A stretch of DNA of 64,000 bases, from positions 1 to 64,000 of the forward strand of contig JAHEJD010000002.1 in assembly GCA_024639005.1 (NCBI GenBank), in the 5' to 3' direction. A model generated the notes under the pieces. That model saw only the letters and a program-made list of their open reading frames with translations, was not told the DNA's origin and searched no databases. This document shows, one piece after another, positions 1 to 64,000 of this stretch (position 1 is its first letter; each line of letters starts with the position of its first letter). The position numbers and the translations under genes are program-made. The DNA is from Chromatiaceae bacterium. GTDB taxonomy: Bacteria > Pseudomonadota > Gammaproteobacteria > Chromatiales > Chromatiaceae.

Positions 1-28
1 CTTTTGGCGGACCAGCTTCGGGCCAGGT

Positions 29-113
29 GGGCTCGGCCTTTCCTGTCTTCGGTCTGTTCATTTAGTGGCCGCCGCGTGCGTTATGAGCACCACTCTCATG
101 TACCTCCGACCCC
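29..113 (+). repeat. Left copy of ~86-nt imperfect direct repeat flanking the rhodanese gene
   Basis: gggctcggcctt...ggtctgttc...gtggccgccgcgtg...accactctcatgt.cct.ccgaccc aligns almost ungapped with 886-971. Confidence 0.75.
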
Positions 114-185
114 CACTCCCGCATAAGATGGCACCATGATCTGACGGAAAGCGGCCACGACTGAGCGCCGCCAGCAAGCGAGCAA

Positions 186-845
186 ATGATCATGCAAGAG
201 GGTACCGCACTACTTTTAGCGCTAGTCCTGTCTGCAACACCGGCGAGTGCGGTCGATAAATCGCAGGTGAAAGAGAAATGGCACACACCATTCCATCTCT
301 ATCTGACCGCGCAAGAGGCCTACGCGATGAAGACGGCCGATCCTGAGGGATGGCTCCTAGTCGACATAAGAACCCCCCAGGAGTTGCGCTATACAGGTGT
401 CGCCGACCAGGTGGATGCGAATATTCCATATCGCGTCGATTCGACAGAATGGCGGGAAAAGTCAGATGGCATTCACGGTACATTCCGCAGGCCGCTTAAC
501 GCCGACTTCGAGGCGGCAGTCGGGAATGTATTGCATGCGATGGGCCTCACCAAATCGAGCCCAGTGATCATCATGTGCACATCCAGCAGTCGGGCACCGC
601 ATGCCGCACGTGCATTGCACGATGCCGGATTTGCCCAAGTCTACACGCAGGTGGAGGGCTTCGAGGGTATCAAGGCCAAGTCGGGCGAACACAAGGGAAA
701 GCGCGTCGTCGCCGGCTGGAAAAACGAGGGCTTGCCGTGGAGCTACCACTTGCAGGCGTCGAAGATGTATTTCAACTTCGACCCGAAACGAGTGGTCGAG
801 GGCGCGTCGCCCGCGGGCTCGCGCGTTAGATCGGTGCGAGAGTAA
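186..845 (+). CDS. Exported rhodanese-like domain protein
   Basis: N-terminal signal-like peptide (LLLALVLSATPASA), LLVDIRTPQE motif and Cys active-site loop CTSSSR. Confidence 0.8.
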   Translation: MIMQEGTALLLALVLSATPASAVDKSQVKEKWHTPFHLYLTAQEAYAMKTADPEGWLLVDIRTPQELRYTGVADQVDANIPYRVDSTEWREKSDGIHGTFRRPLNADFEAAVGNVLHAMGLTKSSPVIIMCTSSSRAPHAARALHDAGFAQVYTQVEGFEGIKAKSGEHKGKRVVAGWKNEGLPWSYHLQASKMYFNFDPKRVVEGASPAGSRVRSVRE

Positions 846-883
846 AGGAATAGCTTGCCTAAGCTGAGCAGGTCAGAGAGCAC

Positions 884-943
884 ATGGGCTCGGCCTTCGA
901 CCTCTTTGGTCTGTTCTTCTTGTGGCCACCGCGTGTGGTTTGA
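884..943 (+). CDS. Candidate 19-aa hydrophobic micro-ORF MGSAFDLFGLFFLWPPRVV
   Basis: ATG...TGA inside the downstream repeat copy; GAG-rich stretch just upstream; the upstream copy keeps a related frame VGSAFPVFGLFI*. Confidence 0.25.
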   Translation: MGSAFDLFGLFFLWPPRVV

Positions 944-971
944 GAACCACTCTCATGTTCCTTCCGACCCA
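886..971 (+). repeat. Right copy of ~86-nt imperfect direct repeat flanking the rhodanese gene
   Basis: Aligns with 29-113; contains hairpin GTGGTT-TGAG-AACCAC. Confidence 0.75.
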
Positions 972-1029
972 TGACCAGGACCCCCCGCCGCCGAGGCGCC
1001 GGTTGTTCATAATCAGCCTACGGGCTGAG

Positions 1030-2421
1030 TCAGATTTCGTCGACGTTGGTATCGATCTCGTCGATCGTCGAACCGCGTATCTTCAAGGTTCCCGGTCCGT
1101 CAATCGTTTCATCATCGTCGTCGACAAGGAAACTTTCGACTTTCAAGTCGTTTCCGATGATCCTCGAGCCTTTCACTTCAGCTTCAAGTTTACCCTCTCC
1201 CAGTTGAACGATCTCCACGCCACTGCTGTCATTGTCGATGGCAGTCACAGAGCGCAGTTCGGCGAACATGTCACCATCACCGGTTTCTTCCAACTCGATG
1301 CCGTCGTTATTCAGTGTTTCGGTCACTTTCACTGAACGAAGATCGGCAACGATGTCACCTTTGCCTTCTTCAGAGGCCTTAATGGCCTCGTCGCTGTTCA
1401 TGTCGCCGACGATCTTGGCAAGGTCGAGCTCGATGTCGCCATCACCCGCCTCGTCGAAGTCGAAGCCCTCGTCGAGATTTTCCATAAGCTTGACATTCTT
1501 GGCGTTGACCCAAATCGAGCCAGCGCCACCTTCATCGATGTCGATGCCGTCATCGAGGTCGAGAACCAATTCTCCATCGTCATCCTCTACGCAGGTCGGA
1601 TCATCAGGGGATTCCAGGTCGGTGATTGGTGCGCAATAGCCTCCGTTGTCGTTGAACGCGACGTTCCGCAACGACACTTTGACATCGCCGTCGCCGTTCT
1701 CGTCGAATTCCGCGCCGTCGGCGCCGACACCGATGAATTCGGAGTTGGTGATCTTCGCCGTGATGCCGCCGCCGTCCCGCTCGTCGACACGCGCGCCATC
1801 GGCATCGAATACGCCGTACCCGACGCCGTCGATCGAGACATTCTTCAATTCTAGATGAACCGAAGCGGGTGTGCCCTCACCGTCACCCTCGGCGCCCGAG
1901 CCGCAGTCGTCGCCAAGACTGCAGTCAGAGACATGAATGCCGTGGTACGCGACGTCAGCGATTGAGACGTTGGTCAATTGGACCTTGACGGTATCGGTAC
2001 GTTTTTCGTCTGCGCCGAAAATGTCTACGAAGATACCCTTGCCCTTGCCAGTGCTCTGCATATCCACGGAAAAGCCGCCAATGCCGACGATATTCAGGTT
2101 TTTGACCGTCAGGTCGGCCCCCTCGATTATCGCGAGGACCGTGAAGTCGCCGTTTGGGAAAATGGTTGCACCGCCACCGATAATCTTTAGGGGTGTGGTT
2201 CCCGTGTATTCGAGTGTGCTTGCAGTCGCGATCGCTCCGACGGAACTCTTGATGACGATCTTGTCTGCGCCGCTGCTAAGCGCTGCTCGCAGCGAGCCGT
2301 CTCCTTGGTCGTCACCGTTAGTGACCAACGCGGTCGCGGCAAAAGCCGATGATGATACTAATAAAAAAAAGCCCGAAATCGCGGCCGCAACCCGCGCCGC
2401 GATCGGTCGTTTTTTGAACAT
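1030..2421 (-). CDS. Exported acidic repeat protein, probable right-handed parallel beta-helix
   Basis: Signal peptide (ISGFFLLVSSSAFA), DGSLRAAL start typical of secreted beta-helix proteins, recurring E-x-G-x-GDI/GDGDI turns. Confidence 0.65.
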   Translation of the reverse strand: MFKKRPIAARVAAAISGFFLLVSSSAFAATALVTNGDDQGDGSLRAALSSGADKIVIKSSVGAIATASTLEYTGTTPLKIIGGGATIFPNGDFTVLAIIEGADLTVKNLNIVGIGGFSVDMQSTGKGKGIFVDIFGADEKRTDTVKVQLTNVSIADVAYHGIHVSDCSLGDDCGSGAEGDGEGTPASVHLELKNVSIDGVGYGVFDADGARVDERDGGGITAKITNSEFIGVGADGAEFDENGDGDVKVSLRNVAFNDNGGYCAPITDLESPDDPTCVEDDDGELVLDLDDGIDIDEGGAGSIWVNAKNVKLMENLDEGFDFDEAGDGDIELDLAKIVGDMNSDEAIKASEEGKGDIVADLRSVKVTETLNNDGIELEETGDGDMFAELRSVTAIDNDSSGVEIVQLGEGKLEAEVKGSRIIGNDLKVESFLVDDDDETIDGPGTLKIRGSTIDEIDTNVDEI

Positions 2422-2556
2422 CGTTCTCGGACCCCAGTTTGGTTTGATGGCTCTTCTCGCCCTTTCAGGCTAAAGGTAGTCTCACAGTAAACCATGACAG
2501 TTACATGACAAGCGCCGATAGCGGTTCGTTTAATTCGCTTTTTTTGGCGCTTTTTT

Positions 2557-2588
2557 GGGTCTGACCCTTACGCATCGGGGTCTGACCC
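2557..2588. repeat. Two tandem (G)GGGTCTGACCC palindromic motifs
   Basis: gggtctgaccc at 2557-2567 and ggggtctgaccc at 2577-2588. Confidence 0.75.
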
Positions 2589-2595
2589 GTTGTCC

Positions 2596-5301
2596 TCACA
2601 GCAAGCCCTTGCGCCCGCCACGCCAGCGCAGCACTGCCTTCTCCAGTTCCACCAGCCCGAACAGCGCCAGGCCGAACGCCAGGATACGTGCCCAGGCGGC
2701 GGCGTCGATGGCGGCGGTGCCGAAGAAGGACTGCATCAGCGGCAGGTAGGTGAACAGCAGCTGAAACCCCACCACCAGCACGATGGCGACCAACACATAG
2801 CGGTTACCCAGCAGGCCGGCGCGATTGAGCACCGGCGCGGTGAGAAAGCGGGCATTGAGCAAGTAGAAGACCTCGGCGATGACCAGCGCATTGACCGCCA
2901 CGGTACGGGCCTCCTCGAGCCCGGTGCCCTGCGCGCGTTCCCACAGGAACAGCCCGAAGGTGCCCGTTACCATCAGTACTGACACGAAGATGATGCGCCA
3001 GGTCATGAAGCCGGTCAGCAACGGCTCGCTGGGTGGCCGCGGGCGACGCCGCATCAGATCGGCCTCGCCGGCCTCGAAGGCCAGCGACAGCGCCAGTGTG
3101 ACGGCGGTGATCATGTTGACCCACAGGATCTGCGCCGCGGTGACCGGCAGCATGCGGCCCATGGCCACGGCCGCCAGGATGGTCAGCGCCTCGCCGCCGT
3201 TGGTGGGCAGGATGAACAGGATGGATTTCTTGATGTTGTCGTAGACGGTGCGCCCTTCGCGGATCGCGTGGGTGATGGAGGCGAAGTTGTCGTCCGCGAG
3301 CACCATCTCGGCTGCCTCTTTGGCGGCCTCGGTGCCCTTCAGACCCATGGCCACACCCACCCCGGCGCGTTTCAGGGCCGGCGCGTCGTTGACGCCGTCG
3401 CCAGTCATGCTGACCACCTGGTCGCGGGCCTGCAGCGCACGCACCAGGCGCAGCTTGTGCTCCGGGCTGGCGCGGGCGAACACGTCCACGTCCAGCGCAC
3501 GCGCCTCCAGCGCCGCGTCGTTCAGTCGGTCGAGGTCCGCACCGGTCAGCACTTGACGACCGTCACCTATCCCCATCTGGGTGGCGATGGCCGTGGCGGT
3601 GGTGGCATGATCCCCGGTAATCATCTTCACGCCGATGCCGGCCGAGCGGCAGTGCGCGACCGCCTCGATGGCCTCGTTGCGCGGCGGGTCGATGATGCCC
3701 ACCAGGCCGAGCATCGCCAGCTCCCCGGCCACGTCGTCGAACCGCAGCGCCTCCTGCTCTGGCCGAGCCGGGTGGACCGCGATCGCCAGTGCCCGCTGAC
3801 CGCGTCGCCCGATCTCCTCCACCTCGGCCAGCCAGTAGTCGAGTTCGAACGGGGTATCGCCGGTCTCGGTGCGCTGATGGCTGCAACGGCTGAACACCAC
3901 CTCGGGTGCACCCTTGACATAGATGCTGCGCTGGCCGGCATGGTCATGGTGCAGCGTGGCCATGAAGCGGTGCTCGGACTCGAACGGGATGATGTCGTCG
4001 CGGGGCAGCTCCTCGACCAGGAGCTCCGGGTCGAGCCCGGCCTTGCGACCGAGCACCAACAGCGCACCCTCCATGGGATCGCCCTCCACCCGCCACTGGC
4101 CATTGTGCGCCACCAGCCGGGCGTCGTTGCACAGCACGCTGGCCAGGCACAGCTCCTGCAGGACCGGATGGTCGCCCGGCGCCTCGTCGCGGCCATCGCT
4201 ACTGAAACCACCGTGTGGGTCGTAGCCGACACCGCTGACGGTATAGAGCCGGTGGCGGGTGGCCACCGCCTGAACGGTCATCTCGTTGCGGGTCAGGGTG
4301 CCGGTCTTGTCCGAGCAAATCACCGTCACCGAGCCCAGCGTCTCCACCGCGGGCAGCCGGCGGATGATGGCGTTGCGTGCCGCCATGCGCTGCACGCCGA
4401 TGGCCAGGGTGATGGTGATGATGGCCGGCAGGCCCTCCGGGATGGCTGCCACCGCCAGACCCACGCCGGCGAGGAACATCTCGCTGAGCGGATAGTCGTG
4501 CACCAGGATGCCGAATATCGCGGTGAAGACGGCCAGCGCCAGGATGGCGGCGGTCAGGCCGCGGGCGAAGCGCGCCATCTGCCGCGTCAATGGCGTCTCC
4601 ATGGTCTGCACCTCGGCGAGCATGGCGCTGATGCGGCCGATCTCGGTGCTGTCGCCGGTGGCCGTCACCACACCGGTGGCCTGGCCGTAGGTCACCAGCG
4701 TGCCGGAGTAGCCCATATTGCGCCGGTCGCCCAGCGGCGCCTCCTCGCGCACCCTCTCGACGTGCTTGGTCGAGGGCACGGATTCCCCGGTGAGTATGGC
4801 CTCGTCGATGCGCAGCTCGCGAATCGTTGCCAGGCGCAGGTCGGCGGGGACCCGGTCACCGGACTGCAGGAACACCAGGTCGCCGGGCACCAGTTGTTCG
4901 GCCGGTACCGTGCGGCGGTGGCCGTCACGGATCACCGTGGCCTGCAGCGACAGCAGGTTGCGCACCGCCTCCAACGCCTTCTCTGCCTTGCCCTCCTGGA
5001 TGAAACCGATGATGCTGTTGATCAGCACCACGCCGAAGATCACCCCGGCATCGACGAAGTGGCCGAGCAAGACGGTGACCACGCCGGCGGCCAGCAGGAT
5101 GTAGATCAACAGGTTGTCGAACTGGGTGAGAAAACGCGCCAGCGCGCTGCGCGGCTTGGGCGGCGTGAGGCGGTTGACGCCGTAGCGCTCCAGGCGCTGT
5201 CGCGCGACGGCGTCGGTCAGGCCGCCACTGCCGACGGCCAGGCGCTGCATGGCCTCGTCGCTGGTCAGGTGGTGCCAAGTTGGGGCGCTCTGTTCGGTCA
5301 T
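2596..5301 (-). CDS. Cation-transporting P-type ATPase (type II)
   Basis: 901 aa; CSDKTGTLT phosphorylation motif, [18 protein letters not shown]-terminal cation-ATPase domain. Confidence 0.93.
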
Positions 5302-5418
5302 TGTGACTCCTTCGCAGGGACGGCCGTGAGATGGGACCCTCGTCGGTTCGGATTGGTCGAACCTTAAGAGGTGACGGCGGCGCTGGCCAGTCAGAACACG
5401 CCGCTGCCGCGGTCCGTC

Positions 5419-5432
5419 GGGGTCTGACCCCC
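5419..5432. repeat. GGGGTCTGACCCCC palindromic motif
   Basis: Direct reading; same motif as 2557-2588 and 8337-8370. Confidence 0.7.
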
Positions 5433-5511
5433 TTCAAAAGCGCGTCGGGGTAAACTCGGGAGCCGTTCGCGCCCGCGGACTGACAACAGCCGGGAGGCGC
5501 CCTGATCCGTC

Positions 5512-6957
5512 ATGGAAGCCCTACTAGAACAGACCGCAAGGCGCTTTGCAGATCAGGTCTCGGCCGTGGACTTCTGGTCGCTACGCCTGGTCAGCGAGCG
5601 CAAGGAATCGCTGGCGGTGCGCCAGGATGTCGTTCAACCGCCTGACACCCTGGTCAACCGAGGCGCCTTCATCACGGTCTTCCAGGACGGCGGGGCGGGA
5701 TACGCCGCTACCAGTGATCTCAGCCCGTCCGGACTGTATGGCGCGCTCAAGCGCGCCCGCGAATGGGCGATACTGACCGCCCCTTGGAACCTGCTGGGCA
5801 CCGAGGACCATCCGCGCAGCGCCCGGACCGGCGGCTACGAGACGCCGGTGACCGAGCCCTGGGAGGGGCTGTCGATCGCGGAGAAAATCGACTTGCTCCA
5901 GACAGCGAGCCGTTCCTTGAAGATCGACAATCGCATCGTGGACTGGTGGGCCTGGCTGGTCTACCGACGGATCGACACCCTGCTCGTCAGCGGCGACGGG
6001 GCGCGGGTCGAGCAGCGCTTCCACATCATCGACCCCGGGCTGAAGGCGGTGGCCAACCTGGGGTCTAAGACTCAGGTCCGCACCGGCGGCGCGGCGCGCG
6101 GGGCGCTCCAGGGTGGGCTGGAGAGGCTCGAGCACCTGGGATTCTCCGCTCAGGGGCCGAGAGTCGCAGCGGAGGCCTTGGCGCTGCTGGAGGCCCCGGA
6201 GTGCCCACAGGGCAGGATGGACCTGCTGCTCATGCCCAGTCAGATGGCGCTGCAGATCCACGAAAGCATCGGCCATCCGCTCGAGCTCGACCGCATCCTG
6301 GGCGATGAACGCAACTACGCCGGGACGAGCTTCGTGACCCCGGACATGTTCGGTCACTATCGCTACGGGTCGACGCTACTGAACGTGACCTTCGATCCCA
6401 GTTGTGACGGCGAGGCGGCGCGCTACGCCTTCGATGACGAAGGGACCCCGGCCGAGCGTGTCCACCTGATCCGCGACGGCCTGCTGCAGCGGCCACTCGG
6501 GGGTGCCAGCTCCCAGGCCCGCGCCGGACTCATCGGGACGGCGAACGCGCGCGCCTGCGACTGGGATCGCCCGCCGATCGACCGCATGGCGAACCTCAAC
6601 ATCGAACCCGGCCAGGGTAGCCTCGCGGAACTCGTATCCGGCATCGAGCGCGGGGTGCTCATGGATACCAACCGTTCCTGGTCGATCGACGACAGCCGCA
6701 ACAAGTTCCAGTTCGGTTGCGAGCTGGGCCGACTGATCGAGGACGGCGAGGTCAAAGGGGTGGTGCGCAATCCCAATTACCGCGGCATCTCGGCGACCTT
6801 CTGGCGCAGTCTCAGTGCGGTCGGTGGACGGGCGAGCTTCGAGGTCCACGGTGTCACGAATTGCGGCAAGGGTGAACCCAACCAGATGATTCACGTCGGT
6901 CACGCCTCCCCTCCCTGCGTATTCCGCGCGGTCGAGGTCTTCGGAGGGGGCGCCTGA
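5512..6957 (+). CDS. TldD-like metallopeptidase
   Basis: HESIGH (HExxxH) motif in QIHESIGHPLELDRILG; TldD/PmbA family layout; ATG of next gene overlaps the stop. Confidence 0.88.
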   Translation: MEALLEQTARRFADQVSAVDFWSLRLVSERKESLAVRQDVVQPPDTLVNRGAFITVFQDGGAGYAATSDLSPSGLYGALKRAREWAILTAPWNLLGTEDHPRSARTGGYETPVTEPWEGLSIAEKIDLLQTASRSLKIDNRIVDWWAWLVYRRIDTLLVSGDGARVEQRFHIIDPGLKAVANLGSKTQVRTGGAARGALQGGLERLEHLGFSAQGPRVAAEALALLEAPECPQGRMDLLLMPSQMALQIHESIGHPLELDRILGDERNYAGTSFVTPDMFGHYRYGSTLLNVTFDPSCDGEAARYAFDDEGTPAERVHLIRDGLLQRPLGGASSQARAGLIGTANARACDWDRPPIDRMANLNIEPGQGSLAELVSGIERGVLMDTNRSWSIDDSRNKFQFGCELGRLIEDGEVKGVVRNPNYRGISATFWRSLSAVGGRASFEVHGVTNCGKGEPNQMIHVGHASPPCVFRAVEVFGGGA

Positions 6958-8273
6958 TGCAGGACTATTTCTTCACCCTGGCCGATGCGTTGCAGGCCAA
7001 GCTGCAGGGTGCCGAGACGCTGCTGCTGTCGTTCGATGGTGAGGATTCCGACTTCATACGGTTCAACCACGGACAGGTACGCCAGGCCGGCGGCGTCGCG
7101 CGGCGCAGTCTCGCCGTCGACCTGATCGAGGCGGAGCGACATGCCGCGGGCCGGGCCCAGCTCGCCGGCGGCCTCGCGCAGGATCTGCCCCCGCTGCTTG
7201 ATCTGCTCAATGATCTGCGTAGGCAGCGGACGCATCTGCCTGCCGACCCCTACCTCAATTTCGACACCGATGGCCCGTCCGGCGAGATCCGCGTGGCGTC
7301 CGAGCTCCCAACGCGCAGCCAGGCCCTGGAGGCCATCATGGGCGCCTCCCAGAGGCTCGATCTGGTGGGGATCTGGGCTGCCGGGGCCATCTACAAAGGG
7401 TTCGCAAGCTCGCTGGGACAGCGCAACTGGCACGCCTGCGAGAGCTTCAACTTCGACTGGAGCTGTTACCACGCCGGCGACAAGGCGGTGAAGGCCAATT
7501 ACGCCGGACTGCGCTGGGATCCCGCACAGCTGCAGATCCGCATGCAGGACGCACGGGCGGATCTCGAGATCATGCAGCGGCCGCCCAAGACCATCGCGCC
7601 CGGTCGATACCGGGTCTACCTCGCCCCGCGCGCGTTGCAGGAGGTGTTGGCGATGATGGCCTGGGGAGGCTTTGGGCTGAAGAGCCACCGCACGGGTCAA
7701 AGCCCGTTGATCCTTATGCAGACCGAGGGGCAGCGCCTGGACCCGGCGGTGGACCTCAGCGAGCACCACGGCCGCGGTCTCGAACCGCCGTTCACGCCCG
7801 AGGGCTTCACCAAGCCCGAGCGTGTCAGCCTGATTGCCAACGGCGCCTACCGGGACACGCTCGTCGGCGCGCGCAGCGCCCGCGAGTACGATGCGCGTGT
7901 CAATGCTGCGGGCGAGTGGCCGGCCTCGCTCGACATGCAGCCCGGCAGCCTCGGCGCGGGCGACGTGCTCGATGCCCTGGATACCGGTCTGTATGTCAAC
8001 AGTCTGTGGTACCTGAATTTCTCCGACCGCAATCAGGCCCGTATCACGGGAATGACCCGTTTCGCCTGCTTCTGGGTCGAGGGTGGCGAGATCCGCGCGC
8101 CGGTCGACGTCATGCGTTTCGACGATTCCGTTTTCCGGATGCTGGGCGAGAATCTGCTCGGCCTGACCCGCGAGCGGGAGTTGCTGCTCGATCCGGGCAC
8201 CTACGGCGGACGCTCGAGCAATAGCGTCGAGTTGCCCGGTGCGCTGATCGAGGGCCTCGCCTTCACGCTCTAG
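6957..8273 (+). CDS. TldE/PmbA-like protein, TldD partner
   Basis: 438 aa; overlapping start with TldD; C-terminal TRFACFWVEGGEIRAPVDVMRFDDS typical of PmbA/TldD family. Confidence 0.82.
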   Translation: MQDYFFTLADALQAKLQGAETLLLSFDGEDSDFIRFNHGQVRQAGGVARRSLAVDLIEAERHAAGRAQLAGGLAQDLPPLLDLLNDLRRQRTHLPADPYLNFDTDGPSGEIRVASELPTRSQALEAIMGASQRLDLVGIWAAGAIYKGFASSLGQRNWHACESFNFDWSCYHAGDKAVKANYAGLRWDPAQLQIRMQDARADLEIMQRPPKTIAPGRYRVYLAPRALQEVLAMMAWGGFGLKSHRTGQSPLILMQTEGQRLDPAVDLSEHHGRGLEPPFTPEGFTKPERVSLIANGAYRDTLVGARSAREYDARVNAAGEWPASLDMQPGSLGAGDVLDALDTGLYVNSLWYLNFSDRNQARITGMTRFACFWVEGGEIRAPVDVMRFDDSVFRMLGENLLGLTRERELLLDPGTYGGRSSNSVELPGALIEGLAFTL

Positions 8274-8336
8274 ACGCGGGATCCTGGAAATTTCACCTAC
8301 GAAGTGGGTTCACCAAACGGGGGCGCGCCGCCAACC

Positions 8337-8370
8337 GGGGTCAGACCCCTACAAACCGGGGTCGGACCCC
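8337..8370. repeat. Two palindromic motifs GGGGTCAGACCCC and GGGGTCGGACCCC
   Basis: 8337-8349 and 8358-8370. Confidence 0.75.
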
Positions 8371-9005
8371 TGGTACCCAGCTTTGTTTGGCGCCCGGGAT
8401 CGCTGCATCATCAGCCGCATGGCCCTGAATACCGGCGGCGAGAACAGGAAGCCGATCATGAGCGCGATCAGCCTAAGCGGTACGAACTGCACGCTCGCAC
8501 AGCTGTACCCCTGAAAGCGGGGACCGGCGAAGTCCGGAGTCACCTCGATGGCGACATTTGACCCCTTGCCGAGGGTGCGCCTGCCGAACAGGACCCGCAG
8601 CGGCGCCAGCACAGCGGCGAGGCGCCCGGTATCCGCCGGGTCTTCCATGCCGATGACGAGTTCGACGCGCAGACGGCGCGGCCGCAGTGCGCGCAGCAGG
8701 TCGCGCAGCAAAAGGACCAACCCCCGCAGCAGTCCGCGGGTGCACAGGACCGCGTGCACATCGCGACGTCGCCGCAACGCGCCTCTGGCGCCCGACACGA
8801 TCAGCGCGCGCCTCTTGCGGCGTTTCGACGGGCGCGCCGCCTTCCTGCGGCCCGGGCGCAGGCGCACGCGCATGAGGCCAAACATCCAGTAAACGATGAC
8901 ACGACCCCGCCACACATCGTCCTTTCTGAGCGCGTACACGAGGTTGACGGGCACGGCCAGCAGCAAGACCGTCAGGGCCAGTACCGCGCCGATGAAAACC
9001 AACAT
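8349..9005 (-). CDS. DUF2953-like membrane protein
   Basis: N-terminal TM helix, YALRKDD...GLMRVRLRPGR; adjacent to GerW-like gene. Confidence 0.6.
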   Translation of the reverse strand: MLVFIGAVLALTVLLLAVPVNLVYALRKDDVWRGRVIVYWMFGLMRVRLRPGRRKAARPSKRRKRRALIVSGARGALRRRRDVHAVLCTRGLLRGLVLLLRDLLRALRPRRLRVELVIGMEDPADTGRLAAVLAPLRVLFGRRTLGKGSNVAIEVTPDFAGPRFQGYSCASVQFVPLRLIALMIGFLFSPPVFRAMRLMMQRSRAPNKAGYQGSDPGL

Positions 9006-9014
9006 CCCGGACCG

Positions 9015-9377
9015 TCAGTCGCTACTGGCCTCATGCTTGTTGCGGGCGTTCAGGACCGTGGCCGCAAGGGACTCGACCAGGGACACCGTCGTGCCCTTGA
9101 GCGGCTCCACCGTCACACCCTCCGGACCGATGACGATGACGCCGATAGGCTTGATACCCCCGCCACCTGCCGAGGCCCCGCCGGTACCCTCGCCTTTCAT
9201 CAGGTCCTCGCTCTTCCCGCTCCCCGAGCCGACACCGAACCCGAAGCCGATGCTGACCAGAGGGATGATCGTGTACTCCCCCACCTCGAGCGGCTCCCCG
9301 ACAACGCGCTTGGTATCCAGCGTCGTCTCGATCTCACGTAGCGCCGCCTGGATCAGTTTCTCGACGTCTTGGGCCAT
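9015..9377 (-). CDS. GerW (YtfJ)-family protein
   Basis: TKRVVGEPLEVGEYTIIPLVSIGFGFGVGSGSGK...GGGIKPIGVIVI is characteristic of the YtfJ family. Confidence 0.82.
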   Translation of the reverse strand: MAQDVEKLIQAALREIETTLDTKRVVGEPLEVGEYTIIPLVSIGFGFGVGSGSGKSEDLMKGEGTGGASAGGGGIKPIGVIVIGPEGVTVEPLKGTTVSLVESLAATVLNARNKHEASSD

Positions 9378-9492
9378 GTTAACTTGCCTCCGTATATTGT
9401 TGTGATGTTCACCATTTATCCACTGCGAGGCCGCCGGGCAGCGCCGTGTTGTGGCCGGTTACCGCAGTATATAGAGGCTCGAGGGCCCGGAA

Positions 9493-10130
9493 ATGACGAA
9501 GGACAAGCGCCAAAAGACCGGTGGCTTGCTGAGGGGGCTCATCAAGACCGGCGGAAAGGTCGCGGACAAGGGCGGCGACCTGGCCACCGCCATGCTGGAT
9601 CGGTCCGCCGCACTGATCTCGAAGCTGTCGGACGACATCGGGATCGTGGCCGACCGCGTCCTGAACATGGAGGAGCGGATCGGATTCATGGCGGACCGGA
9701 TCGTCAAGACAGAGGAACTGATGGCCAGGCTGACCGCTACAATGGCCGACAAGCAACTCGAGCTACCCGCTCTGGCGGACCACCCGGCGACGGGCCGTCT
9801 CAGGCCCCCGTGCTCAGCCTGGGTACCACCGAGTTGTCACGGGCCTCGCCGCCGGATCTGCAGATCTCGGGCGATCCGGCGGCGTACCTGCTGCACGTGT
9901 CGACCAGCCCCCGGTTCGTCGAGGGCAGCACGGTCATCAGCAGGGTCGCGACGCCGGCGGAACTCGGGATCGCGTGGCAACGGAGTCTGTCCGCGATTGC
10001 CGAGGCAGGCGACGGTTCAGCGGGGGCGCGGGTTGAGCCGGTTTACGTCTCCGTCGCCGTGAAGTCCATCGACCAGGATCAACGGGTGTCGCTGCTCTCC
10101 AACAGCGTCGACCTGACCTTAACCAGCTAG
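9493..10130 (+). pseudogene. Frameshifted ORF for a conserved-looking hypothetical protein
   Basis: Coding-like sequence in frame 1 from 9493 to ~9775 continues in frame 3 (SQAPVLSLGTTELSRASPPDLQISGDPAAYLLHVS...) to 10130. Confidence 0.55.
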
Positions 10131-10451
10131 CCGAATCCAGCCGTTGCCGCGCCGCTGGCGTCGCAACCCTCAAAAGTCACAGATTGGCGACCGTTTCATC
10201 GAAGGATTGGCGAAGCAAAGCCGGGGCACCGCTTATTGAGAATACGAGGCATTTGTCACCGACCCCTCTGAACCGCCTTTGAACCCCCCTTTGAAAGGCC
10301 CCATTTGACCTTGCGCAACCAGCCTGGCCGCTGGCGAATTTCGGGGTTGGCTTTGCGCCCCTTAAGCCCTAGTATTTTTCCTAGATTTCGACACACATGC
10401 GTCTCGGGAAGAAAGTCCCCCGCGGGGGCTGCTGGCGAAAAGGAGGTAGCG

Positions 10452-11216
10452 GTGTTCGAATGGATCTACAGCCCCGAGGCCTGGATAGCCTTGGTGACCC
10501 TGACATCCCTGGAAATCGTCCTGGGTATCGACAACATCATCTTCATTTCCATCCTGGTAAGCCGGCTGCCCGAGCATCAGCGCGACAGCGCGCGGATCAT
10601 AGGCCTGTCGCTAGCCATGATCACCCGGCTGCTCCTGCTGCTGTCGCTGGCCTGGATGATGCGCCTGACCGAACCCCTGTTCACGGTCCTGGCGCAAGAT
10701 ATCTCCGGGCGCGACCTGATCCTGATCGTGGGCGGGCTGTTCCTGCTGTGGAAGAGCGCCCAGGAGATATGGGAGAGTCTGGAGGGTGAGGAGGACACCG
10801 AGACCGGCAAGCCCGGGGCGGCGGTTGCGAGCTACGGGATGGTTCTGGTGCAAATCGCCATCATCGACATTGTCTTCTCCCTCGACTCGGTCATTACCGC
10901 GGTCGGCATGGTCGACATCATACCGGTCATGGTGATCGCCATAGTCATCGCCGTGGCCATCATGATGCTCGCGGCCAAGCCCATCGGCGAGTTCGTGGAT
11001 CGTCACCCGAGCATCAAGATGCTGGCCTTGAGCTTCCTGATCCTGGTAGGCGTGGTGCTCCTCGGCGAGGGCTTGGATCTACACGTCCCCAAGGGCTACG
11101 TCTACTTCGCCATGGCTTTCGCCTTCGCAGTGGAGATGATCAACATCCGCATGCGGAAGAAGCGGGCCGAGCCGGTCCACCTGCATAAGACCATACCCGG
11201 GGAAAAGGGCGACTGA
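10452..11216 (+). CDS. TerC-family integral membrane protein
   Basis: GTG start after AGGAGGT; LEIVLGIDNIIFI and IDIVFSLDSVITAVGM motifs. Confidence 0.9.
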   Translation: MFEWIYSPEAWIALVTLTSLEIVLGIDNIIFISILVSRLPEHQRDSARIIGLSLAMITRLLLLLSLAWMMRLTEPLFTVLAQDISGRDLILIVGGLFLLWKSAQEIWESLEGEEDTETGKPGAAVASYGMVLVQIAIIDIVFSLDSVITAVGMVDIIPVMVIAIVIAVAIMMLAAKPIGEFVDRHPSIKMLALSFLILVGVVLLGEGLDLHVPKGYVYFAMAFAFAVEMINIRMRKKRAEPVHLHKTIPGEKGD

Positions 11217-11540
11217 TGCAGGGGTGAACGCTTGTCGGACCGCGGGGAAACCGCCGGTGAGCGGCGCGCTGGAATGCGCGTCTTTGCCGGTGCACGGGGG
11301 TCCGCCGCGAAGGGTAAATGGGTAAGCCAAGGAAAGCTTGACCGATACTTGGGTCGCGCCGCTCTGTAAAAAACGGATAACCTTTAGACCGGCAAGGCCC
11401 CGGTAGAGCAGGAAGGGCGGTAGGTTCCTCGACTGCCGCATCCCGAGGCGAGTAGGATGGATGAACCGTCTTTTCGCACGACGGCCGTCCCCCCTCGCGT
11501 TCGTCAGAACCCCTGGTCGGCCGTCGATTTGACCTGAGAA

Positions 11541-11957
11541 GTGGCCCCCAGAGACATTCCAGGGCTTGAATCCGGCGTCAAGGTGAGTTCCAAGTACTGG
11601 ATGGTGCTCGGTCAAATCGCCGTTATCGATATCGTCTTTTCGTTGCGTTCCGTCATCACCGCGGTCGGCATGGTCGACGACGTCGGCGTGATGGTCATCG
11701 TCATCGCTGTGGGTGTCATGATGTTCGCGGCCAAAGGAATCGGCGAATTCGTCGATGCTCACCCCAGCATCAAGATGCTGGCTCTGAGCCTCCTCATCCT
11801 TGTCAGTGTCGTGCTGATCGGCGAGGGCTGGGATATGCATATCCCCAAGGGTTACATCTACTTCGCGATGGCCTTTTGCTTCCTGGTCGAGATGATGAAC
11901 ATACGGATGCGCAAGAAACGCGCACGGCCCGTCGCCCTGCACGGACCTAGGGCATAG
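11541..11957 (+). pseudogene. Half-length TerC paralog lacking the N-terminal half
   Basis: IAVIDIVFSLRSVITAVGM...HPSIKMLALSLLILVSVVLIGEG matches only the C-terminal half of the neighbouring TerC; conserved Asp replaced by Arg. Confidence 0.75.
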
Positions 11958-12064
11958 GTCACGATCGGGGCCCGATGGACAGCGGCCCCGGGACCGGCCC
12001 GCGGATTGTACCGTGAAGCACAATGGGTGATAACATCACGCGAATGTCGTTGATGGGAGGCCCA

Positions 12065-12262
12065 ATGAGCAGTCGCAAAGAACGCGCCTATGAAGTACGT
12101 CAGCGAGAGGCGGGGCTGCGAAAGGTCTGCGTCTGGGTGCCTGAAAGAGACGTTGAGCGCCTCAGGATCTACGCCGAAAGACTGCGCAAGGCGCCGGTGG
12201 TGTCGACGGCAGTGCACAAACCGGCCGCTCCGATAAGCGAAACAGACCCGTCCCTCACCTAG
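12065..12262 (+). CDS. Small DUF3018/MazE-like antitoxin-type protein
   Basis: 65 aa; RQREAGLRKVCVWVPERDVERLRIYAERLR resembles RHH-type small antitoxins. Confidence 0.5.
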   Translation: MSSRKERAYEVRQREAGLRKVCVWVPERDVERLRIYAERLRKAPVVSTAVHKPAAPISETDPSLT

Positions 12263-12559
12263 CCGAAACCTGCGCGTGGCAGCGAACAGGGCGGGACTTC
12301 ACCTGGAGGGCAGCGCGTCCATGTTTGACTCCGGCGAATGAATCAACAATTCTTGGGGTTGGGGAAAACCGGCATGGGCTAAACGTTCTGCCCGGCACTC
12401 CTTGCCGAACGTCCGCGGGGCGCGATCTGGCAAGCCAACCGCGACTCAGGGCTGTCGCAACTTCTTTTAACCAGAGGGCTGCACCACTTGGAAATCGGGC
12501 GACACTTGCGCAGGGGCCAACCCGCACGATCTTCCTCGTCCCGGCGACCCTGGTCCGGG

Positions 12560-13924
12560 GTGCACAAGATCCGCCGCGGACTGGACCTGCCGATCGGCGG
12601 GACGCCCGAGTCGGTGATCGAGGACGCCGCGCCTGTCACCCACGTGGCCCTGCTGGCGGAGGACTTCCCCGGTCTCAAACCAGGCATGGAGGTGCAGGTC
12701 GGTGACCAGGTGCGCTGCGGCCAGCGCCTGTTGCATGATAAATCCGCACCCGACGTGAGTTTCGCCTCCCCGGTCGCCGGACGGATCACCGCCATCAACC
12801 GCGGCGAGCGCCGCAGGCTGCTCTCCGTCGTCATCGAAGTCTCCCCGGGAGGGCATTCGGGCCACGGAGGGGATACCGGCTTCGACAGCTTTACCGGCGC
12901 GCCACCAGAGAAACTCAGCGGCGCCGACGTCAGCGCATTGCTCCTCGAGGCGGGACTCTGGACGGCGTTCCGGACGCGTCCGTACTCGCGGATCCCGCCG
13001 CCCGGGTCGGCGCCGAGCGCCATCTTCGTCACGGCGATGGACACGCATCCACTGGCGCCCGATCCGGAGGTGGTGCTGCAAGGACGCGAGGCGGACTTCG
13101 GACTGGGCCTGTCTGTGCTTACCCGCCTCACGCCCGGCTACACTTATCTGTGCACCCGCGCACGCACGCGCCTGCGCACGCCGCCGGGCAGCGACATTCG
13201 CCACGAGCGCTTCGAGGGCCCACACCCGGCGGGTGTCCCCGGGACCCACATCCAACAAGTGGAACCGGTGCACCGGGAAAAGATCGTCTGGCATATCGGC
13301 TATCAGGACGTGGTCGCCATCGGCAGGCTGTTTGCCACCGGCCACCTTGACAGCAGCCGCATCATTGCCCTCGCCGGCCCCGGGATTCGCCGACCGCGCC
13401 TGGTTCGCACCCACCTCGGGGCACGCATCAACGAACTCCTCGCGGATGAACTCATGCCCGGCCGACAGCGCGTCATTGCCGGGTCGGTGCTCGGCGGGCA
13501 CGCGGTCGATGGCGATATCACGGGTTACCTGGGGCGCTACCATAATCAGATATCCGTGCTGCCAGAGGGCGACCAGCGGGAGATCCTCGGCTGGCTCAAA
13601 CCCGGGGCCCGGATGTTTTCTGCGACCGGCGCGTTCTGGTCTGCGCTGGTTCGCCCGCGCCGTTTCGACTTCAGCACCTCGACCAACGGCGACGCGCGCC
13701 CAATGGTACCCATCGGCACCTACGAACAGGTGATGCCGATGGACATCGAGGCGACGTTTCTGTTGCGTGCACTGATCGCCGGCGACCTGGAGCTGGCGGA
13801 GCAGTTGGGTTGCCTGGAGCTGGACGAGGAGGACCTGGCCCTGGCCACCTTCGTGTGTCCGGGCAAATACGAATACGGGCCGATGCTGCGCGACGTGCTC
13901 GAGCGCATACGCGAGGACCTCTAA
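12560..13924 (+). CDS. nqrA: Na+-translocating NADH:quinone reductase subunit A
   Basis: VHKIRRGLDLPIGGTPES start; first gene of the nqrABCDEF order; GTG start inferred. Confidence 0.93.
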   Translation: MHKIRRGLDLPIGGTPESVIEDAAPVTHVALLAEDFPGLKPGMEVQVGDQVRCGQRLLHDKSAPDVSFASPVAGRITAINRGERRRLLSVVIEVSPGGHSGHGGDTGFDSFTGAPPEKLSGADVSALLLEAGLWTAFRTRPYSRIPPPGSAPSAIFVTAMDTHPLAPDPEVVLQGREADFGLGLSVLTRLTPGYTYLCTRARTRLRTPPGSDIRHERFEGPHPAGVPGTHIQQVEPVHREKIVWHIGYQDVVAIGRLFATGHLDSSRIIALAGPGIRRPRLVRTHLGARINELLADELMPGRQRVIAGSVLGGHAVDGDITGYLGRYHNQISVLPEGDQREILGWLKPGARMFSATGAFWSALVRPRRFDFSTSTNGDARPMVPIGTYEQVMPMDIEATFLLRALIAGDLELAEQLGCLELDEEDLALATFVCPGKYEYGPMLRDVLERIREDL

Positions 13925-15153
13925 TGGGTTTCTTCCGCAGATTCCTCGATCGCCAGGGCAGGCATTTCGATTCAGGCGGCCGCCTCGAGCGCTTCCAGCC
14001 GCTGTGGGAGGCGCTGGATTCGTTCTTCTACACCTCGGGCAAGGTGACCCGCGGCAGCGTCCATCTGCGCGATGGCCTGGACCTCAAGCGCATGATGATC
14101 ATCGTGGTCATCGCACTGCTGCCCTGCGTGTTCTGGGGCATGTACAACACGGGCCTGCAGGCCAACCTGGCGCTCGACCCGGGGCGCGGCGGGGACCTGA
14201 TTGGTTGGCGCTACGCCCTCATCGATTGGTTCGGGGTCGGCTACGACCCGGGCAGCGTGCTGGCCAACCTGGTCCACGGTGCGGTCTATTTCATCCCACT
14301 CTACGTGGTGACCATGGTAGTGGGCGGTACCTGGGAGGTGTTGTTCTCGATCGTGCGCAGACACCCGATCAACGAGGGTTTCTTCGTCACCGGCCTGCTC
14401 TTCCCGCTGATCCTGCCGGCCACGACGCCACTGTGGCAGGCGGCCATCGGCATTACCTGGGGCGTAGTGATCGCCAAAGAGGTGTTCGGCGGCACCGGCA
14501 TGAATTTTCTCAACCCGGCGCTGGTGGCCCGCGCCAGCCTTTTCTATTCCTACCCGATCCAGATCACTGGCGATCAGGTGTGGACGCCGCTCGCGGCGGA
14601 TTACTGGTACGACGGCTACAGCGGCGCCACGCCCCTGGCGCAGCTGAAGCAGGACGCCCTGCCCTCTGACAGCTTCGGGGTCTCTTGGTGGGATAGCTTC
14701 CTGGGCCTTGAACTGGGCTCCCTTGGTGAAACCTCGGCGGCCGCCTGCCTCATCGGGTTAGTGATCCTGCTCTACACGCGGGTCGCGTCATGGCGTGTCA
14801 TGGCAGGCGTCACTATCGGGACGGTGATCATGGCATCCCTGTTGAACGTCATCGGCTCCGACACCAATCCGATGTTTGCGGTACCGTTCTGGTGGCATTT
14901 CGTACTCGGCAGCTGGGCATTTGCCACGGTCTTCATGGTCACCGATCCTGTGACATCGGCATGGACCGAACGCGGCAAATGGATCTACGGCCTGATGATC
15001 GGCCTGCTGATCGTGCTGGTGCGCGTGGTCAACCCCGCCTATCCGGAGTCGGTGATGTTGGTGATACTGTTCATGAACGTGTTCGCGCCGCTGATCGATC
15101 ACTATGTGGTGAAGGCGAACATCCGCAGGAGGCTGCGCCGCAGTGAAGGTTGA
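13924..15153 (+). CDS. nqrB: NQR subunit B
   Basis: MGFFRRFLDRQGRHF; SGATPLAQLK covalent-FMN motif; multiple TM helices. Confidence 0.95.
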   Translation: MGFFRRFLDRQGRHFDSGGRLERFQPLWEALDSFFYTSGKVTRGSVHLRDGLDLKRMMIIVVIALLPCVFWGMYNTGLQANLALDPGRGGDLIGWRYALIDWFGVGYDPGSVLANLVHGAVYFIPLYVVTMVVGGTWEVLFSIVRRHPINEGFFVTGLLFPLILPATTPLWQAAIGITWGVVIAKEVFGGTGMNFLNPALVARASLFYSYPIQITGDQVWTPLAADYWYDGYSGATPLAQLKQDALPSDSFGVSWWDSFLGLELGSLGETSAAACLIGLVILLYTRVASWRVMAGVTIGTVIMASLLNVIGSDTNPMFAVPFWWHFVLGSWAFATVFMVTDPVTSAWTERGKWIYGLMIGLLIVLVRVVNPAYPESVMLVILFMNVFAPLIDHYVVKANIRRRLRRSEG

Positions 15154-15925
15154 TTCCCCCCTCTACACCCTGGCCTTCGCCACCCTGGTGTGTGTGGTCT
15201 GCGCGCTCTTCGTCTCCGCCGCCAGTGTGCTGCTCAAGGATCGCCAGGAGGTCAACCGTCTGCTCTACCTGCGCAAGAATGTGTTGCAGGCGGCCGGGCT
15301 GACCGAGCCGGGCCAACGGCTATCGACCGAGCAGGCCCTCACGCTGTTCAACCGTCGTATCCAGCCCCGCCTGGTGGATCTGCGCAGTGGCGAGTACGTC
15401 AGCGGCAGGGATGTCGAGAGCTATCAACAGCGCGCGGCGCGCAGCGATCCCGAAATCAGCCGCGCGGCGGACGACAACCCGGCCGGGGTGCGCCGGATAC
15501 CGCATCTGGCCAAGGTGTACCTGGTCGAAGACAAAGGTAGTGTCAGTCATGTGGTGATCCCGGTGGAGGGCCTGGGACTGTACGGCACCCTCTACGGTTT
15601 CCTCGCCCTGGAGCGCGACACCCGCACCATTGCCGGCATCGCCTTCTACGAGAACCGCGAGACACCGGGGCTGGGTGGCGAGGTCGATAATCCGCGCTGG
15701 CGCGCGCTCTGGCCGGGGCGCCAGGCGTTCGACGACCAATGGCAGCCGGCCATCCAACTGGTGAAGGGACAGGTCGGGGGCCCGGCGGAGAACCCCTACG
15801 AGGTCGATGCGCTGTCAGGCGCCACCATTACCAGCAATGCGGTGACCGAACTGCTGCGCTTCTGGCTCAGCGGGCAGGGTTTCGGCCCCTACCTCGAGAA
15901 AGCACGCAGCCGGGGGGTGTTCTGA
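15143..15925 (+). CDS. nqrC: NQR subunit C
   Basis: FMN-binding [10 protein letters not shown] motif; N-terminal TM helix. Confidence 0.95.
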
Positions 15926-15926
15926 G

Positions 15927-16577
15927 ATGAAATGGCTGCCCGAACGCGAATGGCTGGGCAAACGCGAATGGCGGGCGATGGCCGACCCCGTCTTCGACAA
16001 CAACCCGATCCTGCTGCAGATGCTCGGGATCTGTTCCGCGCTCGCGGTAACGACCAAGATGGACAAGGCCCTGGTGCTGGGGGTCAGCGTGATCGTGGTC
16101 GCCGGCCTGGCCTCGCTGGTGGTCAGCCTGATACGCAAGATCACGCCCCACACGATCCGCATCATCGTCCAGCTCGCCATCATTTCCTCGCTGGTCATCG
16201 TGGTCGATCAGGTGCTCAAGGCCTACCTGTACGAAATCAGCCTCGAGTTGTCGGTGTTCGTCGGCCTGATCATCACCAACTGCCTGATCCTGGGTCGAAC
16301 CGAAGGCTTCGCGATGCAGAACCCGCCCTGGATCAGTTTCATCGACGGCATCGGCAATGGACTGGGCTATGCGGTGCTGCTGCTGATCGTCGGCTTCGTA
16401 CGCGAACTCCTGGGTAGCGGGCGGCTGTTCGGCTACCCGGTACTGACACCCGTCAATGAGGGTGGCTGGTATACCCCGGCCGGCATGTTCCTGTTGGCGC
16501 CGGCGGCGTTCTTTATCATCGCCGCGATCATTTGGGCACTGCGCGCCTGGAAACCCGAGCAGCAGGAAAAGGATTGA
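15927..16577 (+). CDS. nqrD: NQR subunit D
   Basis: NqrD/RnfE-type membrane protein: [27 protein letters not shown]. Confidence 0.94.
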
Positions 16578-17194
16578 TGCTCGAGCACTATCTCAACCTT
16601 GCGATCAGGGCCATGTTCGTCGAGAACATGGCCCTGGTGTTCTTCCTCGGTATCTGTTCGTTCCTGGCGGTGTCGCGCAAGGTCGAGACGGCCCTCGGGC
16701 TGGGTATTGCGGTGGTGTTCGTCGAGACCCTGACCGTGCCGCTGAACAACCTGCTGCTCAACCACCTACTGGCGGAGGGCGCGCTTGGGCGGCTGCATCC
16801 CGGATTTGCCGATGTCGACCTGACTTTTCTGTCGTTCATTGTGTTCATCAGCACCATCGCAGCAACGGTGCAGATCGTGGAGATGGTGCTGGACCGCCAT
16901 TTCCCGGCCCTGCACATGTCGCTGGGCGTCTTCCTGCCCTTGATCGCGGTCAACTGCGCCATACTCGGCGGGTCGCTGTTCATGAGCGAACGCGACTATG
17001 ATTTTGTCGAGAGCGTGGTGTTCGGTTTCGGCGCGGGGTTTGGCTTCCTGCTCGCGATCGTCGCGCTGGCGGCGATCCGCGAGCGCCTGACCTACAGTAA
17101 CCCGCCGGCTGGGCTGCGTGGCCTCGGCATCACCTTTGTCAGCGTCGGTCTGATGTCGATCGGCTTCTTGATGTTCTCCGGGATTCAGCTTTGA
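16577..17194 (+). CDS. nqrE: NQR subunit E
   Basis: [33 protein letters not shown]; NqrE/RnfA family. Confidence 0.94.
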
Positions 17195-17203
17195 GGTCTT
17201 GAG

Positions 17204-18448
17204 ATGCACGTGATTTTGCTTGGAGTCTCTACGTTTACGGCCGTCATCGTCACGCTGGTGGGGCTGCTGGTATGGGCCCGTCTGAAGCTGGTACCCGCGG
17301 GTGACGTGATGCTGCTGATCAACGATGAGCCCGGTGAGGCCTTGTCGGTGCAGGCCGGGCAGACGCTGTTGAACGCGCTGGCATCGCACAACGTGCATGT
17401 ACCGGCGGCCTGCGGCGGCAAAGGCACCTGCGGCATGTGTAAGGTCCAGGTAGAGGGTGCCGGCGAACCCTTGCCGACGGAGCGAGGATTCCTCACACGT
17501 GGCGACATCCTACAGGGCGCCCGGCTGGCCTGTCAGGTGAAACTGAAGTCCGATCTCAAGCTGGATCTGCCATCGGAGGTATTCAACGTCAGGCAATGGA
17601 CGTGCAAGGTGATATCCAACGAGAGCGTCGCGGATTTCATCAAGGAGCTGGTGCTGGCGCTGCCCGAGGGCGAAGAGGTACCGTTCGTCGCTGGTCAGTA
17701 CGTGCAGTTCGAGTGCCCGCCGAACAAAGTAGCCTACAAGGATTTCGACATCCCCGAACGTTTCCGCAAGAGCTGGGAGCGATCGGACCTTTGGCGCCAT
17801 GTCTCCATCTGCGACAAGCCGGTGACGCGCGCCTATTCCATGGCGAGCTATCCAGCGGAGAAAGGCCAGCTGAAGTTTGACATCAAGATCGCACCGCCAC
17901 CCACCGGCGTGCCGGATGCCCCGCCGGGCATCATGTCTTCCTACCTGTTTGGACTGAAACCGGGCGATGAATTAAGCGTGTCAGGCCCATTCGGCGAGTT
18001 CCGCGCGACCGACACCGCCGCCGAGATGATCTTTCTCGGCGGCGGCGCGGGCATGGGGCCTCTGCGGTCCATCATCTTCGATCAGGTATTGAGCAAAGGC
18101 AGCGACCGCAAGATCTCTTACTGGTATCGCGCCCACAGCCTGCGCGATGCGCTGTATCGCGAGGAGTTCGAGAAGCTGGCTGCGCGGCGCGAGAATTTCA
18201 CCTGGGACCTTTGTCTGTCTAAACCCGAGCCGGAGGACAACTGGACCGGCTATGCCGGCTATCTTCACAATTTTATCTACGATACCTATCTGAAGGACCA
18301 CCCGGCACCGGAAGACTGCGAGTACTATCTCTGCGGGCCGCGCGCCCTTTCCATCGGCGTACTGCAGTTGTTATTCGATCTGGGCGTAGACAATCGCAAT
18401 ATCTTCTTCGATAACTTCGCCGGCGAAGACCTGATCACGGCGAGCTGA
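17204..18448 (+). CDS. nqrF: NQR subunit F
   Basis: 2Fe-2S motif CGGKGTCGMC, FAD and NADH binding regions. Confidence 0.96.
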   Translation: MHVILLGVSTFTAVIVTLVGLLVWARLKLVPAGDVMLLINDEPGEALSVQAGQTLLNALASHNVHVPAACGGKGTCGMCKVQVEGAGEPLPTERGFLTRGDILQGARLACQVKLKSDLKLDLPSEVFNVRQWTCKVISNESVADFIKELVLALPEGEEVPFVAGQYVQFECPPNKVAYKDFDIPERFRKSWERSDLWRHVSICDKPVTRAYSMASYPAEKGQLKFDIKIAPPPTGVPDAPPGIMSSYLFGLKPGDELSVSGPFGEFRATDTAAEMIFLGGGAGMGPLRSIIFDQVLSKGSDRKISYWYRAHSLRDALYREEFEKLAARRENFTWDLCLSKPEPEDNWTGYAGYLHNFIYDTYLKDHPAPEDCEYYLCGPRALSIGVLQLLFDLGVDNRNIFFDNFAGEDLITAS

Positions 18449-18450
18449 GC

Positions 18451-18621
18451 ATGGCAATTATCGCGACTCTGGCCGTCTTCGCGCTGGCGATGCTTGGCCT
18501 CGCGCTCGGCCTGTTCCTCACCGGCCGTCCGCTGCGCGGCTCCTGTGGCGTTAGCCACGATGAAGCCTGCGAAGGCCGATCCCTGTCGTGTATGGTGTGT
18601 CCGAACCGACGCCGTCCGTGA
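18451..18621 (+). CDS. nqrM: NQR maturation protein NqrM (56 aa), not in the supplied ORF track
   Basis: Manual translation MAIIATLAVFALAMLGLALGLFLTGRPLRGSCGVSHDEACEGRSLSCMVCPNRRRP: one TM helix plus four Cys, immediately after nqrF. Confidence 0.88.
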   Translation: MAIIATLAVFALAMLGLALGLFLTGRPLRGSCGVSHDEACEGRSLSCMVCPNRRRP

Positions 18622-18716
18622 AAGAGCCAGTCATGAGGGTAGCCCGCTCTGGCGGTCCGAGGCGTTAGACTGGCACCCAGCGGAACCAGTGATCGCGAAA
18701 AGGCGGGGAGAAACGG

Positions 18717-19169
18717 ATGTTGGATTCGATTCGAAAACTGTTTTCTGGCGACACGGCGCAGACTGGCGACAATGAGGCAACGCTGCATCTGGCTGCCGCC
18801 ATTATCCTGATCGAAGTGGCCAAGTCTGATCGCAGCATTGACGACGAAGAGCTCCTTCGCCTGCGTGAAATGCTGAAACGCGACTGGCAGCTCAATGAGG
18901 CGGACCTGAGCGGCCTTATGGATGTCGCGCAGGATGCATCGAATGCCAACGCGTCGCTGAACGAGCATATCAAGCTGATCAACCGAAATTTCTCAGCAGC
19001 GCGCAAACTCGGTCTGGTCCGCAGCCTGTGGCAGGCGGCCTGTGCCGATGGCGATATCCACCACCGCGAGGACGTCTTCATCCAGCGCCTGGCGGACCTG
19101 TTGGAGGTACCGCAGGCTGAACTCATTCGCGCCAGGCAATGGGCACTTGATTCCGAAAAGGGAGAATGA
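18717..19169 (+). CDS. TerB-like (tellurite resistance/DUF533-type) helical protein
   Basis: HLAAAIILIEVAKSDRSIDDEELLRLREML and WQAACADGDIHHREDVFIQRLADLL. Confidence 0.8.
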   Translation: MLDSIRKLFSGDTAQTGDNEATLHLAAAIILIEVAKSDRSIDDEELLRLREMLKRDWQLNEADLSGLMDVAQDASNANASLNEHIKLINRNFSAARKLGLVRSLWQAACADGDIHHREDVFIQRLADLLEVPQAELIRARQWALDSEKGE

Positions 19170-19272
19170 CACCCGTATTCATGGTCTCGTCGTAACGTTG
19201 CTGGCGCTCGACGGACAATCGCCAGTCTTCCAAAACGCTCAAGATCATCGGCATGGGGCAAAGCGTCAAACC

Positions 19273-20931
19273 GTGGACGGATTGAGCAACACCGCAATCG
19301 CTCTGCACTACCTGCGCGAACAGATCGTCGGTGTCGATACCTTGGTTGAGACGCCTTTCGGGCAGCGGCTGATGCTCTATGCGGACTATACGGCCTCCGG
19401 TCGGTCTCTGTATTTTGTCGAGGATTATCTGCTGCGCCAGCAGCAGCTTTACGCGAACAGCCACACCGAAGACGATATCAGTGGACGAGCCACCACCGAG
19501 TTGCTGCATCAGGCGGAGGATCGCATAAAGCAGGCGGTCAATGCCGGCCCCGATGGGCGCATCATCACCTGCGGGACCGGTGCCACCGGCGCCATCGACC
19601 GCATGCAGCAGCTGGTGGGCGTGAAGCTGCCCGGCGCCAGTCGTGCACTGCTCAAAGGTCTTTTGCAGGGGTTTCTGGGTGAGCAGCAGGCAGCGGAGTT
19701 CGAGCGCTACTGCCAGCAGCATCAGCCGGTCGTGTTTGTCGGGCCCTACGAGCACCACTCCAATGAGGTCTCCTGGCGCGAAAGCCTGATTACCGTCGTC
19801 GAAGTGGCGCTGGCCGACGACGGTGGCATCGATCTGTATCACCTCGAAACACTGCTCCAGGAGCCCGCCTATCAGGGTCGTCTGCGCATCGGCTCATTCT
19901 CTGCAGCATCCAACGTTACCGGCATGCGTTCACCGATCTACGAGCTGGCCAAACTGCTGCATAAGTATGACGCCCTGGCGTTCTTCGACTACGCCGCGTC
20001 CGCGCCCTATGTACCGATTGATATGAATCCGTCACCTGATGAGGAGGGCATGGGCGCCTTCCTCGACGCCGTGTTTATTTCACCGCACAAGTTTCTGGGT
20101 GGGCCCGGATCAAGCGGTCTGCTGATATTCAACAAACGCTGTTACCATTCCGAGCTTCCCCCCAGCATTGCCGGTGGAGGCACTGTCGATTACGTAGGGG
20201 CGGCAGATCACGATTTCATCCATGATATTGAGGCGCGGGAGAAGGCCGGCACCCCTGGTATACTGCAGACACTGCGCGCGGCCCTGGCCTTTGAGGTGAA
20301 GGCGGCGGTCGGTATCGAGCGCATCGAACAGTGCGAGGCGGACATGGTCCGCCAGGCCCTGGCCCGCTGGGGTGCTAATCCGCGCATTGAGATCCTCGGC
20401 AATCCCGACCCGGAACGACGTGTCGGGATCGTGTCGTTCAATGTCAGGGACCCCAAGGGCCAGTATCTCCATCCCCGATTCGTCACGACACTGCTGAATG
20501 ATCTGTTCGGCATCCAGAGCAGGGCCGGTTGCTCCTGCGCCGGCCCTTATGGCCACCAGTTGCTGGGAATAGACGAACAGAGGGCAGCGCAATACCGGTC
20601 CTGGATTACCCGCGGATATTACGGCGTCAAACCCGGCTGGTGTCGCGTCGGCTTCCATTATGTGTTCGATGCGGCCGAAGTGGAGTATCTGCTGGCCTGC
20701 GTCGACTTCGTCGCCGAGCATGGCCACCGCTTTGTCCATCAGTATCGCTTCGATGCCAGAAGTGGCGCCTGGCGTCACAAGCAGTGGCGACAGCGGCCCA
20801 TGTCGTTCTCGCTCGGCGAGGCGCTACAGGTCGATCGGATTCAACCGCAGGCGCTGACTGAGGCGGTACGGAGACAACGCTATAAGGCCTATCTCGAACA
20901 GGCCGCGGGGATGGCTGAACAGCTAGCCTGA
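19273..20931 (+). CDS. Class V-fold PLP-dependent aminotransferase (cysteine desulfurase-like)
   Basis: FFDYAASAPYV, FISPHKFLGGPGSSG (PLP Lys), RAGCSCAGPYGH; start uncertain. Confidence 0.85.
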   Translation: MDGLSNTAIALHYLREQIVGVDTLVETPFGQRLMLYADYTASGRSLYFVEDYLLRQQQLYANSHTEDDISGRATTELLHQAEDRIKQAVNAGPDGRIITCGTGATGAIDRMQQLVGVKLPGASRALLKGLLQGFLGEQQAAEFERYCQQHQPVVFVGPYEHHSNEVSWRESLITVVEVALADDGGIDLYHLETLLQEPAYQGRLRIGSFSAASNVTGMRSPIYELAKLLHKYDALAFFDYAASAPYVPIDMNPSPDEEGMGAFLDAVFISPHKFLGGPGSSGLLIFNKRCYHSELPPSIAGGGTVDYVGAADHDFIHDIEAREKAGTPGILQTLRAALAFEVKAAVGIERIEQCEADMVRQALARWGANPRIEILGNPDPERRVGIVSFNVRDPKGQYLHPRFVTTLLNDLFGIQSRAGCSCAGPYGHQLLGIDEQRAAQYRSWITRGYYGVKPGWCRVGFHYVFDAAEVEYLLACVDFVAEHGHRFVHQYRFDARSGAWRHKQWRQRPMSFSLGEALQVDRIQPQALTEAVRRQRYKAYLEQAAGMAEQLA

Positions 20932-20943
20932 AAATCTCACCGG
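20923..20943 (+). repeat. Dispersed repeat CTAGCCTGAAAATCTCACCGG
   Basis: Same string at 21679-21699; variant inverted pair at 33663-33739; overlaps stop codon of the aminotransferase. Confidence 0.8.
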
Positions 20944-20960
20944 CCGGCCAGTGCAATGTC

Positions 20961-21569
20961 TCAGTGTCGTAAGCGCCGCTCGTCGCCGGGCTGCCGGCGG
21001 CGCATAAGATAGCCGCCCACTGCGCCACCGACACCCGTGAGTGTGAGCAGCCCGAGGGTGACAAAGTTGGCGACCATCATCACGACTCCGAAGGTCGCGG
21101 CCGCCGCGAAAGCGGCGCTCACTTTCAGGTTAGCGCGTGAATGGGCCTTCTGAGTCTCGCGGGCGATGGCTTTCTGACTCTGGCGAACGATGCGGGTCTT
21201 GTCCTTCTCGGCCTTCACCCGTAGATCCTCACGCTCCCGCGCGAGGACCAGGCGCTCGTGCTCCATGTCCCCCCGCAGCCGCTCTGTCCGTTTATGCGCA
21301 AGGTGCCCGGCCAGTGAGACCAGCCAGAAGGCGGCCACCAACCCAACGACACCCAACGGCAGCGCGAGCCGCCACCAGTGGGCGGCATCTGCGCCGAGCG
21401 GCGTCAGCAGCGTCAGCGTCACGGTGGCGACCTGGATCAGCAGGATGGCCGCAAGAAAACGCAGCAACAGGCCCGTCTGTGAGGCGCGTGAGCTGCTTCT
21501 GGGCGGCTTTTGCGGCGGCTTCTGCGGCGACTTTCCGGGCAACAGCTTCATCGGTGCGGGGTGACGCAT
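20961..21569 (-). CDS. Hypothetical membrane protein
   Basis: Two hydrophobic helices followed by a charged coiled-coil-like segment and further hydrophobic C-terminus. Confidence 0.6.
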   Translation of the reverse strand: MRHPAPMKLLPGKSPQKPPQKPPRSSSRASQTGLLLRFLAAILLIQVATVTLTLLTPLGADAAHWWRLALPLGVVGLVAAFWLVSLAGHLAHKRTERLRGDMEHERLVLAREREDLRVKAEKDKTRIVRQSQKAIARETQKAHSRANLKVSAAFAAAATFGVVMMVANFVTLGLLTLTGVGGAVGGYLMRRRQPGDERRLRH

Positions 21570-21678
21570 CGAACCGGCTCAGGCGGACCCGGCCGCGCCG
21601 GACTTCGTTTCGCAGAATCGTTGCAATAGCGAATCCGTGTGGGGCGAGAGAATATAGGGAGGTGGCATGCGGGCTCCT

Positions 21679-21699
21679 CTAGCCTGAAAATCTCACCGG
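21679..21699 (+). repeat. Dispersed repeat CTAGCCTGAAAATCTCACCGG, second direct copy
   Basis: Identical to 20923-20943. Confidence 0.8.
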
Positions 21700-21922
21700 A
21701 GTTTAAGCCGGTATGCGGTCCCGGCGCACATCAAAATATCGGACTGTCGCTGCCACGCCTCGGTCATCCCTCGGCGCCGGCATGCCTGCAGGATGGGCAC
21801 GGCGTCAGCAAGACCCGCGCCGCGAACGCAGATCCCACTGATCTTTACTATGTTTAAGGTATTCAAATTCGGGAGTATTCTGTCCGTATGGCCGGCAACC
21901 CCTGAAGCACCCCGAGGTACCG

Positions 21923-22441
21923 ATGACGCCGCTACGAAAAAGATTACGCTCGCACCTGTCCCTGCTCTCTCTGATTGCAGTCATGACCCTGCCCCAGTGG
22001 GCCCCAGCGGATCCAGGCAGAGTCATCGAATTGAGCGATGGGAGCCGGATATCCGGTGACATCGTCGATTACAGCAACGGAACCTACACCATCGAGTCGG
22101 AGTCGCTCGGCAGACTGCTGCTGGACGACGCACAAATTCGTTCGATTCGGTCTGGATTCCCAGGGTCAGAGCGTGCAGAGGGCCTGCATTCAACATTGCC
22201 GGCACCTGCGGCGCTGACCCAGTTGGAACAGATCAGGCATCGGATCATGTCGAACCCCGACGTACTCGCTCAGGTCATGTCGCTGCAGCAAGACCCCGAA
22301 CTGCTTGCCATTCTCAACGACCCGCAGATAATGCAGGCCGTGATGTCTGGCCAGATCAGCGTCCTGCAGAATCATCCAAAGATCAATCAGCTGCAGAACA
22401 ATCCGACCGTCCAGTCGATTATGCGGACACTCAACCCCTAG
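21923..22441 (+). CDS. Exported protein with beta-rich N-domain and STI1-like helical C-terminal repeats
   Basis: Signal peptide; IELSDGSRISGDIVDYSNGTYTIESESLG; MSNPDVLAQVMSLQQDPELLAILNDPQIMQAVMSG...NHPKINQLQNNPTVQSIM. Confidence 0.6.
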   Translation: MTPLRKRLRSHLSLLSLIAVMTLPQWAPADPGRVIELSDGSRISGDIVDYSNGTYTIESESLGRLLLDDAQIRSIRSGFPGSERAEGLHSTLPAPAALTQLEQIRHRIMSNPDVLAQVMSLQQDPELLAILNDPQIMQAVMSGQISVLQNHPKINQLQNNPTVQSIMRTLNP

Positions 22442-22495
22442 CCCGCCTGAGGCTGACGCTGTGGCTGTCGCCTGACGCACCCTGCCATCGCGTCG

Positions 22496-22750
22496 TTATC
22501 GGATGGTGAAATCCAGCTCTCGATCGATTGAGCCATCTTCTCTAAGGATGGCATGCTGTTCACCCGACGGATCGACCAGTATCACGATCTGATCTTGGAA
22601 GAGCGGCCTGCGGACAAACTTTATTGCCCACCCGAATCCCTGCAGTTGTGCCAGCGCATGGCGTTGCAGTTCCGTCAATCGTGCCTTGATATCCTTGGGG
22701 ATAGCGTCGACACCTATCCGACGTTCGTTCGATGTATCGGTAGCATCCAT
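22496..22750 (-). CDS. Conserved-looking small hypothetical protein
   Basis: 84 aa, coding-like composition, followed by tight spacing. Confidence 0.5.
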   Translation of the reverse strand: MDATDTSNERRIGVDAIPKDIKARLTELQRHALAQLQGFGWAIKFVRRPLFQDQIVILVDPSGEQHAILREDGSIDRELDFTIR

Positions 22751-22929
22751 TCGAGTCCGCCTGTATTGGGGCAGAAAACGCCCATATCAGACGGTTTGTC
22801 GGCAATTCGAGACTCGACTTTAGATACGGGGCAGGAGTCTGGCCTGAACCCAACCGTGCGGTAGAAGTGCCCCCTCGTCGCTCTTTGAATCACCGCGGAG
22901 GCGACGCTGGACTCATCGGCAACGCTGCA

Positions 22930-23448
22930 TCAGCGGGTCAGGGTCCTGGGAATGCGCAGTGGGCGGGATACCCCCGTTGGCGCCGTAACAGGCGGGGCGC
23001 CTCGAGTTCCCCGCGATTGCATTCTGAATCGATTGAGCTGGTGCTGCTGTTCAAGTTGAAACTGCCGCTGCCGTCCGATGCCGTCGAGTCGGCTGGGCCT
23101 ATAAGGGGGCTGCGCAGTCCGGGCACGTCGATTGAGCAACAGCAGTTCACGGCGCTGGCCTTCTTGCAAGACCCGCTGCTCCCTCTGTTGCTGGCGATCG
23201 CGCTGCCGCTGCACAGAATACGGTACCGGATCAAACACTTCCTCTTCCGTGGCGGGCGGTTGTTGCATGTCCCTGAGTCTCTCCTGATTTGCCCGATTGA
23301 GCTGCATGAGCTGCGGGAGGCTTGCGATGGGCGGATCAGCCCTCACCGGCGGCGCAGACAGTAGCGCACCGCAGATAAGTGCTGCGAGAGATCTCGTGGA
23401 GATCGAAAATCTTCGGTCGGTGCAATCCGAAAAATTGACCCGGTTCAT
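22930..23448 (-). CDS. Exported Arg/Gln-rich hypothetical protein
   Basis: Signal peptide SLAALICGALLSAPPVRA; internal start chosen to avoid rnhA overlap. Confidence 0.5.
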   Translation of the reverse strand: MNRVNFSDCTDRRFSISTRSLAALICGALLSAPPVRADPPIASLPQLMQLNRANQERLRDMQQPPATEEEVFDPVPYSVQRQRDRQQQREQRVLQEGQRRELLLLNRRARTAQPPYRPSRLDGIGRQRQFQLEQQHQLNRFRMQSRGTRGAPPVTAPTGVSRPLRIPRTLTR

Positions 23449-23464
23449 CGACTGAGAATAACAC

Positions 23465-23905
23465 CTAGCGAACGACCTGATCGATGCCACGATTGGCGAG
23501 GGCGTCCGCACGCTCGTTTTCTGGATGACCGCTGTGACCCTTCACCCAATGCCAACTCACCCTGTGCCGAGCCACTGCCTCATCGAGTAACCGCCACAGA
23601 TCGTCGTTCTTGACCGGTTTTCTGGCCGCAGTCCGCCATCCATTGCGCTTCCAGTTGTGGATCCACTGGGTGATCCCGTTCTTTACGTACTGCGAATCGG
23701 TTGTCACGTCGACGTGGCAAGGGCGCTTGAGCGCCTGCAGCCCCTTGATCACCGCCATCAGCTCCATACGATTGTTCGTGGTCAGGGCCGCGCCGCCGTG
23801 CAGCTCCTTCTCGCTATGCTGAAAGCGCAATACTGCGCCCCAGCCCCCTGGGCCGGGATTGCCGCGACAGGCACCATCGGTAAACAGCGCGACACGATCA
23901 GGCAT
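23465..23905 (-). CDS. rnhA: Ribonuclease HI
   Basis: [51 protein letters not shown]. Confidence 0.97.
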
Positions 23906-24659
23906 CCTTGATCTCTCGCACCGTGGGTTCGATTGCCCGCGGACCCACCACCCGCAGGCGCGACCAGTGCTGGCGGATTGGGGTAACGCGAGATACGCGT
24001 TTCACCGCCCTGACGACGTATACGCCGGCCAGCATGGGCCACACGCGTCGCCCTACGATTTCTATCTTCTCGAAACGGCCTTTTCGGGTAGGCGGCCGAA
24101 ACTCCATAACGTCCATTCGTTCAATCCGGAAGCCCAACAGCGTCAACCAGTCGTTGAGTCGCGGGTAGGACAAGAAATGCCCGCACCATGGAATTGCCCC
24201 ACGCCAACGTCCAAACAGGCGCCACAGCCCCCAGAGGCTATAAGGATTGAATCCCGCCACGATCACCCGTCCCTCCGGAATAAGGACACGCTCGACCTCA
24301 CGCAAGACCTGGTGGGGATCCGGCGAAAAGTCTAGCGTATGGATCAGGAGTACAGCGTCCACACTGTCAGACGCGACTGGAAGGCGACGGCCTTCGCCGA
24401 CGATAACGCTTGCGCTTCCCGTCGTAACGCGATGGCTGACCAGTGTCTTGCGCGAAATCGGGCAATTTGCCAGGTAGGCCGTATCGGCGCCGAGCTCACC
24501 CAGCTGCAGCAGCTGATAACCGAATAGATCTGACACCATCGCTGCCAATGCCGCGCGTTCCTGTTCAGCGATCCGCGTTCCCGGCTGCACTGCAAACCAA
24601 TCCACAAGCCGCTGGCCCGTTTCACTGCTATCTTTGTCACGTGTTCTGGACTGAGACAT
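23898..24659 (-). CDS. Class I SAM-dependent methyltransferase
   Basis: [52 protein letters not shown]; overlaps rnhA start. Confidence 0.85.
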
Positions 24660-24710
24660 CGTGCTGCCGTCGCTGGAACCCCCGTGCCGCATTTCGTATA
24701 TTCATCGCTG

Positions 24711-26126
24711 ATGACAACCGCGCACCACACGACTGATTCTGAACAAAGCATACGCCGTCGGCAACGATCGCGGTTCCTTATTACAGTATTTGGTCTGTTT
24801 GCCCCGTTGGCGCTTTCCGGATGCATGACGCAGGAGATCCGCCCCGCTGAACCGACCACGCAGTCAGCGCCACTGCGTCCGCAAGCAGCGCCGGTGGTTA
24901 CAGCCGACGAACCGGTTGAATCGCCGCCTCCTGCAATGCCGACCGCAGAGGTTATCGCCGACCAGGAAATATGGTCACGTCTCCGAGAAGGTTTTCGACT
25001 GCATCCGGGCTCGCACCCGCGGATCGATCGAGAGATCCGCCGACTGCAGCGCTCGTCGAGCGCCTTTCAAGGGTTGATGGAGCGCTCACGCCCCTATATC
25101 CACTACATACTCGATGCTGTGGAACAGGCCGGCCTGCCCACCGAGCTTGCGCTACTACCCGCCGTTGAAAGCGGATTTAAAGTCCACGTCTATTCTCCGG
25201 ATGGCGCCGCCGGTCTGTGGCAGTTCATGCCTGCTACCGGCGGGATGTTGGGACTAAAGCGGGACTGGTGGTACGACGGTCGGCGCACGGTCCGTGCGTC
25301 CACGGCAGCGGCCATCGCCTATCTGCAAAAGCTCGAGGCGCGTTTTTCGGGTAATTGGGAGTATGCCCTGGCCGCTTACAACGCCGGGGCACGAACCGTT
25401 GGCCGGGCGATCCAACGCGCCAGACGTCGTGGTGAAGCGACCGATTTCTGGTCGCTCGATCTACCCAGCGAGACCGACCACTACGTACCCCGCCTGTTCG
25501 CACTGACGGCGATAATCGCCGATCCGGAGAAATACGGCATGGTGCTTCCCGAGATCGTCGATCGCCCATTCTTCGTCGCGGTCGACACCGGCGGACAGAT
25601 CGATCTTACGATTGCTGCGCAGCTTGCCGATATCCCGGTCGAACGGCTGTTGCGGCTGAATGCGGGCCACAAACGCTGGGCCAGCCGGCCGGGTGAACCG
25701 CATGAACTGCTCGTACCTGTCAACAAGGCCGAGGGCTTTCAAGAGGCCCTGGCGCAACTACCGGCCGACGAGCGACTGCGCTGGCAACGCCATACCGTCG
25801 TTCGCGGAGACAGCCTAAACCGAATCGCACGCCGATACGAAGTGTCGGTGGCTGCCATTCGCCACGCCAACCATCTCAAGGATTCTCGCATCCGAGCCGG
25901 CAAGGTACTGCTTATCCCATTGTCGGAAACGGTTGGCTTCGCGAATACCGCATCTAACCCGTTGGCGCGGCAACGGCTGCGTTATCTCGTGCGCAAGGGG
26001 GATTCCCTCTACACCATAGCGCGGCGTTTTCAGGTCTCCATCGCCGATCTCAAACGTTGGAACCGGGTCGGCCGGTATATCCATCCTGGCGAAAGGCTAA
26101 CCTTGTTCATCGAGCCCGGCGCCTGA
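24711..26126 (+). CDS. mltD: Membrane-bound lytic murein transglycosylase D with LysM repeats
   Basis: Lipobox LALSGC, ALLPAVESGFKVHVYSPDGAAGLWQFMPATG, two LysM domains. Confidence 0.92.
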   Translation: MTTAHHTTDSEQSIRRRQRSRFLITVFGLFAPLALSGCMTQEIRPAEPTTQSAPLRPQAAPVVTADEPVESPPPAMPTAEVIADQEIWSRLREGFRLHPGSHPRIDREIRRLQRSSSAFQGLMERSRPYIHYILDAVEQAGLPTELALLPAVESGFKVHVYSPDGAAGLWQFMPATGGMLGLKRDWWYDGRRTVRASTAAAIAYLQKLEARFSGNWEYALAAYNAGARTVGRAIQRARRRGEATDFWSLDLPSETDHYVPRLFALTAIIADPEKYGMVLPEIVDRPFFVAVDTGGQIDLTIAAQLADIPVERLLRLNAGHKRWASRPGEPHELLVPVNKAEGFQEALAQLPADERLRWQRHTVVRGDSLNRIARRYEVSVAAIRHANHLKDSRIRAGKVLLIPLSETVGFANTASNPLARQRLRYLVRKGDSLYTIARRFQVSIADLKRWNRVGRYIHPGERLTLFIEPGA

Positions 26127-26138
26127 ATCGGAACCTCA

Positions 26139-28172
26139 TTACTGCGGCGACATCAGCCAGCAGCTTACCCGCCTGCCGGGCTCGACCTCTATTGTTTCCG
26201 GATAGCGTTCACGGCACACTGCGCGGGCGTGCGGACAGCGTGGATGAAAATGACAGCCCGTCGGCGGATCGATGGGTGACGGCATGTCGCCCTGTAGCTT
26301 AATGACCTCGCGCTCATGCGCCGGATCCGGCACCGGCACGGCGCTCAACAACGCGGCAGTGTAGGGATGCAGCGGATTCTCCAAGACCTTGCCCACCTCT
26401 CCATACTCTACGATCCGCCCGAGATACATTACCGCAACCTCATGCGCCAGATAGGCGACTACGGAGATATTGTGGGTGATGAAGAGGTAAGACAGCCCCA
26501 GCTCCGCCTGTAGCTCTTTCAGCAGGTTGAGGACCTGAGCCTGAACCGACACGTCCAATGCACTCGTCGGCTCATCGCAGACAATCAGTCGTGGCTCGAG
26601 TGCGAGTGCGCGGGCGATAGCGATACGCTGGCGCTGTCCACCCGAAAATTCATGCGGGTAGCGGTCGGCGGCCGCTGGCTGCATCCCCACCTGCCCGAGC
26701 AGGCGCTCGACCAACAAGCGTCGCTGCTTGCGGTCGCCACCGATGCCCTGCGCAATCATACCCTCGGCGACAATATCTTCGACCAGCATCCGTGGGTTCA
26801 TCGAGGAGGCCGGATCCTGAAAAATGATCTGGAACTCACGCCGCAGGCGGCGCAGACGGCGCCCGCGTACGTTCGCCAGGTCGTCACCATCGAAAAGAAT
26901 CTGGCCATCGGTCAGGCGATTCAACTGGATGATCGCCTTGCCGACCGTAGTCTTGCCGCAGCCCGATTCACCCACTAATGCAACGGTACAGCCGCTGTCG
27001 ATCTTAAGGTCTACGCCGTCTACCGCCTTCACCTGGCCAGCGACACGACGCAACACGCCTTTGTGAATCGGAAAATGCACCTTTAGGCGCCGGACATCGA
27101 GCAAGGCCTTCCCGGCTGCTGCCTGGCTGTGCCGCGTGGGGAGCGCCGGCGCGACGGATTCAGGCACTTCCTCCGGTGCCAGATGGCAGCGGTAGCCGCT
27201 TTGTGCCTTGCCGCGCCAGGGTGGCAGCTGCGTGCGGCAGCGGTCGTGGGCAAACTCGCAGCGATCAGCGAATCGGCAGCAATCAAACGCCTGGTTAAGT
27301 GACGGCACGATTCCGGGAATGACATCCAGGCCCTGGTGGCGTTTCTCCGCCTTGGGGACTGAACGGAACAGTTTGCGACTGTAGGGGTGAACCGGATTCT
27401 GGAAAAAGCCCTCAACATCGTTGATCTCCATCATCTGACCCGCATACATAACGCCTACCCGATCGGCCATCTCCGCGACCACACCAAGGTCGTGGGTGAT
27501 CAACATAATCGACATACCCGTATCACGCTGCAGCTGCTTGAGAAGATCGAGTACCTGCGCCTGTATGGTTACGTCCAACGCCGTGGTGGGCTCATCGGCA
27601 ATCAGCAGCTCCGGCCGCCCGGCCAACGCCATCGCAATCATGATCCGCTGCTTCATACCACCCGACAGCTGGTGGGGATAGTCTCGGGTGCGACGCTGCG
27701 GATCCGGAATGCCGACCGCGCGGAACAACTCCACGACGCGCTCTTCTATCCGGCCGCGGCTTTCCCTGTCGTGCAGGCGCACCGCCTCCGCCACCTGCTC
27801 ACCCACGGTCATCACCGGATTGAGTGAGGTCATGGGCTCCTGAAAGATCATGCCGATACGTCCGCCGCGCTCGGAACGCATCTCCGCCTCGGATAACGCA
27901 CGCAACGACTGCCCGTCGAGCCGTATGTCGCCCCCGACGATTCGCCCCGAATGTGGCAACAGGCGCATTATGGAAAGCGCAATCATCGATTTGCCACATC
28001 CGGATTCACCGAGCAGCACGAAGGTTTCGCCGCGCTGGATATTCAGGCTCACTTCGTCAACCGCGCGCACCGGGGAAGTCTCGCTACCAAGGTGGGTCGT
28101 CAGCTTATCCAGTGTCAGCAAGGCCTCGGTAGGCGCCGGCTGGGCACTCATGACGTTTTCGATCAGGCTCAT
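26139..28172 (-). CDS. yejF: Peptide ABC transporter, fused dual ATP-binding protein (YejF-like)
   Basis: Two Walker A ([16 protein letters not shown]) and two LSGGM/FSGGQ signature regions. Confidence 0.9.
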
Positions 28173-29557
28173 CGCTGTTGTCTCAGTCGGGGGTCGAAGG
28201 CGTCGCGCACGACATCGGAAAACAGGTTCGCCGCCAACACCAGGGTGAACATGAAGACAAAGGCCGCGAGCAGCGACCACCAGACGACGGGCTCACGAGC
28301 CAGCTCGAGGCGCGCACCGTTGATCATATTGCCCCAGCTGTTGGTGGCCGGATCGACACCGATGTTGATATAAGACAGTACGGCCTCGGCAAGCACCAGA
28401 CCGCTGAAATCAAGCACGATCGTAATCAACACGATATGCATCACATTAGGCAGTACGTGGCGTAGCAGGATGCGGAAGTTTCCGACGCCGAATGCGCGCG
28501 CCGCCTGCACATACTCGAGCTCTTTCAGTTTGAGCGCCTCGCCGCGCAGCAGACGACATAGCGACGTCCAGCTGGTCACGCCAAGGATAAGACACAGAAA
28601 AAGCAGGCGCAGATCGGCTCGCTCTGTGACACTGTTGAAATCGTCTTCATGATTGCTCATATAGATCTGCATCATCAGCACAGCCGCAGCAATCAGTAGT
28701 ACGCCAGGTATCGAGTTCAAGGTCGTGTAGAGATACTGTATGACGTCGTCAACCCAGCCGCGAAAATAGCCGGCCATGATGCCGAGCAAGATCGCGGCAG
28801 GCAGCATCACCAATGTGGTCAAAGTACCGATGACCAACCCAGTACGGATGCTCTTGAGCGATTGAAAGAACACGCCCTCGCCTACCTTGTCGGTACCGAG
28901 TACGTGATAAAAAGCAGAAAGCTCCCAAAGCGCGCCCAAAAGAAGCGCCAACCCGAACGCCGTCCATGCGCCGACATGCCAAGGATTGCGCAAACGACCG
29001 CCCAGCAGACGGGCCAGGCGATCACGATTCGCGCGACAGATGACGATCAGCAGCATCAACCATACTGCCCCTCCTTTGAGCGCACCCGACAGCGCCTTGA
29101 GCGCGATATCCTGCAGCTTGCTGTCATCACCAAGCTGTAGATGCGCACCGCCGTAAATCAGTCGCGGGTAGTCACGCAGCATGCTGCCGTCGGGCTGTTC
29201 AATATTCTCCTTGCTGAACAGGTGCGTGGCGAACGGGGCTGAGTAGGTCTTTTCACGCTGGGTGCGAAGAGATCCGGCGATATGATCGAACAGGCTGAGC
29301 ACCTCAGTCGAATAGATCGGCTCCCCCTGGTCGTCGACGCCGCTCTTCGGATTGAAGTGCAGCGTATCGAGCACGCCCACAACGACATAGAACAGGAGCA
29401 CCACCATCGCCGCCTGCCCCGTTCGACTGCGCGCGACGCGCTGCCACGGCGCCGCGAGATGCTCGTGGCGACGCGTATACCAGACCATCGCCGCCGCCAG
29501 CCCGAGCAGCAGGTAGATCAGGGCGTCGGTCCAGAGTATTACCGGCTGAAACGCCAT
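28169..29557 (-). CDS. yejE: Peptide ABC transporter permease (YejE-like)
   Basis: Binding-protein-dependent permease motif EALKLKELEYVQAARAFGVGN; operon order. Confidence 0.85.
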   Translation of the reverse strand: MAFQPVILWTDALIYLLLGLAAAMVWYTRRHEHLAAPWQRVARSRTGQAAMVVLLFYVVVGVLDTLHFNPKSGVDDQGEPIYSTEVLSLFDHIAGSLRTQREKTYSAPFATHLFSKENIEQPDGSMLRDYPRLIYGGAHLQLGDDSKLQDIALKALSGALKGGAVWLMLLIVICRANRDRLARLLGGRLRNPWHVGAWTAFGLALLLGALWELSAFYHVLGTDKVGEGVFFQSLKSIRTGLVIGTLTTLVMLPAAILLGIMAGYFRGWVDDVIQYLYTTLNSIPGVLLIAAAVLMMQIYMSNHEDDFNSVTERADLRLLFLCLILGVTSWTSLCRLLRGEALKLKELEYVQAARAFGVGNFRILLRHVLPNVMHIVLITIVLDFSGLVLAEAVLSYINIGVDPATNSWGNMINGARLELAREPVVWWSLLAAFVFMFTLVLAANLFSDVVRDAFDPRLRQQR

Positions 29558-29561
29558 GCGA

Positions 29562-30539
29562 TCAGTCTAGTCTCACGCGCGGGTCGACCATCGTGTAGGA
29601 GATGTCGGTGAGCAACAGCCCGATTATGTACAGCACCGCGCCCAGGAAAACCATCGCCCGCACAATTGCGAAGTCCTGACGATTGATGGCATCGATGGTG
29701 TAGCTCCCCAGGCCGGGTATCCCGAAGAATGACTCGGTCAGCAGACTGCCAATGAACAGCAACGGCAACACAACGACCACCCCCGTCAAGATAGGTATCA
29801 AGGCATTGCGCAGCACATGACGGAACAAGACCCAGTGCTCAGACAGACCTTTGGCGCGCGCCGACCGAACGTAATCACGGTGAATCTCTTCCAGAAACAG
29901 GGTTCGATACCAGCGCGTCCCCGAACCGATGCTACCGACAATGCCGACAACGACCGGCAGAACCATGAATTTCCACGCGTGCAGGCCCGTGTCATACCCG
30001 GATATCGGTACCAGATTCAGCAGTTTCCCTACCAGGAACTGTCCGCCGATGATGTAGAAGAGGCTGGATATCGACATCATTGCGACACACAGCACCACGC
30101 CCCAGAAATCGAGATAGCTGGCACGGAAAAAAGCCAACAGCAGCGCGAAGGTAATATTCACGGCCAGACCCACAAGGAGGGTCGGTACCGCAATCGCGAG
30201 GCTCGGCCACATTCGCTGTGAGATATCGTGGCTGATATCACGCCCGCTGTCCGATTGCCCAAAATCGAACAGGAACAGTCGCAGCGACTTCTCGTAGAGA
30301 ATCGTATCGGTCAGCATGTCGGCGCCCTGCGCCGAGTGGTTTATCAACAGCGGCTTTTCATAGCCGTGCTCTTGCTTCCACGCCTGAACGGCCTCTGCCG
30401 TCACGCGCTTGTTACCGAGATGCATTCGGGCCATGTCGTCCGGCGAATTGACGACGAAGAACAACACAAAAGTAAGCGCATTGACGCCCAGCAGGATCGG
30501 GAGCGCATACAGCATTCGGCGCACGATGTACGCGGTCAC
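29562..30539 (-). CDS. yejB: Peptide ABC transporter permease (YejB-like)
   Basis: DPP-type permease, EIHRDYVRSARAKGLSEHWVLFRHVLRNALIPI. Confidence 0.88.
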   Translation of the reverse strand: MTAYIVRRMLYALPILLGVNALTFVLFFVVNSPDDMARMHLGNKRVTAEAVQAWKQEHGYEKPLLINHSAQGADMLTDTILYEKSLRLFLFDFGQSDSGRDISHDISQRMWPSLAIAVPTLLVGLAVNITFALLLAFFRASYLDFWGVVLCVAMMSISSLFYIIGGQFLVGKLLNLVPISGYDTGLHAWKFMVLPVVVGIVGSIGSGTRWYRTLFLEEIHRDYVRSARAKGLSEHWVLFRHVLRNALIPILTGVVVVLPLLFIGSLLTESFFGIPGLGSYTIDAINRQDFAIVRAMVFLGAVLYIIGLLLTDISYTMVDPRVRLD

Positions 30540-32710
30540 AGCGCCCTACTCCTTTCACGCGCAATGAATCCCCGGATTGCCGGCAAAATCGAGACAATGA
30601 GCACAACGGCCAACGCGCCAAGCGGCCACAACACGGGCCGATTCCAGGCCTCCTGCGCAGAAGCCCGCGCCGCGCCGTCCACACGCTTGTACTTCAGCGT
30701 GTTGTTTGCCATCAGATGTGGCTTGGAGTTCTGAAACCAGGCGTGGTGCAGGCTGAACGCCTTGGGAAAAAAACCGAACATCCAGGGTGACTCCTGGCGC
30801 AGAATTTCCACCATGCGGTCGATAATCTTCTGACGTTCCGACCCATTCGGCAGGTCTTTCATGGTTAGAAAGAGTCGATCGAACTCCGCATTCTTGAAAT
30901 TAGCCGCATTCTCGCCCTTTGATTCCACTTTTCCGTTCGGGCCATACAGCAGAAAGAAAAAGTTCTCTGGATCGGGATAGTCGGCGTTCCACCCCCAGCT
31001 GAAGATCTGCGAGGTCCCCTTGAGCATCTTGTCCTGAAAACGGTTGTAGTCCGTAGCGCGGATAACCAGTTCGATGCCAAGTTTCTCCAGTTGTTTGCGA
31101 TACCACTGCAGCATCGCCTTGCTGTCCGGTCCGGCCGCCGGGGTGTCGTAATACAGGATCAACGGACCGCCGGTCTTGGGATCGCGCCCCTCTGGGTAGC
31201 CTGCCTGCTCAAGCAATCGACGCGCATCACTGATGTCCCGTCGGCGTGCGCTACCGTTGCGCCAGACGTGGGTTACCGGATTGACCCCCTGCTCGCCGTC
31301 TCGATGGCCAAAGATCCCTGGCGGCAAAGGACTCTGGGCCGACTCGCCGCGGCCGTTGCGGAATATCGAGATGAATTCCTCGAAATCAACCGCGATCGCT
31401 ATCGCCTGACGCAGCAGTCGCGCGCGTTCACTGTCGCCGCCGACAACCGGGTCGAGCATATTAAAACCCGCGTAGAACACCGACGTCTCCACGGCAGTGC
31501 TGAGTTGTATACCCTTTTCCCGCATCGCGTCGGTGAGGCTGGCTTCACCGGCGCTCCCGAACTGCACGGCCTGATCGAAGCTGTCGGAGCCGATACCTGA
31601 GTTGTCGTAATAGCCTTGTAGGAATTTGTTCCAGCGCGGGATCGCCTCTTTTTCCAGTGCGTAGACAGCGCGCTCGATGAATGGCATGGGCTTCCCGGCG
31701 TCATCCAAGAGACCTTCCCGGCGGTCTTGCTCTGGCCCTTCCGTTGGGTAAAGCTCGCCATGAAAATTCGGATTGCGCTCCAGCACCATGCGCAGGTTGG
31801 GGTTGTTCTCGGTCAGCATGAAGGGGCCTGTGCCGATAGGGTACCAGTTCAAGTTGATGTTCTTGTCGTCGAGGCCGGGCTGGGAGTAAAAGCGCTCGGC
31901 CTCCCAGGGCATTGGCGAGAAGAAATTCATCGCCAACCAGAATATGAACTGCGGATACTTGCGCTCTATTCGTATACGAAAGGCGTAGCGATCGATCTCC
32001 TCTAAACCCGCCATGTCGATCGATCGCAGATCCAGCCACTGACCCGGCTCACCGTTATCTCGCAAGGCGTCGTGCGCGGCTTTGGCGTACTCGGCGAAAT
32101 CGGCGAATCCACGGATGTGTTCGGCCATCAGGCTTGCGATCGGAGAGTGATTCGGGGAATAAGCGAGGCGTTTGATCTGGTAGAGGTAGTCGGCAGCAGT
32201 CAGCTCACGCGTCCCGGTCAGCGGGAAATCACTGAGCCTGTTGACCCGATCCAGCATCTCCGGCACCAGCGGCCAATACGCCGGATTGCCATCGTCGCGC
32301 AGCGCGAGGGCGGGGTGCGGTTGATAGCGGATGCCGGGGCGAATGCGCAGTATATAGTCCGTGTAGGCGACATCGGCTGCTGGCGCATCCGCGCTCAGCA
32401 GTGAACCGTCATGACCATAGTGACGGATCTCGGGCAGCCGCGCTGCGGTCTGTGGGACCAGCGCATAAGGTCGAGCCAGAAAATGGTACTGCAGCGGCGG
32501 CTCATAGACCTGAGAGATGAACGCCCACTCATTGGAGCTGTAGGAGCGCGCTGGATCGAGATGCTTGGGTCGTTCTGAGAAAGAACTGAAGAACACCGGG
32601 CCCGCCGAGGCGCCCGCCCGGTAGGGATCATTCCACGCCTGACCTTCGCAGCCAGCAAGGAACGCCATACCCAGCCACGAAATGGCATGCAGGATTCGAC
32701 TGCCGCGCAT
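30536..32710 (-). CDS. yejA: Peptide ABC transporter substrate-binding lipoprotein (YejA-like)
   Basis: Lipobox LAGC; SBP family 5; internal Met start fits the lipoprotein signal. Confidence 0.85.
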   Translation of the reverse strand: MRGSRILHAISWLGMAFLAGCEGQAWNDPYRAGASAGPVFFSSFSERPKHLDPARSYSSNEWAFISQVYEPPLQYHFLARPYALVPQTAARLPEIRHYGHDGSLLSADAPAADVAYTDYILRIRPGIRYQPHPALALRDDGNPAYWPLVPEMLDRVNRLSDFPLTGTRELTAADYLYQIKRLAYSPNHSPIASLMAEHIRGFADFAEYAKAAHDALRDNGEPGQWLDLRSIDMAGLEEIDRYAFRIRIERKYPQFIFWLAMNFFSPMPWEAERFYSQPGLDDKNINLNWYPIGTGPFMLTENNPNLRMVLERNPNFHGELYPTEGPEQDRREGLLDDAGKPMPFIERAVYALEKEAIPRWNKFLQGYYDNSGIGSDSFDQAVQFGSAGEASLTDAMREKGIQLSTAVETSVFYAGFNMLDPVVGGDSERARLLRQAIAIAVDFEEFISIFRNGRGESAQSPLPPGIFGHRDGEQGVNPVTHVWRNGSARRRDISDARRLLEQAGYPEGRDPKTGGPLILYYDTPAAGPDSKAMLQWYRKQLEKLGIELVIRATDYNRFQDKMLKGTSQIFSWGWNADYPDPENFFFLLYGPNGKVESKGENAANFKNAEFDRLFLTMKDLPNGSERQKIIDRMVEILRQESPWMFGFFPKAFSLHHAWFQNSKPHLMANNTLKYKRVDGAARASAQEAWNRPVLWPLGALAVVLIVSILPAIRGFIARERSRAL

Positions 32711-32879
32711 TTGCGACCCTTTGAACAGCAGATTTCTTTGCGGTAACGTACGCGCCATTCTCGACCAGATTCTCTACCAAGCTATGGGCACGGACCTCCC
32801 GCGAGGATGATGGCACTGCAGCGGTTCTCTGTCAGCCCATTTGTTCCCCAGACAAAACCACAATCGAGAGGGACTTTCT

Positions 32880-33656
32880 ATGGGATTCCTGCAAGACAAA
32901 CGCGCGCTGATCGTCGGTGTAGCCAGCAATCGCTCGATCGCCTACGGCATCGCCGCCGCCATGCATCGTGAAGGCGCCGAGCTTGCCTTCACCTATCAGG
33001 GAGACAAGTTAAGAGATCGCGTATCCGGATTCGCCGCGGAGTTCGGGTCGGATATCGTGCTGCCGCTGGACGTCGCCAGCGATGAACAGATCGACGCCGT
33101 ATTCGCCGAATTGGCGAAGCGCTGGGATGGCCTGGACTGCCTGATCCATTCGGTCGGTTTCGCCCCGCGCGACCAGCTGGAAGGTTCCTACGTCGACGCA
33201 GTAACTCGGGAAGGCTTTCGAATCGCACACGACATCAGTGCCTACAGCCTCGCAGCACTCGCCAAGGCGGGCCGCCCGATGATGCAGGGGCGCAACGGTG
33301 CCATTGTGACAATGAGTTATCTTGGCGCCGTGCGAACGGTACCGAACTACAACGTCATGGGTGTCGCAAAGGCCGCACTCGAAGCCAATGTGCGTTACCT
33401 CGCTGACGCCCTTGGTCCAGAGGGAACGCGCGTTAACGCGGTCTCCGCCGGACCTATTCGCACGCTGGCTGCGTCTGGCATCAGCGGTTTCCGCGGCATG
33501 CTCGCCGAGGCCGAAAAGAAAACGCCGCTGCGGCGCAACGTAACCATCGATGAGGTGGGCAATGCGGCCGCCTTCCTGTGTTCTGATCTGGCATCCGGCG
33601 TCACCGGTGATGTGCTGTACGTCGACTCGGGTTACCACATCCTCGGCATGGCGTGA
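32880..33656 (+). CDS. fabI: Enoyl-[acyl-carrier-protein] reductase (NADH)
   Basis: [48 protein letters not shown]. Confidence 0.97.
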
Positions 33657-33662
33657 TGTAGC

Positions 33663-33739
33663 CAGCCTGCAAATCTCACCGATTTCCTGCTGCGGGCTTC
33701 GATACACTCGCGACGAAAAACGGTGAGATTTGCAGGCTA
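33663..33739. repeat. Inverted pair AGCCTGCAAATCTCACCG / CGGTGAGATTTGCAGGCT between fabI and ppiD
   Basis: Perfect inverted repeat; shares the core of the repeat at 20923 and 21679; ppiD stop codon lies in the right arm. Confidence 0.85.
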
Positions 33740-35653
33740 GTCGCCGACGGGCTTTATCTCGACGTCCGATCGATTGCGCAGGCTCTGCGTGAAATAGCGC
33801 ATCTGGGCGCCGGCGACCTGTCCCGCAGCCTGCTCGGATACCAGAGGGCGCTCCGCGTCCGCTAAGGTATCCATGGAACCGAGCTCTGTCGCTGTCAACG
33901 CGATCAGGTAAAAGTCGCCCTGACCGGAAGCGACGCCACCGTGCACTGCGCCGCCATCCCGCGCCGGCTGCATTGCAAATGCCTCTGCCAGCACCTCGGC
34001 CGGCACACCCGCCCCGGCCCTGCCTACGGCGCCCGGCGATTCGATCTGCCACGCATGATCCGATGCCACCTGCTGCAGCGTCTTGTCACCCGTTGAGAGC
34101 AACGACAGCATTTGCTGGCCGGTTTTCTCTGCAGCCTTTGATGCCTCGAATGACACGAAATCCTGCTCGATCGCCGCGCGGTTCTCATCGAACCGCAGCA
34201 CACCCGTCGGCTCATACTCGGCGACCCGAATAACGACTGCGCGCTGTGGACCGATTTCGATCAAATCGCTGTTATTGCCTGCCTGCAGCACATCGTCGGA
34301 AAAAGCGGCATTCAATACCCTCGGCGAATCAAGCCCTTCTGGCAGTCCGGCGTCTCGGGTCACCCAGCCCGTGGTCTGGATCTGAAGATCCAGTGCCTCG
34401 GCCGCGGGCATGAGGCTATCGGCGTTCTCGTAGGCGGATTCCGCAAGCCTTTCAGCGTAGTCGAAGTAAAGATTTTCCGCCTCGAACTTGCGATAGGCAC
34501 TTTCCACCTGATCGCGCAGCTCGGAGAACCCTGCGTCCGAACCGCCGCGCACATCCGTCACCTGGAGAATATGAAATCCGAAATCGGTGCGGACCAGATC
34601 ACTGATTTCACCCAGCGGAAGCGCAAAAGCGGCGTCTTCGAACGCCGGGACCATCATGCCAAGCTCGACCCAGCCGAGATCACCGCCATTGGCGGCGGAA
34701 CCGGGGTCATCCGAATTATCTCGGGCCAGTTCTGCAAAATCACCGTCGGCGCGCAGCTGCTCCAGCAGCGCCTCGGCCTTCTGCCGAGCACTGTTGATTT
34801 CGTCTGCGCCACCACCCGGCGCAACTGCGATCAGGATGTGCCGCATTGCCCGTTCCTCACGTGCGACGAACTCCGCGCGATGATCGTCGAAATACTGCCG
34901 CAGCGTTTCTTCATTGACCTCGACGAGTCCGCCGAGGCCGGTCGCGTCCAGTAGAAGATAACTCAGTTTCATTCGCTCCGGCGTGCGATAGCGGTCGAGA
35001 TTCGAATCAAAAAAGCTGCGCACCGCGTCGGCGGTCACGGCAACACCATCCCGATAGGCGGCCGCCGGGATGCGCGCGTAAGCGAAGGTCCGCTTCTGGT
35101 CTGTCAAGCCAATGCGTGTGCGCAGATTTGTCTCCGTAACGAATGTCGTTTCACGTATTCCACTGCGCAGCTGATCGAGCGCCATGTCCTGGCGCACACT
35201 CTGCTCAAAACCCGAACGGCTCTGTCCCAGATTGCGGACTGACCCTTCGTACACCTGCTGATCGAAGCGTCCCTCACGCTGAAATGCCGGAATCGACGCG
35301 ATAAACCCGCGCGCCTGCGCATCACTGGTTCGCATATTCCAGGCCTGCGCTTGGTTGACCAACACCATCTCCTCAACCATCGCATCGAGCGTTTGCTGCT
35401 TTAGTTCACTCTCCTCGAAGAGGTCGGCACGATAGGCATCACCCAGTGTTGCCCGCATCCTTTCACGGACCTGACGCGTTCGCTGATCCAGCATGCGTTC
35501 GGTAATGGCATCGCCTTCGACAACCGCGACCTCCGGTTCCGCGCCGACGCCCAGGTATTCTTGAATGCCCCAGAGGGCGAAAGGAACGCTGATAAGGATA
35601 ACGATGGCCCAGGCGATCCAGCCCTGAGCTTTTTCTCTGATGGCCTGCAGCAT
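33737..35653 (-). CDS. ppiD: SurA N-terminal domain peptidyl-prolyl isomerase (PpiD-like)
   Basis: N-terminal TM anchor, parvulin segment RHILIAVAPGGGADEINSARQKAEALLEQL...; downstream of hupB. Confidence 0.9.
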   Translation of the reverse strand: MLQAIREKAQGWIAWAIVILISVPFALWGIQEYLGVGAEPEVAVVEGDAITERMLDQRTRQVRERMRATLGDAYRADLFEESELKQQTLDAMVEEMVLVNQAQAWNMRTSDAQARGFIASIPAFQREGRFDQQVYEGSVRNLGQSRSGFEQSVRQDMALDQLRSGIRETTFVTETNLRTRIGLTDQKRTFAYARIPAAAYRDGVAVTADAVRSFFDSNLDRYRTPERMKLSYLLLDATGLGGLVEVNEETLRQYFDDHRAEFVAREERAMRHILIAVAPGGGADEINSARQKAEALLEQLRADGDFAELARDNSDDPGSAANGGDLGWVELGMMVPAFEDAAFALPLGEISDLVRTDFGFHILQVTDVRGGSDAGFSELRDQVESAYRKFEAENLYFDYAERLAESAYENADSLMPAAEALDLQIQTTGWVTRDAGLPEGLDSPRVLNAAFSDDVLQAGNNSDLIEIGPQRAVVIRVAEYEPTGVLRFDENRAAIEQDFVSFEASKAAEKTGQQMLSLLSTGDKTLQQVASDHAWQIESPGAVGRAGAGVPAEVLAEAFAMQPARDGGAVHGGVASGQGDFYLIALTATELGSMDTLADAERPLVSEQAAGQVAGAQMRYFTQSLRNRSDVEIKPVGD

Positions 35654-35685
35654 GTTTCCGTGGGTCTTCTACGAAGTTCTTGAAC

Positions 35686-35715
35686 GAAAAACGGGGTATC
35701 TTGATGATACCCCGT
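35686..35715 (-). terminator. Rho-independent terminator downstream of the tRNA pair
   Basis: acggggtatc-ttgat-gataccccgt stem followed on the minus strand by TTTTT. Confidence 0.85.
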
Positions 35716-35728
35716 CCAGGCGAAGTTT

Positions 35729-35805
35729 TGGCGGAGTGGACGGGACTCGAACCCGCGACCCCCGGCGTGACAGGCCGGTATTCTAACCAACTGAACTACC
35801 ACTCC
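35729..35805 (-). tRNA. tRNA-Asp (GTC)
   Basis: GGAGTGGTAGTTCAGTTGGTTAGAATACCGGCCTGTCACGCCGGGGGTCGCGGGTTCGAGTCCCGTCCACTCCGCCA. Confidence 0.97.
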
Positions 35806-35812
35806 GAACTCT

Positions 35813-35888
35813 TGGTGGGTGCTGCAGGGATCGAACCTGCGACCCTCGCCTTGTAAGGGCGATGCTCTCCCAGCTGAGCTAAGCACCC
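35813..35888 (-). tRNA. tRNA-Val (TAC)
   Basis: GGGTGCTTAGCTCAGCTGGGAGAGCATCGCCCTTACAAGGCGAGGGTCGCAGGTTCGATCCCTGCAGCACCCACCA. Confidence 0.97.
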
Positions 35889-35902
35889 AAAAACGAAGCG
35901 CG

Positions 35903-36175
35903 TCAGTTTACTGCGTCCTTGAAGGCTTTGCCAGCCTTGAATGCGGGTGTTTTTGATGCGGCGATCTCGATTGCGTTGCCGGTCTTGGGATTGCGCCCGG
36001 TGCGCGCTGCGCGGGCTCGAAGCAGGAAAGTGCCGAAACCAACGATCGATACGCTGTCGTCGTTTTTCACGGCCACCGTGATGGCGTCAATCAGGCCGTC
36101 CAGTGCGCGGCCAGCCGCAGCTTTGGAGATGTCAGCAGATTCGGCCATGGCATCAACTAGTTCAGATTTATTCAT
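35903..36175 (-). CDS. hupB: DNA-binding protein HU-beta
   Basis: [26 protein letters not shown]...[31 protein letters not shown]. Confidence 0.97.
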
Positions 36176-36378
36176 TCGGACGGTGCCCCCTTATTGGATT
36201 AATACAACCCGGTCCTTGGTTGGCTGCAGTGTGGTGAATAATTTAAGTATTCCGGTTAAGCCGGCGCTTTGGTGCGGGCCGCTTTATAACAGCCCCAAAA
36301 ATTCGGTGTCAAGCAAGCCGTTCAAACAAAGATGAGGTCTCGCTCAACACCGTCTTCTACCAGCGTTGCCTGTCGAGT

Positions 36379-38841
36379 TCAATGATGTCTCAAGGCATCG
36401 TTTAAGTCGTCTGCGTTTTCCTCTTTATTTTCAGCGGCCTTTACGTCTTCTTCAGTTTGCGATGCACGCGGTTCGGGTCGGCCGGCCAAGGCAATTTCGA
36501 GCACTTCATCGACCCAACGCACCGGTCGGATGTCGAGATTCTGTTTGATGTTCTTCGGAATCTCCACCAGGTCGCGCTCGTTCTCCTCAGGAATGATCAC
36601 TGTCTGGATACCGCCTCGATGCGCCGCGAGCAGCTTTTCCTTCAGGCCACCGATCGGCAACACTTCACCGCGCAGCGTTATTTCGCCAGTCATGGCGACA
36701 TCTGCCCGCACAGGGATATTGGTGAGTGCCGAGGCCAGGGATGTCGCCATACCGATACCGGCGCTTGGACCGTCTTTTGGCGTCGCGCCTTCCGGGACGT
36801 GAATATGCACGTCTATCTTTTGGTAGAAGTCATCCTCCAACCCAAGCGCCGCGGCACGTCCGCGAACCACGGTCATTGCTGCCTGTATGGACTCCTTCAT
36901 CACATCACCTAGCTGGCCCGTATGCGTCAGACGACCCTTGCCTGGCGTCAATGCCGTCTCGATCCGCAGCAGTTCACCGCCCACTTCGGTCCACGCCAGT
37001 CCGGTCACTTGTCCAACTTGATCATGTTCGTCAGCGCGACCATAACGGAAGCGCTGCACGCCGAGGTATTTCTCGAGATTCTTCGTCGTTATCGTGACAC
37101 GCTTACCTCGGCCCTTCTCCAGCAAGACGTCTTTAACGACCTTGCGACAGATCTTGGAGATCTCGCGCTCGAGATTTCTCACTCCCGCTTCACGCGTGTA
37201 GTAGCGAACTATATCGCGCACCGCGTTCTCACGGATCGCCAGTTCTTCGCTCTTCAAGCCATTGTTCCCAATCTGTTTTGGGATCAGATAGCGTTCCGCA
37301 ATGCTGACTTTTTCGGCCTCGGTATAGCCCGATAGACGGATTACCTCCATCCGATCCAGCAGTGCCGGTGGAATATTCATACTGTTGGCTGTGGCGACGA
37401 ACATAACCTCCGAGAGATCGAAGTCCACCTCGAGATAGTGATCCTGGAAGGTATGATTCTGCTCGGGATCCAGCACCTCCAACAGCGCTGAAGCCGGATC
37501 ACCGCGAAAGTCCATCGCCATCTTGTCGATTTCATCTAATAGAAAGAACGGGTTCTTGGTGCCGGCTTTGGTCAGATTTTGAACTATTTTGCCGGGCATG
37601 GCGCCGATGTAGGTGCGCCGATGGCCACGGATCTCGGCTTCGTCGCGAACGCCACCCAGCGCCATACGGATAAATTTACGGTTTGTGGCCCGAGCTATCG
37701 ATTGACCAAGCGACGTCTTTCCCACGCCGGGCGGGCCAACGAGGCAGAGGATGGGGCCCTTGAGCTTCCTGACACGTTGCTGCACGGCCAGGTACTCGAG
37801 TATCCGCTCCTTCACCTTTTCAAGGCCAAAATGATCGTCGTCCAACACCTCTTCGGCCTTGGCAAGATCGTTGCGCACCTTGGTGCGTTTCTTCCACGGA
37901 ACACTGACCAGGGCATCGACGTAATTGCGTACCACGGTAGCCTCGGCCGACATCGGTGACATCAGCTTGAGTTTATTGAGCTCCGCGGTCGCTTTGCCTT
38001 TGGCCTCTTTGCTCATTCCGGCTTTTTCGATCTTCTCAGCCAGCTCCTCGAGCTCGTTGGGCGCTTCATCGAGTTCCCCGAGCTCCTTCTGTATGGCCTT
38101 CATCTGTTCGTTCAGATAGTACTCACGCTGATTTTTTTCCATCTGGCGCTTCACCCTGCCGCGTATCCGCTTCTCCATCTGCAGGATGTCGTTCTCGCCT
38201 TCCATCAGCGCCATCAGATGTTCGAGACGCTCACGGACGTTGAACATCTCCAACACATGCTGCTTTTCATCCAGCTTGAGCGCCATATGTGCGGCCATGG
38301 TGTCGGCGAGACGTGACGGTTCATCGATACTTGCGAGCGAGGTGAGGACTTCGGGCGGGACTTTCTTATTCAGCTTCACATATTGATCAAACAGCGTGGT
38401 CGCTGAACGCATCAGGACTTCCATCTCGCGCTCTGGCAGTTCAATGACGTCGGCGGCTGCCTCGATGTCCGCTGCGAAAAAATCCTCCGCGAACTCGATC
38501 CGCTTGATCGCAGCGCGCTCACCACCTTCGACGAGAACCTTGACGGTACCGTCTGGAAGTTTCAGCAACTGGAGAATGCTGGCCAGCGTGCCGATTTCGT
38601 ACATATCTTTGGGCTGAGGATCGTCGACATCCGCACTCTTTTGCGCAACCAGCAGAATCTGCTTGTTGTCCGCCATCGCGGCATCGAGCGACTTGATCGA
38701 TTTTTCTCGTCCCACGAACAGCGGAATGACCATGTGCGGGTAGACAACCACGTCGCGCAGCGGCAGCACCGGGAGAGCGCCTGGCATGTCATCGCGCGCC
38801 GTCGCGTCTGTATCTTCCTGTCCCATAGGATCCTCCGTCAC
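36379..38841 (-). CDS. lon: ATP-dependent protease Lon
   Basis: [17 protein letters not shown]; catalytic Ser in [20 protein letters not shown]. Confidence 0.98.
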
Positions 38842-38911
38842 CGCACCAGTGCGCGGTACAAAATGAAAGGCCAGACCACGCCCATGGAAACGGCGCAGCT
38901 TCTATTTTCGA

Positions 38912-38940
38912 ACATGGGGACTTGCGGCGGAAATTGCAAC
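38912..38940 (-). promoter_or_regulatory. Candidate sigma32-type promoter for lon
   Basis: Minus strand GTTGCAA-N14-CCCCATGTT versus CTTGAAA-N12-15-CCCCATnT, upstream of lon. Confidence 0.45.
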
Positions 38941-39109
38941 CGGCGAATTGGTGCGTTAACTCGAAAAGTCAAGCAGCGAAGCCCTTGTGGGGGCCCAGGA
39001 CGATGACGCCCAGCCAGACCAACCCGAAGGTGCGCCAGCTTGATCTGCGCGGATGGGCAGCGGATTCCCCCGGAATCCCCGCGCTGTCTCGGGAGTCAGG
39101 ACAGCCCGT

Positions 39110-40390
39110 TCAATCTGAAGCGGCAAGCTGACGGGGCTCAGAACCGTTGTAGATGATGTAGGGCAGCGACTCACCCTTTATAACGGCCTCATCCACAACT
39201 ACCTTATCGACGTTCTCCAGCGACGGCAAATCGTACATGGTGTCAAGCAGCACCTGCTCCAGGATCGTACGTAACCCACGGGCACCTGTCTTGCGCTCCA
39301 TCGCCTTGCCCGCGATCGCACGCAGCGCCTCCTCCCGCACCTCCAACTCAGCGCCTTCCATCTCAAACAGTCGCTGGTACTGCTTAATCAGTGCGTTCCG
39401 CGGCTCGGTGAGTATTTTGACCAGGGCGTCCTCATCCAGTTCTTCGAGGGTCGCGACAACCGGAAGTCGACCGACAAATTCCGGGATCAGACCGTAGCGA
39501 ATGAGATCTTCCGGCTCTACATTGGCGAGAATCTCGCCCACGGTCCGCTGATCCTCCTTGCTGCGAACCTCCGCAGAGAAACCGATGCCGCCCGTTTCAG
39601 AGCGGTCACGGATCACTTTGTCGAGCCCAGCGAACGCACCGCCTACGATAAACAGTACGTTCGACGTATCGACCTGAAGGAATTCCTGCTGCGGATGCTT
39701 GCGCCCGCCCTGTGGCGGCACCGACGCGACCGTACCTTCGATCAGCTTCAACAAGGCCTGCTGAACCCCTTCACCAGACACATCGCGTGTAATCGATGGA
39801 TTGTCTGACTTGCGCGATATCTTGTCTATTTCATCGATATATACGATACCGGTTTGTGCTTTTTCGACGTCATAGTCGCATTTTTGCAACAATTTTTGGA
39901 TGATATTTTCCACGTCCTCACCCACATAGCCGGCCTCGGTCAACGTGGTTGCATCCGCGATCGTGAAGGGAACATTGAGTAGTCGCGCGAGCGTCTCTGC
40001 CAGCAGGGTCTTACCCGACCCCGTTGGCCCGATCAGCAGAATATTGCTCTTGGCTATCTCGACATCGTCTTTCTTGCCTTTCGCCTCGAGCCTTTTGTAA
40101 TGATTGTAGACAGCGACCGAAAGCACCTTCTTGGCGCGCGCTTGCCCGATTACATATTGATCAAGGGTGCTATTGATCTCTTGCGGAATCGGGAGCTTAT
40201 CGGCCGGCTGGCCAACATTTTCCTGCATTTCTTCACGGATAATGTCGTTGCAGAGTTCGACACATTCGTCGCAGATAAAGACAGAAGGGCCCGCAATGAG
40301 CTTACGCACCTCGTGCTGACTCTTGCCACAGAACGAGCAATACAGCAGCTTGCCGTCGTCGCCCTTACCCGATTTCTTGTCGTCGCTCAT
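39110..40390 (-). CDS. clpX: ATP-dependent Clp protease ATP-binding subunit ClpX
   Basis: N-terminal Zn finger CSFCGKSQ...[23 protein letters not shown]. Confidence 0.98.
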
Positions 40391-40483
40391 AACTTCATTC
40401 ACCCTTCGTCGGCCAACGCCTCGATCCGGACAGCCAGACAGTCGCTCCGCTTAATTGATGATATCCGAAAGTCCTCGGATAAC

Positions 40484-40505
40484 AAGCCACCGTTCCGGGT
40501 GGCTT
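40484..40505 (-). terminator. Possible terminator/attenuator hairpin between clpP and clpX
   Basis: aagccacc-gttcc-gggtggctt stem between the two genes. Confidence 0.5.
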
Positions 40506-40514
40506 TGACTTTGG

Positions 40515-41135
40515 TCACTCCTCGTGAGCCGGACGGCGGTCCAACACCTGATCTATCAGCCCGTAAGCGACGGACTGCTCCGCACTCATGAAGTTATCTC
40601 GGTCGGTATCCTGACCTATGCGCTCAAGATCCTGACCGGTATGCCGCGCCAGAATCTTGTTGAGTCTTTCACGCACCAGCAGGATCTCTTTGGCATGAAT
40701 CTCAATATCGGTCGCCTGGCCCTGAAAACCGCCGAGCGGCTGGTGGATCATCACCCGAGAGTGTGGCAGCGCATAGCGCTTACCGTTTTCACCACCCGCG
40801 AGCAGCAGCGCCCCCATGCTGGCAGCCTGGCCGATGCACATTGTGGTTACGTGCGGCCTGATGAATTGCATAGTGTCGTAAATGGCAAGTCCAGCGGTCA
40901 CCGAACCACCGGGCGAATTGATATAGAGGTGGATATCCTTGTCGGGGTTTTCCGATTCCAGGAACAGCAGCTGCGCCACGATCAGATTGGCCATATGGTC
41001 TTCGACCGGCCCGACGCAGAATATGACCCGTTCCTTGAGTAATCTCGAATAGATGTCGTAAGCGCGTTCGCCGCGCGCGCTCTGTTCCACCACCATCGGC
41101 ACTAGGCCGAGACTCATCGGTTCGAATTGATTCAT
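40515..41135 (-). CDS. clpP: ATP-dependent Clp protease proteolytic subunit
   Basis: [14 protein letters not shown] (Ser) and [17 protein letters not shown] (His). Confidence 0.98.
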
Positions 41136-41204
41136 GTCCTGCTTATCGGGAATTACCGGGAATCCTTGAAACTACCCCTAAACCAGCCACTGAGCAAGCC
41201 TGCT

Positions 41205-42506
41205 CTAAGCCGTGTTTTCCATTAAATCGTCGAACGACTTGGATTCGTCCGAAACCTGCACCTGACCGAGCACCCAGTCAACCACCTCGTCTTCGAGAAC
41301 CACGTTTTCGATGCTTCGACGGGCGTTGGGGTCCTGCATGTAATAATCCACCACCTCCTGCGGATTCTCGTAGGATTCCGCAAATTCGCTGATGGTCTCA
41401 CGCAGGCGCTCGTCGCCCGCACTGAACTGCTGTTCTTTGATGATCTCGGCGACCAGCAAGCCCAGGTGTACGCGGCGCTGCGCCTGCTCTGCAAACACGC
41501 TGGCGGGCAGGTCCATACTCGAGCGCTGCCCGCGCTGCTGCATGTCCTGCAGCATCTGCTGCTTCATTCGCTCGGCCTCGGCGTCAATCATCGCCTTCGG
41601 GAGATCCAGGGGATTCGCTGCGATCAGCGCATCCATCACGCGTTCCTTGGTGATGCTCTTCAACTTCTGTTTCAATTCGTGCTGCATGTTCTTCGCAATT
41701 TCGGCGCGCAGGCCTTCGACCGTGCCCTCCGCCACGCCGAACGTCTTGATGAAGTCTTCGTCGACCTCCGGTAGCTGCGGCTCGGCTACTCGCAGCACCT
41801 TAACTTCGAATGTCGCATCCTTGGCGGCCACGTTTTTGGCGCGATAGTCTGCGGGGAATGTCACTTCGAGCTCTCGCTCGTCACCCGACTTGGCGCCGAG
41901 CAGGCCAGACTCGAAACCCTCGACCATCGAACCCGACCCAAGGACCAGCGGCACATTCTCTGCGCTACCGCCCTCGAAAATCTCGCCGTCAATCATGCCC
42001 TTGAAGTTAAGATGCACAGTATCGCCGTCTTTTGCGACCCGCTCGACGTCGATCCACTCGGTGCGCTGTTTCCGCAGTTTATCGATCATCGCATCGATGT
42101 CGGCTTCGGCCACCTCGGCAACAGGGCGCGTGACAGACTGCTCGGCAAGGTTTGCCAGCGTCACCTCGGGCACGATCTCGAAGGTGGCCGTATAGCCTAG
42201 ACCACCCTCTTCCACTGCCTCACGCAGCTCGATCTTGGGCTCACCCGCCGGCATCAGTTTCTGTTGGCTGGCGGCCTCGTAGAGCGTCTCCTGGATCAAG
42301 TCCCCAAAGGTCTCCGAGCGTACCTGGGCGCCGAAGCGCTGTTTGATCGTGCGCATCGGTACTTTTCCGGGGCGAAACCCGTCCAGCCGCACATTGCGCG
42401 CCAGATTCTTGAGCTTTTTTTCCATCTCGGCGTTGACACGATCTGCCGGCAGGTCGACCAGCAGACGCTTCTCCAGGCCCTCGCCCGATTCAACAGAAAC
42501 TTGCAT
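41205..42506 (-). CDS. tig: Trigger factor
   Basis: MQVSVESGEGLEKRLLVDLPADRVNAEMEKKLK...GFRPGKVPMR; PPIase GMIDGEIFEGG. Confidence 0.98.
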   Translation of the reverse strand: MQVSVESGEGLEKRLLVDLPADRVNAEMEKKLKNLARNVRLDGFRPGKVPMRTIKQRFGAQVRSETFGDLIQETLYEAASQQKLMPAGEPKIELREAVEEGGLGYTATFEIVPEVTLANLAEQSVTRPVAEVAEADIDAMIDKLRKQRTEWIDVERVAKDGDTVHLNFKGMIDGEIFEGGSAENVPLVLGSGSMVEGFESGLLGAKSGDERELEVTFPADYRAKNVAAKDATFEVKVLRVAEPQLPEVDEDFIKTFGVAEGTVEGLRAEIAKNMQHELKQKLKSITKERVMDALIAANPLDLPKAMIDAEAERMKQQMLQDMQQRGQRSSMDLPASVFAEQAQRRVHLGLLVAEIIKEQQFSAGDERLRETISEFAESYENPQEVVDYYMQDPNARRSIENVVLEDEVVDWVLGQVQVSDESKSFDDLMENTA

Positions 42507-42603
42507 TCCAATTCACTCCGGCAGTCTGAACTGCCTGTAATCTACTATTTAATTCAGGTTACCCTGGCATGATCCGGCCAGCTGTCGAACACCGGGAGGG
42601 CGG

Positions 42604-42688
42604 TGGTGCGAAAGGAGAGACTCGAACTCTCACGGGTTACCCCACTGGAACCTAAATCCAGCGCGTCTACCAGTTCCGCCACTTTCGC
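42604..42688 (-). tRNA. tRNA-Leu (TAG)
   Basis: GCGAAAGTGGCGGAACTGGTAGACGCGCTGGATTTAGGTTCCAGTGGGGTAACCCGTGAGAGTTCGAGTCTCTCCTTTCGCACCA. Confidence 0.97.
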
Positions 42689-42768
42689 CTGCTGGGCGCC
42701 AATCGCGCATTATACAAAACAGTGCGCCGCGCGAAACAACCCCCACTCGACGGAAATTTGCTGCTGCG

Positions 42769-43650
42769 ATGGTCGTTTTTCTGCTCTTTCTCGCTTTTTT
42801 GTTCGGCTTCCTCGCGCTCGCCGCACTGTTCGTCCCCGTGCTGCAGCCCTGGGCATTCGATCCGATTGGCCTGAGGCCAGAGAGCAGCCTGTATCGCTTC
42901 GCCATGCTTTCCGCAGTGATCGCCCTGCCCTTTTTCCTGCGTTATCTGCACCTCAACAGCTGGCAGTATGCCGGTTATACCCTGGCACCGCGGGCAGCCT
43001 GGAAGGCCCTCGCGAAAGGGCTGCTGATCGGCATCACAATCATGTTGGTGCTAAACGCTATGCAATGGGCGCTGAATATCCATCACTTCGCGCCACGCGC
43101 AGACAGATGGAACGCCGCGTATTTCCTCCGCACGCTTGTCTCCGGCCTACTCTCCGGGCTTGCAGTCGCGTTGATCGAGGAGACCTTTTTTCGCGGGCTG
43201 ATGCACTCCGGCATGCGCCGCCGTCTCAGTTTCTGGCCGACCGCGCTGTTGACCGCCTCGTTATACGCGATTCTTCACTTTATGAAGCCGGCCCCACCCG
43301 GCGCAGCCGCGTTCGACATCGTCAATGCGTTCCGGATGATCGGCGCAGGGATCGGGCGCGTCGGCGATTTCAGCCCGATCGCCGACAGCTTCTCTACCTT
43401 GGTGGTGGCGGGGGTTTTTCTCAGTATGGTGCGCGAGCGGACCGGCAATATCCTATGGGTGATCGGCATCCACGCCGGCTGGGTCATGATCATCAAGCTG
43501 ACGAGGTATGCAACCGAACCGACGGTCGTTGCCGACCAGACCTCGACGTGGATCGGCAGCTATGACGACATCACGGGCTGGCTGGCGACCCTGTGGCTGG
43601 GACTGATTGCAACAATCTTCTGGTATGTCTCCAGACCGGCCGCCCGATGA
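42769..43650 (+). CDS. CPBP-family intramembrane glutamic endopeptidase
   Basis: Multi-TM protein; EETFFRG motif and conserved downstream His. Confidence 0.82.
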   Translation: MVVFLLFLAFLFGFLALAALFVPVLQPWAFDPIGLRPESSLYRFAMLSAVIALPFFLRYLHLNSWQYAGYTLAPRAAWKALAKGLLIGITIMLVLNAMQWALNIHHFAPRADRWNAAYFLRTLVSGLLSGLAVALIEETFFRGLMHSGMRRRLSFWPTALLTASLYAILHFMKPAPPGAAAFDIVNAFRMIGAGIGRVGDFSPIADSFSTLVVAGVFLSMVRERTGNILWVIGIHAGWVMIIKLTRYATEPTVVADQTSTWIGSYDDITGWLATLWLGLIATIFWYVSRPAAR

Positions 43651-43867
43651 GACCTTTGCGATCACCCTGCGGAACCCCCGCTGCAGACAACGTGCCTGCC
43701 ACCGCATCTCATGCTTCATCGATCCACAGCGGCCCGCACCCTAGCCGGTATAGATACGCTGTTGCGCGCATATAAGATCTTCCACCGCGGTGTTGCGCAG
43801 CGAGCGGTGACTTGCCTGCAAGAAATGGCGCCGAGATACACACCACAGGGCCACGCTGACTGGGCCG

Positions 43868-45253
43868 TCAAATGACCTTGGAGAATCGTCCCTGCTGCCC
43901 GGAATCAGCGAGGTAGCGATCGAACACCATGCAGATATTACGGATCAGCAGGCGCCCGGCCGGCAACACCTCGACACGTGGCCCATCGATCGACAGCAGG
44001 CCGTCTTGCGCCATGTCGCTGAGCCGCCGCATTTCATCGGCAAAGTACTGGTCGAACTGGATGTCCCAAGCCCGGGCAATGGCTTGCGTGTCCAGCACGA
44101 AATTGCATATCAGCTCGGTAATGACTGCGCGTCGCAATTCGTCGTCGTGCGTCAGGGCTACCCCGCGAAACACCGCCAGTTCACCGGCGTCTATCTGCGC
44201 ATAATACTCGTCGAGGGTGCGCAGGTTCTGTGCGTAGGTGTTATCGATCATACCGATCGAGGTGACACCCATGGCCACCAGGTCACAGTTCGCATGCGTC
44301 GAATAGCCCTGGAAATTTCGATAAAGATGGCCGTCCCGCTGCGCGACCGCGAGTTCGTCATCCGGGCGGGCGAAATGATCCATACCGATATAGACATAGC
44401 CCGCCTCCGCCAGATGTTCACCGATCTGCTGCAGGATCCGCAGCTTCTGGTCTGGCGACGGCAGCTCGGCCTCGTTGATCCTTCGCTGTGGCTTGAAGCG
44501 TTCGGGCAGGTGCGCATAGTTGAAAACGGACAGTCGGTCCGGCTGCGCCTCCAGCACGCGATCCAGCGTGACAATGAAAGACTGGGCAGTCTGCAGCGGC
44601 AGACCGTAGATCAAATCCATGCTGATCGAGCGAAAGCCTTCTCGACGGGCCACATCCAGGGCGCCGAAGGTCTGCTCGGCGGTTTGGATACGGTTGACCG
44701 CCTTTTGAACATGCGGATCGAGATCCTGCAGGCCCAGGCTCATGCGGTTGAAGCCGATTTCGCGCAGTAGCGCGATGGTCTCATCGGTGACCTCGCGCGG
44801 GTCGATCTCTATCGAGTATTCGCCGCTGTCATCGTCGAGCAACTTGAAGTGACGCCCCGTCACGGCCATCAGCTCGCGCATCTGAGCGGCGCTGATGAAG
44901 GTTGGTGTGCCGCCGCCCCAATGCAGCTGCTCTACCGGGCGTTCCGAATCGAACAGCGCGGCCTGCATTTCGATCTCGCGGTAGACCCGATCCAGGTAGG
45001 GCTGGGCCCGGGCGCGGTCTTTGGTCGCAATCTTGTTGCAGGCGCAGTAGAAACAGACGGTGTCGCAGAACGGGATGTGGAAATAGAGCGACAGCGGCCG
45101 GCCGCTGGCATTGCTTCGCTGCGCCGCCGCCCGGTAGTCCTCTGGCCCGAAGCCGTCGTGAAACTGCACGGCCGTCGGGTAAGAGGTGTAACGCGGGCCA
45201 GACTGGTCGTAACGGCCGATCAGGGCCTGGTCGAGAACGAGTGTTTGTTGCAT
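43868..45253 (-). CDS. hemN: Oxygen-independent coproporphyrinogen III dehydrogenase
   Basis: Radical SAM CDTVCFYCAC; GPRYTSYPTA. Confidence 0.96.
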   Translation of the reverse strand: MQQTLVLDQALIGRYDQSGPRYTSYPTAVQFHDGFGPEDYRAAAQRSNASGRPLSLYFHIPFCDTVCFYCACNKIATKDRARAQPYLDRVYREIEMQAALFDSERPVEQLHWGGGTPTFISAAQMRELMAVTGRHFKLLDDDSGEYSIEIDPREVTDETIALLREIGFNRMSLGLQDLDPHVQKAVNRIQTAEQTFGALDVARREGFRSISMDLIYGLPLQTAQSFIVTLDRVLEAQPDRLSVFNYAHLPERFKPQRRINEAELPSPDQKLRILQQIGEHLAEAGYVYIGMDHFARPDDELAVAQRDGHLYRNFQGYSTHANCDLVAMGVTSIGMIDNTYAQNLRTLDEYYAQIDAGELAVFRGVALTHDDELRRAVITELICNFVLDTQAIARAWDIQFDQYFADEMRRLSDMAQDGLLSIDGPRVEVLPAGRLLIRNICMVFDRYLADSGQQGRFSKVI

Positions 45254-45310
45254 CTTGATCAGTTTAGTAGCGTCTCGCCGGTGGCGGGCTGACTCGCGTC
45301 AAAAACTCTG

Positions 45311-45631
45311 TCAGACCTCATCAGGGACATCTAGGCCCCTGCGATGCGTCTCGTTGATCTGTTTTAGCAGGGTGTGAAACGGGATTCGATCTTCGTACAG
45401 ACGCAGAATCTCCATGAACATCAGATCTTCGCGGCCAAACTGGTAACTGCCGGCGACCATCGCATCGTGGATCTGCATGATGCCCTCTTCGAGCGGCTCG
45501 ATGTAGGCCGGAAAACGTTGCAGATCCTCGGCCTCGTACAACAGGCAGTCCTTTAGATCGCCGACCTCAAACATTGCCTGCTTCACCCATTCGGCATATT
45601 CCTCGGCGCTCCGCGCGCGGCGCAGACTCAT
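45311..45631 (-). CDS. Conserved-looking hypothetical protein
   Basis: 106 aa, acidic helical, tight spacing between prmB and hemN. Confidence 0.6.
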   Translation of the reverse strand: MSLRRARSAEEYAEWVKQAMFEVGDLKDCLLYEAEDLQRFPAYIEPLEEGIMQIHDAMVAGSYQFGREDLMFMEILRLYEDRIPFHTLLKQINETHRRGLDVPDEV

Positions 45632-45633
45632 TC

Positions 45634-46551
45634 TCAGCTCTCCTCAAGACTCTCGCGGTACTCGGTCAGCTGCTCCGCGGTGAGCAGGAAGACACCATCG
45701 CCGCCACGTTCGAAATCCAACCAAAGAAAAGGCACGTTGGGATAGCGACCCATCAGCAGGTCCGCGCTCGCCCCGACCTCGATTACCAGGATAGCACCGG
45801 GTCGCAGGTAGTCCGTCGCGCCAGCCAGGATCCGCGCTACGATGTCCATGCCGTCTTCTCCGGCTGCCAGTGCCAAAGGGGGCTCGTGACGATACTCGGG
45901 CGGCAGCGTCGCCATTTCCGCGCTGCTGACATAGGGTGGATTGCTGACGATCAGGTCGTAGCGTTCACCGTCCAGACCCTCGTAGACATCGGCGCGCAAC
46001 GCCCTGACCCGGTCTTCCAACTGATGGCGCTCGATATTTCGCGCGGCAACCTCGAGCGCCGCTGGAGAGATGTCGCTCAGGTCCACCAGGGCCTGCGGGA
46101 ATGCATAGGCGCAGGCGATCCCGATGCAGCCACTGCCGCAACACAGATCGAGCACACTAGCGACGTGGTCCGGGTCTAGCCAGGGGGCGAAGCCCTCCTC
46201 GATCAATTCGGCAATCGGTGAGCGCGGAATGAGCACATTCTGGTCGACAAAAAAGTCCAGGCCCGCAAACCGCGCCTCGCCGATCAGGTAGGCTACCGGC
46301 ACCCGCTGTTCGACCCGCGCCTGGAACAGTTGGATGATGCGCTCGGCCTCGGCCGCGGTCACCCGCGCCGCTAGGTAGTCGGCCGGGAGGGCGTGATCCA
46401 GGTGCACCGCATGCAGAACCAGCGCCAATGCGTCATCCAGCGCATTCTGCGTGCCGTGGCCGAAAGACAGCTCCGCGGCACTGAAGGAACTGGCACCCCA
46501 GCGCACCCAGTCGCGCATGCTGATCAGTTCGTTGTGTTGTGGGAGCTTCAT
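45634..46551 (-). CDS. prmB: 50S ribosomal protein L3 glutamine methyltransferase
   Basis: LDLCCGSGCIGIACAYAFP and LIVSNPPYVSS (NPPY). Confidence 0.93.
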   Translation of the reverse strand: MKLPQHNELISMRDWVRWGASSFSAAELSFGHGTQNALDDALALVLHAVHLDHALPADYLAARVTAAEAERIIQLFQARVEQRVPVAYLIGEARFAGLDFFVDQNVLIPRSPIAELIEEGFAPWLDPDHVASVLDLCCGSGCIGIACAYAFPQALVDLSDISPAALEVAARNIERHQLEDRVRALRADVYEGLDGERYDLIVSNPPYVSSAEMATLPPEYRHEPPLALAAGEDGMDIVARILAGATDYLRPGAILVIEVGASADLLMGRYPNVPFLWLDFERGGDGVFLLTAEQLTEYRESLEES

Positions 46552-46584
46552 GCCACCGCCTCGCTGGTCCCCGGCCCGAAGGCC

Positions 46585-46850
46585 CTAGTGGGCCATGCGG
46601 GAAGTTCGGTTACTCACAGAGCGCCGCTGATGAGCCAAGGTAAGGCGCACGCCGCAGGGAATGGCAGGCCCTTTTCAAGGTGTGCAACGCCACATTGGCT
46701 CATCAGCGACGCTCCCTCCGGGCCAGCCCACAAGCCACGTTGACCGCGTTACGCTCGCTGGAATTGGCGACGGCCAGTCCTGCGCTCGCGTGCCTTGCCA
46801 ACCCGGCTTGTGGACTGGCTGTGGGTTACCGAACTTCCCGCATGGCCCAC
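46585..46850. mobile_element. Copy 1 of identical 266-bp structured element with 32-bp imperfect terminal inverted repeats
   Basis: TIRs 46588-46619 / 46819-46850 pair at 30 of 32; internal inverted repeats 46621-46638/46695-46712 and 46722-46736/46804-46818. Confidence 0.8.
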
Positions 46851-47022
46851 TTGCCGCAGACCTTTGTGCCTCGCCGACTCATGCCTTGCGACGATACCGC
46901 TCCGCGCCATTCGACGGCTCTGGCCCGGCGTCGGAAACCGTTACTATAGCCGCACTTGCAACGCAGGCCCACACGCATGGGAGCCGGCTCATGCGCGCAC
47001 CGGCCTGGGGGACCTGGAGCCC

Positions 47023-48972
47023 ATGACCTTGCCGAAAATACTGCAATCCCTGAAGCTGCAGATCAGCATCGCTATCGCATCGCTCACGATACTGTTCGCG
47101 GTCTCCATACTGTACTCTCTGCATGTCATCGATCAGCAACACAGCGATGACGTACTGGTTCAGCTCGCCGGGCAGCTGCAGTTCAATCAACAGCGTCTCA
47201 CGGTGCAGGCCATGCGCTATCAGGAGAACGCCCCCAGAGATTACCCGAGCTACTTTCGCGACCTGCGCCTGTATTTCGAGGATCAGAAGAAGACCCGTGC
47301 CGAAATGAACCGGATCATCGAGGCATTCGCCACGAACCGCTTCGACAGCGCGCTGATCGGCGAGACCATGCGCATGCCGCCGCAGCTGCCCGAGCGTTCC
47401 CAGGTCATGGCCCAGGATCTGGCGGCGGTCTGGAAAGACTTCCTCGCGAAGCTCGATGAGCGCATCGGTCCCGATCTGGAAGAGCCACGGCTGGAATGGG
47501 CAGCCGCATGGATTGTGGAACAGAACGCAACGCTCGAGGAGATCTCAGAGCGCCTGTTGCGCACGCTCGAAAACGATGTCAGCGCCCGCGCCGCCGCGGC
47601 CAATCTGGTCAACCGTCTGCTCCTGGCCGCTGCGCTTGTGGTCGCGGTCGGTATCGGCGTGTGGTTCTACCGTCGCGTGCTCCAACCACTGTCAGCCGCG
47701 GTAGAGGGCTTCAAGCAGGTGGCGAACGGCGACTTTTCCTACCGCGTAGCGGTTAGCCAGAATAACGAGATCGGTTGGCTGGCGACCGCCTTCAACCACC
47801 TGTCCGGACGCATGGAAGCGCTGCGCAGGCTCCTCACGGGCCTCGAACAGGGGGCGTCCCTCGAGGGAACACTGCATATCCTGTCGGAAACCTTGCCCCC
47901 GCTGATCCCTGTGGACTGGATCGGGGTCCTGGTACTCGGTCCCGACGGCCGGATCCACCTGGAGAAGGCCTTCAGCGACGGGAAGCCGGACCCCCTGGGC
48001 AAGCTGAATTTTGAACCGGACAAGACGCTGCTCGAGGAATGCATCAGGAACCGCGAACCACTGCATATCCCGGATGTGCGAGAGATCGCGACGCTCTCTG
48101 ATAAATACGTGTTTCTTAGCCAGCTGTCCGACCTGGGGCGGCGCGACGCGATATTTTTGCCGATCGGCAGCAGGGCCACGGTACAGGGGGTCGCGGTGTT
48201 CGCCAGCCGATTCCCCAACAACTACCGACCTGAGCACCTCGCCCTGCTGCGCAACCTGGGCGTGCTGGTGGGCGTCAGCCTGGCCCGTACGATCCAGCTG
48301 GTCGAAAGCACGCGCCTGGCCAGCATCGGCCAGTTCGCCTCCGGTATTGTGCATGAGATTCGCAACCCGCTCGCGACCATCAACCTTGCCCTCGAACACC
48401 TCAAGGGCCTCACGAACTTACCCGGAAGCACGCACCAGCGTATCGACCTGGCAGATACCGAAGTCCGCCGCCTCGAGCGTCTGTTGGACGATATCCTGCT
48501 TTATGCGAAACCCCTGACGCTCAATCGCAGTACGCTGGACATCAACGAACTGATTGCCGATGTCATCGCTGCGATGGCGCAGGACCCGACGCCCATTGTG
48601 TTCCGACCGGACCCCTGTCCAGGGGTTTCTGCTGACCCTGATCGCATCCGCCAGGTTTTGATCAATCTCTTGAGTAACGCCCAGCAGGCGTCGCTGCTCG
48701 GTACCTCGGTGCAGATCAGATGTCAGCCGATCGACGGCCACCGGGTCGAGGTGGAGATCCAAAACGGCGGAGAGCCGATTCCAGAAAAGACGCTCGCGCG
48801 CATTTTCGAGCCGTTCTTCACCTCAAAGCCGGGCGGCACCGGGCTCGGCCTGCCGATCGTGCAGCGCATTGTCGATGCCCACGGCGGCCAGATCGCACTC
48901 GAGTCAGACACGCAAAATGGCACGCGCGCACGTCTGACGCTCCCGGTGATCTCTGCGGCTATCGCGGCCTAG
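47023..48972 (+). CDS. Membrane sensor histidine kinase (HAMP-GAF-like-HisKA-HATPase)
   Basis: MTLPKILQSLKLQISIAIASLTILFAVSILYSL TM start; ASGIVHEIRNPLATINLALEH H-box; GGTGLGLPIVQRIV; upstream ORF extension is element-derived. Confidence 0.88.
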   Translation: MTLPKILQSLKLQISIAIASLTILFAVSILYSLHVIDQQHSDDVLVQLAGQLQFNQQRLTVQAMRYQENAPRDYPSYFRDLRLYFEDQKKTRAEMNRIIEAFATNRFDSALIGETMRMPPQLPERSQVMAQDLAAVWKDFLAKLDERIGPDLEEPRLEWAAAWIVEQNATLEEISERLLRTLENDVSARAAAANLVNRLLLAAALVVAVGIGVWFYRRVLQPLSAAVEGFKQVANGDFSYRVAVSQNNEIGWLATAFNHLSGRMEALRRLLTGLEQGASLEGTLHILSETLPPLIPVDWIGVLVLGPDGRIHLEKAFSDGKPDPLGKLNFEPDKTLLEECIRNREPLHIPDVREIATLSDKYVFLSQLSDLGRRDAIFLPIGSRATVQGVAVFASRFPNNYRPEHLALLRNLGVLVGVSLARTIQLVESTRLASIGQFASGIVHEIRNPLATINLALEHLKGLTNLPGSTHQRIDLADTEVRRLERLLDDILLYAKPLTLNRSTLDINELIADVIAAMAQDPTPIVFRPDPCPGVSADPDRIRQVLINLLSNAQQASLLGTSVQIRCQPIDGHRVEVEIQNGGEPIPEKTLARIFEPFFTSKPGGTGLGLPIVQRIVDAHGGQIALESDTQNGTRARLTLPVISAAIAA

Positions 48973-49234
48973 TGGGCCATGCGGGAAGTTCGGTTACTCA
49001 CAGAGCGCCGCTGATGAGCCAAGGTAAGGCGCACGCCGCAGGGAATGGCAGGCCCTTTTCAAGGTGTGCAACGCCACATTGGCTCATCAGCGACGCTCCC
49101 TCCGGGCCAGCCCACAAGCCACGTTGACCGCGTTACGCTCGCTGGAATTGGCGACGGCCAGTCCTGCGCTCGCGTGCCTTGCCAACCCGGCTTGTGGACT
49201 GGCTGTGGGTTACCGAACTTCCCGCATGGCCCAC
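48969..49234. mobile_element. Copy 2 of the 266-bp structured element
   Basis: Read as identical to 46585-46850, same orientation. Confidence 0.8.
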
Positions 49235-49256
49235 AAGCAGCCGCCCTGGCGTGGGA

Positions 49257-49730
49257 TCAAGCAGCCTGTTCTTTCAAGCCAACCACCCGCGTGGCGGCCT
49301 TTCTTTCCCGACGTTCTGCCTCGCGCTCCTCACCGCGTTGAACGAGGTCGTGCAGCGTGATGTCCGTCAGAAAGACGAAGATCTGTTGGCTCAGATCATC
49401 CCACAGGTTGTGGGTCAGACAGCGCTGGCCTTCGTGACAATTCTGTCGGCCCTTGCAGCGAGTGAATTCGACCCATTCGTCGACCGCACAGATGATGTCG
49501 GCGATCGAGATCTCGTCCGCCTCGCGGCCCAGATAGTAGCCACCGCCCGGGCCACGTACCCCACGCACGAGTCCTTTGCCGCGCAACGCTGCGAACAGCT
49601 GCTCAAGATAGGACAGGGAAATACCCTGATTCTCGGAGATATCAGCGAGCGTTACGGGCCCCTGGGTGCCATTGATTGCCAAGTCCAGCATTGCAGTGAC
49701 GGCGTATCGGCCTTTGGTTGAGAGTCTCAT
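49257..49730 (-). CDS. iscR: Fe-S cluster regulator IscR (Rrf2 family)
   Basis: [18 protein letters not shown]; three Cys in [13 protein letters not shown]. Confidence 0.92.
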
Positions 49731-49763
49731 TGCATATTCCTCGTGTGGACGTTGGGGCAACAA

Positions 49764-49820
49764 ATCCCTACTAATTTACTCAGGTTTTAAATTAGCAGTA
49801 ACCGAGTGAATTAGTCAACA
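49764..49820 (-). promoter_or_regulatory. Two candidate type-1 IscR boxes upstream of iscR
   Basis: Minus strand ACCTGAGTAAATTAGTAGGGAT and TTGACTAATTCACTCGGTTA, imperfect matches to ATAssyGACTrwwwyAGTCrrsTAT. Confidence 0.5.
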
Positions 49821-49925
49821 TTTTGTTACCAAAATAACGTCGAGATAATGTCGAGTAGAACGCCCAGAGAGGGCCTGAGAGGCGGGCCGCCGCCGTTCGC
49901 CCTGGTGGCAAACCTTTGCGCCGCG

Positions 49926-50408
49926 TCAGGAGATGTCGCAGGCCGGTTCGCGCAGCGCGGTCACGTCGTCGACGAACAAATGGCCCTGATGCACACAGAA
50001 CGCGAGCCATTTGGATACGAACAGATTCAGACGCCACTTATTGATAAGACCCGGCGCCTCATAGAGCCGGTCTGTAGGCAGCGTCTGCTGGCGCAGGTGT
50101 TCTACCTCAACCTGGCGGGCATCGTGATAGACGCGCAGCAACGCATCGGGATCGGAGGTGTCATCGTTGGCATGCGCGAAGCGATAGGTCAGACGCACCA
50201 GCGTGGTGTAGGGCGTCTGTTCGACGATCGTCAGATGCAAATCCTGATGGTCAGTGTGGGTCGAGCGATGTTCGCCCTGCAGCCGCCGCAACTGCGGTAC
50301 CAGGCTGAGCAAATAATGGTAGTTTTCTTCGCACAGGGCCTGTAGATCACCGACTGAGGGGCGCTTGTCTAGCCATTGGTTGACGATTGTGCGTTCAGAA
50401 AACTGCAT
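49926..50408 (-). CDS. DUF1249 family protein
   Basis: NYHYLLSLVPQLRRLQGEHRS...RVYHDARQVEV...NKWRLNLFVSKWLAFCVHQGH. Confidence 0.8.
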   Translation of the reverse strand: MQFSERTIVNQWLDKRPSVGDLQALCEENYHYLLSLVPQLRRLQGEHRSTHTDHQDLHLTIVEQTPYTTLVRLTYRFAHANDDTSDPDALLRVYHDARQVEVEHLRQQTLPTDRLYEAPGLINKWRLNLFVSKWLAFCVHQGHLFVDDVTALREPACDIS

Positions 50409-50483
50409 ATGCCTATCCGGGAAAAGTCAGATCCCAGTATAGTCGCCGTGCGCCAATTGGGACGCCCTCGCGTAAATGCAGAC

Positions 50484-50855
50484 TCAGGCCTGCCCCGACT
50501 GCTGTTCTGAGACCTGGCGGCGGACCTCTTCCATGTCCAGCTCGCCCGCCTTTTTAACGAGTTCGCGGAACGCAGACTCCGGCAATGCGCCTGCCTCGCT
50601 GAAGATGATGATTTTCTCGCGGAAGACCATCAACGTCGGGATCGAGCGGATCTGGAAGTGCCCAGCGATCTCCTGCTGCTCCTCGGTGTTGACCTTGGCA
50701 AACACCACGTCTGCATGATCCTCCGAGACCTTTTCGTACGTTGGGGCAAAGGAGCGGCAGGGGCCGCACCAAGGGGCCCAGAAGTCCACGATAACGAAGT
50801 CGTTACTGGTGACCACCTCTTCAAAGGTGTCTTTCGTGAGCTCGACTACAGCCAT
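50484..50855 (-). CDS. Thioredoxin-family protein
   Basis: FWAPWCGPCRSFAPTYEKVS; IRSIPTLMVF. Confidence 0.93.
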   Translation of the reverse strand: MAVVELTKDTFEEVVTSNDFVIVDFWAPWCGPCRSFAPTYEKVSEDHADVVFAKVNTEEQQEIAGHFQIRSIPTLMVFREKIIIFSEAGALPESAFRELVKKAGELDMEEVRRQVSEQQSGQA

Positions 50856-50921
50856 ACTGGCCTCCACAGAATTCTTCAGTCAGGCCCGTACCTTAGCACA
50901 GCAACGGGACGGCTCAGAGAG

Positions 50922-50950
50922 CAAAGGGCCCGGGAATCCCGGGCCCTTTG
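50922..50950. terminator. Strong GC-rich hairpin between adk and thioredoxin genes
   Basis: CAAAGGGCCCGGG-AAT-CCCGGGCCCTTTG, perfect 13-bp stem. Confidence 0.75.
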
Positions 50951-50985
50951 GGGTCGGCAAGGGTCGATTGTTTCTAGCCTGGAAC

Positions 50986-51645
<660 letters not shown>

Positions 51646-51805
51646 CTACACAATGTGAGGCTATTTCGGGGAAGCGGAGTCTGACACAGCGTCGACGCAG
51701 GTCGCCAGTCGAGGCTGTCAATAGGCGGATTCAGGGGCTTTATCAACGATTACGTATGCCCTGCCGTTCGCGGCCCTGTGCGCGAACACTCGCCCGCGGC
51801 GGTTC

Positions 51806-52276
51806 TCACAGATGCTTATCGATTCCGTGCGCCTTCAGGCCCCAGGCAAACAACGCCCCGACGCGTCGATCGGTCTGACGCAAGCGGGACGAAAGCACGC
51901 GAAACAGCTCTTTGAGCACCTGGTAGCCAAAGTCCGGCTGCTGATCGAAATAGCCCGCCAGCGCGCGGGCATCAAACACCAGCAGGTCGCAGGGCTCGAG
52001 GGTCATGACGGTCGCCAATCGCGGTCCGGGGTCGAAAAGGCTGAGCTCGCCGAAGACCTCATTCGCCCCCAGATCACAGATACCCGGCTGGATGTGGCGG
52101 CGGTCTTCGAGTTCGACTCGCTCCGTCACTCGCACGCACCCACGCTGGATCAAATACACGACCCGGTCATCGGAGCCCTCCTGAATCACGATCTCACCAC
52201 TGTCGAGGTGGCGCTCCCGCGCGATCCCTGCTGCCTTCAGGCGATGATCACCCAGAAGCTCACCAATGCTTGGCAT
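51806..52276 (-). CDS. Cyclic nucleotide-binding domain protein
   Basis: EVFGELSLFDPGPRLATVMTLEPCDLLVFDA cNMP-domain pattern; no HTH seen. Confidence 0.8.
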   Translation of the reverse strand: MPSIGELLGDHRLKAAGIARERHLDSGEIVIQEGSDDRVVYLIQRGCVRVTERVELEDRRHIQPGICDLGANEVFGELSLFDPGPRLATVMTLEPCDLLVFDARALAGYFDQQPDFGYQVLKELFRVLSSRLRQTDRRVGALFAWGLKAHGIDKHL

Positions 52277-52371
52277 GTCATTCTCGCCGCTATGTTTTCA
52301 TGTCAGTTCTACTGTGTAAGAGTAGCCGAGAACACCGCCAGGAAAACCGTCGTCTATCGGTACCCCGTGAC

Positions 52372-54312
<1,941 letters not shown>

Positions 54313-54350
54313 GGTGTCGTGATCCTCCGGAATTTTCCCGATGGCCGCGC

Positions 54351-54378
54351 ACATGGGGTCACGAAACGGGATTTCAAG
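54351..54378 (-). promoter_or_regulatory. Sigma32 heat-shock promoter of htpG
   Basis: Minus strand CTTGAAA-TCCCGTTTCGTGA(13)-CCCCATGT, near-exact consensus. Confidence 0.8.
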
Positions 54379-54393
54379 AGTCGGCTGTGGTAA

Positions 54394-56058
<1,665 letters not shown>

Positions 56059-56063
56059 CCTGT

Positions 56064-56837
56064 ATGAACACAGCCCACTGGTGTCGGATCGAGATCGACG
56101 GCAAACCCGTGCTGGGGCGCCTGCAAGGCGATAAGATTGCACTGTATCGCGGTAAGCTGTTCGAACAGCCGCAGGCGACGGGGGCAGAAATTGACGCAGC
56201 CGGAGCCAATTGGCTAGCCCCGGTCGAGCCGCGCCAGTTTCTCGGCCTGTGGAACAACTTCCACGAGCGCCAGCAGCTGGAACAAACCAAGATCCCTGAT
56301 TTCCCGTTGTTCTTCGTCAAACTTGCCGGGTCGCTGTCGGCCCACCAGCGACCGATCAGCCGGCCATCCGGCTTCACCGGACAGGTCAAGTTCGAGGCAG
56401 AACTGGGCATCGTGATAGGTCGCGCCTGTTTTCAGCCCGAACACAACGACATTGACGACATCATCTTTGGTTACACCTGCGTCAACGACGTCACCGCGCC
56501 CGAGTCTTTGTTCGCCAACGACGAGTTTCATCAGTGGTGTCGGGCCAAGAGCATGCCCGGTTTCGGTCCAATCGGGCCGTTGATCGCCTGTGGTGTAGAC
56601 CCCGCAGGCCTGCGAGTGCGCGGCATACTCGACGGTGAAGTCAAACAGGACTACCCGGTAAGCGACATGATCTTCTCACCGCAGCAGATCGTGTGGCACA
56701 TCGCGCGCGATATCCCACTCTACGCCGGCGACGTCATCGCCTGCGGCACCTCGGTCGGCGCGGCCGACATCGCCGATGGCCAGACTATCGAGATCGAAAT
56801 CCCCGGCGTCGGCACGCTCAGCAACCAGCTGCGTTGA
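56064..56837 (+). CDS. Fumarylacetoacetate hydrolase family protein
   Basis: FEAELGIVIGRACFQ, GYTCVNDVTA, FSPQQIVWHIARDIPLYAGDVIACGTS. Confidence 0.88.
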   Translation: MNTAHWCRIEIDGKPVLGRLQGDKIALYRGKLFEQPQATGAEIDAAGANWLAPVEPRQFLGLWNNFHERQQLEQTKIPDFPLFFVKLAGSLSAHQRPISRPSGFTGQVKFEAELGIVIGRACFQPEHNDIDDIIFGYTCVNDVTAPESLFANDEFHQWCRAKSMPGFGPIGPLIACGVDPAGLRVRGILDGEVKQDYPVSDMIFSPQQIVWHIARDIPLYAGDVIACGTSVGAADIADGQTIEIEIPGVGTLSNQLR

Positions 56838-56871
56838 ATCTTCGGGGAGCTGGGACGCATCAACCACGCGG

Positions 56872-57708
56872 TCAATAATGCCGCGACACCCCGACCCGCT
56901 GCATGATCTCGATCGCGAGCTCCTCGATCGATACCGTGGTGCTGTCGATGTACGGGATCGCATGGCCCTGAAACAGATCCTCGGCGGCGGCGATCTCCTT
57001 GCGACACTGACCCGGACTTGCGTAATCGGATCCAGGTCGGCGTTCTTCACGGATTCGGTGCAGCCGGTCGGCCGAGATAGTCAGGCCAAAAAGGCTGCTG
57101 CGATACTCGAGCAATGGGCCCGGCAGTTTGCCGAGAAGGAAGTCGTCTTCGGTCAGCGGAAAATTGGCGGCCCGCACCGCGTACTGCATTGCCAGGTACA
57201 AGCAGGTCGGGGTCTTGCCGCTGCGCGAGACACCGATCAGGATCAGGTCCGCATCGCCCAGACCCCGGAGGCGTGCGCCGTCATCGAAATTGAGTGCGAA
57301 ATTCACCGCCGCGACGCGGCGGTCGTACTTCCCCGGATCACCGATGCCATGGCTGCGGCCAATGTGCCCCACGTACGGCATGCCGAATGCATCCGACAAT
57401 GACGGCAGGAAGGTTTCGAAGATATCGAAAACCCGGGCATTGGCCGTCTGCAGCAAGGCGCGAGACGCCTCTTCAACGAGGCTGGAAAAAACCACCGGGA
57501 GCACGCCGTCTTCCTGACCCGCGGCATCGATCTCGCGCACCGCCGCCGCGATCTTCACCGGCGTGTCAAGAAACGGCAGCACCACGCGCTCGCGCCGCAG
57601 TTCGTCGAACTGCGTTACCAGCGTGCGAACCAGGTGCTCCAGCGTGATCCCCGTGCGATCCGAGATAATGAAAAGCGTACCTGAGGAATTCGCCATAGTC
57701 GTCTTCAA
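56872..57708 (-). CDS. ppsR: Phosphoenolpyruvate synthase regulatory protein (kinase/pyrophosphorylase)
   Basis: FIISDRTGITLEHLVRTLVTQF; LIGVSRSGKTPTCLYLAMQYAVRAANFPL. Confidence 0.93.
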   Translation of the reverse strand: MKTTMANSSGTLFIISDRTGITLEHLVRTLVTQFDELRRERVVLPFLDTPVKIAAAVREIDAAGQEDGVLPVVFSSLVEEASRALLQTANARVFDIFETFLPSLSDAFGMPYVGHIGRSHGIGDPGKYDRRVAAVNFALNFDDGARLRGLGDADLILIGVSRSGKTPTCLYLAMQYAVRAANFPLTEDDFLLGKLPGPLLEYRSSLFGLTISADRLHRIREERRPGSDYASPGQCRKEIAAAEDLFQGHAIPYIDSTTVSIEELAIEIMQRVGVSRHY

Positions 57709-57891
57709 CGGGCTCGTGCAATGGGCGTAGATCTCGCCACCGGCAATATTAGCAAAACGGATTTTACGGCAATGGAATTGACTTAAGTACCTGCGCCCCC
57801 GTCCGTGTGAAAATTGTTGCTGGACCGGGATAAACGGACGCCGCTGCGGTTAAAATGGCCATACACTCAGTCCAGATTTCGAGGAGCTCGC

Positions 57892-59304
57892 GTGGAAGAA
57901 CGCCAGGTAGATGTTGCAATCATCGGGTCGGGTAGCGCCGGCCTGTATGCCATGGGCCGGGTGCGGCCATCGGGCAAATCGGTGGTGATGATAAACGGCG
58001 GCGAACTGGGCACCACCTGTGCCCGCGTCGGTTGTATGCCATCGAAAGCGGTGATTCAGGTAGCCGAGGACTTCCATCGCCGCGGGGTATTCAAGCGATT
58101 CGGGCTCGAGGGCGAGGAGACCCTGAGCCTCGACGTCGGCGAGGCCATGGGATATGTCCAGGATCTGCGCGATATTTTCGTCGAACGGGTGATCTCGAAC
58201 AGCACGGACAAAATGCCCGAGGGTATGTTCATCCGAGGCTATACGCGTTTCGTCGGACCAAACCTCCTGGAAATGGAAGACGGACAACGCATCCGTGCCG
58301 ACAAGATCGTTGTCGCAACGGGCTCTCGACCGATAGTCCCAGATGCCTGGCAGGGCTACCGCGACCGGATCATCACAACAGATGAATTTTTTGAGCTAGA
58401 CGTGCTGCCGCGATCGATCGCGGTTGTCGGCCTTGGCGTCGTCGGCCTGGAGATCGGCCAGTCGTTGCATCGACTCGGCTGCGAAGTGGTCGGCATCGAT
58501 ATGCAGGAGGTGATCGGCGGCCTTAGCGACCCAGAGGTCGCCAAGACCGCTATCGATATCCTTGGCAAAGAGTTCCCGCTGTGGCTAGGTCAAGGGGCGG
58601 AGATCAGCGAGGGCAGCAACGGCAAACTGCGGGTCACCGCTGGTGAGAACAGTATCGAGGTCGACCGCGTGTTTGCCAGCATCGGCCGCCGGCCGAATAT
58701 CGACAAGCTCGGGCTGGACGCAATCGGGGCGCCGGTCGATGAGCGCGGCTTCCCCGTTTACAATCCAAACACCATGCAGCTCGGCGATTTGCCGGTCTTT
58801 CTCGCCGGCGATGTCACCGGCGAGCGCCCGCTGTTACACGAGGCCGGCGACGAGGGACGCATCGCAGGTCAAAATGCGGTCGGCGAAAAAATCACGGCCT
58901 TTCACCGCAAGGCGCCGCTGAACATTACCTTCTGCGACCCGAATATCGCCCAGGTCGGTCAGACCTACGCCTCACTTGACCTTGATAGAGCGGCGGTGGG
59001 TCAGGTGCAAATGGCGCCCGTCGGCCGCGCGCTCATTATGGCCAAGAATAAGGGGCTCATCCGCGTCTACGCCGACAGGGCCAGCGGCAAGATGCTTGGC
59101 GCAGAGATGGCTTGTATAAAGGCAGAGAACCTTGCGCATCTGCTCGCGTGGGCGATTCAACAGGATCTGACGGTCGGCGATCTGCTGCAGATGCCCTTCT
59201 ACCATCCGGTCATTGAGGAGGCCCTCCAGGCGGCGCTTTACGATCTCTATGCCAAGGTAGACGCAAAGAATCCCGGGGCGATCACTGAATTGCGCCCACT
59301 CTGA
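57892..59304 (+). CDS. Dihydrolipoyl dehydrogenase-like flavoprotein
   Basis: GSGSAGLYAMG, redox disulfide GTTCARVGCMPSK; GTG start after GAGGAG. Confidence 0.88.
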   Translation: MEERQVDVAIIGSGSAGLYAMGRVRPSGKSVVMINGGELGTTCARVGCMPSKAVIQVAEDFHRRGVFKRFGLEGEETLSLDVGEAMGYVQDLRDIFVERVISNSTDKMPEGMFIRGYTRFVGPNLLEMEDGQRIRADKIVVATGSRPIVPDAWQGYRDRIITTDEFFELDVLPRSIAVVGLGVVGLEIGQSLHRLGCEVVGIDMQEVIGGLSDPEVAKTAIDILGKEFPLWLGQGAEISEGSNGKLRVTAGENSIEVDRVFASIGRRPNIDKLGLDAIGAPVDERGFPVYNPNTMQLGDLPVFLAGDVTGERPLLHEAGDEGRIAGQNAVGEKITAFHRKAPLNITFCDPNIAQVGQTYASLDLDRAAVGQVQMAPVGRALIMAKNKGLIRVYADRASGKMLGAEMACIKAENLAHLLAWAIQQDLTVGDLLQMPFYHPVIEEALQAALYDLYAKVDAKNPGAITELRPL

Positions 59305-59336
59305 TACCTATCGACAATTGCGATTTCCTCGCAAAC

Positions 59337-59840
59337 TCACCTCGACAGCACACGCCAGGCCGCGAGCTTACGCGCGAAGCTGAACGACGCGTTGGCCGGG
59401 CTGGTCGATGGCAACCGGGTTCTCGGCAGAGCCGCGAGCGTTGTCGGCAGGTCCGGCAAGACATAGCGCAAGAAGCTGCGCTCCGCCATCGCACCGTTGA
59501 AATAGACCACCCGGATCGCCGGATGCCGCTCAAAGAATCGTTGAAAATCATTCGGCACGATTGAGGCCGGCTCGATATCCGAATCCAGGCTGCCATGTCG
59601 GGTGCAGGTCTTTAGCACATCCCAAACCGCAAGGCGCTGCTGCATCAGGCGCGCGCAGCGCTCTTCATACGGTAGCTCAGCATCAACCCCAAACAAGACA
59701 TCGACGATCGGCCAGAATGCATTGCGCGGATGTGCATAGTACTGGTTGACGCGCAGCGAAGCCTTACCCGGCATCGAGCCCAACACGAGCCGCTCGGCAC
59801 TTGCATCCGCAATCGGAGGAAAACTGTAGACGCGGCTCAC
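59337..59840 (-). CDS. DNA-deoxyinosine glycosylase-like protein (UDG superfamily)
   Basis: LVLGSMPGKASLRVNQYYAHPRNAFWPIV; GTG start inferred because the longer ORF runs into the response-regulator gene. Confidence 0.75.
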   Translation of the reverse strand: MSRVYSFPPIADASAERLVLGSMPGKASLRVNQYYAHPRNAFWPIVDVLFGVDAELPYEERCARLMQQRLAVWDVLKTCTRHGSLDSDIEPASIVPNDFQRFFERHPAIRVVYFNGAMAERSFLRYVLPDLPTTLAALPRTRLPSTSPANASFSFARKLAAWRVLSR

Positions 59841-59913
59841 CGATGTGCAACGGGGGTTCGACGGCTTGATCCGCTCGGCAGCACAAACGCGGTCCGTGTC
59901 AGACAGCCATGAT

Positions 59914-60540
59914 TCAAGCGCGTTCGTTTGCAACCAGGGCCATTCGCACCAGTTCGGCCAGCGAACCGGCCTGCATCTTTTCCATGACCCGCGCACGGTG
60001 CGCCTCGATGGTCTTCGCTGAGACACCCAAGGAATTGGCAATCTCCTTATTCGACCTGCCATCGGTCACCATTTCCATTACCTCACGTTCTCGCGGCGTC
60101 AGGTGCGCTAATCTCTCCTGCACTCGCAAATTCTCCGAGTAATGGCTGCGCTGCTGTTCTTCATAAGCGATCGCTCGTCGAATGGCATCCAACAGCACTT
60201 CGTCGTTAAACGGCTTCTCAATGAAGTCGATTGCCCCACTCTTCATCGCGCGCACCGCCATTGGCACATCCCCATGTCCAGTGATGATCACCGCCGGGAT
60301 CTGGATATTGTGTTCGACCAGATACTCTTGCAGATCCAGGCCGCTCATTCCAGGCATGCGGACATCCAACACCAGGCAACCGGAGCGACCTGGCTGATAG
60401 GCCGCTAGAAACTCATCAGCCGATGCGAAGCTCTCGACCGGCACACCCACCGATTCGATAAGCCATTTCAGGGAATTACGCATGGCCTGGTCGTCATCGA
60501 CCACGAAAACAGTGCTCTTGGTAAGGGGGGATTCAGACAT
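59914..60540 (-). CDS. FixJ/LuxR-type two-component response regulator
   Basis: Receiver VFVVDDDQAMRNSL...VLDVRMPGMSG; LuxR HTH LTPREREVMEMVTDGRSNKEIANSLGVSAKTIEAHRARVMEKM. Confidence 0.93.
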   Translation of the reverse strand: MSESPLTKSTVFVVDDDQAMRNSLKWLIESVGVPVESFASADEFLAAYQPGRSGCLVLDVRMPGMSGLDLQEYLVEHNIQIPAVIITGHGDVPMAVRAMKSGAIDFIEKPFNDEVLLDAIRRAIAYEEQQRSHYSENLRVQERLAHLTPREREVMEMVTDGRSNKEIANSLGVSAKTIEAHRARVMEKMQAGSLAELVRMALVANERA

Positions 60541-60543
60541 GAC

Positions 60544-63147
60544 TCATGATGCTGCACTGACAAGATTCGCAACACTTGGCGGAAGCTCGATAGTGAAGGT
60601 GCTACCCTTGCCGGGAAACGACTCGGCCCGAAGCTTACCATGATGGTGGCTCATGATCGTCTGGCTGATGGCCAGACCCATACCCATACCCGACTCCTTG
60701 GTGCTGTAGAAGGGATCAAACAGGTGTTCCATCGCCTTTCTGCTGATCCCCGAACCATTGTCCTTCACGCTTACGAATACCATACCGTCGGGCTGAACTC
60801 CGGATTCGATAGTCAGATGCCGGTTCGGTGCCCGTTGCTCGACCAGGGCGTCCAGCGCATTGCGCAGCAGGTTGATCAGTACCTGTTCGATCTGTACCGA
60901 GTCCACTCGCACCCATAACTCTCGCTGCGCAAGCCGGTGTTCGATCGCGAGATCCTGGCGCTTCAGCTCGTGACTGATCATCGAGCAGGCCTCCCGCGCG
61001 AGGACATTCAGATCGACATGCTCACGCACCGGCTGCCGTCGACTGACCATGCCGCGCAGGCGTTTTATAATCTCCCCCGCCCTTCCTGCCTGCGCGGAGA
61101 TCTGGCCCAAGGCATGCAGCAGCTCTTCCTTGCCGCCCATATCGAGGCGCAGGCGACGGGCGCAGCCGTTAGCGAAGTTCACGATCGCTGAGAGCGGTTG
61201 GTTAAGTTCGTGAGCGATTCCGGTGGCCATCTCGCCCATATTACTCAGACGGGTGACATGCACCAGCTCGTTCTGGCGACGTTTCAGCTCCTCTTCGGCC
61301 AAACGCTCACCAGTGATGTCACGCGCATAGACGTTGACGTAATCGAGTTCCGTAACCGGTGCAAAGAGTAGCGAAAACACTCCGAAATCCGTCATTACCT
61401 CGAGCTCGCTGGTCGACTCGGAGGACAGAACCTCCTCGACTCGATTCCGCCAGTACACTGGGAGCGTCTGCAACGGACGGCAGCCCCAGTGTTTGAGTAA
61501 GGGAGCACTCGGTTGGTTGGCATAGGTGATGACCCCACGGCGGTTGATTCGCAGCACCGGGATTGGACTCTCGCTGGGAATCGCCGCAAGGCTGCGAATC
61601 TCTGCCTCCCGTACCTTACGTTCAGCGATGTCGCGAAGATACAGTGTGAATACCAGCTGTTCCTCGAGAAACACCGGCTTGATTGATAGCTCGACCGGAA
61701 ATATGTGGCCGTCGCGCGCCACGGCCTGCATCTCCACACGCTGCAGCGGCGCACCCTGATCGGCCCCCACCAAAGAGAGATAGAGCAGCCGATCAAAGGT
61801 TTCGCGCCACTTTGGTGCCACCACTAGGTCATTGAATGACCGACCAACGGCCTCCTCGTGGCTGTAGTCGAAGGTCTTCTGCGCGGTGGGATTGAAGTCG
61901 ATGATCCCCCCGCGCTCATTCACCGTGATAACAGAATCCAGGGACGCATCCATGATCGCCACCCGGAGCTTTTCCGTCTCCTGCAACTCGCTTTCATGCT
62001 GACGCCGCATTTCCTCGCGCGCGCGCATCACCAGCTGAACGAAATCACGAATCCAGTCTTCGAGGATGATCAGCTGATTGCCACGCCGATCGAGAGCGGC
62101 CTCCGGTATCTCCAGGGCCCTGCGCGACAGACTCGAGACACGACTCAGTAGCCGACTGATGCGGCTCGAAAGGAATAGGAACAGCAGCACAAAGGCCGAG
62201 ATCATTACCGCCGCCCCGATCAGCCGCTGCCGGCGTTCCAGGTCCAGCACCTGTTGTCCGGTCCGCTCAAACGAGCCGCGCGGCAACAGTGTCGCGAACA
62301 GCAGATTGAGGTCGGAACCGTCATAATCGAAGAACGACTGGGCCGTCACCAGGTAATCCTTGCGCAGCTCAGCGAGTGTCCTGCCTGGGATTACGCCTTC
62401 GGGATGGCTACTCGACAGGATGCGCTGCGCATCGGGGTCCAGGATGGCGACAACGTTGGTCGGCTTTACGAACTTTTGAGAGGCGGCGAGGAAGGCGCTA
62501 TCGAGCGGCACCAGCAACACCACGCTCCCCATCGGGGTCCGCGCGTTGTCTTCGGTCGTCTCGGAGACAATCAACCATGGCGCATTTTCCAGCAGTGTGA
62601 CATAGGCACGCTGCTGACCGGTCGCCAAGTGGTTACGAGGTTCACCGAGCAACGCCTCGGGGAGACTCTCGTTGGCAGGACTGTAGAGTTCTCGGACAGC
62701 GCCGGACGGGTCGACCAGCATGAAGTGCCGCGCGCTGATGCCCCCCTGCCAAGCCAAATCCCTCGGCAGCCAGGGCGGTGGATTGCCGGCGTCGTAGTGG
62801 GCGATATCGACCGGATGCCGCGACCAGATAATGGGGTCGAGATAGTCCGCCATCCGGCGATGTGTGGCGATCAGCTGAGTAAAAAAACCGAAGGATCGCC
62901 GATACTCGTCGAAACGAATCAGTGATTCACGCGCCTGCCGATCGAGCTGACTCTCTAGTGCCTGGTCGAAGATACTGCTGAGCGCGCGGGTCTGGATGCG
63001 ATCGACAACGACCCAAACGGCGAAGCCTGTCACCAGGCCGAAGGCGAGCGCCAGCAGCGGGATGGGTATCCCCTTGAGAAGTCTGCGTGTCAGCGACCGT
63101 TTGCTGATCTTTCTCGTCCCGGAATGGCGCCTTTGCCGGATTATCAC
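60544..63147 (-). CDS. PAS-domain sensor histidine kinase, partner of the FixJ-like regulator
   Basis: Two TM segments, PAS motifs, MATGIAHELNQPLSAIVNFANG, GMGMGLAISQTI. Confidence 0.92.
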   Translation of the reverse strand: MIIRQRRHSGTRKISKRSLTRRLLKGIPIPLLALAFGLVTGFAVWVVVDRIQTRALSSIFDQALESQLDRQARESLIRFDEYRRSFGFFTQLIATHRRMADYLDPIIWSRHPVDIAHYDAGNPPPWLPRDLAWQGGISARHFMLVDPSGAVRELYSPANESLPEALLGEPRNHLATGQQRAYVTLLENAPWLIVSETTEDNARTPMGSVVLLVPLDSAFLAASQKFVKPTNVVAILDPDAQRILSSSHPEGVIPGRTLAELRKDYLVTAQSFFDYDGSDLNLLFATLLPRGSFERTGQQVLDLERRQRLIGAAVMISAFVLLFLFLSSRISRLLSRVSSLSRRALEIPEAALDRRGNQLIILEDWIRDFVQLVMRAREEMRRQHESELQETEKLRVAIMDASLDSVITVNERGGIIDFNPTAQKTFDYSHEEAVGRSFNDLVVAPKWRETFDRLLYLSLVGADQGAPLQRVEMQAVARDGHIFPVELSIKPVFLEEQLVFTLYLRDIAERKVREAEIRSLAAIPSESPIPVLRINRRGVITYANQPSAPLLKHWGCRPLQTLPVYWRNRVEEVLSSESTSELEVMTDFGVFSLLFAPVTELDYVNVYARDITGERLAEEELKRRQNELVHVTRLSNMGEMATGIAHELNQPLSAIVNFANGCARRLRLDMGGKEELLHALGQISAQAGRAGEIIKRLRGMVSRRQPVREHVDLNVLAREACSMISHELKRQDLAIEHRLAQRELWVRVDSVQIEQVLINLLRNALDALVEQRAPNRHLTIESGVQPDGMVFVSVKDNGSGISRKAMEHLFDPFYSTKESGMGMGLAISQTIMSHHHGKLRAESFPGKGSTFTIELPPSVANLVSAAS

Positions 63148-63215
63148 GCCGGAACCTCAAATCACCAAACCGTTCTATTCCCCTCGATCGGCGGACAACC
63201 GCGGGTCGCCGATGC

Positions 63216-63569
63216 TCAGATTGCACGCCGAATAGACGCAGCGCGCCGCGGAACCGACGACATATTCGGTAGAAGACGATCGAGCGCCTCTCGACAGCAA
63301 GGCTCCAGGGAATCGAATTCTATTCCGAAGCCGTGCAGACTCTGATGGCTTACACGCCCGTTTGCCGTGAGGCAGCCCTCGCAGATGTCCTCTCCGGGGC
63401 TAAAGGTTACTGTGACCTCCGCACCGATCGGCACGATACTGGTTTCGGCCTGGATGTAGAGGCCGCCGTGTGCCAGATCGATAATACGCCCCCTTATCAG
63501 GCCGAAGCGCTCGCACCCTACGACTGCATCGAGCGAGACGACCTTGCGTTCACAGTTTCGCTGCTCCAT
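63216..63569 (-). CDS. PilZ domain protein
   Basis: MEQRNCERKVVSLDAVV...GRIIDLAHGGLYIQAE. Confidence 0.78.
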   Translation of the reverse strand: MEQRNCERKVVSLDAVVGCERFGLIRGRIIDLAHGGLYIQAETSIVPIGAEVTVTFSPGEDICEGCLTANGRVSHQSLHGFGIEFDSLEPCCREALDRLLPNMSSVPRRAASIRRAI

Positions 63570-63846
63570 CCTGCCCTCCCATAGTTCGCACCCGGTGTCC
63601 GCGGTCTACGCCGCTTTTAGGATTGGGTGGTTGGCCAACTCTGCTGCGAGCATCCTAACTGCTGTGTCGCCGGGCAGGCCATTGGGAGCAATCCCAGATA
63701 ACCCCAGTAATTTCCCTAGAATTGAGATAATTATTATACAAATCAATAAGTTCAACTCGATACTCGGGAGCCTAAAAAGCGAATTTCGCAGCGGCGGGCG
63801 CAACGATGAAGGCGCCTGAAGCCTATCCGTAACACCAGGGGGAATA

Positions 63847-64000
63847 ATGCAACTGCAAATCGAGAATGCGGCGCCTCCGGGATTCTGGCACCGCCTGGCG
63901 GCCATTTTCTACGACAGTTGGCTGGTGGCGGCCATCTGGCTTATCGGCGCCACCGCGGAGACCTTCATCCGCGCAGGGCTGGGAATCGGCGACGACGCCG
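63847..64000 (+). CDS. RDD family membrane protein, truncated by window edge
   Basis: MQLQIENAAPPGFWHRLAAIFYDSWLVAAIWLIGATAETF. Confidence 0.78.
   Translation, partial: MQLQIENAAPPGFWHRLAAIFYDSWLVAAIWLIGATAETFIRAGLGIGDDA

Follow-up and report, generated by a model that had tools for sequence, protein, structure and literature searches.

A probable IS630-family MITE with a covarying folded core flanks a resident sensor kinase gene in a Chromatiaceae bacterium

We analyzed a 64,000-nucleotide window (contig C24, positions 1–64000) from the draft genome of a Chromatiaceae bacterium (G000; 155 contigs, 96% complete), in which a sensor kinase gene with HAMP, GAF, HisKA and HATPase_c domains lies between a pair of direct repeats. 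Positions 46585–46850 and 48969–49234 are identical at 266 of 266 bases, stand in the same orientation at a copy-to-copy spacing of 2384 bases and are set in flanking DNA that is unrelated between the two, as an initial annotation of this DNA had reported. Its further observations, that the kinase (47023–48972) is the sole gene between the copies and that neither copy encodes a transposase, were confirmed. The CTAG that it counted as the start of each repeat is indeed the same in both copies, but the leading CTA belongs to the target DNA. The element proper reads GTGGGCC...GGCCCAC (46588–46850 and 48972–49234) and measures 263 bp, with ends formed by the inverted repeats TAGTGGGCCATGCGGGAAGTTCGG; the left 26-bp terminal inverted repeat (TIR) is GTGGGCCATGCGGGAAGTTCGGTTAC and the right TIR is its complement with one mismatch. 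The features of the locus, including core hairpins located with a covariance model (R1, described below), are as follows.

46586..46587, no strand: left target dinucleotide TA (of CTAG) of copy 1, read from the sequence
46588..46850, plus strand: putative MITE copy 1, between the divergent prmB (minus) and kinase (plus) genes, from the sequence and the genome copies
46588..46613, plus strand: left terminal inverted repeat of copy 1 (GTGGGCCATGCGGGAAGTTCGGTTAC)
46619..46714, plus strand: core hairpin 1 of copy 1 (covariance model R1, 89.3 bits, E 3e-20)
46722..46819, minus strand: core hairpin 2 of copy 1, on the opposite strand (covariance model R1, 80.7 bits)
46825..46850, minus strand: right terminal inverted repeat of copy 1 (one mismatch to the left)
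46851..46852, no strand: right flank of copy 1, TT where TA is expected, read from the sequence
47023..48972, plus strand: HAMP-GAF-HisKA-HATPase_c sensor kinase, a conserved neighbor outside the element, from its domains and relatives
48970..48971, no strand: left target dinucleotide TA of copy 2, read from the sequence
48972..49234, plus strand: putative MITE copy 2, at the kinase 3′ end and 22 bp from the end of iscR (minus)
48972..48997, plus strand: left terminal inverted repeat of copy 2
49003..49098, plus strand: core hairpin 1 of copy 2 (covariance model R1)
49106..49203, minus strand: core hairpin 2 of copy 2 (covariance model R1)
49209..49234, minus strand: right terminal inverted repeat of copy 2
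49235..49236, no strand: right flank of copy 2, AA where TA is expected, read from the sequence

The methyltransferase gene near the kinase encodes the L3 enzyme PrmB, and its start codon lies about 34 bp from copy 1 (46551–46588), so prmB transcription must begin within or cross copy 1 or the short spacer. The kinase is found in nine of nine genomes of the genus, nearly full-length at 63–67% identity in seven of the eight others (the copy in G003 is cut by a contig end), and the order hemN–prmB–kinase–iscR is conserved in the genus wherever contigs reach. The core hairpin is absent from the kinase loci of these eight relatives, where the sole listed match is a 31-base partial one (E 0.5); no empty site that could be aligned base by base was obtained. 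The kinase is thus a resident gene and not cargo. Direct identical repeats around exactly one gene had prompted the initial annotation to suggest a unit around the kinase, and such a composite mobile unit would consist of both copies and the kinase moving together. The cargo of a composite transposon should be missing from the empty sites of relatives, whereas this kinase is present in all nine genomes and syntenic in relatives without the elements. A separate CTAG target signature at each copy also speaks against the suggestion; the outermost flanks, CTAG and CAAG, show no common duplication around the supposed unit, and we consider a composite unit extremely improbable. By our own arithmetic, about 12 copies in 3.2 Mb would yield roughly 0.1 pairs as close as this one by chance, so that the bracketing of the kinase needs no special cause and looks like a coincidence.

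The kinase 3′ end further defines the junction with copy 2. The kinase stop codon TAG (48970–48972) falls within CTAG, and copy 2 begins with the last base of this codon. A relative's kinase terminates at the same position (LRLPVTGRIAA versus LTLPVISAAIAA, each followed by the stop), so that CTAG is the simplest assumption for the original target of copy 2. Without a stop at this junction, the kinase frame would continue for 41 residues.

The element is not special to the kinase locus. Six copies in this genome are 99.6–100% identical (the window pair included), two are at 77–80% and two at 69%, and one further copy cut by a contig end plus one lone end bring the total to about 11–12 in 3.2 Mb; copy number was a point that the initial annotation had left to be checked. 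The other copies adjoin unrelated genes. A short, transposase-free element of 263 bp with 26-bp TIRs and about 11 dispersed copies has the defining features of a MITE. The identity of the copies could instead be an effect of assembly, with short reads collapsing similar copies into one consensus, and a draft in 155 contigs with identical interiors and variable flanks would fit such an effect. We regard this as unlikely, since copies with one difference and copies with 20–31% difference stayed separate and the gene order around both window copies agrees with that of relatives. Recent duplication, gene conversion and selection had been offered as causes of the identity; duplication of a transposase-free element is upheld, and gene conversion may have acted as well, given that three of the six near-identical copies have an altered TA. 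Elsewhere in the window, a diverged direct repeat (10833–11185 and 11595–11941) is 75–78% identical at a spacing of about 760, and a tandem gene duplication is likely there because one copy lies within an ORF that we take to resemble a TerC-type membrane protein.

Comparison of flanks across 82 distinct copies from many genomes revealed CTAG at both flanks in 55 copies, and TA at both flanks in 61, at one flank in 21 and at neither flank in 0. The target-site duplication that the initial annotation proposed to look for is thus present at the level of the family as a TA duplication within CTAG, with the window copies as one-sided variants (TA/TT for copy 1, TA/AA for copy 2). IS630 is listed in PMC2170065 as inserting at TA within 5′-CTAG-3′ (Tenzen and Ohtsubo 1991), and ISY100 moves by cut-and-paste with TA duplication (PMC2170065); the combination of TA duplication and CTAG preference found here is that of an IS630-family non-autonomous element. 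In this genome one TA is altered (to TT, AA or TC) in three of the six near-identical copies, and ordinary mutation would predict fewer, as their interiors are nearly undiverged. The TC flank belongs to the copy on contig C21, and in the copy on contig C122 a TA flank is altered to GA; all four changes are transversions. In other genomes, most altered TA flanks belong to diverged copies and most of the changes are transitions. No copy carries the same variant on both sides. A hybrid-junction reading of the unequal flanks (CTAG/CTTG and CTAG/CAAG) was dropped: in other genomes the variants have the appearance of ordinary decay, and the kinase stop codon points to CTAG. The excess of altered flanks in this genome remains, for which gene conversion that homogenizes interiors, consensus effects of draft assembly or an unusual junction are possible causes.

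A pattern scan of public genomes identified one autonomous counterpart, a 1.1-kb element of Microbulbifer litoralis (L189) whose ends are the same and enclose a complete IS630 transposase. The L189 transposase is a 357-aa IS630-family protein with a DDE_3 domain (NF033545, 272 bits, cut-off 100), and its nearest plasmid relatives belong to the ISPpu2 group at 59–61% identity, with IS870 more distant at 48%. Compared with the window TIR, the right end of L189 agrees at 18 of 22 positions and that of ISPpu2 at 15 of 22, so that the window element shares its terminal repeats with an IS630 element and resembles ISPpu2-group ends. We recognized no IS630 or DDE_3 gene in this 96% complete draft; in the closed, copy-rich genome G044 the IS630 search gave only a weak partial match of 31 bits, and the copy-rich genomes G072, G082, G114, G121, G141 and G293 had no IS630 gene at the thresholds used. 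A partner transposase in the same genome, usual for a MITE and not strictly required, was found in neither this genome nor G044, and we therefore infer the IS630 partner from ends and targets. MITEs commonly outlive their partner transposase and L189 transposase relatives occur in 1977 plasmid records, which makes a visiting transposase plausible.

Other candidate partners fit less well. The IS630 transposases of G179 and G253 have ends that mismatch the resident MITEs. The IS701 family produces a YTAR duplication, and IS701 gave no match in this genome or in copy-rich G007. REP/BIME-RAYT systems combine a Y1 transposase with GTAG-tagged short palindromes; this genome has no PF01797 match, and the ends here are CTAG plus a 26-bp TIR. 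IS256 was set aside because the G044 copy L091 holds an IS256 element as a nested insertion with its own 9-bp repeat, AAGGGAGCC; this IS256-family element (L091:2671–4334) sits inside the linker between the copy's two hairpins and is flanked by the 9-bp duplication. Core-less forms also occur (L092:737–793 of G044, and L187), in which the terminal repeats are nearly directly joined into a palindrome of about 50 bp.

We examined the interior of the element as a folded molecule. As a single strand the element is predicted to fold into a three-way junction far more stable than shuffled sequence (z = -10.5), and its core is composed of two hairpins, each about 97 nt long, arranged head-to-head on opposite strands with a few bases between them. 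In an alignment of 36 different hairpins from many elements (A1), 93.8% of cells are standard pairs and 32 of 35 pairs vary at both partners, with a covariation score of 0.81 compared to 0.21 for shuffled sequences and at most 0.13 with slid partners. Model R1, built from A1, recovers the four hairpins expected in the window and no others. A second set of 50 R1 matches from loci in other families is 94.7% paired with a covariation score of 0.84, values that lean towards the structure to which this alignment was fitted, and individual model-free folds show the same shape. The unpaired inner-loop bases AAGGC/AACRC are nearly fixed, five of six positions being constant in 46 or 47 of 47 cases, and the one pair that separates them is G-C in 50 of 50. 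G-U cells outnumber A-C cells in the outer stem (68 versus 13) and in the A1 stems (57 versus 16), counts that are non-independent as they come from related sequences; this excess suggests that one strand, in the sense of model R1, is the selected one. Because stems covary and internal-loop bases are nearly invariant across Gammaproteobacteria, comparative sequence analysis strongly indicates that the core is under selection as a folded single strand, whether RNA or a cruciform or ssDNA strand. The number of hairpins varies, with a 156-bp class in Thioalkalivibrio and Microbulbifer having one, and R1 detects no core hairpin in autonomous L189.

Two readings build on this fold. In one, the repeats would be regulatory RNA or DNA elements kept here by selection to control prmB, the kinase or iscR, as the strong covariation, the G-U over A-C excess and the closeness of copy 1 to prmB and of copy 2 to iscR might suggest. 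We judge this very unlikely: the remaining copies lie near unrelated genes, relatives lack the elements at the kinase locus, and a search of the region found no promoter-like match. In the other, single-strand or site-specific recombination would read the folded strand, as in IS200/IS605-RAYT or attC-type systems, with the ends as a third stem, one CTAG as part of the element and the second as target DNA. Conservation is indeed highest in the hairpins and not at the ends, flank variants affect one side only, and most host genomes tested have no IS630. The ends nevertheless match bona fide IS630 elements, no Y1 transposase was found in this genome, the kinase stop codon implies CTAG and not CAAG as the target of copy 2, and the flank variants in other genomes have the character of decay, making such recombination improbable. 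We instead consider it very probable that the repeats are two independently inserted copies of a non-autonomous, CTAG-targeting IS630-family MITE whose hairpin stems are under selection as a folded strand.

The family extends well beyond this genus. Of 274 gammaproteobacterial genomes sampled evenly across the class, 92 contain R1 matches, and many of these have at least 15. At most of 29 class-wide loci the core lies between inverted ends of about 30 bp that start with TA, and element length is nearly constant at about 163 or 265–290 bp. Single-linkage clustering, with a threshold that exceeds the 99th percentile for shuffled pairs, divides 24 ends into seven TIR groups, suggesting that the core was joined to ends of different IS630 lineages by TIR swapping; alternatively, the ends diverged with their transposases from one ancestor. 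Rfam searches returned no match in the window up to E 1, and for nine related loci a single match, to a miRNA family, far below the gathering score; the core therefore does not belong to a known Rfam family. The element had no match in viral contigs, in plasmids or, searched with a Microbulbifer hairpin, in phages, and we found no description of the hairpin family in the open-licence literature. The element family is apparently widespread and unnamed.

Comparison with described elements places this family near several known systems. RUP of Streptococcus pneumoniae, for which IS630-Spn1 is the thought mobilizer (PMC2229807), is likewise small and non-autonomous with IS630-like ends and a TA target, but is 107 bp long and is set apart by its description, which includes no double covarying hairpin core. 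The ISPpu2/IS870 group shares CTAG-type targets, ends starting CTAGTG and similar inner bases, but carries a transposase, and L189, which has the MITE's own ends, is without the core hairpins. ERIC/IRU is also a TA-flanked gammaproteobacterial MITE with a stable fold, but of 127 bp, and one E. coli ERIC locus gave no R1 match even at E 10. CIR of Caulobacter similarly has two arms and a linker, and QMITE1 and QMITE2 of Coxiella have strong predicted folds (PMC2229807, PMC5896051); QMITE1 is 300–400 bp with variable 2–3 nt repeats and QMITE2 has 7–11 nt repeats, and those sources report no CTAG rule. The likeness to integron attC sites, with variable stems and fixed unpaired bases, is one in kind only.

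In the mechanism that we propose, an ISPpu2/IS870-type transposase acting in trans would recognize the inverted ends and move the MITE by cut-and-paste into the TA inside CTAG, duplicating TA. Two independent insertions would have placed one copy in the prmB–kinase intergenic region and the other at the kinase stop codon, and the transposase would later have been lost from this genome. The fold may be read at the nucleic-acid level by a widespread factor that favors spread of the element or makes it tolerable. Extended to the class, this gives a tentative picture, which we hold as a serious possibility somewhat short of probable, of a mobile family whose conserved part is the folded core, with its AAGGC/AACRC loops and freely varying stems, and not the ends; the ends would be matched to many IS630 transposases, and a conserved host or transposition factor would read the fold as RNA or extruded ssDNA, enabling persistence without IS630.

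What is out of the ordinary here is the element family and not the kinase locus. Such repeats break draft assemblies and can pass for composite transposons. Compensatory change in nearly all core pairs, nearly fixed unpaired bases, presence in a third of the sampled gammaproteobacterial genomes and absence from Rfam together argue that something reads the fold, and its reader, if found, would reveal a new structured RNA that transposons have spread, or else a structural requirement of MITE transposition.
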